From contig CALMZO010000218.1 in assembly GCA_937870825.1 (NCBI GenBank), positions 1 to 64,000 of the forward strand: a stretch of DNA of 64,000 nt, given 5' to 3'. Below the pieces are notes generated by a model. That model was not told where the DNA came from. It searched no databases and saw nothing but the letters and a program-made list of their open reading frames with translations. Within the stretch, counting starts at the first letter, position 1; every line of letters begins with the position of its first letter. The DNA comes from an uncultured Chloroflexota bacterium (GTDB lineage Bacteria > Chloroflexota > Anaerolineae > UBA4142 > SHND01). Made by a program: the position numbers and the translations under genes. Shown one piece after another: positions 1 to 64,000 of the stretch.

Positions 1-2030
1 TTCGGACGATATTCGTCAAACACGACATTTAACAACTCTTGCGCGCCATCCTGAGCGCCAGTCGAAGGACCCACAATTGCGATTTCTTTCGGCGGCGCAA
101 GTTCAAACTCGAACGCGTTGAGCCACCATGCAAATCCCGTCGGCGCTTGCGCGAGCGCGGGTTGCAAGGGCGCGAGCGCGGCTTCGCCTGCCTCTATATA
201 CTTTGCATCGCCCGTATACGCCGCAAGTTTGAACTGCACCATCGTCGCCATCGCACTCCCCGACGGCACTGCATTGTCCTGAACATCTTTCGGACGCACG
301 ACTAACTCTTCGTGATCGTCGCTCGTATCGAAAAATCCACCGCGTTCATCGAGGAAATGCGCGAGCATTTGGTCCGCGAGTTCGCGCGCTGCGACAAAAT
401 ATCTTTCCTCGAACGTCGTTTCGTACAACGCGAGCAATCCTTCCGCCAAATTAGCATAATCTTCCAAATACCCGTTCAGCCGCGCTTGTCCATCTTTGTA
501 GGAACGAAAAAGACGAAGGACGGATGACGAAGGACGAACGTCATTCAATTCGTCGGAATCGCCTGCGATTCCCGCTTTCGTCGTTCGTCGTTCGTCCGTT
601 GTCAAATGCTTCAACAAAAATTCTGCGTTGCGAATTGCGATGTGGCGATAATCCTCGCGCTTCAGCACGCGCGCCGCTTCCGCAAACGCCGCAAGCATCA
701 AGCCGTTCCAGCCCGTCAAGATTTTCTCATCCCGCGCGGGTTTCACGCGGCGTTCGCGTGCATTGAATAATTTTTGGCGCGCGTCGTTCAGTTTGCGTTC
801 CACTTCGGATTCATCCACTTTGTGCATCGCCGCGAGCACATCGTTGTCGCGGACGCGATGCAAAATAGTTTTGCCTTCAAAGTTTCCGTTCGCCGTCACG
901 CCATACGCGTCCATGAACAACTGCGCGTCGTTGCTATCCTGCTTTGTTTTGGAAACGATGAGCAACCCCGACGCGCTGCCGCCCAACACGCTGCGAATTT
1001 CTTCGGGTGTCCACACGAAAAATTTTCCTTCGCGTCCTTCCGAGTCCGCGTCTTGAGAGGAGTAAAAGCCACCATTCGCGTCCGTCATTTCGCGGATGAC
1101 GTAATCGAGAATTTCGATGGTGATGCGTTTGTAAAACTCGTTGCCCGTCGCTTGATACGCATGAAGGTACACGCGCGCGAGCTGCGCGTTGTCATACAAC
1201 ATTTTTTCAAAATGCGGGACAAGCCAAATATCATCGGTTGCGTACCGATGAAAGCCGCCGCCGAGTTGGTCGTACATGCCGCCGCGCGCCATCTTGTCCA
1301 GCGTGAACGTGAGCATTTTCAATATCAACTCGTCGCGCGTCTGCGTGTACGCGCGAATCAAAAATTCGAGCGTCATCGGCTGCGGAAATTTTGGCGCGCC
1401 GCCCCAGCCGCCGTTTTCGCCATCAAAGGCACGCGCGAGATTGTTCAATGCGAGGTCGAGAGTGCGTTTGTCGAGCGGCATCATTGCTTTGTTTGTCGCG
1501 CCGCGCGGCATGCCGCTTTCACTCAACGCTTTTTGCATTTCCGCGCCGTTGTGTTCAATGTCCGCGCGTTGATTTTTCCATGCATTGGCGATGCCTTGCA
1601 GCACATTCAAGAACGAGGGCATGCCATAGCGCGGCGTTTTTGGAAAGTACGTTCCGCCGTAAAACGGCTTGCCGTCGGGCGTGAGGAAAACGCTCATGGG
1701 CCAACCGCCTTGCCCCGTCATCGCCACCACCGCATTCATGTAAATCGAATCGAGGTCGGGGCGTTCTTCGCGGTCCACTTTGATATTTACAAAATGTGCA
1801 TTCATAAAACGCGCGGTCGCTTCGTCTTCAAATGACTCGTCTGCCATTACGTGACACCAGTGGCATGCGGCATAACCGATGCTCAGAAAAATTGGTTTGT
1901 TCTCCTGCTGCGCTTTTTGCAATGCCTCTTGACTCCACGCATACCAATCTACAGGATTGTGCGCGTGGTCTACAAGATAGGGACTTGTTTCCTTGACAAG
2001 GCGATTTGTGTATTTTTGGGTGTTATTCAT
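1..2030 (-). CDS. DUF255 thioredoxin-domain protein (YyaL/SSP411 family), 3' end outside window
   Basis: The reading frame starts at an ATG at 2030 and stays open to the window edge (676 codons), so the C-terminus is missing. The N-terminal thioredoxin-like domain carries a CHWC motif near residue 56, followed by the family motif VDREERPD and then the six-hairpin glycosidase-like body (e.g. [10 protein letters not shown]). YyaL/SSP411 proteins fuse a thioredoxin fold to an N-acylglucosamine-epimerase-like domain; their exact reaction is unknown. Two repeat insertions interrupt the coding sequence in frame: a heptamer inverted repeat at about residues 475-509 and a short palindrome near residue 655. 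Family assignment is confident, function is not. Confidence 0.93.
47..69. repeat. Short REP-like palindrome inside the DUF255 coding sequence
   Basis: The core matches the CTTCGACT...GCTCAGGA type of short dispersed palindrome and is read in frame as about eight residues. A close relative lies inside the transketolase gene (52817-52839) and a variant inside the Lgt-like gene (14149-14171). Confidence 0.6.
502..605. repeat. Heptamer-periodic inverted repeat inside a coding sequence
   Basis: The left arm runs in 7-base steps (GACGAAG, GACGGAT, GACGAAG, GACGAAC) and the right arm holds inverted copies (TTCGTCG repeated, then TTCGTCC). A smaller palindrome lies between them. The element is translated in frame within the DUF255 protein, where a 30-35 residue insertion is not expected between the helical segment and the YLEDYA motif. 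Confidence 0.75.
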
Positions 2031-2108
2031 TTTCGTTTCTGCGTCTTGTGTCCTCAGCCGAATCGGACGAATGTTGATATTTCATGCTACACACGAGCGC
2101 GGTGTGCC

Positions 2109-2468
2109 TCATTGCGCCGCAACCCAAATCCCCACACAAACAATCAAGACTCCGAGCCAACGATTCCACGGAATTTGCTCGCCGAACAAGAACGGCGAGA
2201 GCGTCAAGACGAGCACGATTGCCAAGCCCATAAAGGGGTAAGCAAAACTGATGTTGCTGCGCGAAACCGCGCCGAGCCATAACGCCGCCGCCAACACGGC
2301 GCTGGCGAGACCGCCCAACACTTGCCAATTCAAAAACGCGCGGACAAGATACGCCGCAATCTCCGCGGCTTGTGTCGGCGCCAACCCCAGCTCTAACGTC
2401 GCGCGCTTGAGCAAGAGCTGTCCGATGACCGTGAAAAAAATCGTTCCGCCAATGAGAAAATAAACCAT
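2109..2468 (-). CDS. Small EamA/SMR-type membrane transporter
   Basis: This 119-residue protein has four predicted membrane helices. It resembles single-unit drug/metabolite transporters of the EmrE/EamA superfamily, including the short flippase subunits used with lipid-linked sugars. The ATG at 2468 is preferred over an in-frame ATG 19 codons upstream, because the first helix begins right after it (MVYFLIGGTIFF) and a GAGGT ribosome site lies about 9 bases upstream. It ends with conserved small-residue helices (LGVLIVCVGIWV). Substrate cannot be inferred. It is transcribed in the same direction as the DUF255 gene and divergently from the DUF456 gene. Confidence 0.8.
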   Translation of the reverse strand: MVYFLIGGTIFFTVIGQLLLKRATLELGLAPTQAAEIAAYLVRAFLNWQVLGGLASAVLAAALWLGAVSRSNISFAYPFMGLAIVLVLTLSPFLFGEQIPWNRWLGVLIVCVGIWVAAQ

Positions 2469-2529
2469 GAGCCTGGACCTCGATGCAAAACTTTTTCTGA
2501 CACCACTCGGTAGACGTGGTTGCATTTTG

Positions 2530-2583
2530 CGTTTTTACATTTCACGCGTTACGTTTGACGATTGACGCTTCCCGTTTCATAAT
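2530..2583. repeat. Degenerate heptamer repeat upstream of the DUF456 gene
   Basis: The stretch between the divergent SMR and DUF456 genes reads in 7-base steps such as TTACGTT, TGACGAT, TGACGCT and TCCCGTT. Its last unit merges into CATAAT, a candidate -10 element. Only one arm is obvious here. Confidence 0.5.
2578..2583 (+). promoter_or_regulatory. Candidate -10 element (CATAAT) next to the DUF456 start codon
   Basis: CATAAT ends 8 bases before the ATG at 2592. A start site 6-7 bases downstream of it would put transcription almost at the start codon, so the mRNA would be nearly leaderless. No Shine-Dalgarno-like sequence fits between them. Confidence 0.4.
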
Positions 2584-2591
2584 CCGCCGCA

Positions 2592-3110
2592 ATGCCTCCA
2601 AACTTTTTCACCAACCCCGCCGCGCAGCTTACCCTGTTGTTGTTTCTTGTCGGACTTATCGGCTCGGTGCTTCCCGTATTGCCCGGCTCCGTTTTGATCT
2701 GGCTCGGCATGTTGGCATGGGGCTGGGGTGAAAACTTTCAGCGCATGGATTGGCTCACGCTCACGCTCTTGGGCATCCTCGCGCTGCTCGCCACCTTTTC
2801 CGAATACTGGCTGCGTCCGCTTGTGCAATTGCGCGCGGGCTTTGGATGGAAAAATATCCTCGCCGCAATTGTCGGCGGACTCGCGGGCGGATTTCTCTTG
2901 AGCGGAATTCCGATTGCAGGCACCCTGTTCGGCGCGGCGATAGGTTCCTTGCTCGGCACCGGCGCGGTCACGTACATCGAGCGCAGAAATTTGCGCGACG
3001 CGTTTCGCGCCGCGCAAGCGTACCTCGTCGGCTGCGCGCTCTCGTCGTTGATTGAAGTGGGCATTTCATTAGTGATGCTCGCGATTTTTGTGTGGCGCGT
3101 CTTTTTCTGA
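2592..3110 (+). CDS. DUF456 domain membrane protein
   Basis: This 172-residue membrane protein has four to five hydrophobic helices rich in glycine (GLIGSVLPVLPGSVLIW; GGLAGGFLLSGIPIAG), the standard look of the DUF456 family, and is about the family's usual length of 160-170. Role unknown. The ATG at 2592 directly follows a candidate -10 box and no upstream in-frame start exists after the repeat. It is convergent with the DUF2905 gene, whose stop lies 2 bases beyond this stop, so the two 3' ends nearly touch and no room is left for a separate terminator. Confidence 0.88.
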   Translation: MPPNFFTNPAAQLTLLLFLVGLIGSVLPVLPGSVLIWLGMLAWGWGENFQRMDWLTLTLLGILALLATFSEYWLRPLVQLRAGFGWKNILAAIVGGLAGGFLLSGIPIAGTLFGAAIGSLLGTGAVTYIERRNLRDAFRAAQAYLVGCALSSLIEVGISLVMLAIFVWRVFF

Positions 3111-3112
3111 AT

Positions 3113-3340
3113 TTATTTGTTCAGCGCGCGCAGAACCACATTCAAAACAATCGTCAAGATGATGCTCAAGAGAATGGAACCGAGAAGCGGAACCATGCAC
3201 GTCATATTTCCCGACTGAAACACAAACGTCCCCGGCAGTTGCCCCCCGCCGAAAAATCGCGATGCGCCGAGCCACAACACGCCAATCAACGCGATGCTGA
3301 TACCGAACGCGATGAGTAGTTTTGGTAAATCGTCCATCAT
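3113..3340 (-). CDS. DUF2905 small membrane protein
   Basis: This 75-residue protein contains two helices separated by a polar loop with GQLPGTFVFQSG, which matches the short DUF2905 family in size and pattern. Function unknown. Its start follows directly on a heptamer repeat that also contains the stop codon of the upstream membrane glycosyltransferase, so the two genes form one transcription unit. Two consecutive ATG codons are available; the first is used here. Confidence 0.85.
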   Translation of the reverse strand: MMDDLPKLLIAFGISIALIGVLWLGASRFFGGGQLPGTFVFQSGNMTCMVPLLGSILLSIILTIVLNVVLRALNK

Positions 3341-3412
3341 AGCCGCCGGTCGCCAGTCAATAGTCGTTTGTCATTTGTGTTTGCGGTGAACAACGAACAA
3401 CTAATGACTAAC
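3341..3412. repeat. Heptamer inverted repeat between the GT-C gene stop and the DUF2905 start
   Basis: Read on the minus strand, 7-base units such as TCATTAG, TTGTTCG and TTGTTCA follow the last codons of the GT-C gene and contain its TAG stop. Partly complementary units (CAAATGA, CAAACGA) then run to the ATG of the DUF2905 gene. The element therefore fills the junction exactly. Confidence 0.65.
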
Positions 3413-4981
3413 AACTCTCTCATATATCGTCAGAAATCTCTCCAGTTCCGGATTGTCCGTCCATTTCACATTCGCGCGTTTGTATTCTGTTACGCTGTCA
3501 AACAAAGTTCCATAAATGATGACATATTTTGGCGCGCGCGTAATGATGTACCCCAAATCAAATTTTTCGTGCCCCGGCGTGCCACTTCCCAAATTCGCGA
3601 CGGGCATTCGTCCGATGTGCAAATCGTTGATGCCAAACATATCAATCGTCGGCAATTCCGAAAAGTACGGCACTTGCCCCGCCGCATCCACCGCAATCCA
3701 CGTCCCCGCCGGCACATTTTGTTTCAACCATTTGCCAGCCGTAATCCGCGCGTGCGTCGCCAACGCCGCGTCAAAACCGCCGATAAAAATTTTGTACTCG
3801 CCGTTGAGCGCGGAAGAGAACCATAGCGCGAGCGCAAGTACCAGTCCCAGTGCGCCTGAAACACAATCAACCAATCTCGAATTTCGAATTTCAAATTTTG
3901 AATTTGCAAAAACTAGTTGCCCTGCAAAAACGATTCCCCCCGCAATCATCAAATACACAAACGCGAGCATCGGCACAAAGAATCGTCCCACCGACCAATC
4001 CCCGCCGACATAAACAATGTACGCGCCGTAAAAGAAAATCACTGCCGCGAAATACGTCAACCCAAAAAACGATTGTTGAATTTCCCTCCGTTCCCTTCTC
4101 TTGCCAAAATAGCGCGCGCTCACCACCACAAGCGCTATCAGCGCCGGCACCAGTATCAGCCACCCCAAATGCACATTCACAAACTGCTGCACATGTTCCC
4201 AACCGCGCAGGATTTGGGCAATCGGTCCGCCGACAGAAACTTTGGCATAAAACGAATTGGGCAAAAGCGAATGATAGTAACGCCAGCGAATCAACCAGTA
4301 CGGCACAAAGACGACGACGAACGACGCGCTGCGAATCAAATCGCCGCGCGTAAAAAATTTACGTTCGTCGAGCAGACGCCACGCGCATTGGTGCGCGGCA
4401 GTGAGTCCAAAGACCGCCGCCGCTTCCGGGCGCGTCATCGCCGCCAGCGCGAAAATAATTCCACTCAACGGTAACCAAGTTCCCTCAGTTCCCTTATTTC
4501 CTTGCTCTCGCACATACAACATCGCGCCCAACGTGAGCAAAAACGCCATCATCGGCGTCTCCAGCCCGCTCACACTCCACAACGCGAACGAACCGTCGGC
4601 GACGAGAAACAACGCCGCCATCCATCCGACGATTGAGGAAAGACCGAGCCATTTCGGAAAACGAATCGTCAGCGCAATTGTGCCGATGCCGAACGCGACG
4701 CCGAGCGCGCTGCTCACGCGTCCCACGTCCCAGCCCGCGCCCACAATCGGCAGCATCATCGCCGTCCACAAAAAATTCGAGAACCCCTCGACCCGTTCAC
4801 TCGGATTGAACGTGAGTCCATACCCGCGCAGCGCGTTCTGCGCGTACACGTACGAGATGTACGCGTCGTCCACCGCATCCCAACCAATTGCGCCATAGAA
4901 CCACAACGCGTGCGCGCAAAACAAAACGCCAAGCGACAAAAAAACAATCGCGGCAATGTTTCGTTTTTGGAAACCATTCAC
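3401..4981 (-). CDS. GT-C family membrane glycosyltransferase (ArnT/AftB-like)
   Basis: This 526-residue protein has about 11 predicted membrane helices and the motif DDAYISYVYAQN near residue 40, followed by GLTFNPSERVEGFSNFLW. That arrangement is typical of polyprenyl-phosphate-sugar-dependent GT-C transferases related to mycobacterial AftB; the acidic pair in the first periplasmic loop is the expected catalytic site. It probably transfers a sugar from a lipid carrier on the outer face of the membrane. The GTG at 4981 is chosen because the 68-codon upstream extension would overlap the lipoprotein gene and because a promoter-like element sits just before it. A heptamer repeat is translated in frame near residues 357-370, between two helices. 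Confidence 0.8.
   Translation of the reverse strand: MNGFQKRNIAAIVFLSLGVLFCAHALWFYGAIGWDAVDDAYISYVYAQNALRGYGLTFNPSERVEGFSNFLWTAMMLPIVGAGWDVGRVSSALGVAFGIGTIALTIRFPKWLGLSSIVGWMAALFLVADGSFALWSVSGLETPMMAFLLTLGAMLYVREQGNKGTEGTWLPLSGIIFALAAMTRPEAAAVFGLTAAHQCAWRLLDERKFFTRGDLIRSASFVVVFVPYWLIRWRYYHSLLPNSFYAKVSVGGPIAQILRGWEHVQQFVNVHLGWLILVPALIALVVVSARYFGKRRERREIQQSFFGLTYFAAVIFFYGAYIVYVGGDWSVGRFFVPMLAFVYLMIAGGIVFAGQLVFANSKFEIRNSRLVDCVSGALGLVLALALWFSSALNGEYKIFIGGFDAALATHARITAGKWLKQNVPAGTWIAVDAAGQVPYFSELPTIDMFGINDLHIGRMPVANLGSGTPGHEKFDLGYIITRAPKYVIIYGTLFDSVTEYKRANVKWTDNPELERFLTIYERVVSH
3872..3910. repeat. Heptamer repeat inside the GT-C coding sequence
   Basis: Units CGAATTT, CGAATTT, CAAATTT, TGAATTT follow one another with 7-base spacing and include a short palindrome. 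They are translated in frame as a polar loop (NSKFEIRNSR) between two hydrophobic segments, so the insertion was tolerated. The units belong to the same sequence family as the repeats at 10.95 kb and 46.2-46.7 kb. Confidence 0.65.
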
Positions 4982-4987
4982 GCCGCG

Positions 4988-4996
4988 ATTGTAGCA
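4988..4996 (-). promoter_or_regulatory. Extended -10 promoter (TGCTACAAT) for the GT-C gene
   Basis: On the minus strand TGCTACAAT matches the extended -10 form TGnTAnnnT. Its last base lies 6 bases before the GTG start at 4981, so transcription would begin at or next to the start codon. Confidence 0.5.
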
Positions 4997-5003
4997 TAAA
5001 CTT

Positions 5004-6248
5004 TCAATGGGTCGGCACGTACACGATTCGCGTATTCGCAAAGGGACGGCTCGACCCTTCCAGCACTGCGAGCCGATTCCACGCATCGGCATTCCAATGG
5101 TCTGTCGCCGCCTGATACAAATGCAATTCCTTCGTGTCCGGCACAAAAAGCAAGAGCAGCGTTCCGTCATCGCGCCACGCCGCATCTTTTAATGTGCCGC
5201 GCGCCTTTGGAATGGGCAGCGTTTGTTCGATAGTGCCATCCGCGCGTGCAATGACCAGTTCCGTCGGCGAATCCGTCAGGTTTGACTGTTTGCTAAACAG
5301 CAGGCGCGTCCCGTCGGGCGACCAGCGCACAATCGAAATCCAATTGGGCGCGTTTTGCGCGACCATTTTCATTCCGCCGTCGTTCACATTCAAAATCGAA
5401 AGCGAGGTTTGCAATATCGCGTCCGGTCCCAGCGGCGTGATGCCTGTCACCCGCGCGATGTGCTGCGCGTTCGGCGAAATTTCCGCGCGCAGATGGGATT
5501 CGGATGTGACAGAGTGCATTTGTCCCGATTGCGGGTCCATCCGCATGATACCTTGCGGCGGCGCATCGGAATTCCACAAGTATTGTTCGACAAACAATCC
5601 GGCGTTTGTCCACGCGAACGCGCCCAAAGGTTTGAGCGAATCATTCGGCGATGTTTGTTGAAACTGTTCAAGCACGCGCGATGCTTGCGTCTCAAAATCG
5701 TGCACGCGCAGTTCCCATTTTCCTTGCGCGGGATTCGATTGGTCAATCACCGTGTACGCGATTTGTTTTCCATCGGGCGAAAAACGCGCGCCGACGATGC
5801 CCGTGTTCCTTCCTTCCGCCAATGTTTGCTGCGCGCCGGTTTCCGCATCCGTCACAAAAAAGCGCACGCGTCCCGTTTGGTCAAACAACATGTATGCGAA
5901 CCGCGCACCATCGGGCGCGACTTGCATCGCAATCGGATTCAACGTTTCGGGATTGTCGGTAAGAATCACGTGCTGTGTCTGCGCGTTCGCCGCGACAATC
6001 GCATTGTCATTCAAAAGCCACACCGCGTTGCGCGGCAAAACCGCCGACGATGTAGGTTCCGGCGTCGGAGCGAGAACGGTGGGATTTTGTACGGGCGGAT
6101 TTGTGGCAGCCGGCGCGGCAGTGGCACGCGGCAGCGCGGTGGGGTCAAAGCGTGTGGGCAGCGGCGGTTGAGTAGGAAGAGTCGCGGAACAACCGATAAA
6201 AACAATCAACAAAAAATTGACAATGAGCCAATTCTTGAATTGGAACAT
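5004..6248 (-). CDS. Lipoprotein with WD40-like (PD40/TolB) beta-propeller
   Basis: This 414-residue protein begins with a lipoprotein signal (LLIVFIGCSA; lipobox cysteine near residue 20), then a Pro/Thr/Ala-rich linker to about residue 75, then repeated propeller blades with motifs such as SPDGKQIAYTV, SPNAQHIARV and SPDGTRLLFSK. These blades resemble the TolB/PD40 repeats of periplasmic or surface proteins. It should sit anchored outside the membrane as a binding or scaffold protein; no enzyme motif is visible. The ATG at 6248 is set by the signal peptide; the longer frame adds 61 codons of non-signal sequence. A second propeller protein of similar layout lies at 20292-22070. Confidence 0.85.
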   Translation of the reverse strand: MFQFKNWLIVNFLLIVFIGCSATLPTQPPLPTRFDPTALPRATAAPAATNPPVQNPTVLAPTPEPTSSAVLPRNAVWLLNDNAIVAANAQTQHVILTDNPETLNPIAMQVAPDGARFAYMLFDQTGRVRFFVTDAETGAQQTLAEGRNTGIVGARFSPDGKQIAYTVIDQSNPAQGKWELRVHDFETQASRVLEQFQQTSPNDSLKPLGAFAWTNAGLFVEQYLWNSDAPPQGIMRMDPQSGQMHSVTSESHLRAEISPNAQHIARVTGITPLGPDAILQTSLSILNVNDGGMKMVAQNAPNWISIVRWSPDGTRLLFSKQSNLTDSPTELVIARADGTIEQTLPIPKARGTLKDAAWRDDGTLLLLFVPDTKELHLYQAATDHWNADAWNRLAVLEGSSRPFANTRIVYVPTH

Positions 6249-6297
6249 GCTCTTTCTTTCATGTTGAAGCGGAGCCAAACGTGCAAAATATAAAACG

Positions 6298-7320
6298 TCA
6301 TAACAACCGATTTTGTTGCGCCTGCTCGGGCGCCGTAAACCCGAGATGCTCGTACGCACGCGGCGTTGCCACGCGCCCGCGCGGCTTGCGGTCAAGAAAG
6401 CCGAGTTGCAAAAGATACGGTTCGTACACATCCATAATCGTATCCGCTTCTTCGCTGATGGACGCGGCGATGGTATCGAGACCGACGGGACCGCCGCCGA
6501 ATTTTTCGATAATCGTTTTCAAAACCTTGCGGTCAATCTCATCCAGCCCCAAATCGTCAATCTCCATCATCGCCAACGCTTGATGCGCGACGGCGGCGGA
6601 AATTTTTCCGTCCGCGCGCACCTGCGCGTAATCGCGCACGCGTTTCAACAAACGATTTGTCACGCGCGGCGTCCCGCGCGAACGCCGCGCAATTTCCGTC
6701 ACCGCCTGCGCTTCAATTTCCGCGCCGAGAATTTTTGCCGAACGGTCAACAATCGTTTCCATCGCCTGTTGGTCGTAAAAGTCCAAACGATACACTGCGC
6801 CGAAACGGTCGCGCAGCGGCGCGGACAACATCGCAAAACGCGTCGTCGCGCCGACGATGGTAAAGCGCGGCAGTTTCAAGCGAATCGAACGCGCGCTCGG
6901 TCCTTTGCCCGTGATAAGGTCGAGCGCGAAATCTTCCATCGCGGGATACAAAATTTCTTCCACCGCGCGATTGAGCCGATGCACTTCGTCAATAAACAGC
7001 ACGTCGCCCGCGCGCAAATTCGTCACAATCGCGGCAAGGTCGCCGGGACGTTCGATGCTCGGACCTGCCGTAATTTTTATCGCCGCGTTCAATTCGTTGG
7101 CGATGATATTTGCCAGCGTTGTTTTGCCGAGACCGGGCGGACCGTACAACAAAATATGGTCAACGGCTTCGTTGCGCCCTTTTGCCGCGTCGAGCAAAAT
7201 TTTGAGATTCTCTTTGACCTTGTCCTGTCCAATGTATTCCGCCAATTTTTTTGGACGCAGGGAAAGTTCGAGCGCGAGTTCTTCTTGTTTGCTGGAAGGG
7301 GAGGTGATTCGGTCAGACAT
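6298..7320 (-). CDS. ruvB: Holliday junction branch-migration helicase RuvB
   Basis: This 340-residue AAA+ ATPase has Walker [10 protein letters not shown] near residue 60, Walker [12 protein letters not shown], sensor GATTR and the C-terminal winged-helix signature [13 protein letters not shown]. It forms hexamers that, with RuvA, drive branch migration of Holliday junctions. Length and motif order are those of standard RuvB. No ruvA or ruvC is seen in the window. A TTAGAAT sequence about 27 bases upstream of the ATG could be its -10 element. Confidence 0.98.
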
Positions 7321-7435
7321 GGTTACAGAACACTTGTGCGAATTCTAACACAGATTCTAAAAATGGGGCAATGATTTTTCCGTACATTCAGAACGCGTTC
7401 GGTGACAAGGTGAAATTCAGTTGTCCGATGTGCAG

Positions 7436-7446
7436 TATGCTATAAT
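7436..7446 (+). promoter_or_regulatory. Extended -10 promoter (TGCTATAAT) for the DUF951 gene
   Basis: TGCTATAAT is a perfect extended -10 ending at 7446, 10 bases before the ATG at 7457. The predicted start of transcription would leave a leader of only a few bases and no Shine-Dalgarno sequence. This also argues against the earlier in-frame start at 7421, which lies upstream of the promoter. Confidence 0.65.
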
Positions 7447-7456
7447 CCCCCGCGTT

Positions 7457-7678
7457 ATGCCGATGGATGTTGCCTTGAACGATGTCGTGCGTCTGCGGAA
7501 ACCGCATCCGTGCGGCGGGTACGAGTGGACAGTGGTGCGGCTCGGCGCGGATATTGGCATCGTGTGTAATACATGCAAACACCGTGTTCTCCTGCCGCGC
7601 CGCGAGTTTGAAAAACGCGTAAAAAAATTTATTTCAAAAGCGCCGCGCGCCAATTCCGGCGAATCTGAAGCGAAATGA
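7457..7678 (+). CDS. DUF951 family small protein
   Basis: This 73-residue basic protein has the family pattern [11 protein letters not shown] followed by [17 protein letters not shown] and KHRVLLPR, with three cysteines (C and CxxC) that could bind a metal. DUF951 proteins of 60-70 residues occur in Bacillota and Chloroflexota; function is not established, although the small basic fold suggests nucleic acid or ribosome binding. It is likely cotranscribed with the MFS transporter 45 bases downstream. Confidence 0.88.
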
Positions 7679-7723
7679 AATACGCGTGGCGCGCGTTCAC
7701 TAACGCCGCCCACGCAATCTGTT

Positions 7724-9151
7724 ATGAATCAAGCTCAGGGGTATCTCCCCGTTCTCCGCAACCCCAATTTTTTGAAACTATGGATTGCGCAAATTTTGTC
7801 GTTGATGGGGTTGCAAAGTCTGCTCCTCCTCGCCGTCATCCTCATTGAAGAGGTCACAAATTCCGGTATCCAAACAGCGGGAGCAATTGTGGCGTTCAGT
7901 TTGCCCGCCGTCATCTTTGGACCGATTGCGGGCGTTGTCCTCGACCGCGTTTCTAAAAAAACCATCCTCGTCGTTTCCAACGCGGCACGCGTTCTAAGTC
8001 AAGCGCTGCTCGCCTCGCTCGCGTATCTCGGTTTGAATAACGCCATGCACCCCGCCTTGTTCGTCGGCTTGGTCTATCTCACGATTTTTATCACCTCCGC
8101 CGTCGGGCAATTTTTTGCGCCCGCCGAAGGCGCGACGATGCCGCTGATTGTCAAGCGCAAAGAATTGTTTGCCGCCAATTCCTTGTTCACGCTGACGATT
8201 GTGGCGATTCAAATTCTCGCGTTGATTTTGTACGTGCCCATCAGCGTCAAAACATTCGGCATCTTGGGCGCGTTCGTTTCGCTCGCCGTGTTTTATCTCG
8301 CCGCCACGTTTCTGTTGATGCTCTTGCCGCGCGATGAGGTTGTCGCGCGCGCAACACAAAACGGCGAGTCGCCGCTTCAACGCGGCTGGCGCGAAATTGG
8401 CGAGGGCTGGAGATTCACGCTCGAACATCAACGCGTCCTCATTGCAATTTTGCAATTCTCGCTCGTCTTTACCATCGTCTCGGTGCTGGGTGAAATCGCG
8501 CCGGGGTACGCGAATCGCGTGTTGGGTTTGGCGACGGAAGACGCGGTGTTTGTGTTTTCGCCCGCGGGCATCGGCATCGTGTTGGCAAGTTTGTTCGTCG
8601 TGCGCTTTGGACAAAATTTACCGCGCTATGTGTTGCCGATTGCGGGAATGTTTGTGATGGGCGCGGGCTTGATTGGTTTGGGCATCATCGGGCTGTTTGG
8701 CGAACACGCGTTGAATACGCAATTTCAATTTTTGGGCTTTACGTTGAATGTGACGTACATCGTCGGCATCGCCGCGCCACTATTGGGAATCGGCATCGCG
8801 CTCGTCCTCATTCCCGCGCAAACGGCGGTGCAAGAAGGCGCGACGGATGAAATTCGCGGGCGCGTTCTCACCGTGCAATTGACGTTGGCAAATGGCTTGA
8901 GCATTCCGCTGCTTGTTGCGGCGGGTGGACTCTCGGACGTGTTCGGCATTCCAGAAATCGTCATCACACTCGGCGCGATTTTATTTCCCCTCGCGCTGTT
9001 CAATTGGCTCTATGTGCGCCGCTTTCCGCCCCCCCCCCCATCCGCGCAACTGCATTCGCAGCCCATCCCCCTCGCGGGCGAAACGACGGCGAGGGTGGAA
9101 GAGGCAAACGAGTTGTCACCTTCACAAACGCGTGTGAAAGCTGAAAGTTAA
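7724..9151 (+). CDS. MFS transporter
   Basis: This 475-residue protein has 12 predicted membrane helices and the MFS signature region GVVLDRVSKKTILVVSN in the loop between helices 2 and 3. It resembles the MFS_3/enterobactin-exporter-like and permease-type members that export drugs or small metabolites. No substrate can be deduced. The C-terminal cytoplasmic tail contains an 11-base C tract (9029-9039) read as five prolines; a slip there would only change the last 35 or so residues. The stop codon lies within the left arm of a heptamer hairpin. Confidence 0.88.
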   Translation: MNQAQGYLPVLRNPNFLKLWIAQILSLMGLQSLLLLAVILIEEVTNSGIQTAGAIVAFSLPAVIFGPIAGVVLDRVSKKTILVVSNAARVLSQALLASLAYLGLNNAMHPALFVGLVYLTIFITSAVGQFFAPAEGATMPLIVKRKELFAANSLFTLTIVAIQILALILYVPISVKTFGILGAFVSLAVFYLAATFLLMLLPRDEVVARATQNGESPLQRGWREIGEGWRFTLEHQRVLIAILQFSLVFTIVSVLGEIAPGYANRVLGLATEDAVFVFSPAGIGIVLASLFVVRFGQNLPRYVLPIAGMFVMGAGLIGLGIIGLFGEHALNTQFQFLGFTLNVTYIVGIAAPLLGIGIALVLIPAQTAVQEGATDEIRGRVLTVQLTLANGLSIPLLVAAGGLSDVFGIPEIVITLGAILFPLALFNWLYVRRFPPPPPSAQLHSQPIPLAGETTARVEEANELSPSQTRVKAES

Positions 9152-9210
9152 AAGTTCAAAGCGAAAAGTTTCACCTTTGCTTTTCGCTTTGAACTTTGAA
9201 CTTTTTACTT
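9133..9210. repeat. Heptamer hairpin between the MFS stop and the next gene's start
   Basis: Units TTAAAAG, TTCAAAG, CGAAAAG in the left arm are matched by inverted copies on the right. A perfect 18-bp stem (9151-9168 with 9180-9197) has an 11-base loop. The MFS TAA stop is in the left arm and the TTG start of the glycosyltransferase follows the right arm. Confidence 0.8.
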
Positions 9211-9215
9211 GGTCC

Positions 9216-10352
9216 TTGCGTCGCATCCTCATCTTTTTCTCTGACACGGGCGGCGGACATCGCGCGGCGGCGAATGCGTTGCGCGATGCGTTTTATTTCG
9301 CGTTTCCCGGTCAATTTGAAATCACCTTCGTTGACGGGTTCAAGGAATGTGCGCCGTTCCCGTTCAATCACATTCCCGACACGTACTTTCCGTTGACGGC
9401 GTACGCGCCGTGGCTCTGGGGCGCGTTGTTTCACTCCAGCAATTCGCGCGTGTCGCTGCCGCTTTCCGCGTCGTTCGACGATTTTATTTTGCGCCGCGGC
9501 TGTGCGCGCGCGATTCGTCAGCACAGACCCGACCTCGTTATCAGCGTGCATCCGCTCATCAATCGCGCGGCGTGCAACGCGCTCAAAGACCTGAATCCCG
9601 ACGCGCCGTTTGTAACCGTCGTCACCGATTTGTTCGACGCGCACGGCTTGTGGTTTTCCGCCGCGGCGGATGTGGTGATTGTGCCGACACAGGGCGCATA
9701 CGAACGCGGCATCCGGTGGAAATTTCCGCGCGAAAAAATGCGCGTCATCGGTCAACCGATTTCGCTCAAGTTTGCGACAAGCGATTCGCCAAACGCAGTA
9801 CACGAATCGCAAAGCGAGCTGCGCGCGCGCTTGAATTTGCGGCAAGACCTTTTCACAATTCTGCTGGTGGGAGGGGGGGAAGGCATGGGACCGTTGCGCG
9901 CAATTGCGCGCGCAATCGACCACGCGAATTTCCCCATTCAACTCGCCATCATTGCAGGACGCAACGCCAAGTTATTGAAACAATTGCAAAAATTGCCGTG
10001 GCGCGTGCCGGTGAATTTGCAGGGCTTTGTAAGCAATATGCCGGACTGGATGCGCGCGAGCGATTTGGTCATTACCAAAGCGGGACCCGGAACGATTATG
10101 GAAACGCTGGCGGCAGGCAAGCCGATGATTCTAAGCGGGTACTTGCGCGGGCAAGAAGAGGGCAACGTGAAATTTGTGGAGGAAGAAGGCGTCGGCGTTT
10201 TGCGGTCAACACCCCACGCGATTGTGACGCAGCTGCGCGCGTGGTTCGACGGCGAACGTTCGCAATTGACGCAGATGCAAGGCAATGCAAAACGCGCCGC
10301 GCGTCCGAACGCGGCGGTGGAAATTGCGCGAGAGATTGTAAAATTACTTTGA
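9216..10352 (+). CDS. MGDG-synthase-like glycosyltransferase (GT28 type)
   Basis: This 378-residue protein has the N-terminal MGDG-synthase motif FSDTGGGHRAAANAL and the C-terminal GT-B nucleotide-sugar site ITKAGPGTIMETLAAGKP. Family members transfer galactose or glucose to diacylglycerol at the membrane face; bacterial relatives make glycolipids. A TTG at 9216 (MRRILIFFSDTGGG) is the preferred start because sequence further upstream is the translated right arm of a repeat hairpin. The exact sugar and lipid acceptor are unknown. Its neighbour upstream is a transporter, downstream a pair of small membrane proteins. Confidence 0.87.
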   Translation: MRRILIFFSDTGGGHRAAANALRDAFYFAFPGQFEITFVDGFKECAPFPFNHIPDTYFPLTAYAPWLWGALFHSSNSRVSLPLSASFDDFILRRGCARAIRQHRPDLVISVHPLINRAACNALKDLNPDAPFVTVVTDLFDAHGLWFSAAADVVIVPTQGAYERGIRWKFPREKMRVIGQPISLKFATSDSPNAVHESQSELRARLNLRQDLFTILLVGGGEGMGPLRAIARAIDHANFPIQLAIIAGRNAKLLKQLQKLPWRVPVNLQGFVSNMPDWMRASDLVITKAGPGTIMETLAAGKPMILSGYLRGQEEGNVKFVEEEGVGVLRSTPHAIVTQLRAWFDGERSQLTQMQGNAKRAARPNAAVEIAREIVKLL

Positions 10353-10384
10353 GAAAAGCTTGCCTCGCCCAAAGCCAAGTAGTG

Positions 10385-10433
10385 TATAATCCTGAGCGAA
10401 TGTGCGAAATTGGATTAAATTGTGGGCTAAAAT
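10385..10433 (+). promoter_or_regulatory. Two candidate -10 elements before the small membrane protein pair
   Basis: TATAAT at 10385-10390 and TAAAAT at 10428-10433 lie upstream of the ATG at 10440. The second ends 6 bases before the start codon. A 15-codon frame (ATG at 10400, MCEIGLNCGLKSWHA) lies between them and ends at 10447, overlapping the downstream start by 8 bases. Confidence 0.45.
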
Positions 10434-10439
10434 CTTGGC

Positions 10440-10679
10440 ATGCGTAAAGTACTCTTGATTCCTGTATTAGTTGGCGTGGTTGCGGCACTTTTGGCGATTT
10501 TGCTGTCGCTATTTGGGGTCATTACAAACCCGAATGCGACGCGGCTAACGTTGCGTTCATTTCTTGTCATTATTGTAATCGCGGGTGGCGCGTGGTGTTT
10601 GATTGGATGGGCAATTTCGATGATACTAACTGTTATCGTACTTGGTACTCGCAGACTCATAAAAAGTTTCAGGAATTGA
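10440..10679 (+). CDS. Small two-helix membrane protein, paralogue of the next gene
   Basis: This 79-residue protein has two hydrophobic helices separated by a conserved loop, FGVITNPNATRLTLRSFLV, and a basic C-terminal tail. The following gene encodes a clear paralogue sharing GVVAALLAI/GVIAALIAI, TNPNAT and the RSFL segment, so the pair arose by tandem duplication. I do not recognise a named family. The 3-base spacing to the next gene points to cotranscription. Confidence 0.72.
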   Translation: MRKVLLIPVLVGVVAALLAILLSLFGVITNPNATRLTLRSFLVIIVIAGGAWCLIGWAISMILTVIVLGTRRLIKSFRN

Positions 10680-10682
10680 CGT

Positions 10683-10952
10683 ATGGCAAACGAAACCCAA
10701 TCCGCAGCGCCTGCTGCCTCGAATGATTTTGTCTATCGCGCGCGGCAAATTTTGCGCGGACCCGTTCTCGTCGGCGTCATCGCTGCCCTCATTGCAATAG
10801 TCCTTTCACTGTACGGCATGTTGACCAATCCCAACGCGACGCCATTGACCGTTCGCTCGTTTCTCCTCGTCGTCCTCATCGCGGGCGGTTCCTGGGGCTT
10901 GATTGCGTGGGCGATTGCAACGGCGGCAGTGGAAGCGGGAAAGGACGAATGA
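10683..10952 (+). CDS. Small two-helix membrane protein, tandem paralogue
   Basis: This 89-residue protein has an added N-terminal polar segment (about 28 residues, Ala/Ser-rich), then two helices with the shared core GPVLVGVIAALIAIVLSL, TNPNATPLTVRSFLLV and WGLIAWAIA, and a short acidic tail. Its TGA stop is immediately followed by the left arm of a heptamer repeat. Function unknown. It may act as a hetero-oligomer with its neighbour, which is inference only. Confidence 0.72.
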   Translation: MANETQSAAPAASNDFVYRARQILRGPVLVGVIAALIAIVLSLYGMLTNPNATPLTVRSFLLVVLIAGGSWGLIAWAIATAAVEAGKDE

Positions 10953-11040
10953 ATTTTGAATTGCGAATTGCGGATTGCGAATTGCTGAACGCAATGCCTT
11001 TCTCATTTCGCAATTGGCAATTTCAATTTCGCAATTTTTC
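10953..11040. repeat. Heptamer inverted repeat between a TGA stop and an ATG start (no cargo)
   Basis: The left arm begins right after the stop of the small membrane protein (TGAATTTTGAATTGCGAATT...) with units GAATTGC, GAATTGC, GGATTGC, GAATTGC. The right arm holds inverted units (CGCAATT, GGCAATT, TCAATTT, CGCAATT) and ends one to a few bases before the ATG at 11041. The same arms flank the four-helix-bundle gene at 46.2-46.7 kb. Confidence 0.75.
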
Positions 11041-13551
11041 ATGAAAGCCGTCATCATGGCAGGGGGTGAAGGTTCGCGGCTGCGTCCGCTGACTTTGCAT
11101 CGCCCCAAGCCGATGATTCCCCTCGTCAACCGCGTCGTCGCCGCGCACATTGCCGATTTACTCCGCCGGAATCAATTCACCGAAATCATTGCCACACTCC
11201 AATATCGCGCCGAAGACATTCAAAATTATTTTGGCGACGGGCACGGCTTTGGCGTCAACGTGCAGTATTCGGTCGAACCGCGCCCGCTCGGCACCGCAGG
11301 TTCCGTAAAATACGCGGCGTCCGTACTTGGCACGGATGAACCGTTCCTCGTTATCAGTGGTGACGCGCTCACCGATTTTAACCTTCAAGAGATTCTCGCG
11401 TTTCATAAACGCGTCGGCGCACTCGCCACGCTCACCCTCACACGCGTTCCCAATCCACTCGAATACGGCGTCATTACGTTGGACGGCGAAGGACGCATCG
11501 AAGCATTCATCGAAAAACCTTCGTGGGGTGAGGTGAATTCCGATACCGTCAACACGGGCATTTATGTTTTGTCGCCGGAACTGTTGGAGGAAATTGAACC
11601 GGACGCGTCGGTAGATTTTTCGCGCGATGTGTTTCCAAAATTATTGGCGCGCGGCGCGCCGTTGTACGGTTACGTCGCGGATGGTTATTGGGCGGATATT
11701 GGCACGTTTGAAGAGTACCACAAGGCGAGCGCCGATGTTTTGACGCGCAAAGTGGATGTCGGAAAAATCGGCGACGAATGGCGTAAGGGCATTTACGTTG
11801 AAGAGGATGTGGAAATCGCGGACGATGCAGAATTGTATGCGCCGATTTTTATCGGACACGGCGCGCGCATTCGCAGCGGCGCGGTGATTCACGGACCGTC
11901 GGTGATTCGTGCAAACGCGATTGTAGACAATCGCGCGCACATTGACCGCAGTATCGTCTGGCAAAATGTTTATATCGGGCAAGCGGTGGAATTGCGCGGC
12001 GCGATTATTGGAACGCGTGCCAGCGTGGGCGCGCGCGCGGTGATTTTTGAAGGCGCGGTGTTGGGCGACCAAGTGAATGTAGGCGAAGGCGCGGTGATTC
12101 ATCCGAACGTCAAAGTGTGGCCCCAAAAACGCGTCGAAGCGGGCGCGACGCTGCGTTCGTCATTGATTTGGGGTTCGCAAGCGCGGCGCACCTTGTTTGG
12201 ACGCTACGGTGTGACCGGCTTGGTGAATGTTGACCTCACGCCCGAATTTGCGGCGCGCCTCGGCGCGGCGTTCGGCGCGACGCTGGCGAAAAAACAAACC
12301 GTCATCATCAATCGCGACCCGCATCGCAGCCCGCGCATGATTAAACGTGCGGTCATTGCGGGACTGCCGTCGGCGGGCATTGATGTGGTGGACATCAAGA
12401 TGAATCCGATTCCGGTGGCGCGTTATTTTACGCGCGTGATGAATGCGGGGGGGGGAATTCATGTGCGGCTTTCACCGTACGACCCGCGCACGGTGGACGT
12501 GCGTTTCTTTGCGCGGACAGGTTTGAATCTTTCCAAAGCGACGGAACGCGCGATTGAAAATGTTTTCTTTCGCGAAGATTTTCGCCGCGTCTACATGGAC
12601 GAAATCGGACGCATCGAAGAAACGGACGGCGCGGCGGAAAAACGCTACGCGGACGATTTCATCAAGACCCTTAATGGGGATGCCATTACGGACGCGCATT
12701 TTCAAATTGTTGTGGACTATGCAAATGGACCCGCGTCTTCCCTATTGCCCTCCTTGCTCACGCGACTCGGCGTGGATGTCGTCGCGTTGAACGAACGGAT
12801 GGACGAGACGAAAATTTCGTTGGAGCAGCAAGAATTTCAACGCGCGCTCGACCGTTTGGGCGCCATTACATCCGCCGTCGGCGCGCAGCTCGGCGTGCGC
12901 ATTGATGTGGGGGGCGAGCGTATTTGGCTCGTGGACCACAAGGGCAGCAAAATTTCCGGTGGGATGGCAGCGGCAGTATTGACCGATTTGTTACTGCGCT
13001 CAAACGATTCACATGGCGGCACCATCGCGATGCCGTTGAATCTGCCCAATCTTTTTGAACCGCTCGCGGAAAAATATGGCGCGCGCATCGTGCGGGTAAA
13101 AAATGACCATCAGGCGCTGATGGAAGCGGCGCAGGTGCCGAATGTGCAGTTGGCGCTGAGCGGCGGCGGCGATTTTATTTTTCCCGCGTTTCAACCGGCA
13201 GTGGACGGTTTGATGGCAATCGTGAAATTGTTGGAACTGCTGGCGATTCATAAAACAACCCTGCTCGACGTGGCGCGCGGCTTGCCGGTGTTTCACGTCG
13301 CGCAGCGGCGCGTGTATTGCGCGTGGGAACACAAAGGCACCGTCCTGCGCGTGTTGAACGAACAGAATCACAATCGCATCATCAGCAATACCGACGGCGT
13401 CAAATTGCGTTTGACGGCGAACGAATGGGTGCTGATTTCGCCCGACCCCGACGCGCCGTTTTTTCATATTCACGCCGAAGGCGCGACACGCGAAAACGCC
13501 AACGCACACGCCGACCGCTACGCGCGGATTGTCGAGGGATTGAGAACGTGA
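11041..13551 (+). CDS. Mannose-1-phosphate guanylyltransferase fused to a phosphomannomutase-like domain
   Basis: This 836-residue protein has an N-terminal nucleotidyltransferase domain (MAGGEGSRLRPLT, residues 1-235), a left-handed beta-helix of hexapeptide repeats (about 245-370), and a C-terminal alpha-D-phosphohexomutase-like region. Such fusions occur in Chloroflexota, cyanobacteria and actinobacteria and are annotated as GDP-mannose pyrophosphorylases. In the mutase part the usual TASHNP phosphoserine loop is replaced by HVRLSPYDPR, and the DGDGDR metal loop by DVGGERIWLVD, so this part is unlikely to be an active mutase. A 9-base G tract (12447-12455) lies in the mutase-like part. The ATG at 11041 follows a repeat arm. 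The stop overlaps the next gene's GTG start (GTGA). Confidence 0.87.
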   Translation: MKAVIMAGGEGSRLRPLTLHRPKPMIPLVNRVVAAHIADLLRRNQFTEIIATLQYRAEDIQNYFGDGHGFGVNVQYSVEPRPLGTAGSVKYAASVLGTDEPFLVISGDALTDFNLQEILAFHKRVGALATLTLTRVPNPLEYGVITLDGEGRIEAFIEKPSWGEVNSDTVNTGIYVLSPELLEEIEPDASVDFSRDVFPKLLARGAPLYGYVADGYWADIGTFEEYHKASADVLTRKVDVGKIGDEWRKGIYVEEDVEIADDAELYAPIFIGHGARIRSGAVIHGPSVIRANAIVDNRAHIDRSIVWQNVYIGQAVELRGAIIGTRASVGARAVIFEGAVLGDQVNVGEGAVIHPNVKVWPQKRVEAGATLRSSLIWGSQARRTLFGRYGVTGLVNVDLTPEFAARLGAAFGATLAKKQTVIINRDPHRSPRMIKRAVIAGLPSAGIDVVDIKMNPIPVARYFTRVMNAGGGIHVRLSPYDPRTVDVRFFARTGLNLSKATERAIENVFFREDFRRVYMDEIGRIEETDGAAEKRYADDFIKTLNGDAITDAHFQIVVDYANGPASSLLPSLLTRLGVDVVALNERMDETKISLEQQEFQRALDRLGAITSAVGAQLGVRIDVGGERIWLVDHKGSKISGGMAAAVLTDLLLRSNDSHGGTIAMPLNLPNLFEPLAEKYGARIVRVKNDHQALMEAAQVPNVQLALSGGGDFIFPAFQPAVDGLMAIVKLLELLAIHKTTLLDVARGLPVFHVAQRRVYCAWEHKGTVLRVLNEQNHNRIISNTDGVKLRLTANEWVLISPDPDAPFFHIHAEGATRENANAHADRYARIVEGLRT

Positions 13552-14585
13552 CCGTTTCGGCAAGTGACATTGCCGACGCGCTGCGTTGGCTCTGGATTTT
13601 TTGCGGCGTCGTTTGGAGTGTGTATGCGTGGCTCCACCGCGTCGAGTACAGGCGCGCGCTGCTTGGCATCGTCGCGTTGTTTGTACTCGATTGGTTATTG
13701 CACGCGTTCGCCGATTTCGCGGAACAACCCAACTCGAACATCCCTTCCGATTTCGCGTTGTATTCGGTGATGATGCTGCTCGCAGGCATCGTCGGCTTGA
13801 GCGCGACGTGTTTGTACGCGCGTGGGCAAAAAATGAATGTGCTGCATGTGTTGGATGCCGCGTGGTTGTGCGTGCTGGTTGGCGGCATTGGGGGACGCGT
13901 CTATCAAGTGTGGACGAATTGGCACTTTTATTCCGAGAACAAGGATTTGATTTTAGAGTTGTCGCACGGCGGGTTTGGCATGCGCGGCGCGCTCGTGTTT
14001 GGATTCGTCGCGTTGTTTTTATTCGCGTTCATTACAAAAAATTCATTTTGGAAATTCGCGGACGCGTCGGTTATCGGTTTGTCGCTCGCACAAAGCATCG
14101 GGTGGTACGGCGCGGCATTGACGCACGCACACTATGGTATCGCGCTCGACCCTTCAGCAGGTTCAGGGCAAGTCCCCCCCCCCACAGGAATGTTTGCGCC
14201 GCTCGCACAAATCGTTCGCACTTTCGGTTATAATTTCGTTCAAGATTTGCCCGACGCGTACAATCTCATCGCGTTTCGGATTCCCGTGCAAATGATTGCT
14301 GCAATTTTCTTTTTTGCGTTGTTTCTCTTTTTGATTTTACGCGCCCGTGAACATTACGATGGCTCACGTTTCACGTTTTACGTTTTCGCTGCCTCGTTTG
14401 CCAATTTTGTTTTCGGTTTCTGGCGCGGCGACGAAACCCTGATGTGGAACGGCTTGCGCCTAGACCAATGGCTTGATTTGTTTTTTGTCATTATCGGAAT
14501 CGCGCTCGCGTTCGCACGTCACGCGTCCTTGCTCCAACGCGCGCGCGTCAAACATTTCCAGGAGAAAACCTTACAGCACGCATGA
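13548..14585 (+). CDS. Lgt-like polytopic membrane protein lacking the usual catalytic residues
   Basis: This 345-residue protein has about seven membrane helices and the overall pattern of prolipoprotein diacylglyceryl transferase: GGIGGRVYQVWTNW, then GGFGMRGALVFG, then a C-terminal FGFWRGDE...LDQW segment. In genuine Lgt the third-loop motif is GGxSFHGG and a GRxGNF motif follows; here they read GGFGMRGA and IGWYGA, so the His and the first essential Arg are absent. It may be a non-catalytic or retasked relative. The GTG start at 13548 overlaps the upstream stop. A palindrome insertion and a 10-base C tract (14174-14183) lie in a loop near residues 200-213. Confidence 0.6.
   Translation: MTVSASDIADALRWLWIFCGVVWSVYAWLHRVEYRRALLGIVALFVLDWLLHAFADFAEQPNSNIPSDFALYSVMMLLAGIVGLSATCLYARGQKMNVLHVLDAAWLCVLVGGIGGRVYQVWTNWHFYSENKDLILELSHGGFGMRGALVFGFVALFLFAFITKNSFWKFADASVIGLSLAQSIGWYGAALTHAHYGIALDPSAGSGQVPPPTGMFAPLAQIVRTFGYNFVQDLPDAYNLIAFRIPVQMIAAIFFFALFLFLILRAREHYDGSRFTFYVFAASFANFVFGFWRGDETLMWNGLRLDQWLDLFFVIIGIALAFARHASLLQRARVKHFQEKTLQHA
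14149..14171. repeat. REP-like palindrome inserted in the Lgt-like gene
   Basis: The motif CCTTCAGCAGGTTCAGGGCA forms a hairpin with stem CCTT.AGC.../...CAGGG and belongs to the widespread CCTTCGACAGGCTCAGG type. It is read in frame as DPSAGSGQ and sits directly before a 10-base C tract, in a loop between two membrane segments. Confidence 0.5.
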
Positions 14586-15724
14586 GTCGTCGTTCCCCAA
14601 TCCTTGTTACGAACCAAACTGCCTTTGACGAAATGTTCGCGCGGCTGCGCGCCGAGCCGCGCGTCGCGATTGATACCGAAGCGGATTCGTTGTATTCGTA
14701 TTATGAAAAAGTGTGCCTCATGCAGTTTTCGATTCCCCACCACGATTTCATTCTCGACACGCTTTCGTACAAAAATATCGAACCGCTCGGCGAAATTTTT
14801 GCCGACGCGCAGATTGAAAAAATATTTCACGCGTGCGAGTACGATATTCTTTCGCTCAAGCGCGATTACAATTTTTCGTTCGCCAATATTTTCGACACGA
14901 TGGTTGCCGCGCGCATTCTCGGCTGGAAGCAAGTCGGCTTGGGCAGCATCCTCGAACAACACTTTGGCGTGAAACTGGACAAACGGTTTCAACGCGCCGA
15001 TTGGGGCAAACGTCCCCTCGCGCCCGAACTCATCGAGTACGCGCGCGATGATACGCATTATCTTGTGCGCTTGCATAATTTGCAGTTGGCGGAATTGCAG
15101 CAGGTGAACCGCTTGAAGGAAGCGCGCGCGGAATTTGAACGCTTGACGCGCGTGAGTTGGAGCGAACGCGAATTTGACCCGAATCGGTACGCCACGCTCG
15201 AAGGCGCAAAAGAATTGGACCCCGTGAGTTTGGGCGCGCTGCGCGAATTGTACGGCTTGCGCGAAGAACTCGCGCGCAAACAAGACCGTCCCCCGTTCAA
15301 AATTTTGTCGAACCTCGCGCTTGTGCGCATTGCGCGCACGCAACCGCGCACGCTTGCCGAATTGTCCGCGCTCCCCGGCATCGGCGAATGGTTTGTTCGG
15401 CGTCATGGACGCGACGCCTTGCGCGCGGTCGAACGCGGGCAAACGCGTCCGCAGAAACATTTGCCCAAACCGCCGCGCGGCGAACCGCAGCTCAACGACA
15501 ATGCGTCGCGCGAACGGTACGCGAAATTAAAAGAGTGGCGCAAGCAGCGCGCCGAAGCGCGCGGCGTCGAAAGCGACGTGATTGTTTCCAACGATGCGTT
15601 GATTCAAGTTGCGCGCGCGTATCCAAAAACGTTAGAAGATTTGGAAACAATTCCCGAACTCGGCGAATGGAAAGCGCGCGAGTACGGCGAAGAGTTGTTG
15701 AGAGTGTTGAACGGGGGCAAGTGA
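14582..15724 (+). CDS. rnd: Ribonuclease D
   Basis: This 380-residue protein has an N-terminal DEDDy 3'-5' exonuclease domain: IDTEAD near residue 28, HACEYD near 88, and YARDDTHYL near 155. One or two HRDC domains follow (residues about 205-285 and 310-375, the second with IPELGEWKAREYGEEL). RNase D trims the 3' ends of tRNA precursors and other small RNAs. The ATG overlaps the stop of the Lgt-like gene (ATGA), so translation is probably coupled. A strong terminator follows the stop. Confidence 0.93.
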   Translation: MSRRSPILVTNQTAFDEMFARLRAEPRVAIDTEADSLYSYYEKVCLMQFSIPHHDFILDTLSYKNIEPLGEIFADAQIEKIFHACEYDILSLKRDYNFSFANIFDTMVAARILGWKQVGLGSILEQHFGVKLDKRFQRADWGKRPLAPELIEYARDDTHYLVRLHNLQLAELQQVNRLKEARAEFERLTRVSWSEREFDPNRYATLEGAKELDPVSLGALRELYGLREELARKQDRPPFKILSNLALVRIARTQPRTLAELSALPGIGEWFVRRHGRDALRAVERGQTRPQKHLPKPPRGEPQLNDNASRERYAKLKEWRKQRAEARGVESDVIVSNDALIQVARAYPKTLEDLETIPELGEWKAREYGEELLRVLNGGK

Positions 15725-15730
15725 TAACGA

Positions 15731-15758
15731 AAAATTCGTGGCGGTTGCCACGAATTTT
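15731..15758. terminator. Bidirectional terminator between rnd and dnaN
   Basis: A perfect 12-bp stem (AAAATTCGTGGC with GCCACGAATTTT) and a GGTT loop lie between the convergent rnd and dnaN genes, with runs of A before and T after, so it can end transcription from either side. Confidence 0.9.
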
Positions 15759-15768
15759 TTATTTCCAT

Positions 15769-16902
15769 CTATCTTCCGATATGCATCGGCATTATCACAT
15801 GCGTAAAGTCGTCACGTCCGACGGGTTTCACCACGCCGGGACTGGCGGCGGTGCTGGTTTCTAACGCGACTTGCGGGGAATTGAGAACGCCGAGTACGTC
15901 CGCAAGAAAACGCGCGTTGAATGCAATCTCAATCGGGTCGCCGTCCACCGTCGCGTCAATTTCGCCGACATTGTCGCCGGTCTCGGCGCTTTGTGCGGCG
16001 ATGATAACTTTGCCGCCGCCCATGTCGTTGCCGCTCGAAATGTTGAGGCGCACAATGTTCGATGCTTCACGCGCGAATACGCTCGCGGCTTTGACCGCGT
16101 TCTGCAATTCGTTCGTGTTCATGATCGTGCGCGTCGAGTACGATTTTGGAACGATTTGATTGAAATCGGGAAAGTTGCCGTCAATGAGCTGCGAAACAAT
16201 ATCCGTGTTTTCGAGATGGAACAACACTTGCGAACGATTTTCCGTAATCGCGATTTCGACGGGCGCTTCCTGGTCGCCAATGACACGCGCAACATCTTGT
16301 AATGCTTTCGCGGGAATAATCACGCTGACGGGCGCAGTCAATTTTGTGCCCAGCACCGCGCTGCGGACGGACAAACGAAAGCCGTCGGCGGATGCGAACG
16401 TCACCGTGTCTTTGTCGAATTTCGCGAGAATGCCGGTCAACACGGGACGCGAATCATCTTGCGCGGCAGAGAATGCCGCTTGCGTGATTAATTCCTTCAA
16501 GGTATCCGGTTCGACCAAAAGTTTGTTGTTGTCGCCAATCGTGGGAATGATGGGAAATTCGCTCGCGTCCACGCCTTTGATGTTCGCGTCATAGCGCGCG
16601 CATTTCAGATGCAGCGTTTGTGTTTTCGCGTTCAATTCCATTTCGACGCGGTCGGGCGGCAGCGCGTTCACGTAATCGGCGAGTTGTCGCGCCGGCACGG
16701 TGATGGCGCCTTCGCTGTGTACTTGCGCGCCCGTCCAATGCGTGATGCCGATTTCCAAATTCGTTGCGGCGAGTTTCAAACGTCCGCCTTCCGTTGCCAA
16801 CAAAATATTCCCCAACACGGGAAGCGTGGAACGCGTGGCTACCGCGCGGCTCACAATCGCAATCCCGCGCGCTAAATTTTCTTGAAGCACACTGACTTTC
16901 AT
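15769..16902 (-). CDS. dnaN: DNA polymerase III beta subunit (sliding clamp)
   Basis: This 377-residue protein shows the three-domain clamp pattern, starting MKVSVLQENLARGIAIVSRAV, with internal motifs ALPPDRVEM, DGFRLSVR and the terminal THVIMPM. It forms the dimeric ring that tethers the replicative polymerase. The start is supported by a GAGG ribosome site 8 bases upstream and by a well-formed promoter. No dnaA or gyrB is adjacent, so the gene is not in the classical origin arrangement within this window. Confidence 0.98.
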   Translation of the reverse strand: MKVSVLQENLARGIAIVSRAVATRSTLPVLGNILLATEGGRLKLAATNLEIGITHWTGAQVHSEGAITVPARQLADYVNALPPDRVEMELNAKTQTLHLKCARYDANIKGVDASEFPIIPTIGDNNKLLVEPDTLKELITQAAFSAAQDDSRPVLTGILAKFDKDTVTFASADGFRLSVRSAVLGTKLTAPVSVIIPAKALQDVARVIGDQEAPVEIAITENRSQVLFHLENTDIVSQLIDGNFPDFNQIVPKSYSTRTIMNTNELQNAVKAASVFAREASNIVRLNISSGNDMGGGKVIIAAQSAETGDNVGEIDATVDGDPIEIAFNARFLADVLGVLNSPQVALETSTAASPGVVKPVGRDDFTHVIMPMHIGR

Positions 16903-16992
16903 AACAGACCTCGATGAGCGAATCGCGTATCGTGGCGATGATTGGAATGAACGGACATCGCATCGCGTATCGCTGAATGATTCTTGTGTGGC

Positions 16993-17021
16993 ATTTTACA
17001 ACATTGTCACATGAATGACAA
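16993..17021 (-). promoter_or_regulatory. dnaN promoter with overlapping palindrome
   Basis: On the minus strand TTGTCA (-35), a 17-base spacer and TAAAAT (-10) form a good sigma-70 type promoter about 90 bases upstream of dnaN. TTGTCA and TGACAA (17004-17009 and 17016-17021) make a 6-bp inverted repeat across the -35 and spacer that could be an operator. The leader also contains CGATACGCGAT twice. Confidence 0.65.
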
Positions 17022-17038
17022 CGTTAGGTGATTAACAT

Positions 17039-17087
17039 AAAAAAATTTCAAGAATTGCCTGAGACTTGCACAGAACAATTCTTGAAA
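17039..17087 (-). terminator. Rho-independent terminator of the universal stress gene
   Basis: A 12-bp stem (17046-17057 with 17076-17087) is followed on the minus strand by seven T residues. It lies about 85 bases past the stop of the universal stress protein gene and upstream of the dnaN promoter. Confidence 0.8.
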
Positions 17088-17170
17088 TCTTGAATGGTGA
17101 ATCCAAAATCCAACTACGGAAGCACATCCTCGCGCAGACGCTCCAATCGCTTGCATGACCGATTGCCCAC

Positions 17171-17623
17171 TTACGCGGTACTCATAGGCGGGGGACTCAC
17201 CAGCAGAACGGGCTTGCCTGACCAACGCATCACCTCTTCCACAACACTGCCATGCAGAATACGATGCCAGCTGTTGCGAACACTCGAGAACATTGCAATC
17301 AAATCCACGTTCGCTTGACGAGCATATTCAACAATGCGCGGCGCGGCTTCACCCTCTTCAATCACCGTCGAAACTCGGACTCCCAGTCGCATCAGGTCAC
17401 TCCTCACTTTGTTAAGATACTTTTTAGACTCGGAAATGGCTTGTTTGCGTTCGTCGGGCAAAATGAAACGATTTGGTTTTCCAGCCTCGTCACCATACGC
17501 ATACACCGGTACTTGGAACAAAACAATCTCTGCTTGATTCGTTCGAGCCAATTCGAGTACGTGAGGCAAGACCTTTTCCGCCGGCGCAGAGCCATCGAGC
17601 GGCACAAGAATCTTGCGGAACAT
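17171..17623 (-). CDS. Universal stress protein (UspA family)
   Basis: This 150-residue protein has the Usp fold: FRKILVPLDGSAPAEKVLPH at the N-terminus and HGSVVEEVMRWSGKPVLLVSP at the end. ATP-binding Usp proteins carry G-x2-G-x9-G-S/T; here the first part reads FSSVRNSWHRILHGS, so the leading glycines are missing and ATP binding is doubtful. The ATG at 17623 is preferred over one eight codons upstream because GGAAGGTG, a good ribosome site, lies just before it. Monocistronic, with its own terminator. Confidence 0.92.
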   Translation of the reverse strand: MFRKILVPLDGSAPAEKVLPHVLELARTNQAEIVLFQVPVYAYGDEAGKPNRFILPDERKQAISESKKYLNKVRSDLMRLGVRVSTVIEEGEAAPRIVEYARQANVDLIAMFSSVRNSWHRILHGSVVEEVMRWSGKPVLLVSPPPMSTA

Positions 17624-17833
17624 ATTCACCTTCCTTTGCTTTCTCATCCTTACTGCAACGCATCCAGCGCGCGATTCGCCGAGAGGACCGAACGGGCGGC
17701 CAACGGCGGCACACGCGCTGCATCTATATTACGAACGCGCGTGCCGCGCGCAATCTGCTTTTTGTCCGGGCAAATGAGCGAGTCGTTTCCGCGCTGCCCC
17801 GACATTCGCAGGACAGCAAAGTAAGCGCGCGCG

Positions 17834-18577
17834 TTACGGAATCACAATCTCGTGCAGAGTTCTGCGCGCGTCCGCTTCAAACTCCAAGCCCACAATCGGC
17901 GCGCGTGTAAAAAACCAGCGCACACCTTCCATTTGCGCGCGCCCCATGCGTTCGAGAAAAACCTCGCGCAGAAATGGAAAAATGTTGTACACCGTGTAGA
18001 CATTGAACGCGCTGCAATCATCCCATTTCACATTCAGCACGTCCAAGCGTTCTTGCAATTCGTCCATCACGTACATTGCTTTTTCGCGCATCGCCTCATC
18101 CGACGTTTCGCCTGCGCGCACGATTTCTGACCCTTTCATATCCGCCGCGCCGGACAACACAAAATCGCGCACGGCGGGTTTTTCTGCCGCGGGCGCGGTG
18201 TAACTGAACGCATAAATCACCTGCGTGGCAGGCGGATTGATTTCGACGGCAAGGTTGCTGCGCGTCATCGGTCCCGCACCGTCAATCAACAAATCGTGTT
18301 TCTGCAATGCGGGCAAATAGGTCCCGTTGTTGAATTCCGCAAAATCCTTCATCGTCAATTGACGCGGTGAACGCAGTTCAATCGCGCATACGGCTTGCGT
18401 GGGACGATTTTGAAATTGCAGATACTGCGCGATGAATTCAAACCCTTCCAACACCGCCAGAGGTTTCAGAAACGTAACGTGCGTAAGCGCGTACCCTTCA
18501 TCGGCAATGACCGCGCCCGAAAACGCCGCGCCGCCGCGCAAAAAATGATAATTGCCGCGTGCATTGGGAGTGAGCAT
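17834..18577 (-). CDS. Conserved hypothetical protein with RidA-like C-terminal region
   Basis: This 247-residue protein has a C-terminal half resembling RidA/YjgF proteins: VRAGETSDEAMREKA, then a helix, DDCSAFNVYTVYNI and a final GLEFEADARRTLHEIVI strand. The N-terminal half is probably a second, diverged copy of the fold. RidA proteins hydrolyse reactive enamines or imines; whether this one is active cannot be told. The ATG at 18577 is preferred to one 17 codons upstream because AAAGGA lies 9 bases before it. It stands alone, 210 bases from the universal stress gene; nothing recognisable lies in that gap. Confidence 0.55.
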   Translation of the reverse strand: MLTPNARGNYHFLRGGAAFSGAVIADEGYALTHVTFLKPLAVLEGFEFIAQYLQFQNRPTQAVCAIELRSPRQLTMKDFAEFNNGTYLPALQKHDLLIDGAGPMTRSNLAVEINPPATQVIYAFSYTAPAAEKPAVRDFVLSGAADMKGSEIVRAGETSDEAMREKAMYVMDELQERLDVLNVKWDDCSAFNVYTVYNIFPFLREVFLERMGRAQMEGVRWFFTRAPIVGLEFEADARRTLHEIVIP

Positions 18578-18693
18578 GTTTTGTATCCTTTCGTCGTTTG
18601 TAATGACGTCCATCGTCTGTGCCGGCATTGTTGTGCCAGCTCACGGTGTGTGCATTTCTTGCCGAATGACCGCTGCGTGGAGAATTGTAAGCG

Positions 18694-18960
18694 GTGGTTG
18701 CGCTTTGTCAATGCAGATACAGCATTGAGTGGAAACACAAGAATCGTCCCAGCCCCACGCGCAATCCTTCGCGCCCCATCACGAGAATTTTCAGTCGTAC
18801 CGTTTTGCACCAACCGCGCGCCGCCGCGCAAACGAAAACCGAGCAGCAATCGTTTCAACGCCAAATTAATGCGACGGACAAACAGATTGAGATGTTGGTG
18901 TAAGAATTGTCCGAGTTGACGGGCGAGGAAATGAAAAGCGCGGAAACCAAAATCGTAAAG
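18694..18960 (+). pseudogene. Decayed C-terminal fragment of an Eco57I-type (type IIG/BREX-like) methyltransferase
   Basis: On the + strand one frame reads QQSFQRQINATDKQIEMLV, then a TAA, then ELSELTGEE. This matches the end of large restriction-modification methyltransferases (QRQIDATDRQIDxLVYELYxLTEEE), with the Tyr codon changed to a stop. About 130 bases upstream VVALCQ followed, after a one-base shift, by MQIQH resembles the preceding MVALVEQMLALH segment. No start or upstream part remains, and the flanking genes run the other way. The rest of this interval (18578-18693) shows nothing recognisable. Confidence 0.55.
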
Positions 18961-18961
18961 C

Positions 18962-20275
18962 CTAACTCGATTCCAAACTTTTTCCCCTCAACGTGCGTCT
19001 GCGCCGGGCGCCGTATCTGCCAAACACCATCGCCATTCCGAACAGCGCCCACAGCCAGAACGCGGCCTTGTTGCCCCACATGTTCGCTTCCAACACATCA
19101 CTCGCGAACGCCGCGCACAACGCCGCAAAAACGCCTATCGCCAAGTAACGTTTCACATCGCGCACAACCGCGTGCCAACTCGCGTACAACGCATACGCAA
19201 ACAACGCGGCGAACGCGCCGAGTCCGACGAGTCCCGTCTCAAAGCCCGCCTGCAAAAAAAGATTGTGCGCGTTCTGTCTCTGCGGCTCGCTCAAAATATC
19301 GCTGGCGCGATTGTCCGCGAAACTCTTGAAAGAATCAAGTCCATGACCAAACGGTTCGCGCACAATTTCGCGCGCGGCAAAATCCCACACGACGCGGCGT
19401 CCTTCCAACGACGGCGCAACCTGGACGTTTAAAAGCGGAATCGGCGAGAGCGCGCGAATTTCTTCGCCGAACGCGCTGAACAGCACAATCGCCAAAATTG
19501 CGAGCGGCAGCAGTCCAATCAAAATCCGTTTGTACAAACTCAAGAACAAAAGAATGCCGCCGAGCGCGGCGAACCACGCGCCGCGCGCCTGAAGCAAAAA
19601 CAGCATCAGCAGCATTGGAGCGAGGGCGACCGCGCCGAACACGCGCAGCCGTTTTTCTTCGCCCAACACCAACGCCATCGCCAACGGCAGCAGCGCGGCG
19701 AGCGTGCCCGCCACCATGTTCGGATTCGATTCTTCAAACGGAAATCGTTCGGGCTGAAACAAAAACGTGAAATTGAACATCTTGTCCGGTGAAGGTTCCG
19801 TCACGAACGGCGCGCCGAACGCAATCGCCACGCCGCTCGCCGCCAACAACGCGGCGACATTCCACAAGCGCCCCGGATGGTCCGCATAATCCGCAATCAC
19901 AAACATCACCGCGACGCCGCCCAGCAGGCGCGCCGTCGTCAAGACCGTGCCGTGTACATCCGCCGCGCGCAGAATGCTCCATAACACCGCGCTCAAGAAA
20001 ACGAGAACGATAACATTCGCGCGCGTGTGCGGAAACGGACTGCCCAGCGCGAACCAGCGCGCAAAAAAAATCACGGGGATGAAAAGCAAGCCGATGAGGA
20101 GTAGCGGAGAATAAAAAAAGAGGCACGCGAGCGCGCACACCAACAAGAACGCGACGTTGCGATACAAAAAACACGCGCCGTTTTGCAGGGCGGCGCGCGG
20201 TGGGTTGGCGCGAGGCGTTTGCGTTTCACGGCGCGCAGACACGTTCACCTGTAGAGATGCAAAAAAAGATTCCAT
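18962..20275 (-). CDS. O-antigen ligase-like membrane protein (Wzy_C family)
   Basis: This 437-residue protein has about 11 membrane helices, a long outside loop carrying RRVVWDFAAREIVREPFGHG, and the ligase/polymerase motif QRQNAHNLFLQAGFETGLVG. Proteins of this family join polysaccharide chains to a lipid core or polymerise repeat units. The N-terminal 35 residues are polar and basic. An in-frame GTG three codons upstream is an alternative start. It closes the polysaccharide region at its downstream end, 16 bases after the propeller protein. Confidence 0.8.
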   Translation of the reverse strand: MESFFASLQVNVSARRETQTPRANPPRAALQNGACFLYRNVAFLLVCALACLFFYSPLLLIGLLFIPVIFFARWFALGSPFPHTRANVIVLVFLSAVLWSILRAADVHGTVLTTARLLGGVAVMFVIADYADHPGRLWNVAALLAASGVAIAFGAPFVTEPSPDKMFNFTFLFQPERFPFEESNPNMVAGTLAALLPLAMALVLGEEKRLRVFGAVALAPMLLMLFLLQARGAWFAALGGILLFLSLYKRILIGLLPLAILAIVLFSAFGEEIRALSPIPLLNVQVAPSLEGRRVVWDFAAREIVREPFGHGLDSFKSFADNRASDILSEPQRQNAHNLFLQAGFETGLVGLGAFAALFAYALYASWHAVVRDVKRYLAIGVFAALCAAFASDVLEANMWGNKAAFWLWALFGMAMVFGRYGARRRRTLRGKSLESS

Positions 20276-20291
20276 GTCCTGCACGCGTGTG

Positions 20292-22070
20292 TCATTTCAC
20301 CCAAATCGGGTCGCGGTCAAACGAAGTGCTGTTGCTGATGTTTCGCAAATTGGAACCGTCCGCGTTCATTATCCAGATTTGCGAAGTCACCGAATTTTCA
20401 TTGATATGAAACGCGATTTGATTTCCGTTTGGTGACCACGTCGGTTTTTGTTTGTAAATGAATGGATTGCCGCCAAAGGTGAGCTGCGTTGACGTTTCCG
20501 AACCGAGGTCGTACACAAAAATTTCATCGTTCCCAAACTCGCGGCTCACGAACGCGATCCGTCCCCCGTCCGGCGACCACACGGGGTCATACGCAATCCC
20601 GCGCGAAAGACTGGTGATGCGGCGCTGTTGTCCTGTGTCGGCATTCTCTACCCAAATCTGCAAAATGCCGCGCTCATCGGGCGCGACGACGGCAAGTTCG
20701 GAACGGTCCGGCGAGTACGGTTCACGCACTTGGGCGAGCCGATAAAATTCGTTGCCCGTCAATCCTTGCGTAATCGTGCCGTCGGGACGCACCACCGCAA
20801 TCATTTCATCCAGAAAGCGATTGGTCACAATCAACAAGTTGCCGCGCAAAAATTCCGGCATCGGACGCAGCAGCAGTTCGCGCACGGTGGGCGTACGCGA
20901 GGGCTGCACTGTCGGCGTCAAACGCGCGTACAGCGTTGCCGCCGCGATGACTTGCGGCGTGCGCGTCGGCAGTGGCGTAAAGGTCGCGGTTACCTCAATC
21001 CAATTTTCGGGCGTCGGCGTGTACGTGCCCGTCGTTATTGCGACCGCCGTTGCCACTTGCGCGACGGCAACGCGCGTTTCCACATTCGCGGCGGTTGCGC
21101 CGCGCGTCACCAAAATAATCGGCGTCGCCGTCGCGTGACTGCGCGGAAACGGCGTCACCGTTCCCACGCGCGTGGCAAAATCTGTTTCGCGCACCGCAAT
21201 CGCCGCCGCCGTCACCACATTTTCCGCTGTGGGCGTATTCGTCACCACTACGAATTGTCCGGGGCGCGCGACGAGGCGCAGGGTCGGATGCGCGCCGCTT
21301 TTCAAATCAAGTCCCCCGCTGTCCCACGTAAAAAGTGAATTGCCCGGACCTTCCGGTCCTTGGATTCGAAAAATCAGATAGGTGTGTTCGCCAATGGCGT
21401 TTGCAAGACCGGGCAATTGGTCAGAGGTGAAACGAAATTCGTTTGTGCGCGCGAGGTCAAGGTCGGCGGGCGTCAACGCTTCGCCGACGCTGGTGACTTG
21501 GGTTGCATTCAAAAAATCATCGGGCGTCAATTCTTCCCATTCTTGAAATGGCTTGAGTCGAATCAAGCCCGCGCGCCATTCGCCTTGGGAACCGAGATTG
21601 TCACGACTCAAGCCCGTCATGTCCAATTGCGCGGACAAAATTTCCGAATTGGGCGGCACGGCAGAGATATCGAAAAAGAGAATGCTCGAATAGCGGTCAC
21701 TGCCAAAAAACCCCGCGTGCAAATTGCGGTCACCCCAATGCGCCTGCTCGTCCTTTGTTTTGAGATACCCGCTGCGCGTGGGGTCGGCAAGGGATACAAA
21801 CACCGCCGCTTCCGCCGGCGTCGTCGGTTCGGGCGCGCGTGTGATATTTTTTGCGGGAGGCGCGACGGGAATCGGCGTTGCAGTGTTGGGAATGGTTGCG
21901 GTGGACTGTGCAGTTGGGCTCTGCGCGGCAATGCCCGTTGGCGTCGGCGTCGGCTGTGGGGGATTCAATAGATTGGGAGCAATAAATAAAAATGCTCCAA
22001 ACGCGACGAGCGAGGCGAGAATCCAGAGAATCGTGGTGAGACTTGGGAGGCGCGAAGAAAGATTGTTCAT
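20292..22070 (-). CDS. Membrane-anchored protein with DNRLRE-like domain and PD40 propeller
   Basis: This 592-residue protein has one N-terminal membrane helix (about residues 12-34), a Pro/Thr-rich linker, a beta-sandwich segment of about 90-250 resembling DNRLRE/CBM96 modules (SSILFFDISAVPPNSEILSA), further Thr/Pro-rich linkers, and C-terminal propeller blades (SPDGGRIAFVSREFGNDEIF, SPNGNQIAFHI). It should be exposed outside the membrane and may bind polysaccharide. Its position between the ligase-like protein and a BY-kinase suggests a role at the cell surface during polysaccharide assembly, which is inference. Strong compositional bias in the linkers is typical of Chloroflexota surface proteins. 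Confidence 0.8.
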   Translation of the reverse strand: MNNLSSRLPSLTTILWILASLVAFGAFLFIAPNLLNPPQPTPTPTGIAAQSPTAQSTATIPNTATPIPVAPPAKNITRAPEPTTPAEAAVFVSLADPTRSGYLKTKDEQAHWGDRNLHAGFFGSDRYSSILFFDISAVPPNSEILSAQLDMTGLSRDNLGSQGEWRAGLIRLKPFQEWEELTPDDFLNATQVTSVGEALTPADLDLARTNEFRFTSDQLPGLANAIGEHTYLIFRIQGPEGPGNSLFTWDSGGLDLKSGAHPTLRLVARPGQFVVVTNTPTAENVVTAAAIAVRETDFATRVGTVTPFPRSHATATPIILVTRGATAANVETRVAVAQVATAVAITTGTYTPTPENWIEVTATFTPLPTRTPQVIAAATLYARLTPTVQPSRTPTVRELLLRPMPEFLRGNLLIVTNRFLDEMIAVVRPDGTITQGLTGNEFYRLAQVREPYSPDRSELAVVAPDERGILQIWVENADTGQQRRITSLSRGIAYDPVWSPDGGRIAFVSREFGNDEIFVYDLGSETSTQLTFGGNPFIYKQKPTWSPNGNQIAFHINENSVTSQIWIMNADGSNLRNISNSTSFDRDPIWVK

Positions 22071-22179
22071 TTAAAACATTTCAAGCAGAGCAATGGAGAG
22101 AGGGAGAATTCAAGTAATGGAGTGTACTGGAGTGGACGGCTGTCAGTTTTCCGTACACTGTGCGCCGGGTATTACCACA

Positions 22180-23799
22180 TCACGCTTTGTTTTGTCCATA
22201 GTAATAGTAATAATAGCCCGCCGCTTGCTTGGCGCCCATTTTGTTGAGAATCACGCCGACGACATTGACGTTGGCGCGTTCCAGCGTTGCCAGCGCGCGG
22301 CGCGCAATTTCGGTGCGCGTCTTGCCGGAATCCACCACCAACACCGCGCCCGAACAGCGCGAACCGAGAATGCTTGCATCGGCGACGGGTAACACAGGCG
22401 GCGAGTCCACAATCACCAAGTCGGTGTTTTGACGCAGCGACGCGAGAATTTGCGTCATCAAACGCGAGTCCAACATTTCTGCCGGGTTCGGCGGAACGCT
22501 GCCGCTGGTGATAACATGCAGAGTTGGCACGCCGGTCTTTTGCATCACATCGTTCAGCGAAACATTATCGCTCGCAAACAAATCGGACAACCCGACTTTG
22601 TTGTCGAGTCCAAACATCTTGTGGGTCGAAGGACGCCGTAAGTCCGCATCCACCAACACAATTTTCTTGCCCACTTGCGCGAGCGACACGGCGAGATTCG
22701 CCGCCGTCGTGCTTTTGCCTTCGCCCGGTCCCGCGCTCGTCACCAACATCACGCCGCCGGGATTTTCAATGCCCGAATAGCGCAAATTGGTACGCAAGAC
22801 GCGGTACGCTTCTGAAATCGGCGAGCGCGGCTGCTTGAAAGTCACCAAGCCATCTTGCGGTTGACGAATTCCATTGATGCGAATAATCGCGCCGAGCGTC
22901 GGGCGGCCCAAAATGCGCTGCGCGTCTTCGGCGTCTTTGATGGTGTCGTCCACATATTCAAGCAGATACACCAACAGACACGACGCGCCAAAACCGAGCA
23001 GAATGCCGAGCAGCACCAATTGCGTAATGTTCGGACTGATGGGGGTCGTCGGCACACTCGCGGGCGCGAGAATTGTCACGTACAATCCGCCGCCCCGCGT
23101 TGCCAATTCTGAGAGCGCCGCATAATTGCGCTGCCACGCGTCCACCTTGTCTTGCATCGCAAAGAGCCGTGCATTCAAATCTTTGAACATCTCGGGGTCA
23201 TTCTCAATCGTCGTGCGCGCCGTGAGGTCCTGGACCGTTTTTTGTCCGGTCAAAATTTGTTGGCGGAGCGCGACGAGCTGTTGTTGCAAAAATTCGCGTT
23301 CGGCGGCGGCTTGCGCTTGCTGTTCCGCGACGGGTCCCTGCGAAATCAATTGGTTCGCCACTTCATTCGCAATCGCTTGCGCCAAGAACGGGTCATTCTG
23401 GACGACGTTGATGCGTAACAATTGCGGCTGTGACGTTGTGGAAATTAAATAAAACAAATCTTGCCACGCGCCGCCATAGCGCACTGCTTTCGCCGTCGCT
23501 TCGAGAATGCGCGGCTGCTGCACCAACATTCCGTACGCTGCCGACAAATTCGCACTCGCCTGCAATTCACTGTCGGTGGGCGACAGATTCTGCTGCAATT
23601 GACCAATCAACATTGTCGTCGTCGCGCGGTACGTCGGCGGAATCGTGCGCGTCAACAGATAGCCGCCGATGCCGCCCAACGATGTGACCAGAATAATGAG
23701 CCACAACCATTTGCGCCCCAGCGTCAAATAGCGTCCCAAGCCCGAGCTTACGACGCGATTAGAAACATTGGCTGTCGAAACAGTCTGAGAGTGCATCAT
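22180..23799 (-). CDS. Wzz/BY-kinase: polysaccharide chain-length regulator and tyrosine autokinase (copy 1)
   Basis: This 539-residue protein has an N-terminal Wzz domain between two membrane helices (about 30-50 and 260-282), a coiled region, and a C-terminal BY-kinase domain with Walker A TSAGPGEGKSTTAANLA near residue 355, Walker A' VLVDADLRRPS and Walker B VIVDSPP. The C-terminus ends in a tyrosine cluster (GYYYYYYGQNKA), the usual autophosphorylation site. It controls export and chain length of surface polysaccharide. ATGATG at the start offers two adjacent codons. A second copy with the same layout is at 49581-51248. Confidence 0.93.
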   Translation of the reverse strand: MMHSQTVSTANVSNRVVSSGLGRYLTLGRKWLWLIILVTSLGGIGGYLLTRTIPPTYRATTTMLIGQLQQNLSPTDSELQASANLSAAYGMLVQQPRILEATAKAVRYGGAWQDLFYLISTTSQPQLLRINVVQNDPFLAQAIANEVANQLISQGPVAEQQAQAAAEREFLQQQLVALRQQILTGQKTVQDLTARTTIENDPEMFKDLNARLFAMQDKVDAWQRNYAALSELATRGGGLYVTILAPASVPTTPISPNITQLVLLGILLGFGASCLLVYLLEYVDDTIKDAEDAQRILGRPTLGAIIRINGIRQPQDGLVTFKQPRSPISEAYRVLRTNLRYSGIENPGGVMLVTSAGPGEGKSTTAANLAVSLAQVGKKIVLVDADLRRPSTHKMFGLDNKVGLSDLFASDNVSLNDVMQKTGVPTLHVITSGSVPPNPAEMLDSRLMTQILASLRQNTDLVIVDSPPVLPVADASILGSRCSGAVLVVDSGKTRTEIARRALATLERANVNVVGVILNKMGAKQAAGYYYYYYGQNKA

Positions 23800-23806
23800 C
23801 AAAAAT

Positions 23807-24997
23807 TCAATCTTGCGGCTGCATGGCGACGGTGGGTTTCGGCGGACGCCCGCACAGGGTTTGCCAAAGCATTCGCGGCACAAGCGCCAACAAACCCGGC
23901 TGCAAAAATGGCAACTGCCATGCCACGCCCGCCATCTCGTCGCGATTGTGTTCGCTCAAAAATTCTTGCACCCGCGGGTTGACGCTTGTAACCAGTTGGT
24001 CATACGCGCGATTGTCCAGGCGGTCCAACGCGGCGCGCATGCCCCAATGCAATGCCAATTCAAGCGTCAAGGCGCGCAGTTCTTTGTCATACGCCGTGTT
24101 GTGCGTGAGCGCGCGCACGGCGGCGGCGGCGCCCAAAATTCCCGAAACCGTTCCGCCGACGGTGGTCACTTTGACGTGTCCTGCCGCGTCGCCGACGAGC
24201 AGCACACGCGCGTTCCCAATTTTCGTTGCGGGTTTCAAACGCGGCTCATACAGCGCAATGCGCGCGCCTTGATACGCCAGCGCGGCATGCCGTGAGTGCA
24301 TGAATCCTTCCCGTTCCAAAAAACGGCGCAAGATGTGGCGCATCTGCGCGCTTGCATCGCCGACCAAGCCCACGACGGCGCGCGTAGTGGATTCGGGAAT
24401 CAGCCAATAAAAGAAACGCGTCTCGGCGGTATCAAACCACACTTGCGTTACGGCCGGGTTCCAATTGTGTGGTAATTCGATTTCCGCTTGGAGAATCGGC
24501 ACAGTCGGCGGGTGCTGCAGTCCCACCGCGCGCGCCACATCGCTAAATACGCCATCCGCGCCAATTACATCGCGCGTCGTGACAAAAATTTTCTCGCGCG
24601 CGGCGTTTTGAAATTCTATTTTCGCGCCATTCGCCCAAGATTCAATAGCACAAAAGCGTCGGTCAAAAAAAATCGAAACGCCTGCCGCCTGCGCCTCTGC
24701 CGCCAACGCGTGAATCAACGCGCCGCGTTCGATAATCAAATCGGGGTCCTTGAGCGTGACGCGGGTCTGTGTACAAGAACTTGCCAGAACCAAATCCCGT
24801 ATCGTATGCAACAAAATTGGCGTTTTAAGGTGCGGAAAAATTTTCCACAAATGAGGTGTGACAATGAGGGTGCGCCGTGCGGGGTTCAGCGTGCGCGCTT
24901 GCTCCCAGACTGCGACCCGTTTGCCTGCCCGAGCCAATTCGGTCGCCGCGTACAAGCCTGCGGACGACGCGCCGACAACAACTAGGTCCCAATCCAA
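23807..24997 (-). CDS. FAD-dependent oxidoreductase, geranylgeranyl-reductase family
   Basis: This 396-residue protein has the dinucleotide fold DLVVVGASSAGLYAATELARAG at the N-terminus, the second FAD motif DVIGADGVFSDVAR near residue 150, and RVLLVGDAAGHVKVTTVGGT near 265, typical of geranylgeranyl-reductase-like enzymes that saturate isoprenoid chains or hydroxylate substrates. A role on the lipid carrier or membrane lipids is conceivable because it sits between a BY-kinase and the initiating sugar transferase, but this is speculation. The start is a TTG with GGAG about 8 bases upstream. Confidence 0.78.
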   Translation of the reverse strand: MDWDLVVVGASSAGLYAATELARAGKRVAVWEQARTLNPARRTLIVTPHLWKIFPHLKTPILLHTIRDLVLASSCTQTRVTLKDPDLIIERGALIHALAAEAQAAGVSIFFDRRFCAIESWANGAKIEFQNAAREKIFVTTRDVIGADGVFSDVARAVGLQHPPTVPILQAEIELPHNWNPAVTQVWFDTAETRFFYWLIPESTTRAVVGLVGDASAQMRHILRRFLEREGFMHSRHAALAYQGARIALYEPRLKPATKIGNARVLLVGDAAGHVKVTTVGGTVSGILGAAAAVRALTHNTAYDKELRALTLELALHWGMRAALDRLDNRAYDQLVTSVNPRVQEFLSEHNRDEMAGVAWQLPFLQPGLLALVPRMLWQTLCGRPPKPTVAMQPQD

Positions 24998-25075
24998 GAG
25001 GAATTCTCCACAGAGACAAATTTCATGCCGCGCCTGATATTACCACAATTCGTAAAAACCATCGTAGAGACCGAA

Positions 25076-25753
25076 TCAAACCTTGCGCGCGCGCGTTTCC
25101 CACTTGCCGCGAAAACTGATCCAAAACGAAAGCGCAATTAAACGCGCGTCGAGCGCGAGTGATTGATGTTTCACATACACCAAATCGTACGCGAATTTTT
25201 TGCGCGGCGGCGCATCCTTTGGCAAATAAATCGTCGCCAAGCTGGTCAGCCCGGGACGCACCGCGAGCCGCGTGTAAAAGCCCGCGACATTTTCAACCGT
25301 CACGAGATTGCCTTTGCCGTCATTCACGATTTCGCCAATCGCCAACGCGCGCGGTCCCACAAAACTCATCTCGCCTTTCAAGATATTCAACAGTTGCGGC
25401 AGTTCATCCAGCCCCATCGCTCGCAATGTTTTACCGATGCGCGTGATGCGGTCATCGTTGTTGCGCGCCTGTCGAATCCCGTATTTTTCATCCGAATCGG
25501 GAACCATTGTGCGAAATTTGTACACGCGAAAGGTTTTGCCGCCGCGCCCCCAGCGGTCTTGTTTGTACAAAACCGGTCCGCCGTCTTCGCGTTTGATGAG
25601 CAGCGTAATCAAGAGCAGCACCGGCGAACCGACGAGCAGCATGGTCAATGCCAACACGAGGTCGAGCGGGGATTTTAGAAACGGTTCACGTTGTTCCACT
25701 ACACGCGCGCGGGTCTGCGCGCGCAGGATAGAGGTACTCGATATATTTTCCAT
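25076..25753 (-). CDS. Initiating sugar transferase (undecaprenyl-phosphate glycosyl-1-phosphate transferase)
   Basis: This 225-residue protein has one membrane helix near residues 28-52, then the bacterial sugar transferase domain: KREDGGPVLYKQDRWGRGGK, FRVYKFRTM, the LDELPQLLNILKGEMSFVGP motif and RLAVRPGLTS. Such enzymes attach the first sugar phosphate to undecaprenyl phosphate. The protein is the short form without the PssY-like N-terminal helices of WbaP. It is downstream of the first glycosyltransferase and in the same transcription unit (21 bases). Confidence 0.93.
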   Translation of the reverse strand: MENISSTSILRAQTRARVVEQREPFLKSPLDLVLALTMLLVGSPVLLLITLLIKREDGGPVLYKQDRWGRGGKTFRVYKFRTMVPDSDEKYGIRQARNNDDRITRIGKTLRAMGLDELPQLLNILKGEMSFVGPRALAIGEIVNDGKGNLVTVENVAGFYTRLAVRPGLTSLATIYLPKDAPPRKKFAYDLVYVKHQSLALDARLIALSFWISFRGKWETRARKV

Positions 25754-25774
25754 TACATTGTTCTGGTCCAGAAA

Positions 25775-27019
25775 TCAATTCAACGAAATGTTCGCGACGC
25801 GCTGCAACAGCGCATCGTACTGCGCGACCACCGTTTCCAATGAAAATTGTTTTTCCGCCGCGGCGCGTCCGTGTTGTCCCATCTCGGCGCGGCGCGCCGA
25901 ATCGTTTTTCAATTCCACCAAGGCGTGCGCCAACGCGTCCGCGTTTTGCGGTTCGACACAAATGCCGCATCGCGTTTCGGCAATCAAATTCGCGACATCA
26001 CTTTCCGCCTCCGCGCTCGCGAGTACGGGACGCCCGCTCGCCATAATTTCATACAACTTGCTCGGCATCGAGTATTTTGCCGCGCCCGCGCGGTACAGTG
26101 ACACCTGGACATCGGACGCCCCGCGCAAGTACGGCAAGTTTTCGTACGGTTGAAAATCCATAAAGCGCACATTGTCGAGCAAGAGCGCTTGCGCTTTGGC
26201 TTGCAGCAGGTCGCGCATGACGCCACTGCCGACGAGCAAGAATACCATATCGCGCTCGTGACGCAATTGCGCGGCGGCATCGAGCAAGGTATCCAAGTCG
26301 TACACATAGCCCAAATTCCCCGCGTGTGTAACCACGAACTTGTTCGCCAGCCCATGCTGTCGGCTAAATGAATTTTCTTTGGGCAATGGGCGCATAAAGT
26401 TCGTGTCCACAAAGTTTGGAATCACGGACACCTTGTGCGACGGCACTTTTTTTTCGCGCACCAAATTTTTTTCAAACGCGGGCGTAATGACCGTGATGTG
26501 TTTCGCGCGATGGTACATGAAACGTTCGATGCGTGCGAGTCCTTTGATGGCGCGGCGGCTCGTCAATTGTCCTTGCGCGACGGGTGTTTCGGGATACAAG
26601 TCCTGCACATTGTACACAAACGGGGTGCCTTTGATGCCGCCGCTGGTGTACGCCGCGACGCCGGTAAAGAACGAACCGTTCGTGCAAAGAATGACATCAT
26701 ATTTTTCACGGCGCAGAAAATTTGTCAATGCCGCCAGCGCGTTGAACGACAAATAACTCAACAGCCGATAGCTCATGTTTTGTTTTTTGCCGTTCGCAAA
26801 CACAGGGACGCGTGTCACATCCATTCCTTGTTCGCGCGTGCGCTCGCGCCATTTGCCGCGATACGATTCCCAGACGCGAAATTGTTCATAATGCGGAAAC
26901 GAAGTAATGACGGACATGTCATGTCCGCGCGTCAGCAAACCTTTCGCCACTTGCGACATCAAAATGCCGGTGGAATTGACATCGGGTGGAAATTGAATAA
27001 TGAGCAAAAGAGTACGCAT
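25775..27019 (-). CDS. Glycosyltransferase family 4 (WbuB-like)
   Basis: This 414-residue GT-B enzyme starts MRTLLLIIQFPPDVNSTG, contains GHDMSVITSFPHY and VYNVQDLYPETPVAQG typical of WbuB/WcaI-like transferases, and has the nucleotide-sugar site MPSKLYEIMASGRPVLAS near residue 325. It likely adds the second sugar to the lipid-linked unit, given its position next to the initiating transferase. An ATG at 27175 would add 52 residues, all translated from the repeat array, so the ATG at 27019 is used. Confidence 0.92.
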   Translation of the reverse strand: MRTLLLIIQFPPDVNSTGILMSQVAKGLLTRGHDMSVITSFPHYEQFRVWESYRGKWRERTREQGMDVTRVPVFANGKKQNMSYRLLSYLSFNALAALTNFLRREKYDVILCTNGSFFTGVAAYTSGGIKGTPFVYNVQDLYPETPVAQGQLTSRRAIKGLARIERFMYHRAKHITVITPAFEKNLVREKKVPSHKVSVIPNFVDTNFMRPLPKENSFSRQHGLANKFVVTHAGNLGYVYDLDTLLDAAAQLRHERDMVFLLVGSGVMRDLLQAKAQALLLDNVRFMDFQPYENLPYLRGASDVQVSLYRAGAAKYSMPSKLYEIMASGRPVLASAEAESDVANLIAETRCGICVEPQNADALAHALVELKNDSARRAEMGQHGRAAAEKQFSLETVVAQYDALLQRVANISLN

Positions 27020-27026
27020 GACAACC

Positions 27027-27365
27027 TCACCCCCAACCCCTCTCCTTGTCAAGGAGAGGGGAGTGTAGATGTTGCTCCTCCGTGTCAAGCGGAGGCGAGT
27101 GTAGATGTTGCTCCTCCGTGTCAAGCGGAGGCGAGTGTAGATATTCCTCCTCCGTGGCAAGAAGAGGGAGCGCAATGTTCCTCCTTCGTGGCAAGGAGGA
27201 GGGAGTGTAAATGTTTCTCCTCCGTCTCAAGCGGAGGCGAGTGTAGATGTTCCTTCTCCTTTGTTCCCTCTCCTTGTTAAGGAGAGGGTTAGGGTGAGGT
27301 CTCCTTGTTAAGGAAAGGGCTAGGGTGAGGTCTCCTTGTTAAGGAGAGGGTTAGGGTGAGGTCTC
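27027..27365. repeat. Array of palindromic units between a stop and a start codon
   Basis: About nine hairpin units fill this gap of about 330 bases. Central units (starting 27075, 27111, 27147, 27181, 27217) repeat every 34-36 bases with a CTCCTCCGTGTCAAGCGGAG core. Three units at the carbamoyltransferase side (27270-27361) repeat every 30-31 bases with CTCCTTGTTAAGGAGAGGG. The TAA stop of the carbamoyltransferase comes from the last unit. There are no unique spacers, so this is not a CRISPR array. Confidence 0.85.
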
Positions 27366-29084
27366 CTTTTTCACCAAAAAATTTCCCAACACCAACGCGT
27401 CCATTTTCGTTCGCAAAAAACATTCCACCGCTTCTTCAGGCGTACACACAATCGGTTCATTTTCATTGAACGACGTATTCAACACCACCGGCACGCCCGT
27501 TTCATTTTTGAACGCGTTGATAATGTTCCAATACAACTGCGCGCTCTCGCGCTCCACTGTTTGCAAACGTCCCGTGCCGTCCACGTGCGTCACCGCCGGA
27601 ATTTCCGCGCGTTTTTCCGGCAAGATATTGTACACTTTAATCATGAACGGGTCGGGATAACTTTGGTCAAAATAGTTGCCCGTCTCTTCCAACAAAATCG
27701 AAGGCGCGAACGGACGAAATTTTTCGCGATGCTTGATGCGCGCGTTCAGAATATCTTTCATGTCCGCGCGGCGCGGGTCGGCGAGAATGCTGCGATTGCC
27801 CAACGCGCGCGGACCCCATTCCGCCGCGCCTTGAAACCAACCGACGATGTTGCCCTGTGCGACAAGTTTCGCCGTTTGTACGCACAACGCGTCCTCGTCC
27901 AATTCTTGATACGCTAAATCATATTGTTTCAATGTCTGCGTCACGCGTCCATTCACGAAACGCGGACCCGTGTACGCATCGCGCATTACAAACGTTCGCG
28001 GCTTGCCGAGCAACTGATGATAAATGAAATATGCGACGCCGAGCGCGGTCCCCGCATCGCCTGCCGCCGGTTGAATAAAGATTTCCTTGAACGGCGTTTG
28101 CGCGCGAATTTTGCCGTTGAACACGCTGTTGAGCGCGACGCCGCCTGCAAGACACAGTGTATCGCTCCCCGTTTTTTTGTGCAGCAATTTCAACAACGCA
28201 AATTCCGCTTCTTCCAACATTTCTTGCAGCGACGCGGTAACGTCCATGTGATATTGTGTGAGTTCCCTGCCCGGCATGCGCGGTTCACCAAAGACCTCGA
28301 CGAATTTTTTCGAAAACATCGTGCCGAGTACGGGCGAACCATTGTCCCACGTCATCGAAAATCCTTCGTTCAACGCGAGATAATCCGTATTCAATTCAAA
28401 CGAACCATCGCGTTGAATCCGCACAATGTCGCGCATCCGGTCGAGATAGTTCGGCGCGCCGTATCCCGCCAGCCCCATCACTTTGCCTTCGTCGCCGTAC
28501 TTGGGAAAACCGAGCCACTGCGTGACGAGCGTATAAAAATAGCCGAGCGAGTGTGGAAAATTCACCGCGCCGAGCACGTCAATCTGATTGCCGCTGCCCT
28601 TACCCCACATCGTCGAAACAAAATCGCCCATCCCGTCCACCGAAAGAATAGCGGCATCGCGGTACGGCGAAACAAAAAACGCGCTCGCCATGTGCGCGCG
28701 ATGATGTTCAATGTTGTGAAACTGCGCGCGCACATTTGCCGCGTCCAGTTTCATTTCTTGCACGAACGCGGCTTTCACATCGCGCACGCGCGCCATGTTG
28801 TTCGCCCGGTCACGCAAGTACTCGAAATTGGGACGCTGGCGCAGCGCGTACAAAATTTTCTTGTGCAGGTTCGCGCTCGGATTGCGCGAGATGCCGATAT
28901 GGTCGAGTTCGTACGGTGAAATGTTCGCGCTCTCCAAACAAAATTGAATCGCGCGCACGGGAAAACCCGCCCAGTATTTTTGCCGATTGAAACGTTCTTC
29001 TTCCACCGCCGCGACGAGTTTGCCATCATGAATCAAACACGCGGACGCGCCGCCGTGATACGCATTGATACCGAGAATAAACAT
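27351..29084 (-). CDS. Carbamoyltransferase (NodU/CmcH family)
   Basis: This 577-residue protein has the N-terminal Kae1/TsaD-like domain (LGINAYHGGASACLI; the metal-site region IEHHRAHMASAF near residue 117; LCLAGGVALNS) and the C-terminal carbamoyl-transfer domain ending VVLNTSFNENEPIVCTPEE. It uses carbamoyl phosphate and ATP to carbamoylate a hydroxyl, here most likely on a sugar of the surface polysaccharide. The last residues and the TAA are encoded by a palindromic repeat. The start ATG directly follows a heptamer hairpin. Confidence 0.95.
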   Translation of the reverse strand: MFILGINAYHGGASACLIHDGKLVAAVEEERFNRQKYWAGFPVRAIQFCLESANISPYELDHIGISRNPSANLHKKILYALRQRPNFEYLRDRANNMARVRDVKAAFVQEMKLDAANVRAQFHNIEHHRAHMASAFFVSPYRDAAILSVDGMGDFVSTMWGKGSGNQIDVLGAVNFPHSLGYFYTLVTQWLGFPKYGDEGKVMGLAGYGAPNYLDRMRDIVRIQRDGSFELNTDYLALNEGFSMTWDNGSPVLGTMFSKKFVEVFGEPRMPGRELTQYHMDVTASLQEMLEEAEFALLKLLHKKTGSDTLCLAGGVALNSVFNGKIRAQTPFKEIFIQPAAGDAGTALGVAYFIYHQLLGKPRTFVMRDAYTGPRFVNGRVTQTLKQYDLAYQELDEDALCVQTAKLVAQGNIVGWFQGAAEWGPRALGNRSILADPRRADMKDILNARIKHREKFRPFAPSILLEETGNYFDQSYPDPFMIKVYNILPEKRAEIPAVTHVDGTGRLQTVERESAQLYWNIINAFKNETGVPVVLNTSFNENEPIVCTPEEAVECFLRTKMDALVLGNFLVKKETSP

Positions 29085-29152
29085 AAGTTAAAAGTTAAAA
29101 GTCAAAAGCTAAAAGTGATTTTTTAGCTTTTAACTTTTAACTTTTGGCTTGA
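29085..29152. repeat. Heptamer hairpin between the GT2 stop and the carbamoyltransferase start
   Basis: Units AAAAGTT, AAAAGTC, AAAAGCT and their inverted copies (TTTTAGC, TTTTAAC) form a long A/T-rich stem with a short loop near 29116-29119. The TAA of the GT2 gene lies in one arm and the carbamoyltransferase ATG abuts the other. Confidence 0.82.
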
Positions 29153-30004
29153 GATGTCGTCGAGGTGCGCGTCCACCAACACGCGAAACCAGAACGCTTG
29201 GAGAAAGTGAAACAAAAATCCTTGCTTGCCGTCGAGGAAGCCGAGTCGCCAAACATAGCGGTAACCAAAATAGAGGAAGGGGCGAACGTAAAGGGGAAGT
29301 GAGTACCAACGCTGTTTGAGCCACAAGGTGCGCTCGTCGGGATTCCCAAAGACATTGGCGCGAATCAAGGGTGCGTGCGCGTGTGTCCGTTTTACAAATT
29401 CTTCTTGCGCCAACAATTTGGCATAGCGGTTGTGTTTGTCAATCCAAAACGTCAAATCATTTTCCTTGAGGTTCTCTTCAATCAAATCATTCTGCAAACT
29501 GCGCGTCACACCGTTCACGTAAAAGTGATGGTCCATCAAATCGCGCGCATCCATTTGGACGCGCGTTTTGCGAAACAATTTCAGCAGATATTTGGGATAG
29601 TACGTGCCGTGCTTTATCCAACGCCCGCGCCACACTTGGCGGCGTTTGATAAAAAAACCGTCCGCGTTTTGAAGGCGTTCGGGCGACGAAAAAAGCGCCG
29701 CCAGTTCCTCCCGCAGCTCTGCGGTAATTCGCTGGTCGGCGTCGAGTCCCAAAATCCACTCGTGTGCGATTGGTAAATGTTCCAGCGCCCAGAGCCACTG
29801 CCGCGCGTGCGTTTCAAAGGGATGCTCGAAAATTTGCGCGCCGTACCGTTTTGCGATGGCTTGCGTCCCGTCACGGCTGCCAGAGTCTAACACGAAAACT
29901 TGTTCAACCCAACTCGCTACGCTCCCGAGACATGCCTCAAGATTCAATTCTTCATCGCGCGTCAAAACAAGTACGCACAATGGCACACGCGTTTCGTTCA
30001 TCAT
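29123..30004 (-). CDS. Glycosyltransferase family 2 (WaaE/KdtX-like)
   Basis: This 293-residue GT-A protein has LCVLVLTRDEELNLEACLGS at the N-terminus, the DSGSRDGT motif near residue 40 and the metal-binding LGLDADQRIT near residue 85. It resembles WaaE-type transferases for lipopolysaccharide core or capsule. The last residues (SQKLKVKS) and the stop codon are encoded by a heptamer repeat arm, so the C-terminal tail is repeat-derived. Its start overlaps the stop of the next GT4 gene upstream. Confidence 0.9.
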   Translation of the reverse strand: MMNETRVPLCVLVLTRDEELNLEACLGSVASWVEQVFVLDSGSRDGTQAIAKRYGAQIFEHPFETHARQWLWALEHLPIAHEWILGLDADQRITAELREELAALFSSPERLQNADGFFIKRRQVWRGRWIKHGTYYPKYLLKLFRKTRVQMDARDLMDHHFYVNGVTRSLQNDLIEENLKENDLTFWIDKHNRYAKLLAQEEFVKRTHAHAPLIRANVFGNPDERTLWLKQRWYSLPLYVRPFLYFGYRYVWRLGFLDGKQGFLFHFLQAFWFRVLVDAHLDDISSQKLKVKS

Positions 30005-31173
30005 GCGCGCGCCTCTCGCAGAACTGTCGCGTACATTTCCAACAATGCTTTGGTCATGCCCTCGACGGAAAATTTTTCCGCCGCCAATTTTTTTCCGCGC
30101 GCCCCCATCTCGACCCGCCGGGCTTTATCACCCGCCAGTTCAAGCATCGCGTGCGCGAACGAATCACTCGTACTCGCCATCTGTCCCGCACCACAGCGGA
30201 CAATGTCGCGCGCAATTCCCACTTCCGGCGTCACGAGGACAGGCAGTCCTGCACCCATTGCCTCGACAACCGCGACACCTTGATTTTCCGAACGCGACGG
30301 CAGCACAAACACATCCGCGTCGCGCAGCAGCGCGCGTTTGGCATCGCCCTGCGTGTATCCCGCAAACAACACAGCATTTTCGATTTCCAACCGCGCGCAC
30401 TCTGTCCGCAGTGTGTTGACGTATTCCGCAGGTCCCTCACCCGCAATCACCAACGCAGCGGAGGCATCTTGCGCGCGCAATTTCGCAAACGCGGGCAGCA
30501 ATACATCAAATCCTTTAATCGGGTCCACGCGTCCCAAAAATAAAAAAATGGTGCGTCCCAAAAATTGGGGCGCATCGTTTTCGAGCCACGTTCCGCGCAC
30601 AACATGGGTGTCGTTCTCGAGCGCCACGCCAATCGGAATTACCACGCCCGGCTGTTTGATGCCGACCCGACACGCTTGCGCGCGTTCCAACTCGCTCGTG
30701 AAATGCAAACCCGCCGCGCGTTCGAGCATGCGCTTTTCAATCAACGAAAAGGAAACGCGTTTGAGCAAGCGGTGATAGTGTTCAAGTCCAACGCGATTCA
30801 ATGTGCCGAGCGGGCGCACAATGTACGGTACGTGTTCACGCGCCGCGTAAACTGCGGCAGGCAGCGTCGCAAAGGAAAACAACGCGTGAATGTGTACGAC
30901 GTCGTACTGTTTTGCGTTCCGCGCGAGCCAGCGCGCCAGCGGAAACGAAAATTTATAAAAGCGCGTTTGGCGTCGAAAAAACCGGTAGGTTACATTTTCA
31001 CGCGTGACGGGCGTATCCAATGGCACTTGCAAAGCAGTCGCGCCGTCATCGTCCGTCGTCGCCACATGCACCTCGACGCCCGCGCCCGCCAATGCTCGCG
31101 TCATCGTTTCCAATGCCACACTCGGTCCGCCGTGTACGCGGCTGATGGACGGAATGACGTGCAAAATTTTCAT
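30001..31173 (-). CDS. Glycosyltransferase family 4
   Basis: This 390-residue GT-B protein shows ISRVHGGPSVALETMTRALA at the N-terminus, FLGRVDPIKGFDVLLPAFAK in the middle and the EX7E-type site PSRSENQGVAVVEAMGAGLP near residue 300. The sugar is not predictable. It lies directly after the GT4 gene at 31174 with no gap. Confidence 0.92.
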   Translation of the reverse strand: MKILHVIPSISRVHGGPSVALETMTRALAGAGVEVHVATTDDDGATALQVPLDTPVTRENVTYRFFRRQTRFYKFSFPLARWLARNAKQYDVVHIHALFSFATLPAAVYAAREHVPYIVRPLGTLNRVGLEHYHRLLKRVSFSLIEKRMLERAAGLHFTSELERAQACRVGIKQPGVVIPIGVALENDTHVVRGTWLENDAPQFLGRTIFLFLGRVDPIKGFDVLLPAFAKLRAQDASAALVIAGEGPAEYVNTLRTECARLEIENAVLFAGYTQGDAKRALLRDADVFVLPSRSENQGVAVVEAMGAGLPVLVTPEVGIARDIVRCGAGQMASTSDSFAHAMLELAGDKARRVEMGARGKKLAAEKFSVEGMTKALLEMYATVLREARA

Positions 31174-32238
31174 CTACACCACCATCCCATCCACAATGCG
31201 CTGCTGAAACTGCGCGGCGGTAAAATATTTTTCATAGCGCGCGCGTGCCGCGCAGGACCATTGTGTCCATTCATCGCCCGCGCGCAGCAAGCGCGTCACC
31301 GCATTCACCAACGCGTCCTTGTCCGACGGGTTCACCGCCAGTCCCGCTTCGGGCGGATTCACCACCTCTTGCCCCGCATCGCAGTCGCTCACGAGACACG
31401 GACGCCCCATGCGCATCGCTTCCGGGTACACCAAGCCAAAGCCCTCGCCGCGACTCGGCAAGGCGAACGCGCGGCATTGCCGCAACAATTCTTGCTTGCG
31501 CAATTCGGTGACGCGTCCAAAAAATTTTACACTCGCGTCCAAATTTTTTGCGCGGACGATATTTTCCAAATCCGCGCGCAAGTCGCCGTCGCCCGCAATC
31601 CACAACTGCGCGTCAGGAATTGCTGCGCGCACACGGTCCCACGCGCCGAGCATTTCACGATGTCCCTTGTAATCTTCGCCGCGCGCCAAACGCCCCAGCA
31701 TCAACAGCGCGGGCTGCATGGGCGGTGTGTGATTCGGTTCGGGAACACCGACGCCGAGCAGGACCACGCGAAAAGGATGCGCGTTCAAGTGCGGCTGAAA
31801 TTGCAAAAACCGTTCGCGCGTGAAACGACTGTTGCACAAAAACGCATTGACGCGCGGCAGCATTCGTCGTGTCAAGGCATCTTGCGCGCGCCATGCTTCG
31901 ATGCCGTGCAGAAACACCAGCACACGCGCATTCGGTGCGCGTAAAAACGGCACCAGCTTGAGCATTGCCAGATGCCACACCAAAATTACGCGCGGTTTTT
32001 CACGCACGCGCAGGGCGCGCCAAATTGCTTCGGTTTTGCGGCGCGCCACAATTCGCTCGAACCCGCGTTCCGTTTCACGCACCCCGTCCCATTCATAACA
32101 AAACAGCGTCGCCCCTTCGCCGCGTGCGGCGTACCACGTTTGCAGCGCCTCCCATGCCAGACGCCCGCTCGTCTCAATCCCGCCCGAACGATTCGGCTGA
32201 AGGTTTGGAAAAAATCCAAACAGCGCGCTGTTTTTCAT
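31174..32238 (-). CDS. Glycosyltransferase family 4
   Basis: This 354-residue GT-B protein has a family 1/4 C-terminal domain: LMLGRLARGEDYKGHREML, KVKFFGRV-like VKFFGRVTELRKQELL and PSRGEGFGLVYPEAMRMGRP near residue 270. The N-terminal acceptor domain begins LFGFFPNLQPNRSGGIE. It overlaps the polymerase gene by 4 bases (ATGA) and abuts the next gene, so it belongs to the same coupled operon. Confidence 0.92.
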   Translation of the reverse strand: MKNSALFGFFPNLQPNRSGGIETSGRLAWEALQTWYAARGEGATLFCYEWDGVRETERGFERIVARRKTEAIWRALRVREKPRVILVWHLAMLKLVPFLRAPNARVLVFLHGIEAWRAQDALTRRMLPRVNAFLCNSRFTRERFLQFQPHLNAHPFRVVLLGVGVPEPNHTPPMQPALLMLGRLARGEDYKGHREMLGAWDRVRAAIPDAQLWIAGDGDLRADLENIVRAKNLDASVKFFGRVTELRKQELLRQCRAFALPSRGEGFGLVYPEAMRMGRPCLVSDCDAGQEVVNPPEAGLAVNPSDKDALVNAVTRLLRAGDEWTQWSCAARARYEKYFTAAQFQQRIVDGMVV

Positions 32239-33605
32239 TTCGCCGTCACATGTTGCAACGCGGATTTGGGCGCAGCATCTTCGCCGTCCGGTTCTTGCAT
32301 TCCGCCGATAAAAAACGGAACGAGAAAATCATTGACGACGAACGCCGCCACAATCGCCGCAGCCGTCGTCGCCGCGACATCCACCAGCGAACCACCCGGC
32401 TGAATCAGACCCAAGCCCATCAGATAAGACAAAGTGAAACGCCGCGCGTTGCCTTGAAGCAGATAACGCGATGCCGCCACATCCAACAGGGCAAGGGCGA
32501 TGCCCCAAAAAAATGCACCCAGAACCACCGCAGGCGTTCCGAAATTAAAATAAAATTCCAGCACCTGTCCAACGCCAATGCTCGTGGTCGTGGAAAACTC
32601 GATGCCTGTCGCGTCCGTCACCAAACTGCCGCTGCCCGCGCGCACCGGTTTGTCGGGCCAAATTGCGCGCGGCACCAACGCAGTCAATGCGTCCACCAAC
32701 GTTCCGCCATTTCTGAAATCGGCTTTGCCGTTCAGCAAATTTTCCACCGCCGCGCCCACGAGCCAGTTTTGATTCAAACGCGAATCAATCGAATTGAGAT
32801 GACGCGGATTCGCAGGGTCAATCATTTCAAACTCGCTGAACGTTTCGAGAAACTGCGCAGTGCGTTCTTCGAACGATTCGTTACCCCACACCACACGGCG
32901 GATTTGGTCACGGTCCCGAAAGTAGGTGACGAACGCGGAAAGCCCCACCACGACAAAGACAACCCCCACCACCACGACAACCCAACGCGGACGAAAAAAA
33001 CTGGCGAGGAACGCCAAACCCGTCATCAACGCGACCGTGCCAAATCCGATGAATCCTTGAAACACAATCGTCATCACCGGCAGCGCGCCGAGAGCGACCA
33101 CCCAAAGCACAAATGCGAATCGTCTGCGCGCGTGCCACGCATTCCACATGCCCAAACAAATCCCCAGCAGCAAAAGTTGATTCAACACCGACGTCACCGC
33201 GCTCACCGTCGGCACATCGCGCAGGAACGGCTGAATGATAAAAAAACTGAGCAAGCCCAAGCCAACATAAAAGCGCGACAACCACGGATGAAAGGATAGC
33301 GCAGTCACGGGCATTATTTCAACAGCTTGGCGCGATTGGCGCAAAAACCACATTGTGCCAATCGCGCCGACGCCAAACGCCATAATCGCAAAGGTCGCCT
33401 GCTCAAACCCAAGTTCAATCCATTCCCGTTTATAGTACGCATAGAGCGGGTCAAGGTACAACACCGCGCCGGGCAAATGAATCAGCGCAAGATTCATATA
33501 GTATGCCAACACCAATCCTACGCCGAGCGTCGCGCGCGCGCGCTGCATCAAAACAATCACCAACAATACGGCGAACCACAGCCCAATCCCCGTTTGAATA
33601 TCCAT
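32235..33605 (-). CDS. Wzy-like O-antigen/oligosaccharide polymerase membrane protein
   Basis: This 456-residue protein has about 10-11 membrane helices with a polar loop of about 110 residues (roughly 215-330) between helices, the pattern of repeat-unit polymerases. Sequence motifs are weak, as usual for Wzy. No ligase motif is seen. Its location among glycosyltransferases supports polymerisation of lipid-linked repeat units at the outer membrane face. The assignment is by topology and context only. Confidence 0.65.
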   Translation of the reverse strand: MDIQTGIGLWFAVLLVIVLMQRARATLGVGLVLAYYMNLALIHLPGAVLYLDPLYAYYKREWIELGFEQATFAIMAFGVGAIGTMWFLRQSRQAVEIMPVTALSFHPWLSRFYVGLGLLSFFIIQPFLRDVPTVSAVTSVLNQLLLLGICLGMWNAWHARRRFAFVLWVVALGALPVMTIVFQGFIGFGTVALMTGLAFLASFFRPRWVVVVVGVVFVVVGLSAFVTYFRDRDQIRRVVWGNESFEERTAQFLETFSEFEMIDPANPRHLNSIDSRLNQNWLVGAAVENLLNGKADFRNGGTLVDALTALVPRAIWPDKPVRAGSGSLVTDATGIEFSTTTSIGVGQVLEFYFNFGTPAVVLGAFFWGIALALLDVAASRYLLQGNARRFTLSYLMGLGLIQPGGSLVDVAATTAAAIVAAFVVNDFLVPFFIGGMQEPDGEDAAPKSALQHVTAK

Positions 33606-33608
33606 CGT

Positions 33609-34610
33609 TCAATCCATCTCCAACATCGCCGCCAGGCGGTCTCGATAGGTGTGTCGGTGCGTCGTCACCCATACGTGGGCGGCACGCGCCATCCGCGTCC
33701 GTTCCGCTTGCCGTTCCAAAAGCCACCGCGCCTTTTCTATCATCTCTGCGCGCGTTTGAAAATACATCACCGCCGCGCCTTCCTCACCAAACCATTCACG
33801 ATGCGTCGGCGAATCCTCCGTCAACACACAGCCGCCCATCGCGGGAATTTCAAACGAACGCATCACGTGGTCATCGCGATTCGAACGGCGCACCAGATTC
33901 AAACAAATGCGCGCCCGACGTACCGCGCGCCGCAGTCCCGCCAAATCCACATGCCCGCGCGCCGCGCCGCGCGTTTCACGGAAACGTTCCCAATAGCCGC
34001 CGTACAAATCCACTTGCCATCCCGCGCGCAGCAGCGCATCCATGTACGGCACGCGGTCCGCATCGGCGCCGCCTGCAAACAAAATATCACAGCACGCAGG
34101 TTCATCCGGCGCGCCCGCGTACGGAAAATGAACGCGCGGATTATACGCGAACGGCAAAAATTCCACACGCGCGCAGCCCGCGCGGCGTAAATCCATTTCG
34201 TTCGCACGACGCGGCGTAAACACACAGTCGTACTCCGAAACCGCGCGCAAAAACCACCCGGCGCGTTGTGCTGCGCTCCACGGGTCATCGGTCAAAAAAT
34301 TCAGCGTCCGCACGCCGCGCGCTTTCAATGCAATCAACGACGCGCGCGTCAACGGCGCGATACCCGTTGCCAAAAGATGCGTCGGCGCAAACTGTTCGCA
34401 CGTTTCCAAAACAACGCGTTGAAAAAATTCCAAACGCGGCGGGCGATGCCCGCGCACGCGCCAATTCCACTGCCGCGCCAGCCAACGCGCCGCGAACGCG
34501 GCGCGCGTGTCACACAATGCAGTCGCAATGCCCAGCGTGTTCGCCGCATCCCGAAAATGCGCGCCGATATGAATTTCTTCGGGATTGCCGACAATCAACA
34601 AACGCATCAT
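33609..34610 (-). CDS. CgeB-like glycosyltransferase
   Basis: This 333-residue protein has the CgeB/DUF3880-type middle region LNFLTDDPWSAAQRAGWFL, a short FTPRRANEMDLRRAG motif and a C-terminal glycosyltransferase segment SFEIPAMGGCVLTEDSPTHR. CgeB-like proteins are GT-B enzymes found in spore-coat and polysaccharide loci. The 3' end is separated by only 3 bases from the polymerase start and the 5' end overlaps the next gene by 4. Confidence 0.82.
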   Translation of the reverse strand: MMRLLIVGNPEEIHIGAHFRDAANTLGIATALCDTRAAFAARWLARQWNWRVRGHRPPRLEFFQRVVLETCEQFAPTHLLATGIAPLTRASLIALKARGVRTLNFLTDDPWSAAQRAGWFLRAVSEYDCVFTPRRANEMDLRRAGCARVEFLPFAYNPRVHFPYAGAPDEPACCDILFAGGADADRVPYMDALLRAGWQVDLYGGYWERFRETRGAARGHVDLAGLRRAVRRARICLNLVRRSNRDDHVMRSFEIPAMGGCVLTEDSPTHREWFGEEGAAVMYFQTRAEMIEKARWLLERQAERTRMARAAHVWVTTHRHTYRDRLAAMLEMD

Positions 34611-35800
34611 GTTTTCCGCAGCACGAATTCAAACGCGCGCGCGATGCCTTCTGCCGCGCGCCGCGTCGAATACATGTCCGCGCGCGCCATACATTGCGCA
34701 CGCGCATTTCCATCGCGCGCATTCGCCACGCGCTCCAACGCGCGCGTCAACTCATTCACATCCTCCGCGCGAAAAATTTCCCCTGTCTCATTCGGAATCA
34801 CCAAATCCGGCGCGCAGCCCACACGGTCTGAAACGATGCAGCGCAAGCCGTGATGCAGCGCCTCATTCACCACCAAGCCCCACGTCTCGCCGGCGCGCGA
34901 CGGCAGCACAAACGCATCCGCCGCGTGGTAAAAAGGGCTCAGCTGTGTTTGATTTTGAAAACCGACAAAATGCGCGCGCACGCAGGGCGACTCCTTGGCG
35001 AACGCGGACAATGCTGCGCGCAATTCGCCGTCGCCGACGAACACGACATGCGTTTGTGTCCGTTCCGTGACCGCAAAATGTTTCACCGCGCGCAGTACGA
35101 GTTCGGGCGCTTTGCGCGGCGACAATTTTCCCGCAAACAAAAAAACCTTTTCATGCGGCGCAATGCCTAACGCGTGACGCGTCGCGTCACGCCGCGTACC
35201 ATGCGCGGCTTTGTGCAATTGAAACGGCGTCGGGTCCACACAGTACGGCGAAAAAAACAAACGCGCTTCGGGAACGCCCAAGCGCAAAAAATGTTCACGC
35301 GAACGCGCACCGACGTACAACAGCGCGGCAAAGCGCGCATAAAACACGCGCAGCAAACCATCCCGCGCGATTTTTTTCAACGGCGAACGCGTGACTGCGT
35401 GGTCTGTTGTCTCTCCGCGAAACAGCCGTGGAAAACCCGCGCGCCACACTTGCAAAAACGCGTCGCGATGAAAACGCGGACTGTAGCCGACAAGCAGCAC
35501 CGCGTCGGGTTGCACCGCGCGCAGCCGCGCGGCGAGTCCGCGCGCGGTCACCTCCCCGGCGTTCGTCGCGCCGCCGTCCGCCACCCGCGTCAAAAATTTC
35601 GCGTCATAGCCCGACAACAAATCGGTGTCCCACTGGAACGTCGCGCCAAATTCCGCGTCGCGATAACCCGCCACGCTGAAATCCGAACCATACAGCGCGG
35701 TCACCGCGACACCGAATTCCTGCTGCAGCACGCGATACACCGGCGCGTGATACTGAATCGGGTGCGTTTCAATGACGGCGAGACGTTTTGCGAAATTCAT
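34607..35800 (-). CDS. Glycosyltransferase family 4
   Basis: This 397-residue GT-B enzyme starts RLAVIETHPIQYHAPVYRVL, a motif of a GT4 subgroup found in capsule clusters, and has LFAGKLSPRKAPELVLRAV and the donor site PSRAGETWGLVVNEALHHGL near residue 305. The ATG at 35800 is chosen because it overlaps the upstream FkbM gene's stop by 4 bases; a longer frame starts with unrelated sequence. Confidence 0.9.
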   Translation of the reverse strand: MNFAKRLAVIETHPIQYHAPVYRVLQQEFGVAVTALYGSDFSVAGYRDAEFGATFQWDTDLLSGYDAKFLTRVADGGATNAGEVTARGLAARLRAVQPDAVLLVGYSPRFHRDAFLQVWRAGFPRLFRGETTDHAVTRSPLKKIARDGLLRVFYARFAALLYVGARSREHFLRLGVPEARLFFSPYCVDPTPFQLHKAAHGTRRDATRHALGIAPHEKVFLFAGKLSPRKAPELVLRAVKHFAVTERTQTHVVFVGDGELRAALSAFAKESPCVRAHFVGFQNQTQLSPFYHAADAFVLPSRAGETWGLVVNEALHHGLRCIVSDRVGCAPDLVIPNETGEIFRAEDVNELTRALERVANARDGNARAQCMARADMYSTRRAAEGIARAFEFVLRKT

Positions 35801-36660
35801 TTTGTGCGGCGGCGACGCGCCACCAACATTTCCGAACCGCGCGTAATAATTTCGGAAAGCGGCGCGGCGTTGTGCCGCCAATCGCCCATGCGCCAAATTT
35901 CATAACCGCGCGCGACGAGTTCGCGCTGCGCCGCACCGCAGCTCACGCCCGCGCGTTCTTCTGCCCAATCACAAAATTCAAACACCAGCAGCGGCGATTG
36001 CTCCAACAAGTTTGTCGCGCCGCAAAGGACGGCGGCTTCAAATCCTTCCACATCAATTTTCACCACGCGCGCACACGCCGCCTCCGCGCCCAACATTTCA
36101 TCCAACGTCTTGGTTTCGACGTCGAACCCCGCCTGGTGAAACTGCGGCGCAAGCGAACCCATCCCAAATTTTTCCGGCGGCGCATCATAAAAGCGCGCCG
36201 TCCCCGCGCGGTCCGACGCGGCAGCATTCCACGTCGTCACATTGTCCAAATCGTTCCGCGCAATGTTCATGTTCAAGTACGCAAACAGCGTCGGCGACGC
36301 CTCTATCGCAAACACGCGCCCGCCGCGCCGCATCCGCGCCGCCGTCACGGTGAACAAGCCGATGTTTGCGCCGACGTCCACAAAACACGCAGCGGGTCCA
36401 AGCTGCGCGCGCAAAACTTGCAACCCGTCGGGTTCGTACACGCCGTTCCACAAAACATGCTGCGCCATCGGCTCGCGCAAATCGGGCATCACAAATTGAT
36501 TGCCCTGCGCATCCGTCACACAAACATCGCGCGTATTTTTTTCCGTTCGCAGCAGCCACGCTCCCACGCGCAGTTTCCCGCGAAATGGCGGTACGCGCTG
36601 CATCCACGCGCTCCATCGTCTGGCGCGCGGCGACAATTCGCGCGGGACGATTGCACTCAT
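35797..36660 (-). CDS. FkbM family SAM-dependent methyltransferase
   Basis: This 287-residue protein has the FkbM SAM-binding motif CFVDVGANIGLFTVTAARM near residue 100 and later VVKIDVEGFEAAVLCGA, both standard. FkbM proteins O-methylate hydroxyl groups of sugars or polyketides. Here a sugar of the surface polysaccharide is the likely target. The ATG at 36660 overlaps the stop of the upstream GT4 gene (ATGA); an upstream in-frame extension of 81 residues is arginine-rich shadow sequence. Confidence 0.92.
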   Translation of the reverse strand: MSAIVPRELSPRARRWSAWMQRVPPFRGKLRVGAWLLRTEKNTRDVCVTDAQGNQFVMPDLREPMAQHVLWNGVYEPDGLQVLRAQLGPAACFVDVGANIGLFTVTAARMRRGGRVFAIEASPTLFAYLNMNIARNDLDNVTTWNAAASDRAGTARFYDAPPEKFGMGSLAPQFHQAGFDVETKTLDEMLGAEAACARVVKIDVEGFEAAVLCGATNLLEQSPLLVFEFCDWAEERAGVSCGAAQRELVARGYEIWRMGDWRHNAAPLSEIITRGSEMLVARRRRTK

Positions 36661-37799
36661 CCCGCGTCCGTCGTCATGCGCGCGAACACGGGCGCGAATT
36701 GTGTCTCGTAATTCCATTCGTTTAAAATTTTTGCTTGCGCGCGGGCGGCGCGTGCGCCGCGTTCGTCGGCATGTTGAAAAAACCAACGCACCGCCGCGGC
36801 AATTGTCGCCGCGTCCTGCGGATTGCACGCGCGCGCGAACCCGTTTTCTACAAACAGCGCCCGCCAATCCGCCAAATCCGAAACAATGAAATCGAGCCCG
36901 CACGCCAAATAATCAAACGGCTTGTTCGACGCGCCGGTCATCGTCCTTTCATTTGCCGCCGCGCGCGCCATCGGCATCAGCGCCAACCCCACATCACACG
37001 CGCGCGCCAACCTTAACAAATCCGCGCGCGTGGGAACTTGGCCCAGCCATTCCACACGCGCGGAAAGAGCCAACGCACGCGCGCGCGCCAAGACAGTTTC
37101 CACGTAGCCCGCATGTCCAATCGTTTCATACCCGACGATTCGCAAGCAGACGTTTTCAGGCAATTGCGCCAGTGCGTCCAGCACTGTCAGCGGCAAACGC
37201 GACGGCACAACCGACCCGTGATACAACAGCCGAACTTGGATGTCGTCGCGCGCGGGGGGGGGTGAAACTTCGGCGCGCGCAGGACAATTCCACACCGTGT
37301 ACGTTTTCGCGGCGGCATCAAATTGCTGCGCGAAGGTTTGCGCGCGTGCCGCGTTGGGGAATACACACAACGCCGCGCGTTTTGCCAATGCCCCGCGCGC
37401 GCGCAGACACCATTGCGCGAGCCGGCGCGTCGCGTCCGGTGTGTCATGTTCGTGATACACCACACGCACGGATGGAAAAAAACTCGCCACCAGCGCAGCG
37501 GGCGTCGCAAACAAATCCGACGCATACAGCCAATGCGGGCGCACGCGCAGCGTCCACCACAGCACCCACAGTGTAAATTGCAAAAAGTAAAACGCGCGCC
37601 GCCAACCGCGCGCCACATACGGCAACCGTCTCACGCTGATATTCGCCTGTTGCGGAATAGTCAACGCGGCGGTGGCAGAATCTGCAATGTGCAGCACCGT
37701 GACCGTCCAACCTGCGTTCGCAAACAATGCCGCGCTGTGCAGCACCGGCGGATACGCGGCGGAATTGGCATATTGCGCGTAAAGAATGGTGCGTTTCAT
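36657..37799 (-). CDS. Glycosyltransferase family 4
   Basis: This 380-residue GT-B protein begins RTILYAQYANSAAYPPVLHS and has RVVYHEHDTPD near residue 120, LLYHGSVVPSRLPLTVLDAL and ASNKPFDYLACGLDFIVSDL near residue 310. A run of nine G residues (37254-37262) lies within the coding sequence near residue 180 and is read as three prolines; a one-base slip would truncate the donor domain. Both ends overlap neighbours by 4 bases. Confidence 0.9.
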   Translation of the reverse strand: MKRTILYAQYANSAAYPPVLHSAALFANAGWTVTVLHIADSATAALTIPQQANISVRRLPYVARGWRRAFYFLQFTLWVLWWTLRVRPHWLYASDLFATPAALVASFFPSVRVVYHEHDTPDATRRLAQWCLRARGALAKRAALCVFPNAARAQTFAQQFDAAAKTYTVWNCPARAEVSPPPARDDIQVRLLYHGSVVPSRLPLTVLDALAQLPENVCLRIVGYETIGHAGYVETVLARARALALSARVEWLGQVPTRADLLRLARACDVGLALMPMARAAANERTMTGASNKPFDYLACGLDFIVSDLADWRALFVENGFARACNPQDAATIAAAVRWFFQHADERGARAARAQAKILNEWNYETQFAPVFARMTTDAG

Positions 37800-39121
37800 G
37801 CTGGAACGGGACGGAGGAGCGATGCGTACAACCCATACATTTCCTCCGCGACATTTTGCATGGAACGCGGCGGGCGTACGTTTGCGCGCAGTTTTGCCAA
37901 CAGCGCGCGGTCTTGCGCGACACGCGTCAGCGCCTCGCGCCACGCGTCCACATGCAGCGGCGACACCAGCAGACCATTCACGCCGTCTTGGACTTTTTCG
38001 CTGATACCGCCGAGGTTGGAACCAATGACGGGAATGCCTGCCGCGAATGCTTCCAATACCACCAGCGGTCCCGTTTCGAGCCACTGCGACGGGACTGCCA
38101 ACACATCATAGCTTTGCAGCAGCGAAGTCACTTGGTCGTGTGGCACAGGCGACAACAACCGAATGCGCGCATCGCGCGCGATATCGCGACGCAACCGGCG
38201 CGCAAAAGGTGTTTCCCTTTCACTTTGTTCGATGCCGTAAATGTCGAGGGTAAGATTCAACGCGGGTACTTGCGCCAATGCACGCGCCAAAAGGTCAATG
38301 CCTTTGATAGGTTCAAGCCGCCCGAGCGCAATGACTCGCAGCGGCGCAGTTTGATTTGTTTGCAGCGCGGCTGCCGGCGGAATTGCGTGCGGCGAAAAAC
38401 CGTGCGGCGAGAGAAAAATTTTTTCCGATGCAACGTCGTTGCGTAACAACAGCGCGCGGGTCCATTCGCAGAGCGCGACGATGCGGTCAACTTGGCGGAA
38501 CCAGTCGCGAATCATGGTGTGCTGGCGCGCGACGAGCTCGCGCATTTGCAATGCCGTTCCCACGCGCGGAACACCTTTTCCCCACGCGACGAGCGAGGGG
38601 GGGATGCGCGCCAACAGGTGGGCAAGTGCAATCGGCGCGCCTAAACTGTGCAAGCGACAATGCGTGCAGCGGTCTGTGTCTAACCAACCATCACACACCT
38701 GGTGTCCCCAACGCATCAAACCGCTTCGCAAACAACTCACCGTCGGCGTATGATACGTGAACACAACCGGCAATCCGCGCGCGTGTGCGGCGTCGACCCA
38801 CAACGGCGAGACGATGCGCGTGAACGCGTGCAAATGTACCACCTGCGGCTGCCGTGCGTCCAAAATTTCGCCGAACGTTCGCGCTGCCGCGACATCGCCT
38901 TCGCCGTACAATTGATGAATGCCGTGGATGTGGTTGTCCACCGCAAGCCGTTCGACCGCGGTGGCGCGATGGTTGTACGCCGCGCGTCCCGTGCCCGGCG
39001 CGACGATTGCACTTTGAATTCCAAACGCGCGCAAATGTTCCGCCAATTGCTCGACATAGATTTCGGTGCCGCCAACCGGGTCAGGATAGTACGTGTACGG
39101 CACATGAATGACTTGAAACAT
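37796..39121 (-). CDS. Glycosyltransferase family 4
   Basis: This 441-residue GT-B enzyme has the glycine-rich acceptor motif DPVGGTEIYVEQLAEHLRAF at the start, LHAFTRIVSPLWVDAAHARG, and the C-terminal VIALGRLEPIKGIDLLARAL and PSQWLETGPLVVLEAFAAGI near residue 350. The central CDGWLDTDRCTHCRLHSLG stretch with clustered cysteines is known in several large GT4 proteins and may bind a metal. The ATG at 39121 gives a 1-base gap to the upstream GT2 gene. Confidence 0.92.
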   Translation of the reverse strand: MFQVIHVPYTYYPDPVGGTEIYVEQLAEHLRAFGIQSAIVAPGTGRAAYNHRATAVERLAVDNHIHGIHQLYGEGDVAAARTFGEILDARQPQVVHLHAFTRIVSPLWVDAAHARGLPVVFTYHTPTVSCLRSGLMRWGHQVCDGWLDTDRCTHCRLHSLGAPIALAHLLARIPPSLVAWGKGVPRVGTALQMRELVARQHTMIRDWFRQVDRIVALCEWTRALLLRNDVASEKIFLSPHGFSPHAIPPAAALQTNQTAPLRVIALGRLEPIKGIDLLARALAQVPALNLTLDIYGIEQSERETPFARRLRRDIARDARIRLLSPVPHDQVTSLLQSYDVLAVPSQWLETGPLVVLEAFAAGIPVIGSNLGGISEKVQDGVNGLLVSPLHVDAWREALTRVAQDRALLAKLRANVRPPRSMQNVAEEMYGLYASLLRPVPA

Positions 39122-39122
39122 G

Positions 39123-40112
39123 TCAGCGCGGCGCATTGGCATGAAGCGGTTCTTTGGGCGCGCGTCCGATGGCGGTTAACCACGCGTGCTTGGCTTGGCG
39201 ATACCGCGCGGCAATCGCTTCGGCGCGCGGATAGCCCAAGACGCGTGCAAGCACATGCAACGCGCGCGGCGCGGATGGTGCATAACGCGGCTCCAATTTC
39301 AAAACGGCACGGTACGCGTTGAAAAACGTTGCGCGGTCCACCGCATAACTCATGCGCGCGATGTTGCCATACACTTGGACCAGTGCGGCATGTCGTGCGG
39401 GCGAGATGCCGTCCCGCGCCCGCCACCATTCCTCCACCTGCTGCGCGCTGCGCAAACAATCTTGAACAAATTCCGCGCGCCGCCGCGAAATTTGATTCCC
39501 GTGCATTCGGTACAAGCCCGCGACACCGGGCACGTAGACAAAGTGTGCGCCGTGCAGCGCACAATCCAACACAAATCGCGCGTCCTGAATAATCGGCAAA
39601 TCGGTGCGAAATGCGCCGACGCGTTCGACGATGGGGCGGCGAAACACGTACGCGTGAAAGGCGACGAAAAAACCGCGCAGCAATTCCAACTCGGGCGCGC
39701 CGCGCAATTCGTTCGCCACAATTGGTCCCGGCACAGGTTCGCCGTTTTTCCCGTTCATCAGATATTGCCAATCGCCGTACACCACATCCGCGCCTGTTTT
39801 TTCCAGTTCCGCGATTTGACGCGGCAATTTGTTTTCCACCAACATATCGTCCGCGTCCAGAAACTGAATAAACTCACCGCGCGCGGCATGCAGTCCTGCA
39901 TTGCGCGCGTGACTCGCGCCGAGATGCGCCGTGCGAATGTATTCGACCATTGGAAATTCGCGCGTCACGATTTCGCCGCTCGCGTCCGTCGAACCATCGT
40001 CAATCAAAATCACCTGCAGCTCGACGCCGCGCTGTGCGAACGCACTCGCTAACGTTTGACGCAAAAACGGCGCGGCGTTGTGACACGGAATAATGACGGA
40101 AACGAGTGACAT
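39123..40112 (-). CDS. Glycosyltransferase family 2
   Basis: This 329-residue GT-A protein has VSVIIPCHNAAPFLRQTLAS, ILIDDGSTDAS near residue 37 and the DXD-like QFLDADDML near residue 88. The C-terminal third is helical and resembles the tails of the neighbouring GT2 proteins. The ATG at 40112 is chosen because the upstream extension has no GT2 features and would overlap the next gene. Sugar specificity unknown. Confidence 0.92.
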   Translation of the reverse strand: MSLVSVIIPCHNAAPFLRQTLASAFAQRGVELQVILIDDGSTDASGEIVTREFPMVEYIRTAHLGASHARNAGLHAARGEFIQFLDADDMLVENKLPRQIAELEKTGADVVYGDWQYLMNGKNGEPVPGPIVANELRGAPELELLRGFFVAFHAYVFRRPIVERVGAFRTDLPIIQDARFVLDCALHGAHFVYVPGVAGLYRMHGNQISRRRAEFVQDCLRSAQQVEEWWRARDGISPARHAALVQVYGNIARMSYAVDRATFFNAYRAVLKLEPRYAPSAPRALHVLARVLGYPRAEAIAARYRQAKHAWLTAIGRAPKEPLHANAPR

Positions 40113-40113
40113 G

Positions 40114-41040
40114 TTAGGGCGCGCGCAAAATTTTGTTTTGCGCGGCACGGGGAAGGAGCAACCGCGCCAGCAACTGACGCGCAACGCGCGAGAACAGGAC
40201 CGACGGATTCCACAACATCGCGTCGCGCAGCGCGTTCCAACCGGCGCGCGAATCACGCTGCTGCGCGCGTTTCAATCCCTCGGCGCAAATTTCGCGCGCC
40301 ATCATGGCGCGGAGTCCCCAAAACAGTTGCGCGCGTTCCCGCACGCTCTCGCGTCCCCAATGGCGCGCAATCACTTGCATCACCGCGCGCAGTGCCGCAT
40401 GTTCCGCATGTTGACTTTTCGCGTCGCCATGCAAACGCATTTGCGCCAAACAGTTTGGAATGTAATGCAATTCAAACTGCCGGCGCATTCGCAGCCACAA
40501 ATCCAAATCCATCCCATAACGCAGCGAGACATCCAAGCCGCCCACTGCCGCGAACGCGCCGCGCGTAAAAAAAACGCTCGGCTGCGGCAGATACTTGTCG
40601 GCGTCATAATGCAGCAAATCACGAAACGTGTACGCCGCTGCGCGCACATAAAACAATTCGCGCGACCCGTCGGCATTGATAAAAATACCGTCGCCTGCGA
40701 CAAAATCGCATTCGCGATGTTGTGCAAAATACGCGCCGATGGTTTGCAGCGCGTTCGGCAGCAGCACATCGTCGGAATTGAGCCAGCCGAAAATTTCACC
40801 CGTCGCGCGCGCGAACCCGCGATTCAACGCGTCCGATTGTCCCGCGTCGCGTTCGCTCGTCCAATACGCGAAATGGTTTTCATACCGCCGCAAGATTTCG
40901 ACGCTGCCATCCGTACTGCCGCCGTCGAACACCATATATTCGAGATTGGGATAGTTTTGCGCGAGAACGGACTGTATGGTCGCTTCGAGGAACGCGGCTT
41001 GATTGTATGAAGGTGTGACGAGGGAAATGCGCGGGAGCAT
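40114..41040 (-). CDS. Glycosyltransferase family 2
   Basis: This 308-residue GT-A protein has RISLVTPSYNQAAFLEATIQ, the VFDGGSTDGSVEILRRY motif near residue 40 and GWLNSDDVLLPNAL near 88. The SerAsp-Asp variant of the DXD motif is common in this subgroup, which adds sugars during capsule or O-antigen synthesis. The gene lies 2 bases from the next GT2 gene, in the coupled run of glycosyltransferases. Confidence 0.92.
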   Translation of the reverse strand: MLPRISLVTPSYNQAAFLEATIQSVLAQNYPNLEYMVFDGGSTDGSVEILRRYENHFAYWTSERDAGQSDALNRGFARATGEIFGWLNSDDVLLPNALQTIGAYFAQHRECDFVAGDGIFINADGSRELFYVRAAAYTFRDLLHYDADKYLPQPSVFFTRGAFAAVGGLDVSLRYGMDLDLWLRMRRQFELHYIPNCLAQMRLHGDAKSQHAEHAALRAVMQVIARHWGRESVRERAQLFWGLRAMMAREICAEGLKRAQQRDSRAGWNALRDAMLWNPSVLFSRVARQLLARLLLPRAAQNKILRAP

Positions 41041-41042
41041 GG

Positions 41043-41990
41043 CTATTTCAAAATCGTTTTCAACCGCGCGTAAGCGCGCGGACTGTAGGACGCGGCGTAG
41101 CGGCGCAACAGTCCCGCATTCGCCATCACGCGCGGCGACAACCGCGCGGCGCGCGCAAAACACCGCTGCGCGTCGGGGTACATTTCATTCGCAAAATACT
41201 TGTCGCCCAGGCGCGCAAAATGCGTCGCGTAAATTTTGGATTTCCATTTCGCTTTGTCCGCCGCGTGGTCCGATTCGGTGAATGCTTGGTCGAGCAAATG
41301 CAAAATCGTTTTTTCTTCGCGGTAATCGCGCACCATCGCGCGGTGCATGTTGCTTGTGTGCAAGCGATAGTCCGCCAACACGTCCTTTACAAAATACAGC
41401 GGATACGTCCGCGCCACGCGCAAGGTGAGATACCAATCGGAAAACCCCAAGTCGGAGGGAATCGGCAAAATTTTCGCCCACGCGGCGCGGCGCGCAATGA
41501 CGGTCGGCGACGGAATAAAATTTTCTTGGAGCAATGCGAGATATTCATCGCCATAAAAATCGCGTCCGCCGTGCCGCCGATCAATGCGCGGATGCCGGAC
41601 GATGCCCTGTTCGTCAATCAACGCCGCGTCGCCGTACACCAGTCCCACGTCGGGATACGTTTTAAAAATCGGGAGCACGCGTTCCATTAAGTACGGGCGA
41701 TGTTTGTCGTCGGAATCAATGCGCGCGATAAAATCACCGCGTGCGCGCAACAGACCTTCGTTGAACGTGGCGACGTGTCCCATATTTTGCGAGTGACGGA
41801 TGTACGTCAAACGCGAATCCGCGAACTCGCGAACAATTTCGCGCGTGTCGTCGCTTGACGCGTCGTCCACCACAATCACTTCGTACCGGTCTGTCGCCGT
41901 TTGTGAAAAAATCGCGCGCAAACAGTCGCGCAAATACGCGGCGACATTGTAGGTGGGTACGACAAAGCTCACGCGGGGCTGATTCATCAT
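41043..41990 (-). CDS. Glycosyltransferase family 2 (tandem paralogue)
   Basis: This 315-residue GT-A protein has VSFVVPTYNVAAYLRDCLRA, VIVVDDASSDDTREIV and the metal motif ARIDSDDKHRPYL near residue 93. The C-terminal 60 residues (GDKYFANEMYPDAQRCFARA) look like a single TPR-like helix pair and match the tail of the neighbouring gene at 41991-42980, with which it also shares HRPYL/FRPDF and loop sequences, so the two are duplicates. Confidence 0.92.
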   Translation of the reverse strand: MMNQPRVSFVVPTYNVAAYLRDCLRAIFSQTATDRYEVIVVDDASSDDTREIVREFADSRLTYIRHSQNMGHVATFNEGLLRARGDFIARIDSDDKHRPYLMERVLPIFKTYPDVGLVYGDAALIDEQGIVRHPRIDRRHGGRDFYGDEYLALLQENFIPSPTVIARRAAWAKILPIPSDLGFSDWYLTLRVARTYPLYFVKDVLADYRLHTSNMHRAMVRDYREEKTILHLLDQAFTESDHAADKAKWKSKIYATHFARLGDKYFANEMYPDAQRCFARAARLSPRVMANAGLLRRYAASYSPRAYARLKTILK

Positions 41991-42980
41991 TTATTGCATG
42001 GGTGCGAGCCAATTGCGCACACGACTCTTGACTCGCGCGTATCGCGTTTCCCCCAGGGCTGTGCCAATCAAGCGATGCAGTCCGCCGTTGCGCAAAAATT
42101 GGCGCGGCTGCCAACGCAAGGCATAGAGATAGCAGCGCCGCGCATCGGGAAATTTGCCGTCGCTAAAATAACTGTCACCGAGTTGCAGATACGCTTTGCC
42201 ATACGCGCGCGGTTTCAAACCGGGTTGCCTCAGCGCGTCGGATTCTGCAAACGCATGGTCCAGAATTTGGATAATCGTACGTTCCTGCGCATGTCCGACG
42301 AGCGGCTGGGTGTGCAAATTCTGCGGATGAATTCGATAATCGGCAAGGGTACGCGGAATATAGTACACGTCATGGTAACGCGCCAAACGCAAATTCAAAA
42401 ACCATTCGGTGGTGGTGAAACGCCCTTCAACATACGCGGGAAAGGGCGCCTCCGCGCGCGCCAAATCCCCGCGCATCAAACGCGCCGTTGCGGACGAAGG
42501 GCTCGACATGAGCATCAAAACAAACTCGTTTCCAAAAAACGCGCGTCCGTGATGCAATCGCCGCGCGTGATGATTTTCCCACGGGTCTTGATACACCTGA
42601 CCCGCCTCGTCCATCGCCGCGACATCGCCGTACACCATCGCCAGATTGGGATGCGCTGAAAAAATCGGCAAAGTCATTTCTAAAAAGTCGGGGCGAAACC
42701 GGTCATCCGCATCCAATTGCGCGATATAGATGCCCCGCGTCAAGGTCAGCGCGCGCGAGATGGTTGCCGCGTTGCCCTGATTTTTAGCATTGCGTACATA
42801 CGTAACCCGCGCGTTTCCACAGGCGCGCACCATCTCGCCCGTGTTATCGCCGGAGGCATCATCCACGACAATGACCTCGTACTCGACGGGCATGGTCTGG
42901 TGAAAGATACTGGCGAGCCCTTCGGCAATAAACCGCGCATGGTTGTAACTTGGGAGGATAAAACTAACCAGCGGTTGCAT
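41991..42980 (-). CDS. Glycosyltransferase family 2 (tandem paralogue)
   Basis: This 329-residue GT-A protein has VSFILPSYNHARFIAEGLAS, VIVVDDASGDNTGEMV and AQLDADDRFRPDF near residue 93, and a TPR-like tail (GDSYFSDGKFPDARRCYLYA) shared with the gene at 41043. It overlaps the aminotransferase stop by one base (TAATG), a sign of coupled translation. Sugar specificity unknown. Confidence 0.92.
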   Translation of the reverse strand: MQPLVSFILPSYNHARFIAEGLASIFHQTMPVEYEVIVVDDASGDNTGEMVRACGNARVTYVRNAKNQGNAATISRALTLTRGIYIAQLDADDRFRPDFLEMTLPIFSAHPNLAMVYGDVAAMDEAGQVYQDPWENHHARRLHHGRAFFGNEFVLMLMSSPSSATARLMRGDLARAEAPFPAYVEGRFTTTEWFLNLRLARYHDVYYIPRTLADYRIHPQNLHTQPLVGHAQERTIIQILDHAFAESDALRQPGLKPRAYGKAYLQLGDSYFSDGKFPDARRCYLYALRWQPRQFLRNGGLHRLIGTALGETRYARVKSRVRNWLAPMQ

Positions 42981-44212
42981 TACACGGGAACGGAAAAGAG
43001 AGCGGGCGCGCGCTGTCGTTCATTCCACGTCCGCGCAAATTCCGTATGCTGCTCTGTCACCAGACGCAACAACTGACAAATCGCGCGAATGTCGTCGCCG
43101 GACACCGCCGTTCCTGTCGGCAGCACCAAGACGCGCGCGACCATGTTTTCCGTAACGGGCAGCCGGCGATGCGTCATGGGATACAGCGAACGATACGGCT
43201 CCATCCGATGAACGCCCGGAAAAAAGTAGCGACGCGCGCGCACATTTTCTGCCCACAACATCTCGAGCAGTTGGTCGCGCGTCACGCCCGTTTCTGCCGC
43301 GTCAATGTCCAACACCACATATTGATAATTCGCGCGTTCGCCCGCGTCATACGGCAATACGCGCACCCCGCGCACGCCAGCCAGTTCTGCATTGTACTGT
43401 TGATAGTGCGCGCAATTGACCGCAATAAATTCGTCGAGCGATTCGAGGCCCGTCAGTCCCATCGCCGCGCTGACTTCGCTCATCTTGCCGTTCGTGCCGA
43501 CGTATACCACATTGTCATAGCCCGCGAAGCCGAAATTTTTCATCAAGCGCAGTTTCGCCGCGAGTTCGTCGTCATTCGTCACGACCGCGCCGCCTTCCAA
43601 CGTATTGAAAAATTTGGTCGCGTGAAAAGAAAACACTTCGGCATCGCCAAAATTGCCAACCATTTTTCCCTTGTGCGTCGAGGCGAACGCGTGTGCCGCA
43701 TCGTACAACACGCGCAAATTGTGACGACGCGCGAGGGACTGGATCGCGTCGGTGTCGCACGCGCGTCCCCACAAGTGGACGCCGATAATGCCTGTGGTGC
43801 GCGGTGTGAGCAACTCTTCAATGCGGCGCGGGGCGAGGGTCAACGTGTCGGGGTCAATGTCACAGAATACCGGCGTGATTTGCTGCCACTGCAGCGCGTG
43901 CGCGGTGGCGACAAAGGTCATGGACGGCACAACCACCTCGCCCGTCATGCCGAGCGCGCGAATCGCAATTTCGAGCGCGACCGTCGCATTGCACATCGCG
44001 ACACAATGTTTCACGCCAATCATGCGCGCGATGCGTTCTTCAAATTCTTGAACGTACGGACCCGCGTTCGTGAGCCAGCGTTCGTCGAGAATGTGATTGA
44101 TGCGTTCGAGCAAACGCGCGCGGTCGCCGATGTTTGGTCGTCCGACATGTAACGGTTCTGCAAAGGCGGGCGCGCCGCCAAACAGCGCGAGTTGAGAGAG
44201 TGTGTGTTTCAA
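42980..44212 (-). CDS. DegT/DnrJ/EryC1-family sugar aminotransferase
   Basis: This 410-residue PLP enzyme has GVKHCVAMCNATVALEIAIR near residue 70, the PLP-phosphate region YDAAHAFAST, and the catalytic lysine in SFHATKFFNTLEGGAVVT near residue 200. It makes a nucleotide amino sugar. The adjacent sugar formyltransferase suggests a 4-amino or 3-amino-dideoxy sugar that is then N-formylated. No ATG is available; a TTG at 44212 (MKHTLSQLALFGG) is used because the upstream frame runs through a perfect hairpin and then into the formyltransferase gene. Confidence 0.88.
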   Translation of the reverse strand: MKHTLSQLALFGGAPAFAEPLHVGRPNIGDRARLLERINHILDERWLTNAGPYVQEFEERIARMIGVKHCVAMCNATVALEIAIRALGMTGEVVVPSMTFVATAHALQWQQITPVFCDIDPDTLTLAPRRIEELLTPRTTGIIGVHLWGRACDTDAIQSLARRHNLRVLYDAAHAFASTHKGKMVGNFGDAEVFSFHATKFFNTLEGGAVVTNDDELAAKLRLMKNFGFAGYDNVVYVGTNGKMSEVSAAMGLTGLESLDEFIAVNCAHYQQYNAELAGVRGVRVLPYDAGERANYQYVVLDIDAAETGVTRDQLLEMLWAENVRARRYFFPGVHRMEPYRSLYPMTHRRLPVTENMVARVLVLPTGTAVSGDDIRAICQLLRLVTEQHTEFARTWNERQRAPALFSVPV

Positions 44213-44265
44213 AAAAATTTTTGTAATAACGACTTGGTCATTAGAACGACAAGTCGTTATTACAA
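44211..44265 (-). terminator. Strong hairpin with T-run between the formyltransferase and aminotransferase genes
   Basis: A perfect 16-bp inverted repeat (44221-44236 with 44250-44265) has a 13-base loop and is followed on the minus strand by AAAAA and seven T. The formyltransferase TAA is in the first arm and the aminotransferase TTG start follows the T-run. It could work as an attenuating terminator inside the operon. Confidence 0.65.
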
Positions 44266-44955
44266 GGATTCCAGGCGCAACTGAAATTTTTGCGCGCCGA
44301 GTTCGATTTCGAGTCCGCTGTAACCGGGAAAGGTGAGGCAGCGCGCGAGTTTCACCAATTGTTCCGCGCTGAAATTTTTCCACGCGGCATTTTGTTTCAA
44401 TGCCAAAAATTCGCGGCGCGCGTGGTACGTGCCGCTGCCCTGCTGTGCAAACGCGCGCAGGGTTTCGCCGCGCGTCAATTTCGCCCACGCGTCCATGAGC
44501 AAAATTTTTTCGGCGTCGCGCACGCGCGCATAAAGCGAACCGCCCGTATCCGTTTCCGTCCAAGGCACTTGAATCTGTGCGACGATATTGCCCTCATCAA
44601 TCCCCGCGTTGATTTCGTGAAAGGTCGCGCCGGCGGGGGTATTTTCCCACAGCGCCCAAAACACGGGATAAAAGCCGCGCCCGTACGGAAGATAACCGGG
44701 ATGAATGTTGTAAATTTTCTGATAGCGCGCGATGAAACGCGGTTTCAAGATGCGCGGATAGTGTACGGACAACGCGACCGGTGAAACCGCCGCATCCACA
44801 TCGTTCGCGTTTTCCAAAAAGACCTGTGTGCTGTATGCACGCGCGCGCTGCGCCATTTCGTCATTGACGACAAAAATCGTTCCCACGTGCTCGCGTGCGA
44901 TACGGTCCAAAAACCACCGCGCGAGTTCGCCGTCGAGCAGCAAATCCATTTTCAT
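44260..44955 (-). CDS. Nucleotide-sugar N-formyltransferase
   Basis: This 231-residue protein has the formyltransferase motif IYNIHPGYLPYGRGFYPVFW near residue 85 (catalytic Asn and His) and the catalytic Asp in HEINAGIDEGNIVAQ. The order N, H, D is that of GART/Fmt enzymes that use N10-formyltetrahydrofolate. The short length, without the Fmt C-terminal OB domain, fits sugar formyltransferases such as VioF or FdtF. It probably formylates the amino sugar made by the next gene's product. The start overlaps the wzt stop (ATGA). Confidence 0.88.
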   Translation of the reverse strand: MKMDLLLDGELARWFLDRIAREHVGTIFVVNDEMAQRARAYSTQVFLENANDVDAAVSPVALSVHYPRILKPRFIARYQKIYNIHPGYLPYGRGFYPVFWALWENTPAGATFHEINAGIDEGNIVAQIQVPWTETDTGGSLYARVRDAEKILLMDAWAKLTRGETLRAFAQQGSGTYHARREFLALKQNAAWKNFSAEQLVKLARCLTFPGYSGLEIELGAQKFQLRLESL

Positions 44956-46205
44956 GCTTCGCGCGTCACCGTATAGTCCAACGCGACGATGCCGCGCAGC
45001 ATCGCGTGATACGGCACGAAATCGCCCGCGCGGACCGACGCAATCAGGTTCAAGTTGATGACATCGTTCACCAAACGCGTTGCATCATCACTGCGAATCC
45101 AAAACGCGACGCGGTATTCGCCTTCCACCAGCGGCAACGCGTCCAGCGACGCGCACAGTTTCAAAGTGTCCTGCCCATTCGTGCGTAACGTTTCGCCCGC
45201 GTGGCGCAAATCAATCAACGCGACGCGGCGATTCAACGAATCGAAAATGAGCGCTGCCATTTCGTCAATCCGCATCGCGCGCGCCGATTGCAGTTCCACA
45301 TGCAGCGCGACGGCTTCACCCGAAACGACCGGATTGGGCGAAAAGGCAAAACGCAGCACACGGGTGCGCGGCGTCAATTCCAACGGATGGTCCAGATCAT
45401 TTTGCATCGGCCCGCGATGTTCCGCGAGATACGCGGCGACCTGCTCCGGTGCCGTTCCCATGCCCATCAGCTGCCCATGTCCCAAACGAATGGCGCGCGT
45501 ACACAAGGCTTGCACCGCCGTCAAATCATGGCTGACGAACAACACGGTGCGCCCGGCTTTGGCGACGTCGCTCATTTTGCCGAGACATTTTTTTTGAAAC
45601 GCCGCGTCGCCGACAGCCAACACCTCGTCCACCACCAGAATTTCGGGGTCGAGATGCGCGGCGACGGCGAACCCCAAACGCATGAACATTCCACTCGAAT
45701 AATGTTTGACGGGGGTATCAATAAATTCTTTGATTTCTGCAAAGGCAACAATCTCGTCAAACTTGTGCGCAATCTCGGCGCGCTTCATGCCCAAAATGGC
45801 GCCGGTTAAAAAGATATTTTCGCGCCCCGTCAACTCGCTGTGAAAACCCGTCCCCACTTCCAAGAGCGCGCCGACGCGTCCAAACAGTTCGACGCGTCCC
45901 GTCGTCGGTTTGGTGATGCGCGACAAAATTTTGAGTAGCGTACTTTTGCCCGCGCCGTTGCGGCCGATGATGCCGACGGCTTCGCCGTGCGGAATTTCAA
46001 ACGAAACGTCGCGCAACGCCCAAAAATTTTCTTCGGACGGCGCGCCGTTGCCATTTCCGTTCGCGCGCAGGAACGAGGCAACGCGCTGCGCGGGACGTTT
46101 CACGGACGCGATGATTTGGTCGCCGAGCAAACGGCGCGCTTGCTGGCGCGCGCCGATGCGATATTTTTTCCCCAAATGCGAAACGCGTAATGCAATCTTG
46201 GACAT
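44952..46205 (-). CDS. Polysaccharide ABC exporter ATPase (Wzt-like)
   Basis: This 417-residue protein has Walker A IIGRNGAGKST near residue 105, signature HYSSGMFMRLGFAVA, and Walker B ILVVDEVLAVGDAAF, followed from about residue 275 by a C-terminal beta-sandwich (VLRFAFSPNPVVSGEAVALH) typical of Wzt_C carbohydrate-binding domains. Together with Wzm it exports finished polysaccharide across the inner membrane. The C-domain usually recognises a terminal modification of the chain. Wzt is separated from Wzm by the four-helix-bundle gene element. Confidence 0.95.
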   Translation of the reverse strand: MSKIALRVSHLGKKYRIGARQQARRLLGDQIIASVKRPAQRVASFLRANGNGNGAPSEENFWALRDVSFEIPHGEAVGIIGRNGAGKSTLLKILSRITKPTTGRVELFGRVGALLEVGTGFHSELTGRENIFLTGAILGMKRAEIAHKFDEIVAFAEIKEFIDTPVKHYSSGMFMRLGFAVAAHLDPEILVVDEVLAVGDAAFQKKCLGKMSDVAKAGRTVLFVSHDLTAVQALCTRAIRLGHGQLMGMGTAPEQVAAYLAEHRGPMQNDLDHPLELTPRTRVLRFAFSPNPVVSGEAVALHVELQSARAMRIDEMAALIFDSLNRRVALIDLRHAGETLRTNGQDTLKLCASLDALPLVEGEYRVAFWIRSDDATRLVNDVINLNLIASVRAGDFVPYHAMLRGIVALDYTVTREA

Positions 46206-46693
46206 TGGAAATTTGAAATTGCGAATTGCGAAAGGAAAATACGGGTCGTCGTCAAGATGAGCGTTTGGAATTTGTGCTAGAGTCATTCCGCCGCGAACGC
46301 GCCGTTTTGCCAATGCTCGTAAAGATGGCAAGCAATTCCGTTGCTTCTTGCAATAGCGACGCATCCATTACCAGCCCTTTGATATCGGCTTCGTTCAAAA
46401 GCTCAAGCCAGTACTGTGATTCGGATGCCTCTTTTTCACACAGCGCAATTTTGTGAATGAAATCGTCGTAGGATTCAGCGCGATTCGCTTCCCGGTAATT
46501 CGCGCCAACGGATGTGCCTGACTTGAGTAGTTGCCTCCCCAAAACATCACTCGCGCGACCGGCAGGCAATTGATTCACAAATTTTACAACGCGCAAGGCA
46601 AAGACTTTGGTGCGTTTTTCCAAATCGTTTTTGTTCATTGCCTCTTCCTTTGTAAAAAATCAATTCACAATTCGCAATTCGCAATTTCAAATT
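46206..46693. mobile_element. Four-helix-bundle gene flanked by perfect 23-bp inverted heptamer repeats
   Basis: Perfect inverted repeats lie at 46210-46232 and 46671-46693; their units are GAAATTG, CGAATTG and CGAA. They enclose a complete four-helix-bundle gene. The outer end of one arm shares one base with the TGA stop of wzm, and the other ends four bases before the ATG of wzt, so the element fits exactly into the wzm-wzt junction. The same arms with no gene between them occupy the junction at 10953-11040. No transposase is present. Target-site duplication could not be seen. Confidence 0.6.
46252..46638 (-). CDS. Four-helix-bundle protein (S23/intervening-sequence-protein family)
   Basis: This 128-residue helical protein matches the family known from 23S rRNA intervening sequences and related to the Avd accessory protein of diversity-generating retroelements: FALRVVKFVNQLPAG, LLKSGTSVGANYREA and KIALCEKEASESQYWLELL. 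It has a good ribosome site (AAGGAAGAGG) of its own. Function in free-standing copies is unknown. It interrupts the normally adjacent wzm-wzt pair and carries perfect inverted repeats on both sides. Confidence 0.9.
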   Translation of the reverse strand: MNKNDLEKRTKVFALRVVKFVNQLPAGRASDVLGRQLLKSGTSVGANYREANRAESYDDFIHKIALCEKEASESQYWLELLNEADIKGLVMDASLLQEATELLAIFTSIGKTARSRRNDSSTNSKRSS

Positions 46694-47547
46694 CACACAA
46701 TATCCGCAAACGTATCTTGCATCCGTTGGAAATACACCAAGCCGCTCACCAACACAGCCGATATAATGACGATGGAAATTAGAATCAGGACACCGGGTTC
46801 CCAACTCGTCCCCAACAATGCCCAGCGAAAACCTTCAATCACGCCTACGAGCGGATTCAAGCCGTACAGCCACTGCCACTGCGCGGGAATCAGTGTGCTG
46901 GAATACGCGACAGGCGACGCGTAGAGCCACACTTGGACAAGAAAGGGAATGACGTAATTGACATCGCGATAGCGCACATTCAACGCCGACAGCCACAACC
47001 CCATCGCAAACGCGGCAAGCAGCGCGAGCAGCAGCAAGAACGGCAGAATCAAAACGCGCGGCGTGAGTCCGATTCCATAAAACAGCATCATGCCAAGCAA
47101 AATCAAAAACGCGAATGCGAAATCAACGAGCGCGCCCAACGTTGCCGATAGCGGAATAATGACACGCGGAAAATACACTTTGCTCAACAAATTGGAACTC
47201 GAAACGAGACTCGTCGTCGCGCGCGTCAACGCGCCCGAAAAAAAATTCCACGGCAGCAGCGCGGTAAAAGTAAAAATCGGATAGGGGATGCCGTCGGAAG
47301 GAAGTTTGGCGAGTTGTCCAAACACAATCGAAAAAATCACCATCGCCGTCAACGGCTGCACAATCGCCCACGCCGCGCCGAGAAGGGTTTGACGATAGCG
47401 CACTTTGATATCGCGCCACGTGAGAAACATCAACAGCTCGCGATAGTCCCACACTTCGCGCAGATTCAACTGCAAGAGAGGAGAGTCGGGTACGATGACG
47501 AGATGGGGCTGCGCGGGGGTTTCGAGGCGGGTGGATTCGAGGTTCAT
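46693..47547 (-). CDS. Polysaccharide ABC exporter permease (Wzm-like)
   Basis: This 284-residue protein has six predicted membrane helices and the ABC-2 permease signature FLTWRDIKVRYRQTLLGAAW near residue 40, with LNVRYRDVNYVIPFLVQVWL and SPVAYSSTLIP later. It forms the export channel with Wzt. The ATG at 47547 overlaps the asparagine synthase stop (ATGA). Its TGA stop overlaps the outer end of the inverted repeat flanking the four-helix gene. Confidence 0.95.
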   Translation of the reverse strand: MNLESTRLETPAQPHLVIVPDSPLLQLNLREVWDYRELLMFLTWRDIKVRYRQTLLGAAWAIVQPLTAMVIFSIVFGQLAKLPSDGIPYPIFTFTALLPWNFFSGALTRATTSLVSSSNLLSKVYFPRVIIPLSATLGALVDFAFAFLILLGMMLFYGIGLTPRVLILPFLLLLALLAAFAMGLWLSALNVRYRDVNYVIPFLVQVWLYASPVAYSSTLIPAQWQWLYGLNPLVGVIEGFRWALLGTSWEPGVLILISIVIISAVLVSGLVYFQRMQDTFADIV

Positions 47548-49460
47548 CTGTTTTCTTGCAGCCATGCGTTCAAGACATACAGCGACCACGCGCGCGACCA
47601 GTGCGTTCTGCCGCTTTCAAACGATTCGATGACGCGCGAGACGGCGCGCGGTTCGAGAATGTTTTGCGCGTCGAACGGATAGTGCGCGAAATAGTTTTTC
47701 AAATCGCCGCGCAGCCAGCGCGCAAAGGGAAAGGTGAAACCCATTTTTGTTTTGCGTTCGCGGACGATGGCGGGCAAATCGTTGCCCATCGCTTTTAGCA
47801 AAAGTGATTTCGGCGCGCCGCCGTTCCCTCGACCTTGCTCGGGACGAGTTTGTTTTGCCGCGTCGGGCAACGTGAGAATTTTTTCGACGAGCCGATGGTC
47901 GAGCAATGGCACACGCACTTCGAGCGAATGTGCCATGCTCATCGCGTCGGTGTCGCGCAAAAGTTGATTGAGCGTGTAGGTGGCGAGTTCGGCGCGCGAA
48001 GTCCAGGACATGGACGCGGGCCGATTCGCCAAAAAGCGGCTTGAGACGACGGACGACGTGTCGAGCGCGCGCGATTCAATGTACGCGACGGGGTCGAAAT
48101 TTTTTGCCGTGTTCCAGATTTCGGGATTCACGAGCGCGCGCGTTTCATACGGCGTCAACGCGCCGCGATAGCAAAAGTACGCCGACGCGGGCGATGCGGA
48201 GGTTGCCAGCGCGTGTTGCACTTTGGCGCTGCGCGTGGTGAGGGGAAAGGGAAGGCGCGCGGCAACAGACGAGAACGGAATTTGTTGAACGCGGCATAAT
48301 CTCCGAAACAATTTGGGCGCGTCATAGAACGTGGGATAACCGCCAAACAGTTCGTCGCCGCCCAAACCCGAAAGTGCGACGGTGAGTCCCGCTTGCCGCG
48401 CGGTTTGCGAAACAAAGTAACTGTTCACCCCGTCAAGACTCGGCTGGTCGAGCGCCCACAGGATGCGCGGCATCTCGTTCAACAGGTCGCGCGCCGTGAT
48501 GACTCGCTCAAAATGTTCCGCGCCAATCTGCTCCGCGACGGCGCGCGCAAACGGCGCTTCGCTAAACTCCGCTTCTTCAAACACCATCGAACATGTTCGC
48601 AGGGTGCCATTCGTCGCCTCGCGCATCAGCGTCACCACTGCGCTGGAATCCATACCGCCGCTCAAGAACGCGCCAAGCGGCACATCACTCACCAATTGCG
48701 AACGCACCGCATCAAGCAACGCGGCGCGCGTTTCGGCGACAACATCGCGCGGGACCGTCCGTTCATGCGTCGGCATCGTCCAATAACGCGTCGCGCGCGT
48801 TTCCATTGCGTCCAACGCGTAGTGCAGCATCGTCGCGGGTTCGAGCGCGTGAATGTTTTGAAAAATCGTGCGCGGTGTAGGCACTGCGCCAAATTGCAAA
48901 TACGCCACGAGCGCGGTGGCATCAATTTCGTTCGAGACGAGCTGCGAGGCGCGTAATCCTTTTAGTTCTGACGCGAAAACGAGACCGCTGTCCGTGTGCG
49001 CGTAATACAACGGCTTGACGCCGAGTTGGTCACGCGCGAGGAGAACGCATTCACGACGCGCATCATAAAACGCGAGCGCGAAAATGCCGCGCAAGCGCGC
49101 GAGGATGTTTTCGCCCCATGCTTCGTAGCCGCGCAAAATGACTTCGGTGTCACTCGTCGAGCGAAACGCGCAGCCCGCGCGTTCGAGTTCCGCGCGCAAT
49201 TCATCGGCATTGTAAATTTCGCCGTTGTACGTCAGCGCAAGCTGCGCGTCGGCGGAAACCATCGGCATGTGTCCGAGCGGCGAGAGGTCGCGAATCGCGA
49301 GCCGCCGATTGACAAAGGCAACGCGACCATTGCGCGCGAGAAACGTTCCCGCGTCATCGGGTCCGCGATGCGTCATTGCGTCGCGCATGAGATTCACGCG
49401 GGCGCACAAAGCCGTGAGGGTACGTGAAGGTTTGAGAACGATTCCGGCGATACCGCACAT
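47544..49460 (-). CDS. asnB: Asparagine synthase (glutamine-hydrolysing) homologue
   Basis: This 638-residue protein has the N-terminal nucleophile Cys2 (MCGIAGIV), the class II glutamine amidotransferase domain (THRGPDD; AIRDLSPLGHMPM), and the C-terminal synthetase domain with PP-loop GAFLSGGMDSSAV and ALSGLGGDELFGGYPTFY. In polysaccharide clusters such homologues often amidate sugar carboxyl groups (compare WbpS) rather than make asparagine. The start at MCG removes 35 codons of non-conserved upstream sequence. Confidence 0.92.
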   Translation of the reverse strand: MCGIAGIVLKPSRTLTALCARVNLMRDAMTHRGPDDAGTFLARNGRVAFVNRRLAIRDLSPLGHMPMVSADAQLALTYNGEIYNADELRAELERAGCAFRSTSDTEVILRGYEAWGENILARLRGIFALAFYDARRECVLLARDQLGVKPLYYAHTDSGLVFASELKGLRASQLVSNEIDATALVAYLQFGAVPTPRTIFQNIHALEPATMLHYALDAMETRATRYWTMPTHERTVPRDVVAETRAALLDAVRSQLVSDVPLGAFLSGGMDSSAVVTLMREATNGTLRTCSMVFEEAEFSEAPFARAVAEQIGAEHFERVITARDLLNEMPRILWALDQPSLDGVNSYFVSQTARQAGLTVALSGLGGDELFGGYPTFYDAPKLFRRLCRVQQIPFSSVAARLPFPLTTRSAKVQHALATSASPASAYFCYRGALTPYETRALVNPEIWNTAKNFDPVAYIESRALDTSSVVSSRFLANRPASMSWTSRAELATYTLNQLLRDTDAMSMAHSLEVRVPLLDHRLVEKILTLPDAAKQTRPEQGRGNGGAPKSLLLKAMGNDLPAIVRERKTKMGFTFPFARWLRGDLKNYFAHYPFDAQNILEPRAVSRVIESFESGRTHWSRAWSLYVLNAWLQENR

Positions 49461-49580
49461 AGGCGACAAGGGTACGCGAAAATGAGAGGAACGCAAAACG
49501 CGTGAGGCAAAAAAAAGAGATTCTGCAAGTGGAGAGGCGCAGAATCTCTCACCAACCATATTCAAAATGTGACCGTCAAG

Positions 49581-51248
49581 TTATGCAACATCTTGCTTGG
49601 TCGGTTTTTCCGTCGTGCCGCGTCCATTCGTATTGCCATTTCCATTCGGTTTGCCATTCAAATTCGCGCCATAGAATTTTTTGGACGAGGAATAATAGTA
49701 ATAGTTGTTGTAATAGCCGCCGCGCCGCCCGCTCATGCGATTCAACACGATGCCGAGAATTTTGACTTGACTGCGCGTTAAGGCTTCGGTCACGCGGCGC
49801 GCCGCTTCGGTGCGCGTGCGTCCGCTGTCCACGACGAGAATCGCGCCGGAACACCGCGACGCGAGAATGTTGGCATCCGTCACGACGAGCAGCGGCGGCG
49901 AATCCAACACAACCATGTCGGATTGTTCGCGCAGCGTGTTCAAGAGATTCGTCATGCGCTTGGACTCTAACATTTCGGCGGGGTTCGGCGGCTGCTCGCC
50001 CGCGCTGAGAAGGGACAGTCCTTCCACGTCGGTTGGCTGCAACACTTCTTCCAACAACGGCGCATCTTCCAGGAACAAGGTCGAAAGCCCTTTATCGCCT
50101 TTGAGATTGAACAAGCGATGCAAACTCGGACGCCGCATGTCCGCTTCCACAAGCACAACGCGCTTGCCCGATTGCGCGATGGCAATGGCAAGATTCGCGG
50201 CAGTGGTCGTTTTGCCTTCGCCGGGATTCGCACTCGTGACCAATAACGCTCCGCCCGGATTCTCAATGCCCGCATAGCGCAAGTTGGTGCGTAACGTTCG
50301 ATATTCTTCTGCGGTCGGCGAACGCGGATGTTTGATGGTGATGAGCGCGTCTTCGGGTTTGCGAATGGGATGAATGCGCGCAATGCCTCCCAACGTTGTC
50401 AATTTCAAAACACGCTGGACATCTTCCGAGTTTTTGATGGTATCGTCGAGATACTCGAGCAGCAGCACAACGCCGAATGCTAAAACCAAACCGGCAAGCG
50501 CGGCGAACAAAATATTTTGCGGAATGTTGGGACTGACGGGCGAGGACGGCACCGGCGCGGGTGCGATGACGGTGAGAAATTTTCCGGCGGATGAATTGAG
50601 CAGCGTACCCATTGACAGGTACGTGCGCTGCCAACTTTCAATTTTTGATTGGAGCCCTGAAATCCGCGTCGTCAACTCATCCAAACGTTCGGGGTCGGTT
50701 TCCAGCGCGGCTTGCTGACTCAGGTTTGCAAGCTGCTGCTGCGCCAGGACGATTTGCGATTGGGTGAGTGTTTGCTGTTCGGTGAGAAAGTCGCGCTGTT
50801 TGTCCGCTGCCGCTTGCTGTTTGCTGATGGGACTTTGCAAAATCACCTGACGCGCGATTTCATTTGCAATGGCTTGCGCGCGTTGGGGATTGTTCGAGGT
50901 CGCCGTTACGTTGATGGTTTGCCCGCCCTGCGGCGCGTTGGCAGAAACGACGAAATAGAGCGATTCCCAAGACCCTTCCCATGCCAGCTCTTTGGCGGCG
51001 GCTTGCAAGACCGACGGCTGATTTACGAGAAGCGCGTACGCTTGCGCGAGATTGTTCGAGATATAAATATCCGATGGGGTCGGATTCACGCTTTGCTGTT
51101 CTTGCCCAACGAGGAGGACAGCAGAGGAGCGATACGTGGGAGGAATCGTCTGGCTGTAGAAATAACTGCCCGCGGCGGCAAGTCCTGTGAGGAGCAAGAT
51201 GAGCCAGCCCCATTTTTTTAGCAGCGAAAGATAACGTCTGAGTTCCAA
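49581..51248 (-). CDS. Wzz/BY-kinase: chain-length regulator and tyrosine autokinase (copy 2)
   Basis: This 555-residue protein has a Wzz region between two membrane helices, a coiled segment, and a BY-kinase domain with Walker A TSANPGEGKTTTAANLA near residue 340, Walker A' VLVEADMRRPS and Walker B VVLDSPP. The C-terminal tail is Tyr-rich (GYYNNYYYYSSSKKFYG) and then Asn/Gly-rich. A TTG at 51248 (MELRRYLSLLKKWGW) preceded by AGGGG and a -10 element is preferred to the TTG nine codons upstream. It shares layout with the copy at 22180 and probably regulates a second export system or step. Confidence 0.9.
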   Translation of the reverse strand: MELRRYLSLLKKWGWLILLLTGLAAAGSYFYSQTIPPTYRSSAVLLVGQEQQSVNPTPSDIYISNNLAQAYALLVNQPSVLQAAAKELAWEGSWESLYFVVSANAPQGGQTINVTATSNNPQRAQAIANEIARQVILQSPISKQQAAADKQRDFLTEQQTLTQSQIVLAQQQLANLSQQAALETDPERLDELTTRISGLQSKIESWQRTYLSMGTLLNSSAGKFLTVIAPAPVPSSPVSPNIPQNILFAALAGLVLAFGVVLLLEYLDDTIKNSEDVQRVLKLTTLGGIARIHPIRKPEDALITIKHPRSPTAEEYRTLRTNLRYAGIENPGGALLVTSANPGEGKTTTAANLAIAIAQSGKRVVLVEADMRRPSLHRLFNLKGDKGLSTLFLEDAPLLEEVLQPTDVEGLSLLSAGEQPPNPAEMLESKRMTNLLNTLREQSDMVVLDSPPLLVVTDANILASRCSGAILVVDSGRTRTEAARRVTEALTRSQVKILGIVLNRMSGRRGGYYNNYYYYSSSKKFYGANLNGKPNGNGNTNGRGTTEKPTKQDVA

Positions 51249-51277
51249 AATTGCCCCTATCTTTGTCCTAGCCAATG

Positions 51278-51283
51278 ATTTTA
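51278..51283 (-). promoter_or_regulatory. -10 element (TAAAAT) upstream of the second BY-kinase gene
   Basis: TAAAAT lies 30 bases upstream of the TTG at 51248. Transcription starting about 7 bases downstream would begin after the alternative TTG at 51275, which supports the downstream start and its AGGGG ribosome site. It marks a promoter inside the polysaccharide region. Confidence 0.45.
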
Positions 51284-51414
51284 CAGCAGAGCAAGATAGA
51301 TCGCCGTTACACTTGGGTTACATTACACAGCGAGGAAATCGGCTGATTCTACATCCAAGAACATCATTTGTCGAATATGATTCTGCCTTTGCGCCCTTCC
51401 AACCCGAAAGCAAT

Positions 51415-52269
51415 TTACATCCACTCGTCCAGAACAAGTATCGGAACATTGTTGCGTTGCTCGTACGTTCTGCCACACGCTTGGCAAACAATAAGAGTGG
51501 CGTTGGGTTTGTAGTCAAGCCCGCCATGGCAAACGGGACAAGCGAGAATTGTTGTTAAATCAACATCGGGGCGACCAAGAATTCGATGACGCAGGACTTG
51601 GGAAGCAAACGTGCGCGCGGCGCGTTTCAGGGTTTCAAAACGACCCGGGACCTGTTCAACCATTTGTTCTGCGGCGGATTGGCGTCTCCACACTTGGTCC
51701 AATTCGCCTTGCAGCGGCGCGTACTCGTACCGAATTTCGCCTTCCCACTCGTACGTCATCCGAAACAAGCCGGCATGGCGCGCAAAAAATTTTTGAAATG
51801 ATTTGTCGCGCCGCCACAAATCATGAAATGTTCCACCAAACAGCCCCCAATTGTCACGCGTCTTGCGATGAATGAGGAGAGTCTGATTCTGCACCTCGTA
51901 TATGACGGCGTGATAGCCCCAACCGAACATGCGCTCTGCCGTGATACTTGGAGTGATGATTACACCTTTGCGCGCCACGCGCATACATTCTTGAAAAAAA
52001 TTGTGCGGCTGCGGTAAATGTTCTGCCAAGTCGGTGCAGTATAAAAAATCAATCGTCTTGTGGCGAAACGGCAGATGCTCTGCATCCGCGACGACAAAGG
52101 GGCGATCCATCACGACCGGCAAATTCATAAAACGTTCGTAGCTGGAAAAGGGAAATTTGTCGCACAGAATGTCACTACGAATCAGGGGATGTGCACCACT
52201 GCCCACCTCGAGAACTGTATCGGTTGCTTGAATGTTGAATTGACGCCAACCCAGCAGATATTGAAGCAA
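51415..52269 (-). CDS. SAM-dependent methyltransferase with C-terminal Trm112-like zinc ribbon
   Basis: This 284-residue protein has a class I methyltransferase N-terminal half (VLEVGSGAHPLIRSD; EHLPFRHKTIDFLYC) and a C-terminal Cys4 segment, CPVCHGGLDYKPNATLIVCQ plus ACGRTYEQRNNVPIL, resembling Trm112-type zinc ribbons. It likely methylates a small molecule or sugar in the cluster. A TTG at 52269 preceded by GGAGG is preferred over the TTG at 52305, which overlaps the TATAAT promoter. Confidence 0.8.
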   Translation of the reverse strand: MLQYLLGWRQFNIQATDTVLEVGSGAHPLIRSDILCDKFPFSSYERFMNLPVVMDRPFVVADAEHLPFRHKTIDFLYCTDLAEHLPQPHNFFQECMRVARKGVIITPSITAERMFGWGYHAVIYEVQNQTLLIHRKTRDNWGLFGGTFHDLWRRDKSFQKFFARHAGLFRMTYEWEGEIRYEYAPLQGELDQVWRRQSAAEQMVEQVPGRFETLKRAARTFASQVLRHRILGRPDVDLTTILACPVCHGGLDYKPNATLIVCQACGRTYEQRNNVPILVLDEWM

Positions 52270-52296
52270 TGTTCCTCCAAAGCGAAAATTTGCGCG

Positions 52297-52302
52297 ATTA
52301 TA
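52297..52302 (-). promoter_or_regulatory. -10 element (TATAAT) for the methyltransferase gene
   Basis: A perfect TATAAT lies 27 bases before the TTG at 52269, with GGAGG between them as ribosome site. No convincing -35 element is seen. Confidence 0.55.
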
Positions 52303-52304
52303 CA

Positions 52305-52460
52305 ATGGTCAATACTCTTTTGGATTGCGGCGGTTCGTTCTATGCCGGTGGTTCGTTCACAACAGACGGGAGCTGCACCTTTAATTGTGTTCGCATTGCG
52401 CGCTGGGTTGAATCGAGCGGGCAGAATATCCGCAACGGTTTCAACAAGACGGTCACGACT
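52305..52460 (+). pseudogene. Remnant of a beta-propeller repeat (delta-60-type) protein
   Basis: On the + strand, against the surrounding genes, a frame reads MVNTLLDCGGSFYAGGSFTT followed by DGSCTFNCVRIARW and [10 protein letters not shown]. This matches the repeat pattern VxALAVxGGxLYVGGSFTTA...IARWDG...G.NGTV of delta-60/filamin-like surface propellers. It holds little more than one repeat with no proper start or end, so it is a fragment left by rearrangement. It fills most of the gap between the methyltransferase and transketolase genes. Confidence 0.5.
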
Positions 52461-54531
52461 TGTACTCACTCAACATCTCCTTCGCCCGCGCCACCACATT
52501 CTCCACCGTGTAGCCGAACTTTTCAAATAGTACCTGATACGGCGCGCTCGCGCCGAAACGTTCGATGCTCAACACATCGCCCTTGTCGCCGACGTATTTG
52601 CTCCACCCCTGCGCGACACCCGCTTCGACGGCGAGCCGCGCGCGAACATTCGGCGGAAACACGCTGTCACGATATTCTTTTGACTGTTGCTCGAACAAGT
52701 CCCAACTCGGCATCGAAACGACGCGCGCGCGGATTCCTTCCTCCGCCAATTTTTTCTGCGCGCCGACGACGAGCTGCACTTCGGAACCCGTGCCAATTAA
52801 AATAATGTCTGGCTCTGTCCTGAGCGCAGTCGAAGGAGCCGCATCCGACAGAATGTACGCGCCGCGCACAAGATTTTCCGCCGACGCGTATGCGCTGCGG
52901 TCGAGCGTCGGTACGTTTTGGCGCGTGAGGACGAGCGCGGTGGGATTGCGCGCGTGTTCGACGGCGACGCGCCACGCGACGGCGGTTTCATTCGCGTCGG
53001 CGGGACGAATGACGGAAAGATTGGGAATCGCGCGCAGCGCGGCGAGATGTTCGACGGGCTGATGCGTCGGACCATCTTCGCCCAACGCGATGCTGTCATG
53101 CGTGAAAACAAAAATGACGTGCTGCTCCATCAACGCGGCGAGACGCATCGCCGGACGCATGTAATCGCTAAAGGTGAAAAACGTCGCGGTGAATGGCAAG
53201 ATGCCGCCGTGCAATGCCATGCCGTTCGCCGCCGCGCCCATCGCGTGTTCGCGCACGCCGTAATGAATGTTGCGTCCCGCGTAACTCCACCCCCCCCCAA
53301 CGCTGCCCTGCATGTCGCCGTGCGCGATGTCGGACGGTTCAAAATCGCCCATGCCCTTGAGCGCAGTCATCGTCGAAGGGTCGAGGTCGGCAGAGCCGCC
53401 GATGATGTTTGGCAAATGTTTTGCAAGCGCGTTGAGAATTTGTCCGCCCGCGACGCGCGTCGAAATTCCTTTTTCATCGGGCTTGAAAGTTGGAATGTCC
53501 GCGTCCCAACCTTCCGGTTTCTCGCCGCGCAGAATCATCTGAAATTCGCGCGCGAGTTCGGGGTACGCGGACGCGTACGCGGAAAATTTCGCGTTCCATT
53601 CTTGTTCCTGCGCGCTTCCTTTGTCCAATGCTTCGCGGAAATGTTCCAGCGCTTCGCCGGGAATAAAAAACGCGGGTTCTTCGGGAAAGCCCAAATTCTT
53701 TTTCGTCGCTTTCACTTCGTCCGCGCCGAGTGGTGAACCGTGCGCTTCAAACGAGTCTTGCTTTTTCGGCGAACCAAAACCGATGTGTGTGCGTACGATG
53801 ATGAGCGAAGGACGCGTCGTATCCGCGCGCGCGTTTTCCAGCGCGGCTTGCAGCGCGTCCAAATCATTGCCGTCGTCCACACGCTGGACTTGCCAATCGT
53901 ACGCTTCAAAACGCGTTCCCACATTTTCACTGAACGTGAGGTTTGTCGCGCCCGCGAGCGAAATTTTATTGTCATCGTACAAATAAATCAGCTTGCCCAA
54001 TTTCAAATGACCCGCGAGCGATGCCGCTTCGGAAGCAACGCCTTCCATCAAATCGCCGTCCGTACAAATCGCGTACGTGAAATGATTGACGATTTCGTGT
54101 TCGGGACGATTGTAACGCGCGGCGAGATACGCTTCCGCAATCGCGAATCCAACACCATTCGCAAAACCCTGACCGAGCGGACCTGTCGTCACATCCACGC
54201 CCGGCGCGAACCCATGTTCGGGGTGTCCGGGCGTCTGCGAACCCCACTGGCGAAAATTTTTGATTTCCTCCAAAGACAAATCGTACCCCGTGAGATGCAA
54301 GAGCGAATACAGCAGCATCGAACCATGCCCGCCCGACAAAATAAAACGGTCACGGTCAAACCATTTTGGATTCGCGGGATTGTGTTTCAAAAAACGCGTC
54401 CACAACACATACGCCATTGGCGCGCCGCCGAGCGGCAGTCCCGGATGTCCGCTGTTGGCTTTTTGCACCGCGTCAATCGAAAGGGCGCGGATGGTGTTGA
54501 TAGAGAGTTGGTCAAGGTTGGAAGTGGGCAT
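52453..54531 (-). CDS. tkt: Transketolase
   Basis: This 692-residue protein has the thiamin diphosphate motif [17 protein letters not shown], the N-terminal [20 protein letters not shown], the pyrimidine-domain [16 protein letters not shown] and TGSEVQLVV in the C-terminal domain. It exchanges two-carbon units between sugar phosphates in the pentose phosphate pathway, feeding sugar-nucleotide synthesis. Two oddities lie in the coding sequence: a 9-base C tract (53290-53298) and a REP-like insertion near residue 565 that adds about nine residues between AYILSD and [10 protein letters not shown]. The ATG at 54531 has AAAGGA upstream. Confidence 0.97.
52817..52839. repeat. REP-like palindrome inserted in the transketolase gene
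   Basis: The minus-strand core is CTCCTTCGACTGCGCTCAGG, a widespread short palindrome type. It is read in frame as APSTALRTE at a position where other transketolases have no insertion, so it appears to have entered the coding sequence without breaking the frame. Confidence 0.6.
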
Positions 54532-54564
54532 ACAAAAATCCTTTGAGAAGATTATTGGGTACGG

Positions 54565-54570
54565 ATTATA
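54565..54570 (-). promoter_or_regulatory. -10 element (TATAAT) for the transketolase gene
   Basis: TATAAT lies 33 bases upstream of the ATG at 54531 and overlaps the end of the sulfotransferase-like gene. AAAGGA serves as ribosome site. A -35 match is weak. Confidence 0.5.
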
Positions 54571-55342
54571 CCTGATTCTGCGCGATAGAGTTGCGCACGC
54601 GTTCCACTTTTTGCGCGAGCCGTTGATAGGCGCGCGTCTGGCGGCGGTGCGCCAAACGTTCGCGCTTGTTTGCAAAAGCCGCATTCATAAAGCGAATCAG
54701 CGCGACGCGCTCGTGCGGATACAACGCCGTCAACGCGTCGCGCAAACACGCTTCATCTTGAATGATGGCATGGTATTGAACGACGTGCCCCTCGATGGAA
54801 TCCAAGACGCGTTCCGCGCGCACGAGTCCTTCGATGACACCGTTTTCAAAGCGCGCGCGAAAGAGCCGATGCAATTTAGCACTGTACTGGAAAGGTGTCA
54901 CGCGGCGCGCCCATTGCAGCAAACGCGGCAGCGGTATCACATGTGACGCCGCGTATTGCGGATAAAACCAGCCGTTTGCCAGCATCGCGGCTGCCACTTC
55001 CTCCACACTGCGTTGAATTTTCAAAACGCGAAAATTTTTGAGCCCCTCCCATTGTGCCAGCACAAACGGCTGTGTCACGTCTTTGTAAATATATCCTTCG
55101 GCGACAGTCACTTGATTCAAAAAATCATGCAGCTGCGAGACCAGTCGGGGGTCACGCTCGGGCAGAGTGAACTTGGCGCTTTCGTCAAAACGAATGCCGA
55201 CATAATGACAGTAACGGTCAACATTCAAAATCTCACCGTCGAGTACCCAAGACGGCTGCGCCAAAGACAGCGCGCGGCGGGCAAGGTGATACGTTTTCGT
55301 GGAAAACGCTCGCGGCAACGAAACAATAAAAAGCGATTGCAT
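54566..55342 (-). CDS. Sulfotransferase-like P-loop protein
   Basis: This 258-residue protein begins [18 protein letters not shown], which resembles the 5'-phosphosulfate loop of PAPS-dependent sulfotransferases (SLPRSGST), and continues with [20 protein letters not shown], resembling the 3'-phosphate loop (RdP-x-S). The C-terminal third is helical and basic. If active it would sulfate a sugar of the polysaccharide using PAPS; an APS kinase is encoded at 62457-63008. The remote match makes the assignment provisional. It ends 34 bases before the transketolase start. Confidence 0.55.
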
Positions 55343-55349
55343 GGCGCAG

Positions 55350-57080
55350 TTAGGTGCTCAAGAGAATGGCGCGCTGCCAGCCGCGCACGGAATTGATGCG
55401 AAACACTGCGCGCGCGTCGAGCAATTCGTTCCACAACATCACGCGCTCGTGAATTTTTCCCTGCTCCAATAACGCCGCGCGAAAGGTTCCGCCCAACAGT
55501 CCGCATTCGACAGGCGGCGTAAAACAGTCGTCGCCAAATTGAACGACGATATTTGCCGCGCACGTTTCCGTAATTTCGCCGCGTTCGTTCCACAACAAAA
55601 CATCGTCTGCCTCACCGCGCGGCGAGAGCGCGGCATCGTACACCTCACGGCGCGTCGTTTTGTGAAACAAAAATGTGTCGGAAGAATTGACGGGCGTTTT
55701 AGCCAGCGCGAGTTGTACGGGTTCGCGTTGTGTTGACAAGGGCGCGGCGGAAACATTCAACGCGCCATCGCGCGCCAACAACAAACGCACTTTGTGTCCG
55801 ACACGCCGCAGAGTACGCACAACGCGTTCGAGTTCCCCCCGCGCGCGCGTTTCGTCAAATGGAAAATCAAAATAGTCCGCCGAATCGCGCAAACGGCGCA
55901 GATGCTCTGCGAGCAGCCAAAATTTTTCGTCGGGTGTCCAGCGCAATGCTTCGATTAACGAAAATTCTTGCGGCGTTTCGGTCAACACGCGCGCCTTGTG
56001 CCGCGTTTCCGCATATTCATCGCTCGCTTCCGAATCCCAAACAATTCCGCCGCCGACGCCATATTCTGCAAAATTTTTTTCGCGGTCAACGATTGCGGTG
56101 CGAATCGCGACATTGAATTGCGCGCGGCGGTTTGGCGCGAGAAAGCCGATGGCGCCCGTGTACACACAACGCGGCTCGGTTTCCAATTCCGAAATAATTT
56201 GCATCGTGCGCGCTTTCGGCGCGCCCGTAATGGACGCGCACGGAAAGGTTGCGCGCAGAATTTCGACGAACGACGCATCACTGGTCGCATTCACCGTCGA
56301 AGTCATTTGCCACACCGTCGGATACCGTTCCGTTTCAAACAAACGCGAGACGTGGACACTTCCAACCTCTGCAATGCGTCCCAAATCGTTCCGCGCCATG
56401 TCCACAATCATCACGTTTTCCGCGCGATTTTTTCCAGAATGATGCAGCCAATTCGCGCGTTCACGGTCTTCACGCAAAAAACGCCCGCGCGGCGCAGTGC
56501 CTTTCATCGGCTTGATTGTCAACACATTGCCCTCGCGCCGCAAAAACAATTCGGGCGACGCCGAGCAAATCGCGTAACGTCCGGTGTCAAGGAACGCGGC
56601 ATAACTTTGCGGTTGTGCACGCACGAGGTGCGAAAACAAATTCCACGCGTCGTCGTGAAACTCGGCGCGCAGGCGCATCGTGTAATTCACCTGATACGTG
56701 TCGCCGCGCGCAATATGTTCGCGAATGCGCGCGATGGCGGTGTTGTACGCGTCACGCGAAATGTTCGGCGTCCAGACGGGCGCGGGAAATGAGGAGTATG
56801 AGGGAATGAACGTTGTGGTGCTTGGCGCGTCGTAGAGTCCGAACCAGAGCAGCGGAAAGTCGTAAAGGGTGTGTGTTTGGAGCGCAGTGTCGAACGCGGG
56901 CGCGGCTTCGTACGAAATGAATCCTGCCGCGTACATGTTTTGTTGATTCACCGATTGTTCGACGTGTTCCAGCGCGGGAACAATTTCGGCAAGCGAATAA
57001 ACTTGGAGAATTTCGCGCGGAGCTTCAAAACGCAGCCATTGGTTGTGCAAAGCATCGCAAAGAACAAGGGTGCCGCGCAT
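55350..57080 (-). CDS. Aminodeoxychorismate synthase component I fused to aminodeoxychorismate lyase (PabB-PabC)
   Basis: This 576-residue protein has the PabB chorismate-binding domain: IARGDTYQVNYTMRL, IKPMKGTAPRG, RNDLGRIAEVG and GGGIVWDSEASDEYAET, up to about residue 365. A class IV aminotransferase-like PabC domain follows (EITETCAANIVVQFGD, CGLLGGTFRAALLEQG). It turns chorismate into 4-aminobenzoate for folate. No pabA is adjacent. Its start overlaps the stop of the PIN-domain toxin gene by one base (TAATG), an odd coupling of folate and toxin genes. Confidence 0.92.
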   Translation of the reverse strand: MRGTLVLCDALHNQWLRFEAPREILQVYSLAEIVPALEHVEQSVNQQNMYAAGFISYEAAPAFDTALQTHTLYDFPLLWFGLYDAPSTTTFIPSYSSFPAPVWTPNISRDAYNTAIARIREHIARGDTYQVNYTMRLRAEFHDDAWNLFSHLVRAQPQSYAAFLDTGRYAICSASPELFLRREGNVLTIKPMKGTAPRGRFLREDRERANWLHHSGKNRAENVMIVDMARNDLGRIAEVGSVHVSRLFETERYPTVWQMTSTVNATSDASFVEILRATFPCASITGAPKARTMQIISELETEPRCVYTGAIGFLAPNRRAQFNVAIRTAIVDREKNFAEYGVGGGIVWDSEASDEYAETRHKARVLTETPQEFSLIEALRWTPDEKFWLLAEHLRRLRDSADYFDFPFDETRARGELERVVRTLRRVGHKVRLLLARDGALNVSAAPLSTQREPVQLALAKTPVNSSDTFLFHKTTRREVYDAALSPRGEADDVLLWNERGEITETCAANIVVQFGDDCFTPPVECGLLGGTFRAALLEQGKIHERVMLWNELLDARAVFRINSVRGWQRAILLST

Positions 57081-57538
57081 TATTCGCCTTCAGATTCGTT
57101 TTCGAGCGTGGCGAGATATTCGTCGGGCGTAAAAACGGGGATGAGTTCGCGGACCTGCTGAAAGTGATGGTCAAAGGTGATGATGGCGGAACAGTTTTGG
57201 GATAACGCTGATGCAACGTGACGCGCATCGTCTGGGTCCACAATGACAAATTGTTTTTTTAGATCGTTGAATCGTTCGCGGGGTAAAAACGGAAAAATAA
57301 TCAAAGGAATGAGGAACAATTCAAGGAGCCCCAGGCGCAGCGTCGAACTGACATCCGATTCGGCTTGATGTGCCTTTACAAAAGCATACAGTTCTGGCAA
57401 CGCATAAAATGAGATTGCTGCCTCAACTTTTTGTTGACGCACAAATTCCATCAAGCGGTTTGTCTCGCCGAATCGTTCAGGTTGATCGCGCTCTTCATAG
57501 AGAAAAGCGATCAGGACCGTGCTGTCCAAATAAACCAT
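57080..57538 (-). CDS. PIN-domain toxin (VapC-like)
   Basis: This 152-residue protein has the PIN metal-binding acids: Asp5 in VYLDSTVLIAF, a glutamate in SFYALPELYAF, and Asp residues in VDPDDARHVASAL and IITFDHHF. VapC toxins cleave specific RNAs, often initiator tRNA or rRNA. The preceding antitoxin gene is 6 bases away. A frame overlap (TAATG) joins it to pabBC. The acidic site looks complete, so it may be functional. Confidence 0.88.
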   Translation of the reverse strand: MVYLDSTVLIAFLYEERDQPERFGETNRLMEFVRQQKVEAAISFYALPELYAFVKAHQAESDVSSTLRLGLLELFLIPLIIFPFLPRERFNDLKKQFVIVDPDDARHVASALSQNCSAIITFDHHFQQVRELIPVFTPDEYLATLENESEGE

Positions 57539-57544
57539 CGCAAG

Positions 57545-57835
57545 TCAAGGGCGTCCATCTGCGGCGACGCGCTCAATCCAGTCGGCGTTATCTTTTAACA
57601 ACTTGCCCGCTTCACGTTTTGCTTTGTGAACCTCTGCCATGAAATCGAGTGTCTTTTTTTTGTTTCGCAAAAGCGCGCGCAATTCACGTCTCGCGGCAGA
57701 CTCCTGCTGCGTGACCTTTTGTGGTTGGAAGTGTGCTTTAAGCACCTGCTCTACAAGTTGATTTGGCTTTATCCCGCGTGCTTTCGCCTCACGCAGCACA
57801 CGCTTTTCCAACGTCGGAGACAATTGAATCGTCAT
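57545..57835 (-). CDS. Antitoxin of the VapBC-like pair
   Basis: This 96-residue protein begins TIQLSPTLEKRVLREAKARG, a ribbon-helix-helix-like DNA-binding start, and has a basic, helical C-terminal half (REAGKLLKDNADWIERVAA) that should wrap around the toxin. It would neutralise the PIN protein and repress its own promoter, which lies just upstream with a perfect TATAAT and a GAGGTGG ribosome site. Confidence 0.78.
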   Translation of the reverse strand: MTIQLSPTLEKRVLREAKARGIKPNQLVEQVLKAHFQPQKVTQQESAARRELRALLRNKKKTLDFMAEVHKAKREAGKLLKDNADWIERVAADGRP

Positions 57836-57852
57836 TTTACCACCTCACAGAA

Positions 57853-57861
57853 ATTATACCA
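57853..57861 (-). promoter_or_regulatory. Promoter of the toxin-antitoxin pair (TGGTATAAT)
   Basis: An extended -10 (TGGTATAAT) lies 17 bases before the antitoxin ATG, followed by the ribosome site GAGGTGG. The leader would be only about 11 bases. Confidence 0.65.
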
Positions 57862-58740
57862 TCAGTACGGCGCGCTCCCCGTCACAATCGGCAAATCCGC
57901 GTCGCGACTCCATTCGCTGAACGAACCCGCATACAAACGCGTGTTGTGGTAGCCCGCAAGATGCAGCGCAAATAAATCTGCCGCCGCGTTCACGCCACTG
58001 CCGCAGTACGCGACAATTTCGTCCGCGCCATTCGCGCCCAAGGCGTCATAACGCGCTTGCAATTCTGCCGCGTTCAGGAAACGCGCATCTTGCGCCGAAC
58101 ACAAGTTTCCGGCAACGGGCGCGTTTTTCGCGCCGGGAATGTGTCCGGCGCGCGCATCAATCGGTTCGGTCTCGCCGCGATAGCGTTCGGGGGCGCGCGC
58201 GTCGAGAATCAAGGCGTGAGCATTGCGCGTCAACGCAATCATTTCCGCTTTGGTCACAACCATGTGCGGATTTGCGCGCGCGTGAAATGTCCCGCGCGGA
58301 AAAATTGGGGTTTCGCCGGAGAGCGGACGCCCTTCGGCAACCCATTGACTCAAGCCGCCATCCAACAGCGAAACATTTTCCTGTGCGAGTGGGTCCTCAC
58401 TCGAAAAGTAACGCAGCAGCCACCACAAGCGCGCGGCATTTGCGCCGCCCGCGTCGTCATAGACGACCACATGCGTGGAATTGCTGATACCCGCGCGCAT
58501 CATCGTTTCCGCGAAGGTGTCCGCATCGGGCAAGGGATGACGTCCCGTTTTCGCGTCCGATAACGGACGAGCCGCAAGGTGTTGGTCCACACTCAGATAC
58601 AACGCATTCGGGATATGCGCGTTGTGATAATCACTTGCGCCTTTCGTCGGTTGCAGCAAATACCAACGCGTGTCAATGATGCGAACGTTTTCGTCGTTCA
58701 AATGTTCGGCGAGCCAAGAGGTGGTGACGAGAGGGTTCAA
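57862..58740 (-). CDS. Thiosulfate/3-mercaptopyruvate sulfurtransferase (tandem rhodanese)
   Basis: This 292-residue protein has two rhodanese domains: an inactive N-terminal one (VRIIDTRWYL; LLDGGLSQWVAEGRPLSG) and a C-terminal one with the catalytic cysteine in IVAYCGSGVNAAADLFALH. The active loop CGSGV is the mercaptopyruvate type. It moves sulfur between donor and acceptor molecules. A TTG at 58740 is the likely start; an ATG at 58782 would add 14 residues encoded by a repeat arm. The stop lies close to the antitoxin promoter. Confidence 0.9.
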   Translation of the reverse strand: MNPLVTTSWLAEHLNDENVRIIDTRWYLLQPTKGASDYHNAHIPNALYLSVDQHLAARPLSDAKTGRHPLPDADTFAETMMRAGISNSTHVVVYDDAGGANAARLWWLLRYFSSEDPLAQENVSLLDGGLSQWVAEGRPLSGETPIFPRGTFHARANPHMVVTKAEMIALTRNAHALILDARAPERYRGETEPIDARAGHIPGAKNAPVAGNLCSAQDARFLNAAELQARYDALGANGADEIVAYCGSGVNAAADLFALHLAGYHNTRLYAGSFSEWSRDADLPIVTGSAPY

Positions 58741-58811
58741 GTTAAAAGTACAAAGTTCAAAGCTAAAAGTAATTTCTAGCATTGTACTTTTAGTTTTGAA
58801 CTTTTAGCTTG
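58741..58811. repeat. Heptamer hairpin between the DegT stop and the sulfurtransferase start
   Basis: Units TTAAAAG, TTCAAAG, CTAAAAG on one side and their inverted copies (CTTTTAG, TTTGAAC, TTTTAGC) on the other form a long stem. The TAA of the DegT gene precedes one arm and the sulfurtransferase TTG follows the other. The arm is in the same sequence family as those at 9.1, 29.1 and 62.4 kb. Confidence 0.8.
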
Positions 58812-59927
58812 TTAATTATTCTTGTAAAACTCTCTCATCGTCTCCACCACACGTTCCATCTGCGCGTGAGTGAGTTCGGGGTAAATCGGGAGGGAAAGAA
58901 TTTCTTGCGCCGCGCGTTCGGTTTCAGGAAATGCGCCCTGTGTGTACCCGAGCGGTTTATACACCGGCTGTGCATGAAGCGGCACGGGATAATGAATGCC
59001 TGCTTCAATTTCGCGTTCTTTCAAGTATTGCAGCAATTCATCACGCTTGCGCGTGCGAATGACGTACAGGTGATACACCGCTTTGACGTGCGACGGTTCG
59101 TACGGCGTCACAATCGAATCATCCACATTCGACAACAATTCCGTGTAATAGTCTGCGTGCGCGCGCCGCGCCGCATTCCATTCGGGCAGATGTTTTAATT
59201 TCACATCGAGAATCGCGCCTTGAATGCCGTCGAGGCGATAGCCGTAACCGGAAATTTCGTGTTCGTATTTGGTTGTGCGTCCGTGGTCGCGCAGCATACG
59301 AATCTTGTGGTCAAGTTCATCGTCATCCGTCACGAGCGCGCCCGCGTCACCGTACGCGCCGAGATTTTTTCCGGGATAAAAACTGAAACACGTCATCAGC
59401 CCCATCGTTCCCATATTGCGCTCGCGGTACGTCGCCCCGTGCGCTTGCGCGGCGTCTTCGATAACCGGAATGTGATGCGCGCGCGCAATCTCCATAATCG
59501 CGTCCATTTCGGCGGGCTGCCCGTACAAATGCACCGGAATAATTGCTTTCGTGCGCGGCGTGATTGCCGCTTCCAATTTGTTCGGGTCGAGATTGTAGGT
59601 GCGCGGGTCAATGTCCACAAAGACGGGACGCGCGCCGAGCAGCGAAATCGGTTCGGCGGTGGCGATGAATGTGTGCGCGGTGGTAATCGCCTGGTCGCCC
59701 GCGCCGATGTCGAGCGCCATTAGCGCCAGATGCAGCGCGGCAGTTCCCGAATCGAGACCGATGGCGTGTTTCACGTTGCAAAAGCGCGCGAAATTTTCTT
59801 CAAACTGCTTTGCTTCGGGTCCGAGAATGAACGCGGTCTGGTCAATCGTGCGCTGAATCGCCGCGTCAATTTCGGGTTTAATGGTTTCGTATTGCGCGTG
59901 TAAATCTACGAGTGGAATTTTTTGCAT
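58812..59927 (-). CDS. DegT/DnrJ family UDP-sugar aminotransferase (WbpE-like)
   Basis: This 371-residue PLP enzyme has VKHAIGLDSGTAALHLALMA near residue 55, VIEDAAQAHGATY, and the catalytic lysine in FSFYPGKNLGAYGDAGALVT near residue 187. Its size and motifs fit WbpE/WlbC-like enzymes that put an amino group on UDP-N-acetylglucosamine-derived keto sugars. The Gfo/Idh and acyltransferase genes upstream complete a WbpB-WbpD-WbpE-like set, although pdxH lies between. AAGGA lies upstream of the ATG. The 160 bases upstream hold no gene I recognise. Confidence 0.92.
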   Translation of the reverse strand: MQKIPLVDLHAQYETIKPEIDAAIQRTIDQTAFILGPEAKQFEENFARFCNVKHAIGLDSGTAALHLALMALDIGAGDQAITTAHTFIATAEPISLLGARPVFVDIDPRTYNLDPNKLEAAITPRTKAIIPVHLYGQPAEMDAIMEIARAHHIPVIEDAAQAHGATYRERNMGTMGLMTCFSFYPGKNLGAYGDAGALVTDDDELDHKIRMLRDHGRTTKYEHEISGYGYRLDGIQGAILDVKLKHLPEWNAARRAHADYYTELLSNVDDSIVTPYEPSHVKAVYHLYVIRTRKRDELLQYLKEREIEAGIHYPVPLHAQPVYKPLGYTQGAFPETERAAQEILSLPIYPELTHAQMERVVETMREFYKNN

Positions 59928-60087
59928 GGGAATCCTTGTTTAAAGCAAATTTCTATTCGGCGTAGGGTTTTGGGTTCGAGCATTTATGCGGTTACGGGCT
60001 GTGTACCCGCTGAAGCGTCGAGTCTATACCTTGAATCAGTCAGGAATCTGCTCGAGGTGTATGAGACGCTGGCTTGGCAGAATTCGT

Positions 60088-60729
60088 TCACGGCGCGAGA
60101 CGTTCAATCTTCCAAACATTGCTCACACCGCGCGTATAACGCAACCTATCGTGCATGCGATTTTCGCGCCCTTGCCAGAATTCAAACACATCAGGAATGA
60201 CGCGATAGCCGCCCCACTGTGCGGGACGCAAAACTTGATTCGGAAATTTCGCGTCGAGTTCTGCCGCGCGCGTTTCTAAAAATTCGCGGTTCGGAATGAC
60301 CTGGCTTTGTGGAGATGCCGCCGCGCTCAATTGCGCGCCGCGCGGACGTGACGAAAAATACGCGTCGGATTCTTGCGCACTCACGCGTTCGACGCGTCCC
60401 TCGACGCGAATTTGGCGATGCAGCGGCTGCCAAAAGAAAACGAGCGCGGCGAACGGATTGTCCTTGAGTTCTTTGGCTTTGCGACTCGCGTAATTGGTAA
60501 AAAAAATCAAGCCGCGTTCGTCCACACCGCGCAAAAGCAAAACGCGCGCGGACGGTTTCGCATCCAGCGCGGCGGTGGCGACAACCATCGCGTTCGGTTC
60601 GGGCAAATTCTCCGCGATGGCGAGCTCCAGCCACTGCTGAAACATGACAAACGGATTCGGGTCCGCGTCGCGTTCGTCGAGCGCGCCGCGCGTGTATTGG
60701 ATGCGGAGTTCTGTGATAGAGTTGGTCAT
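60088..60729 (-). CDS. pdxH: Pyridoxamine 5'-phosphate oxidase
   Basis: This 213-residue protein shows AMVVATAALDAKPSARVLLL with FTNYASRKAKELKDNPFAAL, the FMN-binding pattern of PdxH, and ends QGRENRMHDRLRYTR. It makes pyridoxal phosphate, the cofactor of the two aminotransferases nearby. The ATG is formed by a heptamer repeat that runs back to the preceding gene's stop codon. It interrupts the WbpB/D/E-like gene set. Confidence 0.95.
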   Translation of the reverse strand: MTNSITELRIQYTRGALDERDADPNPFVMFQQWLELAIAENLPEPNAMVVATAALDAKPSARVLLLRGVDERGLIFFTNYASRKAKELKDNPFAALVFFWQPLHRQIRVEGRVERVSAQESDAYFSSRPRGAQLSAAASPQSQVIPNREFLETRAAELDAKFPNQVLRPAQWGGYRVIPDVFEFWQGRENRMHDRLRYTRGVSNVWKIERLAP

Positions 60730-60781
60730 TCGTTATTCGTTATTTGTTCTTTGTTCTTTGTTATTCGTTGTTCGTCATTCG
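60727..60781. repeat. Heptamer array supplying a stop and a start codon
   Basis: Read on the minus strand, seven-base units GACGAAT, GACGAAC, AACGAAT, AACAAAG, AACAAAG, AACAAAT, AACGAAT, AACGAAT run in perfect 7-base register. The first unit contains the TGA of the acyltransferase (gaaTGAc) and the last runs into the ATG of pdxH (cgaATGacc). No inverted arm is present. Confidence 0.85.
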
Positions 60782-61386
60782 TCGTATTCCTGAATCGCGT
60801 CAATCCTCTTGATAACACGCGCGGGGTTGCCAATGACTACCGCACCATCAGGCACATCACGCGTGACCACCGCGCCCGCGCCAACCAGCGCGTTTTCGCC
60901 AATCACGACGCCCGGCAACAATGTCGCGTTCGCGCCGATTTTCGCGCCGCGTTTGATGTGCGCGCCGCGCAAATTTTCTTTTGCCGTTTTCGATTGCGGA
61001 TAGCGCGCGTTGGTGACGACGACGTTCGGACCCAACCAACAATTTTCTTCGAGAATGGAAAATTCGGGAACAAAAACGTTCGAGTGCAGCCGCGCGTTGT
61101 TTCCAATTTTCACATGATGCTCGACGATGGTGTGCGAACCGATGCTGACGTTATTGCCGATTTCGTTTGCTTCGCGAAGCAAAACGCCGTGTCCCGTTTG
61201 AAAATCATCGCCAATCACGTTGCCCGCGTAAATGACCGTGTGCGAACGAATCACCGCGCGCGCGCCGATGCGTGTTTCGAGTTCACCCGATTTTTTCCCG
61301 CGCGGCGGTTCGCCGATGACGACGAACGCGCCAATGTTTGCATCATCAGGCAGATGGACTTGGGGATGGATTTCAACAGAACTCAT
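60775..61386 (-). CDS. UDP-amino-sugar N-acetyltransferase with left-handed beta-helix (WbpD-like)
   Basis: This 203-residue hexapeptide-repeat protein has [60 protein letters not shown] and [20 protein letters not shown], the standard coil and terminal loop of WbpD-like N-acetyltransferases acting on UDP-2-acetamido-3-amino sugars. The final residues (QEYDE) and TGA overlap a heptamer repeat. Its start overlaps the Gfo/Idh stop by 4 bases. Confidence 0.88.
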
Positions 61387-62393
61387 TGCAGAAAAATTGT
61401 CGCGCCATTTTGTTTCAGCGATTGCTGCGCCGCTTCCAACACGCGCACGACGCGCAGACCATTTTCACCGTCGGTGCGCGGCGTTTTGTTTTCGCGGATA
61501 CATTCGAGAAAGTGCGCGCATTCGTACTTGAGCGGTTCGGTCAAATCAATTTTGGGAATGTACAAATCGCCGCTGCGGACGCGCAGTTGAAATTCGCCGA
61601 ACGCGTCGCCGCGTTTGTACACGCCCTTGTCGTAAATTTTGATTTTCGCTTCGGGGTCTACATCGTCATAGACAATCATTTTTTCCGAACCGACGAACGT
61701 CATTTGCCGCGTCTTGCTCGGGTCGAGCCACGACGCGTGAATGTGTCCGACGATATTGTTCGGGAAATTCAGCAGCGCGAACACAACATCTTCAATGCCT
61801 TGATGCAAGTACGTCGCGCCGTGCGCGGAAACAGAGTGCGGCATTGTTTTCAACAGCGCGAGCAGTATCGAAATATCGTGCGGCGCGATGCTCCACAACG
61901 CGTTAATGTCCGTCTGCACGCGTCCGAGATTCACGCGATTGGAATAAATGTAATACAGCTCACCCAACGCGCCCGCGTCCAACAATTCTTGAATCTTCCA
62001 CACGGCGGGATTGAATTCAAACGTGTGTCCCACCATCAACACGCGTTGGTTTCTTTGCGCGCATTCGATTAACGCGCGCGCGTCGTCGCTCGTGAGCGCG
62101 AGCGGTTTTTCCACCAACACATGTTTGCCCGCGTTCAACGCTTGCGACACGAGTTCAAAATGCGAACGCGCCGGTGTGGCAATCACCAGCGCGTCGAGGG
62201 TTGGATTTTCAATGAGCGCGCGCGCGTCATGCGCGGTTTGCTGAAGGGGATAGAGGCGCGCGGCTTCGTTCAAACGCGCGTTGTCCGCGTCCGCGCACGC
62301 GACGAGCCACGCGTCGGGCAATTGATGAAAGTTGCGCGCGAGATTCGGACCCCAATAGCCGTAACCGACGAGACCGAGACGAATGCGGTCCAA
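61383..62393 (-). CDS. Gfo/Idh/MocA oxidoreductase (WbpB-like sugar dehydrogenase)
   Basis: This 336-residue protein has an N-terminal Rossmann motif [17 protein letters not shown] and the conserved EKP signature [20 protein letters not shown] near residue 95, then the C-terminal alpha/beta domain with [14 protein letters not shown]. WbpB-like enzymes oxidise C3 of UDP-GlcNAcA before transamination. It overlaps the acyltransferase gene by 4 bases. The TTG at 62393 follows the right arm of a heptamer hairpin; an ATG at 62432 would add 13 repeat-encoded residues. Confidence 0.88.
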
Positions 62394-62463
62394 GTTAAAA
62401 GTCAAGTTCAAAGCTAAAAGTGACGAATCCAAAACGAAACCTTTAGCTTTGAACTTTTAGCTT
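62391..62463. repeat. Heptamer hairpin between the APS kinase stop and the Gfo/Idh start
   Basis: Units TTAAAAG, TTCAAAG, CTAAAAG and inverted copies (CTTTAGC, TTTGAAC, TTTTAGC) form a stem with an A/C-rich loop of about 25 bases. The APS kinase TAA lies in the left arm (on the minus strand) and the TTG start follows the right arm. Confidence 0.8.
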
Positions 62464-63008
62464 GGAACTTGTTCCATGATTGGAACAAGTTCCATCTCTT
62501 CCAATTTCCGCAAAATTTTCTCCGCCGATTCTTGCACCGTTTCCGTATCCGAATGATACGTCACTTCGGGCTCGAGCGGCGGTTCGTAGGGGTCGCTGAC
62601 GCCCGTGAAATTTTTGATTTCGCCCGCGAGCGCTTTTTTGTACAACCCTTTGACGTCGCGTTCCGCTAAAACGGGAATCGGACATTCGGCGTACACTTCG
62701 ACGAAATTTTCAATCTTGCCGCGCAGTTCGTCACGAATTTCGCGGTAGGGTGAAATCGCGGCGGCAATCGCGACGACGCCGTTGCGCGACAATACTTCGC
62801 ACACCCAACCGATGCGGCGAATGTTGGTGTCGCGGTCCTCTTTCGAAAAGCCCAAACCTTTCGACAAATTTTCGCGCACCACATCGCCGTCGAGTACTTC
62901 AACTTTCATGCCGCGCGCTTTTAATTCCTGTTCAATCACGCGCGAGACGGTTGTTTTGCCTGCACCGGAAAGCCCGGTGAACCACAGAGTGAATCCTTGA
63001 TGTTCCAT
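62457..63008 (-). CDS. cysC: Adenylylsulfate kinase
   Basis: This 183-residue protein has Walker [21 protein letters not shown] near residue 12, [20 protein letters not shown] and the lid motif [14 protein letters not shown]. It phosphorylates APS to PAPS, the sulfate donor of sulfotransferases. The last residues come close to the heptamer hairpin. No cysN, cysD or sulfate transporter is seen, so PAPS may serve sulfation of glycans. Confidence 0.97.
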
Positions 63009-63013
63009 GCCCT

Positions 63014-63520
63014 TTACCTTGTAAAAGATTTGAGTGTGACCGGTTCGAGTTCCGGTTCCAAGTCTGCAATCGTTCGTTCACGATACTCGTCGTAATCGGG
63101 GACGAGCCGTTCGTACTCTTGCGACATGAGCGGCGACGAGATGATGAAATCGGCGGAGGCGCGATTGCACGCGACGGGAATGTTCCACACCACCGCGATG
63201 CGTAACAATGCTTTGACATCGGGGTCGTGCGGCAATGTTTCGAGCGGGTCCCAGAAAAAAATGACGAAATCAATTTGACCATCCGCAATTTTCGCGCCGA
63301 TTTGTTGGTCGCCGCCAAGTGGTCCGCTTTGCAGCCGATGAATGGGGATGCCCAGTTCTTGTTCGAGAATTTTGCCTGTCGTGCCTGTGGCGTACAGTTC
63401 GTGTTTGGATAATGAACCTTTGTTGAAACGCGCCCATTCGATGAGGTCTTGCTTTTTGTGGTCATGCGCCACGAGCGCGATTTTCTTTTTTTTCTCCATT
63501 TCGATAATTAGAGTTTTCAT
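63014..63520 (-). CDS. mgsA: Methylglyoxal synthase
   Basis: This 168-residue protein has [57 protein letters not shown] and [12 protein letters not shown], the full MgsA pattern. It converts dihydroxyacetone phosphate to methylglyoxal, a bypass when phosphate is low. The ATG at 63520 and one at 63499 are both possible; the C-terminus is longer than in E. coli by about 15 residues. It is 5 bases from the APS kinase gene. Confidence 0.95.
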
Positions 63521-63543
63521 TGCTTGCCTTGCCTTTCGTTCAG

Positions 63544-63600
63544 AGGGCGGGCATCAAGCATCGCCCTTGCGTTCAGGGGCGAGCATCAAGCATCGCCCCT
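63544..63600. repeat. Two hairpin units upstream of mgsA
   Basis: Two copies of a palindrome (GGGCGrGCATCAAGCATCGC type) lie at 63544-63567 and 63575-63600, spaced 31 bases apart. They sit between the phosphatase-family stop and the mgsA start. The type is common between genes of many bacteria and is not a heptamer repeat. Confidence 0.8.
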
Positions 63601-63603
63601 ACA

Positions 63604-64000
63604 TTATTCATGTTTTATAATTTTGCCGATCATGTCTTGCGGAATTGGCAGTCCAAATTCATTCAGCATCGTCGGCGCAATGTCAACGAGTTTTGAATTT
63701 TTCAATTCGCGTCCGCCGAGATTGCGTTTCGGGTCAAAGTAAATGTACATTCCTTGCTGCGCGTGATTCGCGTCGTCGGGACCCGTATCATTTTCAAACG
63801 TATAGATTTCGCCCGAACCGAGCGAACCGACACCGCGCCAGTACAAATCGCCCCAGATGACGATGAGGTCGGGCGCGACGCCGTTCACCTTTTTGTACAC
63901 ATCTTGCGGTTTGAACGCGTGCGTTTTCATCGGCTTGCCTTCGTGGTCAGGCAGCGCGTGAAATTTTGAAATCAATTCATCGCGCACTTGTTCATACTCA
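63604..64000 (-). CDS. Alkaline phosphatase/type I phosphodiesterase family protein, 5' end outside window
   Basis: The frame is open to the right edge, giving the last 131 residues. They include VAPDLIVIWGDLYWRGVGSL, a metal-site-like DDANHAQQGMYIYFDP and the C-terminal LVDIAPTMLNEFGLPIPQDM, which is typical of alkaline-phosphatase-superfamily hydrolases (sulfatase, phosphodiesterase or phosphoglyceromutase type). Substrate unknown. The gene precedes the palindromic pair and mgsA in the same direction. Confidence 0.85.
   Translation of the reverse strand, partial: EYEQVRDELISKFHALPDHEGKPMKTHAFKPQDVYKKVNGVAPDLIVIWGDLYWRGVGSLGSGEIYTFENDTGPDDANHAQQGMYIYFDPKRNLGGRELKNSKLVDIAPTMLNEFGLPIPQDMIGKIIKHE

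Follow-up and report, generated by a model that had tools for sequence, protein, structure and literature searches.

A free-standing S23 gene and its inverted short-unit arrays as a small, probably mobile element at operon junctions

We find that a free-standing S23 gene of an uncultured Chloroflexota bacterium, together with the two inverted arrays of short repeat units around it, probably constitutes one small mobile element of ~430–490 bp, inserted in the sense orientation at a stop/start junction within an operon. The data support a kinship with the S23-bearing intervening sequence (IVS) of 23S rRNA, but with an element that lives in mRNA operons. This reading is based on the joint presence or absence of gene and arrays at four plasmid sites, a repeat unit that follows the S23 clade, purifying selection on the gene, and a gene-free hairpin in one record where relatives have the full element. 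No transposition event was observed, and mobility is read from sequence comparison. An earlier note on this DNA had suspected an element and was right in kind, in that the gene and its arrays behave as one unit.

The window, the whole 64,000-nucleotide stretch of DNA that was analysed, belongs to the source genome (G000). Within it, the element spans 46206..46693 on the minus strand, from the stop codon of wzm to the start codon of wzt. The upstream neighbour wzm (46693..47589, minus strand) encodes an ABC-2 type transporter membrane protein (PF01061, E 2.4e-25), and the downstream neighbour wzt (44952..46205, minus strand) an ABC transporter ATPase (PF00005, E 3e-21); the Pfam scan of wzt was run on 44952–46208, and its start was placed by tblastn to the same-genus genome G005. 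The S23 gene (46252..46638, minus strand; 128 aa) matched the 23S_rRNA_IVP four-helix-bundle family over the cut-off (PF05635, E 6.7e-15). The arm upstream of S23 (46671..46693, minus strand) is an inverted heptamer array with the unit GAATTGC and a periodic stretch at 46661–46686, and the downstream arm (46210..46232, minus strand) is its reverse complement at 23 of 23 nt (100%). Perfect 23-bp inverted repeats around one complete S23-type gene, as the earlier note had described them, were thus recovered, and the junction coordinates it gave agree with ours: position 46693 is the final base of the wzm TGA as well as a base of the upstream arm, and 4 bases lie between the end of the downstream arm and the wzt ATG at 46205, a start backed by the comparison with G005. 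Between the arms, S23 was the sole family match and filled most of the space, and the element encodes no transposase of its own. The arms are not a product of chance, since 1500 random intervals of the same size (360–400 nt) from 254 kb of the source genome reached an inverted flank score of at most 15; two of them scored at least 14, one being the window element itself. In a predicted RNA fold of the element the arms pair and the S23 ORF is looped out (z −2.5; 1 of 100 shuffles was as good).

The same bracketing recurs at S23 loci at large. There were 16 PF05635 matches in the source genome, 14 of them over the cut-off, and the family was present in 35 of 40 genomes (the source genome and its relatives; at most 25 matches in one) and in none of 14 control genomes. 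Among the other S23 genes of the source genome, L009 has a perfect 23-bp GGTGATTG arm and L010 a perfect 24-bp ATTTTCG arm, while some of the 16 matches have no inverted short-unit arrays. We scored arms as the best ungapped inverted match (+1/−2) between ~220 nt on each side of the gene. From 217 S23 loci, 7 repeat or near-identical copies and 4 loci with short flanks were removed, leaving 206 scored loci (210 distinct): 120 from the source genome and its relatives, 80 from named genomes and 6 from cyanobacterial plasmid elements. L014 and L255, which are one S23 gene, were counted once, and one flank count leaves out L014 and L015, for which it had no HMM match, and four short-flank loci. 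A single scan with the window-type S23 gave at least 590 candidates, of which the best 80 make up the named set; its record titles include Chloroflexi, Verrucomicrobia, Deltaproteobacteria, Bacteroidota, Acidobacteria, Planctomycetes, Omnitrophota, Armatimonadetes, Magasanikbacteria and cyanobacteria. An inverted flanking match of at least 16 was found at 135 of the 206 distinct loci (81/120 in the source genome and relatives, 49/80 in named genomes, 5/6 in plasmid elements) and one of at least 13 at 162; with copies included, the counts were 141/213 and 169/213. The remaining 44 of the 206 scored below 13 and have no clear arms.

Several controls were set against this score. Among other genes of the source genome, from which one ORF overlapping the window element was left out, 1 of 193 scored at least 16 and 6 of 193 at least 13. 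Left and right flanks taken from different loci reached 16 in 12 of 400 pairings for the named set and in 0.8% of 395 for the relatives, the same S23 loci shifted by 900 nt reached 13 in 0 of 148 cases, and random intervals reached 16 in 0 of 1500. Direct rather than inverted repeats of at least 16 were seen at 8 of the 80 named loci and at 16.5% of 79 loci of relatives. A search of the host genome and its relatives for S23 genes flanked by inverted heptamers, as advised in the earlier note, thus found them, and the repeats do not fall at random with respect to S23 genes (135/206 S23 loci against 1/193 control genes). The order of unit variants was mirrored between the arms more than the shuffled mean at 69 of 115 loci, less at 21 and equally at 25, but only 3 loci were individually at ≤5%. 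The sole control gene at or above 16 is the TraG-like gene of L118 (score 23). Non-S23 genes lie within inverted heptamers at L118:9179–10981 (this TraG-like gene) and L133:2998–3704 (a weak LmeA-like match); possibly these are other cargo, or each reflects two separate insertions.

The repeat unit differs between loci and measures 7, 8 or 9–10 nt. The longest units (CTAAAGTGC) were found at L143, L144, L153, L171, L172, L177, L184 and L205, for the most part in records with Desulfo- or Deltaproteobacteria in the title. The earlier note had proposed one element able to carry an S23 gene; gene and arrays do form one unit and gene-free hairpins exist, but the arrays are not one repeat family. 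Unit length follows the protein. On a tree of 70 S23 proteins of relatives (9 of 79 loci were dropped for an unclear period, short flanks or internal stops), the 7/8 label required 7 changes against 21.7 when shuffled, and 0 of 500 shuffles were as low. A larger tree, with 152 distinct S23 proteins (100, 42 and 10 with periods of 7, 8 and 9; 58 of 210 loci dropped on the same grounds), required 14 changes against 46.2, with 0 of 200 shuffles as low. These trees are poorly resolved, with few columns, and near-copies contribute; including duplicates gave the same result. Arms also matched more often between genomes as protein identity rose, from 38 of 7043 pairs below 30% identity to 115/636 at 50–60%, 81/173 at 60–70% and 58/89 at 70% or above (148 loci, different genomes, plasmids left out; the pairs are not independent). 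Since arm matching tracks protein identity, the arrays travel with the gene and are possibly kept matched to it.

Copies of a unit were more numerous where its cognate S23 had been sampled. Counts of GATAGTGC were 643, 156, 53, 145 and 100 in the five genomes with a sampled cognate S23 against 0–211 in 25 others (one-sided p 9e-4), and counts of GAATTGC were 71 and 109 in two such genomes against 0–228 in 28 others (p 0.02); in both tests S23 sampling is incomplete, relatedness is uncorrected, and the counts include overlapping matches as well as the arms. The exceptions are G006, with 228 GAATTGC matches, and G008, with 211 GATAGTGC matches, neither of which has a sampled S23 of that unit under this incomplete sampling.

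Occupied and empty versions of the same site were found on cyanobacterial plasmids. The flanks of five plasmid S23 loci were searched, and at four of the five we found empty relatives, arrays and gene being present or absent together; the empty plasmid sites that were read contain no arrays. Site A is occupied in Trichormus variabilis plasmid C (L221; identical in strain 0441) and in Scytonema (L222), and empty in plasmids of Aulosira, Nostoc linckia, Tolypothrix PCC 7601 and N. carneum, which are ~97.5% identical. The insert is a discrete one of 428 nt (14 fewer against Scytonema) that ends at a 5-bp GTAAT repeat, and L221 and L222 differ by exactly two heptamers (14 nt). At the same site, Nostoc C052 (L299) carries an array and a degraded S23 start, and Brasilonema (L300) carries a gene-free hairpin of the same repeat whose right-hand end resembles the Trichormus end. 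Site A is thus known in full, decaying, gene-free and empty form. A gene-free counterpart of an occupied site, which the earlier note had placed within the window, does exist, though elsewhere, in L300 against L221.

Site B is occupied in the Nostoc plasmids L302, L311 and L301 and empty in L308, L309, L310 and L312, and site C is occupied in Aulosira plasmid 2 (L223) and empty in L304–L306. At site C the element sits within the 3' end of the upstream gene, the tail of which remains beyond the element. At site D, an element lies between cas10 and cmr3 in Picosynechococcus PCC 7003 (L303:1453–1882), and the 92% identical PCC 7002 is empty. The exact ends of the element are less clear at sites B–D and in G005 than at site A. 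Records outside this comparison include H65 and H67 for site A and H134, H138 and H139 for site B, of which H134 lists an S23. Sites A, B and C hold the same S23 element (nucleotide identity ~78–83% by blast) in different surroundings, and similarity ends approximately at the array ends. As to the direction of change, gain is clear only at site C, where the element interrupts the 3' end of a gene, and likely at site D; at site A and at wzm–wzt, precise loss is as possible as gain, and occupied outgroups are known for both (L299 and L300 for site A, L136 for wzm–wzt). For the Planktothrix flanks, all 3 matching records were occupied and no empty site was found; array copy number varies between these strains by whole units. 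In Calothrix (L216/L217), the same S23 with the same close neighbours is found on two plasmids. The Nostoc N6 plasmid also has another, broken copy of S23 next to the first, separated from it by remnants of arrays (L301:1542–2105), which is possibly a nested insertion.

The wzm–wzt site was compared in the same manner. That wzm and wzt normally adjoin, as had been claimed, is seen in the same-genus G005, in which the orthologous junction is empty and the two genes overlap as ATGA (wzm 83% and wzt 72% identical to those of the window). When the window S23 protein was used as a query on 30 wzm-like loci, the only match was at the window's own locus, and most of these loci have no S23 at the junction; related genomes do not consistently carry the gene there. 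An S23 profile run on the same loci found in L231 (G004) an S23 gene (L061) off the junction, ~1.2 kb upstream of wzm, and in L233 (G013) a 46-codon S23-like fragment ~50 nt past the wzm stop, with wzt ~1.2 kb beyond the fragment. Arrays of other heptamers without a gene lie past the wzm stop in L230 (G018) and L231. These arrays and the L233 fragment suggest that the wzm–wzt junction is a repeatedly used site. L136, from an uncultured Anaerolineales bacterium, holds the closest S23 relative among the best 80 of at least 590 named candidates (65% identical), and this gene too sits at a wzm–wzt junction with a like kind of unit. Because L136 occupies the same junction even though identity to the window's genes is only 55% for its wzm and 52% for its wzt, either an ancient occupation was followed by loss in G005 or there was more than one insertion.

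Gene-free members of the heptamer family occur in the window and beyond. A hairpin of the GAATTGC family lies between a stop codon and the following ATG at a different site (10950..11037, no strand assigned; fold z −3.0), with imperfect inverted arms (77% over 31 nt). The earlier note had placed a gene-free arrangement here, at 10953–11040, and had taken it and the element for an empty/occupied pair of one non-autonomous element. The hairpin of the same heptamer family is real, but we rejected it as the empty partner of the wzm–wzt site because other genes flank it on both sides, and its arms are imperfect; the empty wzm–wzt site is that of G005. A second gene-free hairpin, with AAAGTTA/AAAGCTA units (29085..29145, no strand assigned), resembles the arms around S23 in L008. 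Single arrays of other heptamers are found in the window at 577–596, 3873–3905, 14364–14386 and 60728–60783. GAATTGC hairpins without a gene occur in the source genome, and GAATTGCGAATTGC gave 71 matches in it against 2 for the reversed control pattern (at most one mismatch, overlapping matches counted). Across 254 kb, period 7 yielded 27 arrays, two of them runs of N, and the other periods tested (4 to 13) at most 4. In 251 kb we counted 26 arrays of period 7 or 8, half of which (13/26) have an inverted partner within 160 nt. Fifteen of the 26 lie mostly outside called ORFs, though called ORFs make up 87.6% of this sequence; these calls are crude and count even the arms of the window element as coding. 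The numerous gene-free arrays would be non-autonomous or decayed copies.

Placement relative to neighbouring genes was biased. By longest-ORF calls at 210 loci, both neighbours were co-directional with S23 at 140, both opposite at 4 and mixed at 38, with one side uncalled at 28; antisense insertions between co-directional genes are thus nearly missing, although ordinary operon genes also lean co-directional. Of the 141 elements (copies included) whose arms reach at least 16, 116 lie downstream of a same-strand ORF that ends no more than 150 nt away, at a median distance of 6 nt from stop codon to left arm, and the median element length is 492 nt. The median dN/dS of S23 was ~0.10 (54 of 86 pairs with usable dS, 32 saturated pairs being left out). 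By this measure the S23 protein is under purifying selection, and it therefore matters.

An AlphaFold2 model of the window S23 predicts a four-helix bundle (pLDDT 92.5). The best PDB match by Foldseek was 2rld (S23 family, five chains), followed by Xcc0516 (2gsc) and Avd; for Avd of diversity-generating retroelements (DGRs), TMt was 0.73 with 8ub7_E and ~0.70 with 4dwl (E ~0.05–0.2). On this model the window S23 would fold like Avd. The window protein had no match to the bAvd Pfam family at E 0.01, and three plasmid S23 proteins match it below its cut-off. One of the 16 matches of the source genome, L016 on contig C249, exceeds the bAvd cut-off (71.6 bits against 40) and lies ~0.9 kb from a reverse transcriptase, with no arms (score 8); it is probably a DGR accessory gene outside the S23 elements. 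The retroelement hint of the earlier note therefore holds for the fold and for L016, but L016 is armless and a reverse transcriptase was not found in every S23-bearing genome. Reverse transcriptase was found in 24 of 40 genomes and in 0 of 5 relatives without S23; the two matches in the source genome are both on contigs other than that of the window, and none lies beside the window element, whose neighbours are wzm and wzt. It was not found in G013, G015, G016 and G018 (8, 14, 8 and 9 S23 matches), three of which are less than 90% complete. Y1 transposase was found in 33 of 40 genomes, with two matches in the source genome, and was not found in G007 and G011 (4 and 11 S23 matches). Both kinds of enzyme for which the earlier note had advised a search in trans have matches in the source genome, but neither was found in every S23-bearing genome; presence and absence do not support either as an obligate partner, absence from draft genomes being weak evidence.

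We propose that the S23 protein would recognise the array of its own element in the form of ssDNA or RNA, and would guide an enzyme provided in trans in copying or insertion; our best guess is that S23 supplies the specificity and borrows the enzyme. Within the transcript, the two arms would pair and the S23 ORF would loop out, leaving the upstream stop beside the downstream start, which may be how the host operon tolerates the insertion. In a broader form that we put forward tentatively, as a possibility, S23 elements would be a class of mobile DNA across many bacterial phyla with a sole gene that is neither a recombinase nor a polymerase, in which an Avd-like multimer reads a private array of 7-, 8- or 9-nt units, directs copying of the bracketed DNA and is the hitherto unrecognised source of the short-unit arrays and hairpins in intergenic DNA of cyanobacteria, Xanthomonas, Geobacter and Beggiatoaceae. 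Alternatively, S23 could be a sequence-specific regulator, translational or transcriptional, with its own arrays autoregulatory, the dispersed start-codon arrays its regulon and mobility incidental. Strong purifying selection and a unit that follows the protein would fit such a role, as would arms that abut stop and start codons and the base composition of the arm upstream of S23, which on the coding strand has more G than C at 112 of 135 loci and less at 16. Regulatory roles for heptamer arrays have been proposed in the parts of PMC4679880 and PMC2700814 that we draw on, the first naming candidate regulators other than S23. We nevertheless regard this explanation as rather doubtful: the source genome holds several S23 genes with different units and single genomes hold up to 25 S23 matches, whole units are absent from near-identical plasmids, a degraded copy stands at an orthologous site, and the bracketing of the gene by inverted arrays in unrelated operons is left unexplained.

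The remaining alternatives concern the machinery and the origin of the arms. If S23 played the part of Avd and a host reverse transcriptase acting in trans made cDNA of the hairpin RNA for insertion, the fold match to Avd (4dwl) and to DGR complexes (8ub7/8ube), the sub-threshold bAvd matches of the three plasmid proteins, the sense-orientation bias of 140 to 4, and the distribution of the enzyme (two matches in the source genome, one ~0.9 kb from L016, and none in the five S23-less relatives) would be accounted for; with no reverse transcriptase detected in the four S23-bearing genomes named above (three of them incomplete) or beside the window element, and with the linked L016 devoid of arms, we consider this unlikely. 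A Y1 (IS200/IS605-like) transposase moving the hairpins in trans, as proposed for REPINs/RAYTs, appears quite improbable. It is consistent with hairpin-ended elements, dispersed gene-free hairpins and the two Y1 matches of the source genome, but the bracketed gene is S23 rather than a transposase, and the enzyme went undetected in S23-bearing G007 and G011. REPs, moreover, are palindromes and not tandem heptamer arrays. Finally, the heptamer arrays could be ordinary slippage repeats that formed first, with S23 landing in them by chance, or the arms could have arisen by local slippage. Copy number does vary by whole units between strains (14 nt between L221 and L222, and in Planktothrix), but the empty sites that were read show no arrays, other genes are rarely bracketed (1/193 at ≥16) and the unit follows the protein between genomes, which makes this explanation scarcely credible. 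The reading of gene and arrays as one small mobile element is the one that we retain.

This reading would offer one cause for two puzzles, the role of free-standing S23 (four helix bundle) proteins and the origin of bacterial intergenic heptamer arrays, and makes both testable by simple binding and mobility assays. It also makes the rRNA intervening sequences part of a far larger group of elements. S23 genes in CRISPR (L303), DISARM/BREX-type (L218–L220) and surface-polysaccharide operons may be passengers; the elements at L218–L220 lie inside defence operons, after drmD and before pglX or MmeI. Eighteen S23 genes have been counted in cas loci (PMC3936711, seen in part), and a figure of a CRISPR survey lists the S23 family among its domains (PMC10910872, likewise in part); site D suggests that S23 genes in cas loci could be insertions. 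Our search of the open-access literature turned up no paper that links free-standing S23 genes with short-unit arrays or with mobility, subscription papers being outside the scope of the search.

Among known systems, the closest in anatomy is the 23S rRNA IVS. That of Coxiella is described, in the portion of PMC4990558 consulted, as 428 nt long, its terminal inverted repeats pairing into a 28-bp stem and tandem heptamers preceding the S23 ORF, and the same portion records earlier proposals that IVSs are mobile or are remnants of transposition. The present elements share a length of ~430 nt, an S23 ORF and terminal inverted repeats closing a predicted stem. Unlike an IVS, the window element lies between wzm and wzt and not in 23S rRNA, and L001–L016 had no Rfam match at the gathering threshold; in addition, a genome may have as many as 25 PF05635 matches and more than one kind of unit, and gene-free derivatives exist. 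REPIN/RAYT systems comprise inverted-repeat hairpins in intergenic DNA and a cognate gene with the repeat on either side (PMC3116915, in the part available to us). The source genome likewise has dispersed inverted-repeat hairpins of one family, but the bracketed gene is S23 and not a Y1 transposase, the arrays are tandem with 7-, 8- or 9-nt units, and many gene copies with different units occur per genome. PF05635 and Avd are homologous according to the part of PMC10053308 consulted, and the window gene resembles a DGR component in its Avd fold but has no adjoining reverse transcriptase. Compared with an integron gene cassette, a single bracketed gene is found here, within operons. As with an insertion sequence or DNA transposon, there is a discrete insertion in a short target repeat at site A, and empty sites are known, but the element does not encode its own transposase. 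Tandem intergenic heptamers have been described as TAACTGA (PMC4679880), GGGAATC (PMC4692102) and the Geobacter MTYCTGA class 3 (PMC2700814), again from partial views of these papers; the arrays here are tandem too, and GGGAATC and MTYCTGA are partly paired as inverted sites (PMC4692102, PMC2700814). The portions of the three papers that we consulted read their heptamers as regulatory or structural, the abstract of PMC4679880 reports no evident mechanism of horizontal transmission, and term counts in PMC4679880 and PMC4692102 gave 0 for S23 and 0 for four helix. Taken together, the evidence supports a widespread mobile unit with IVS-like anatomy that lies between operon genes, the arrays of which S23 would recognise and the insertion of which would be tolerated through looping out in RNA.
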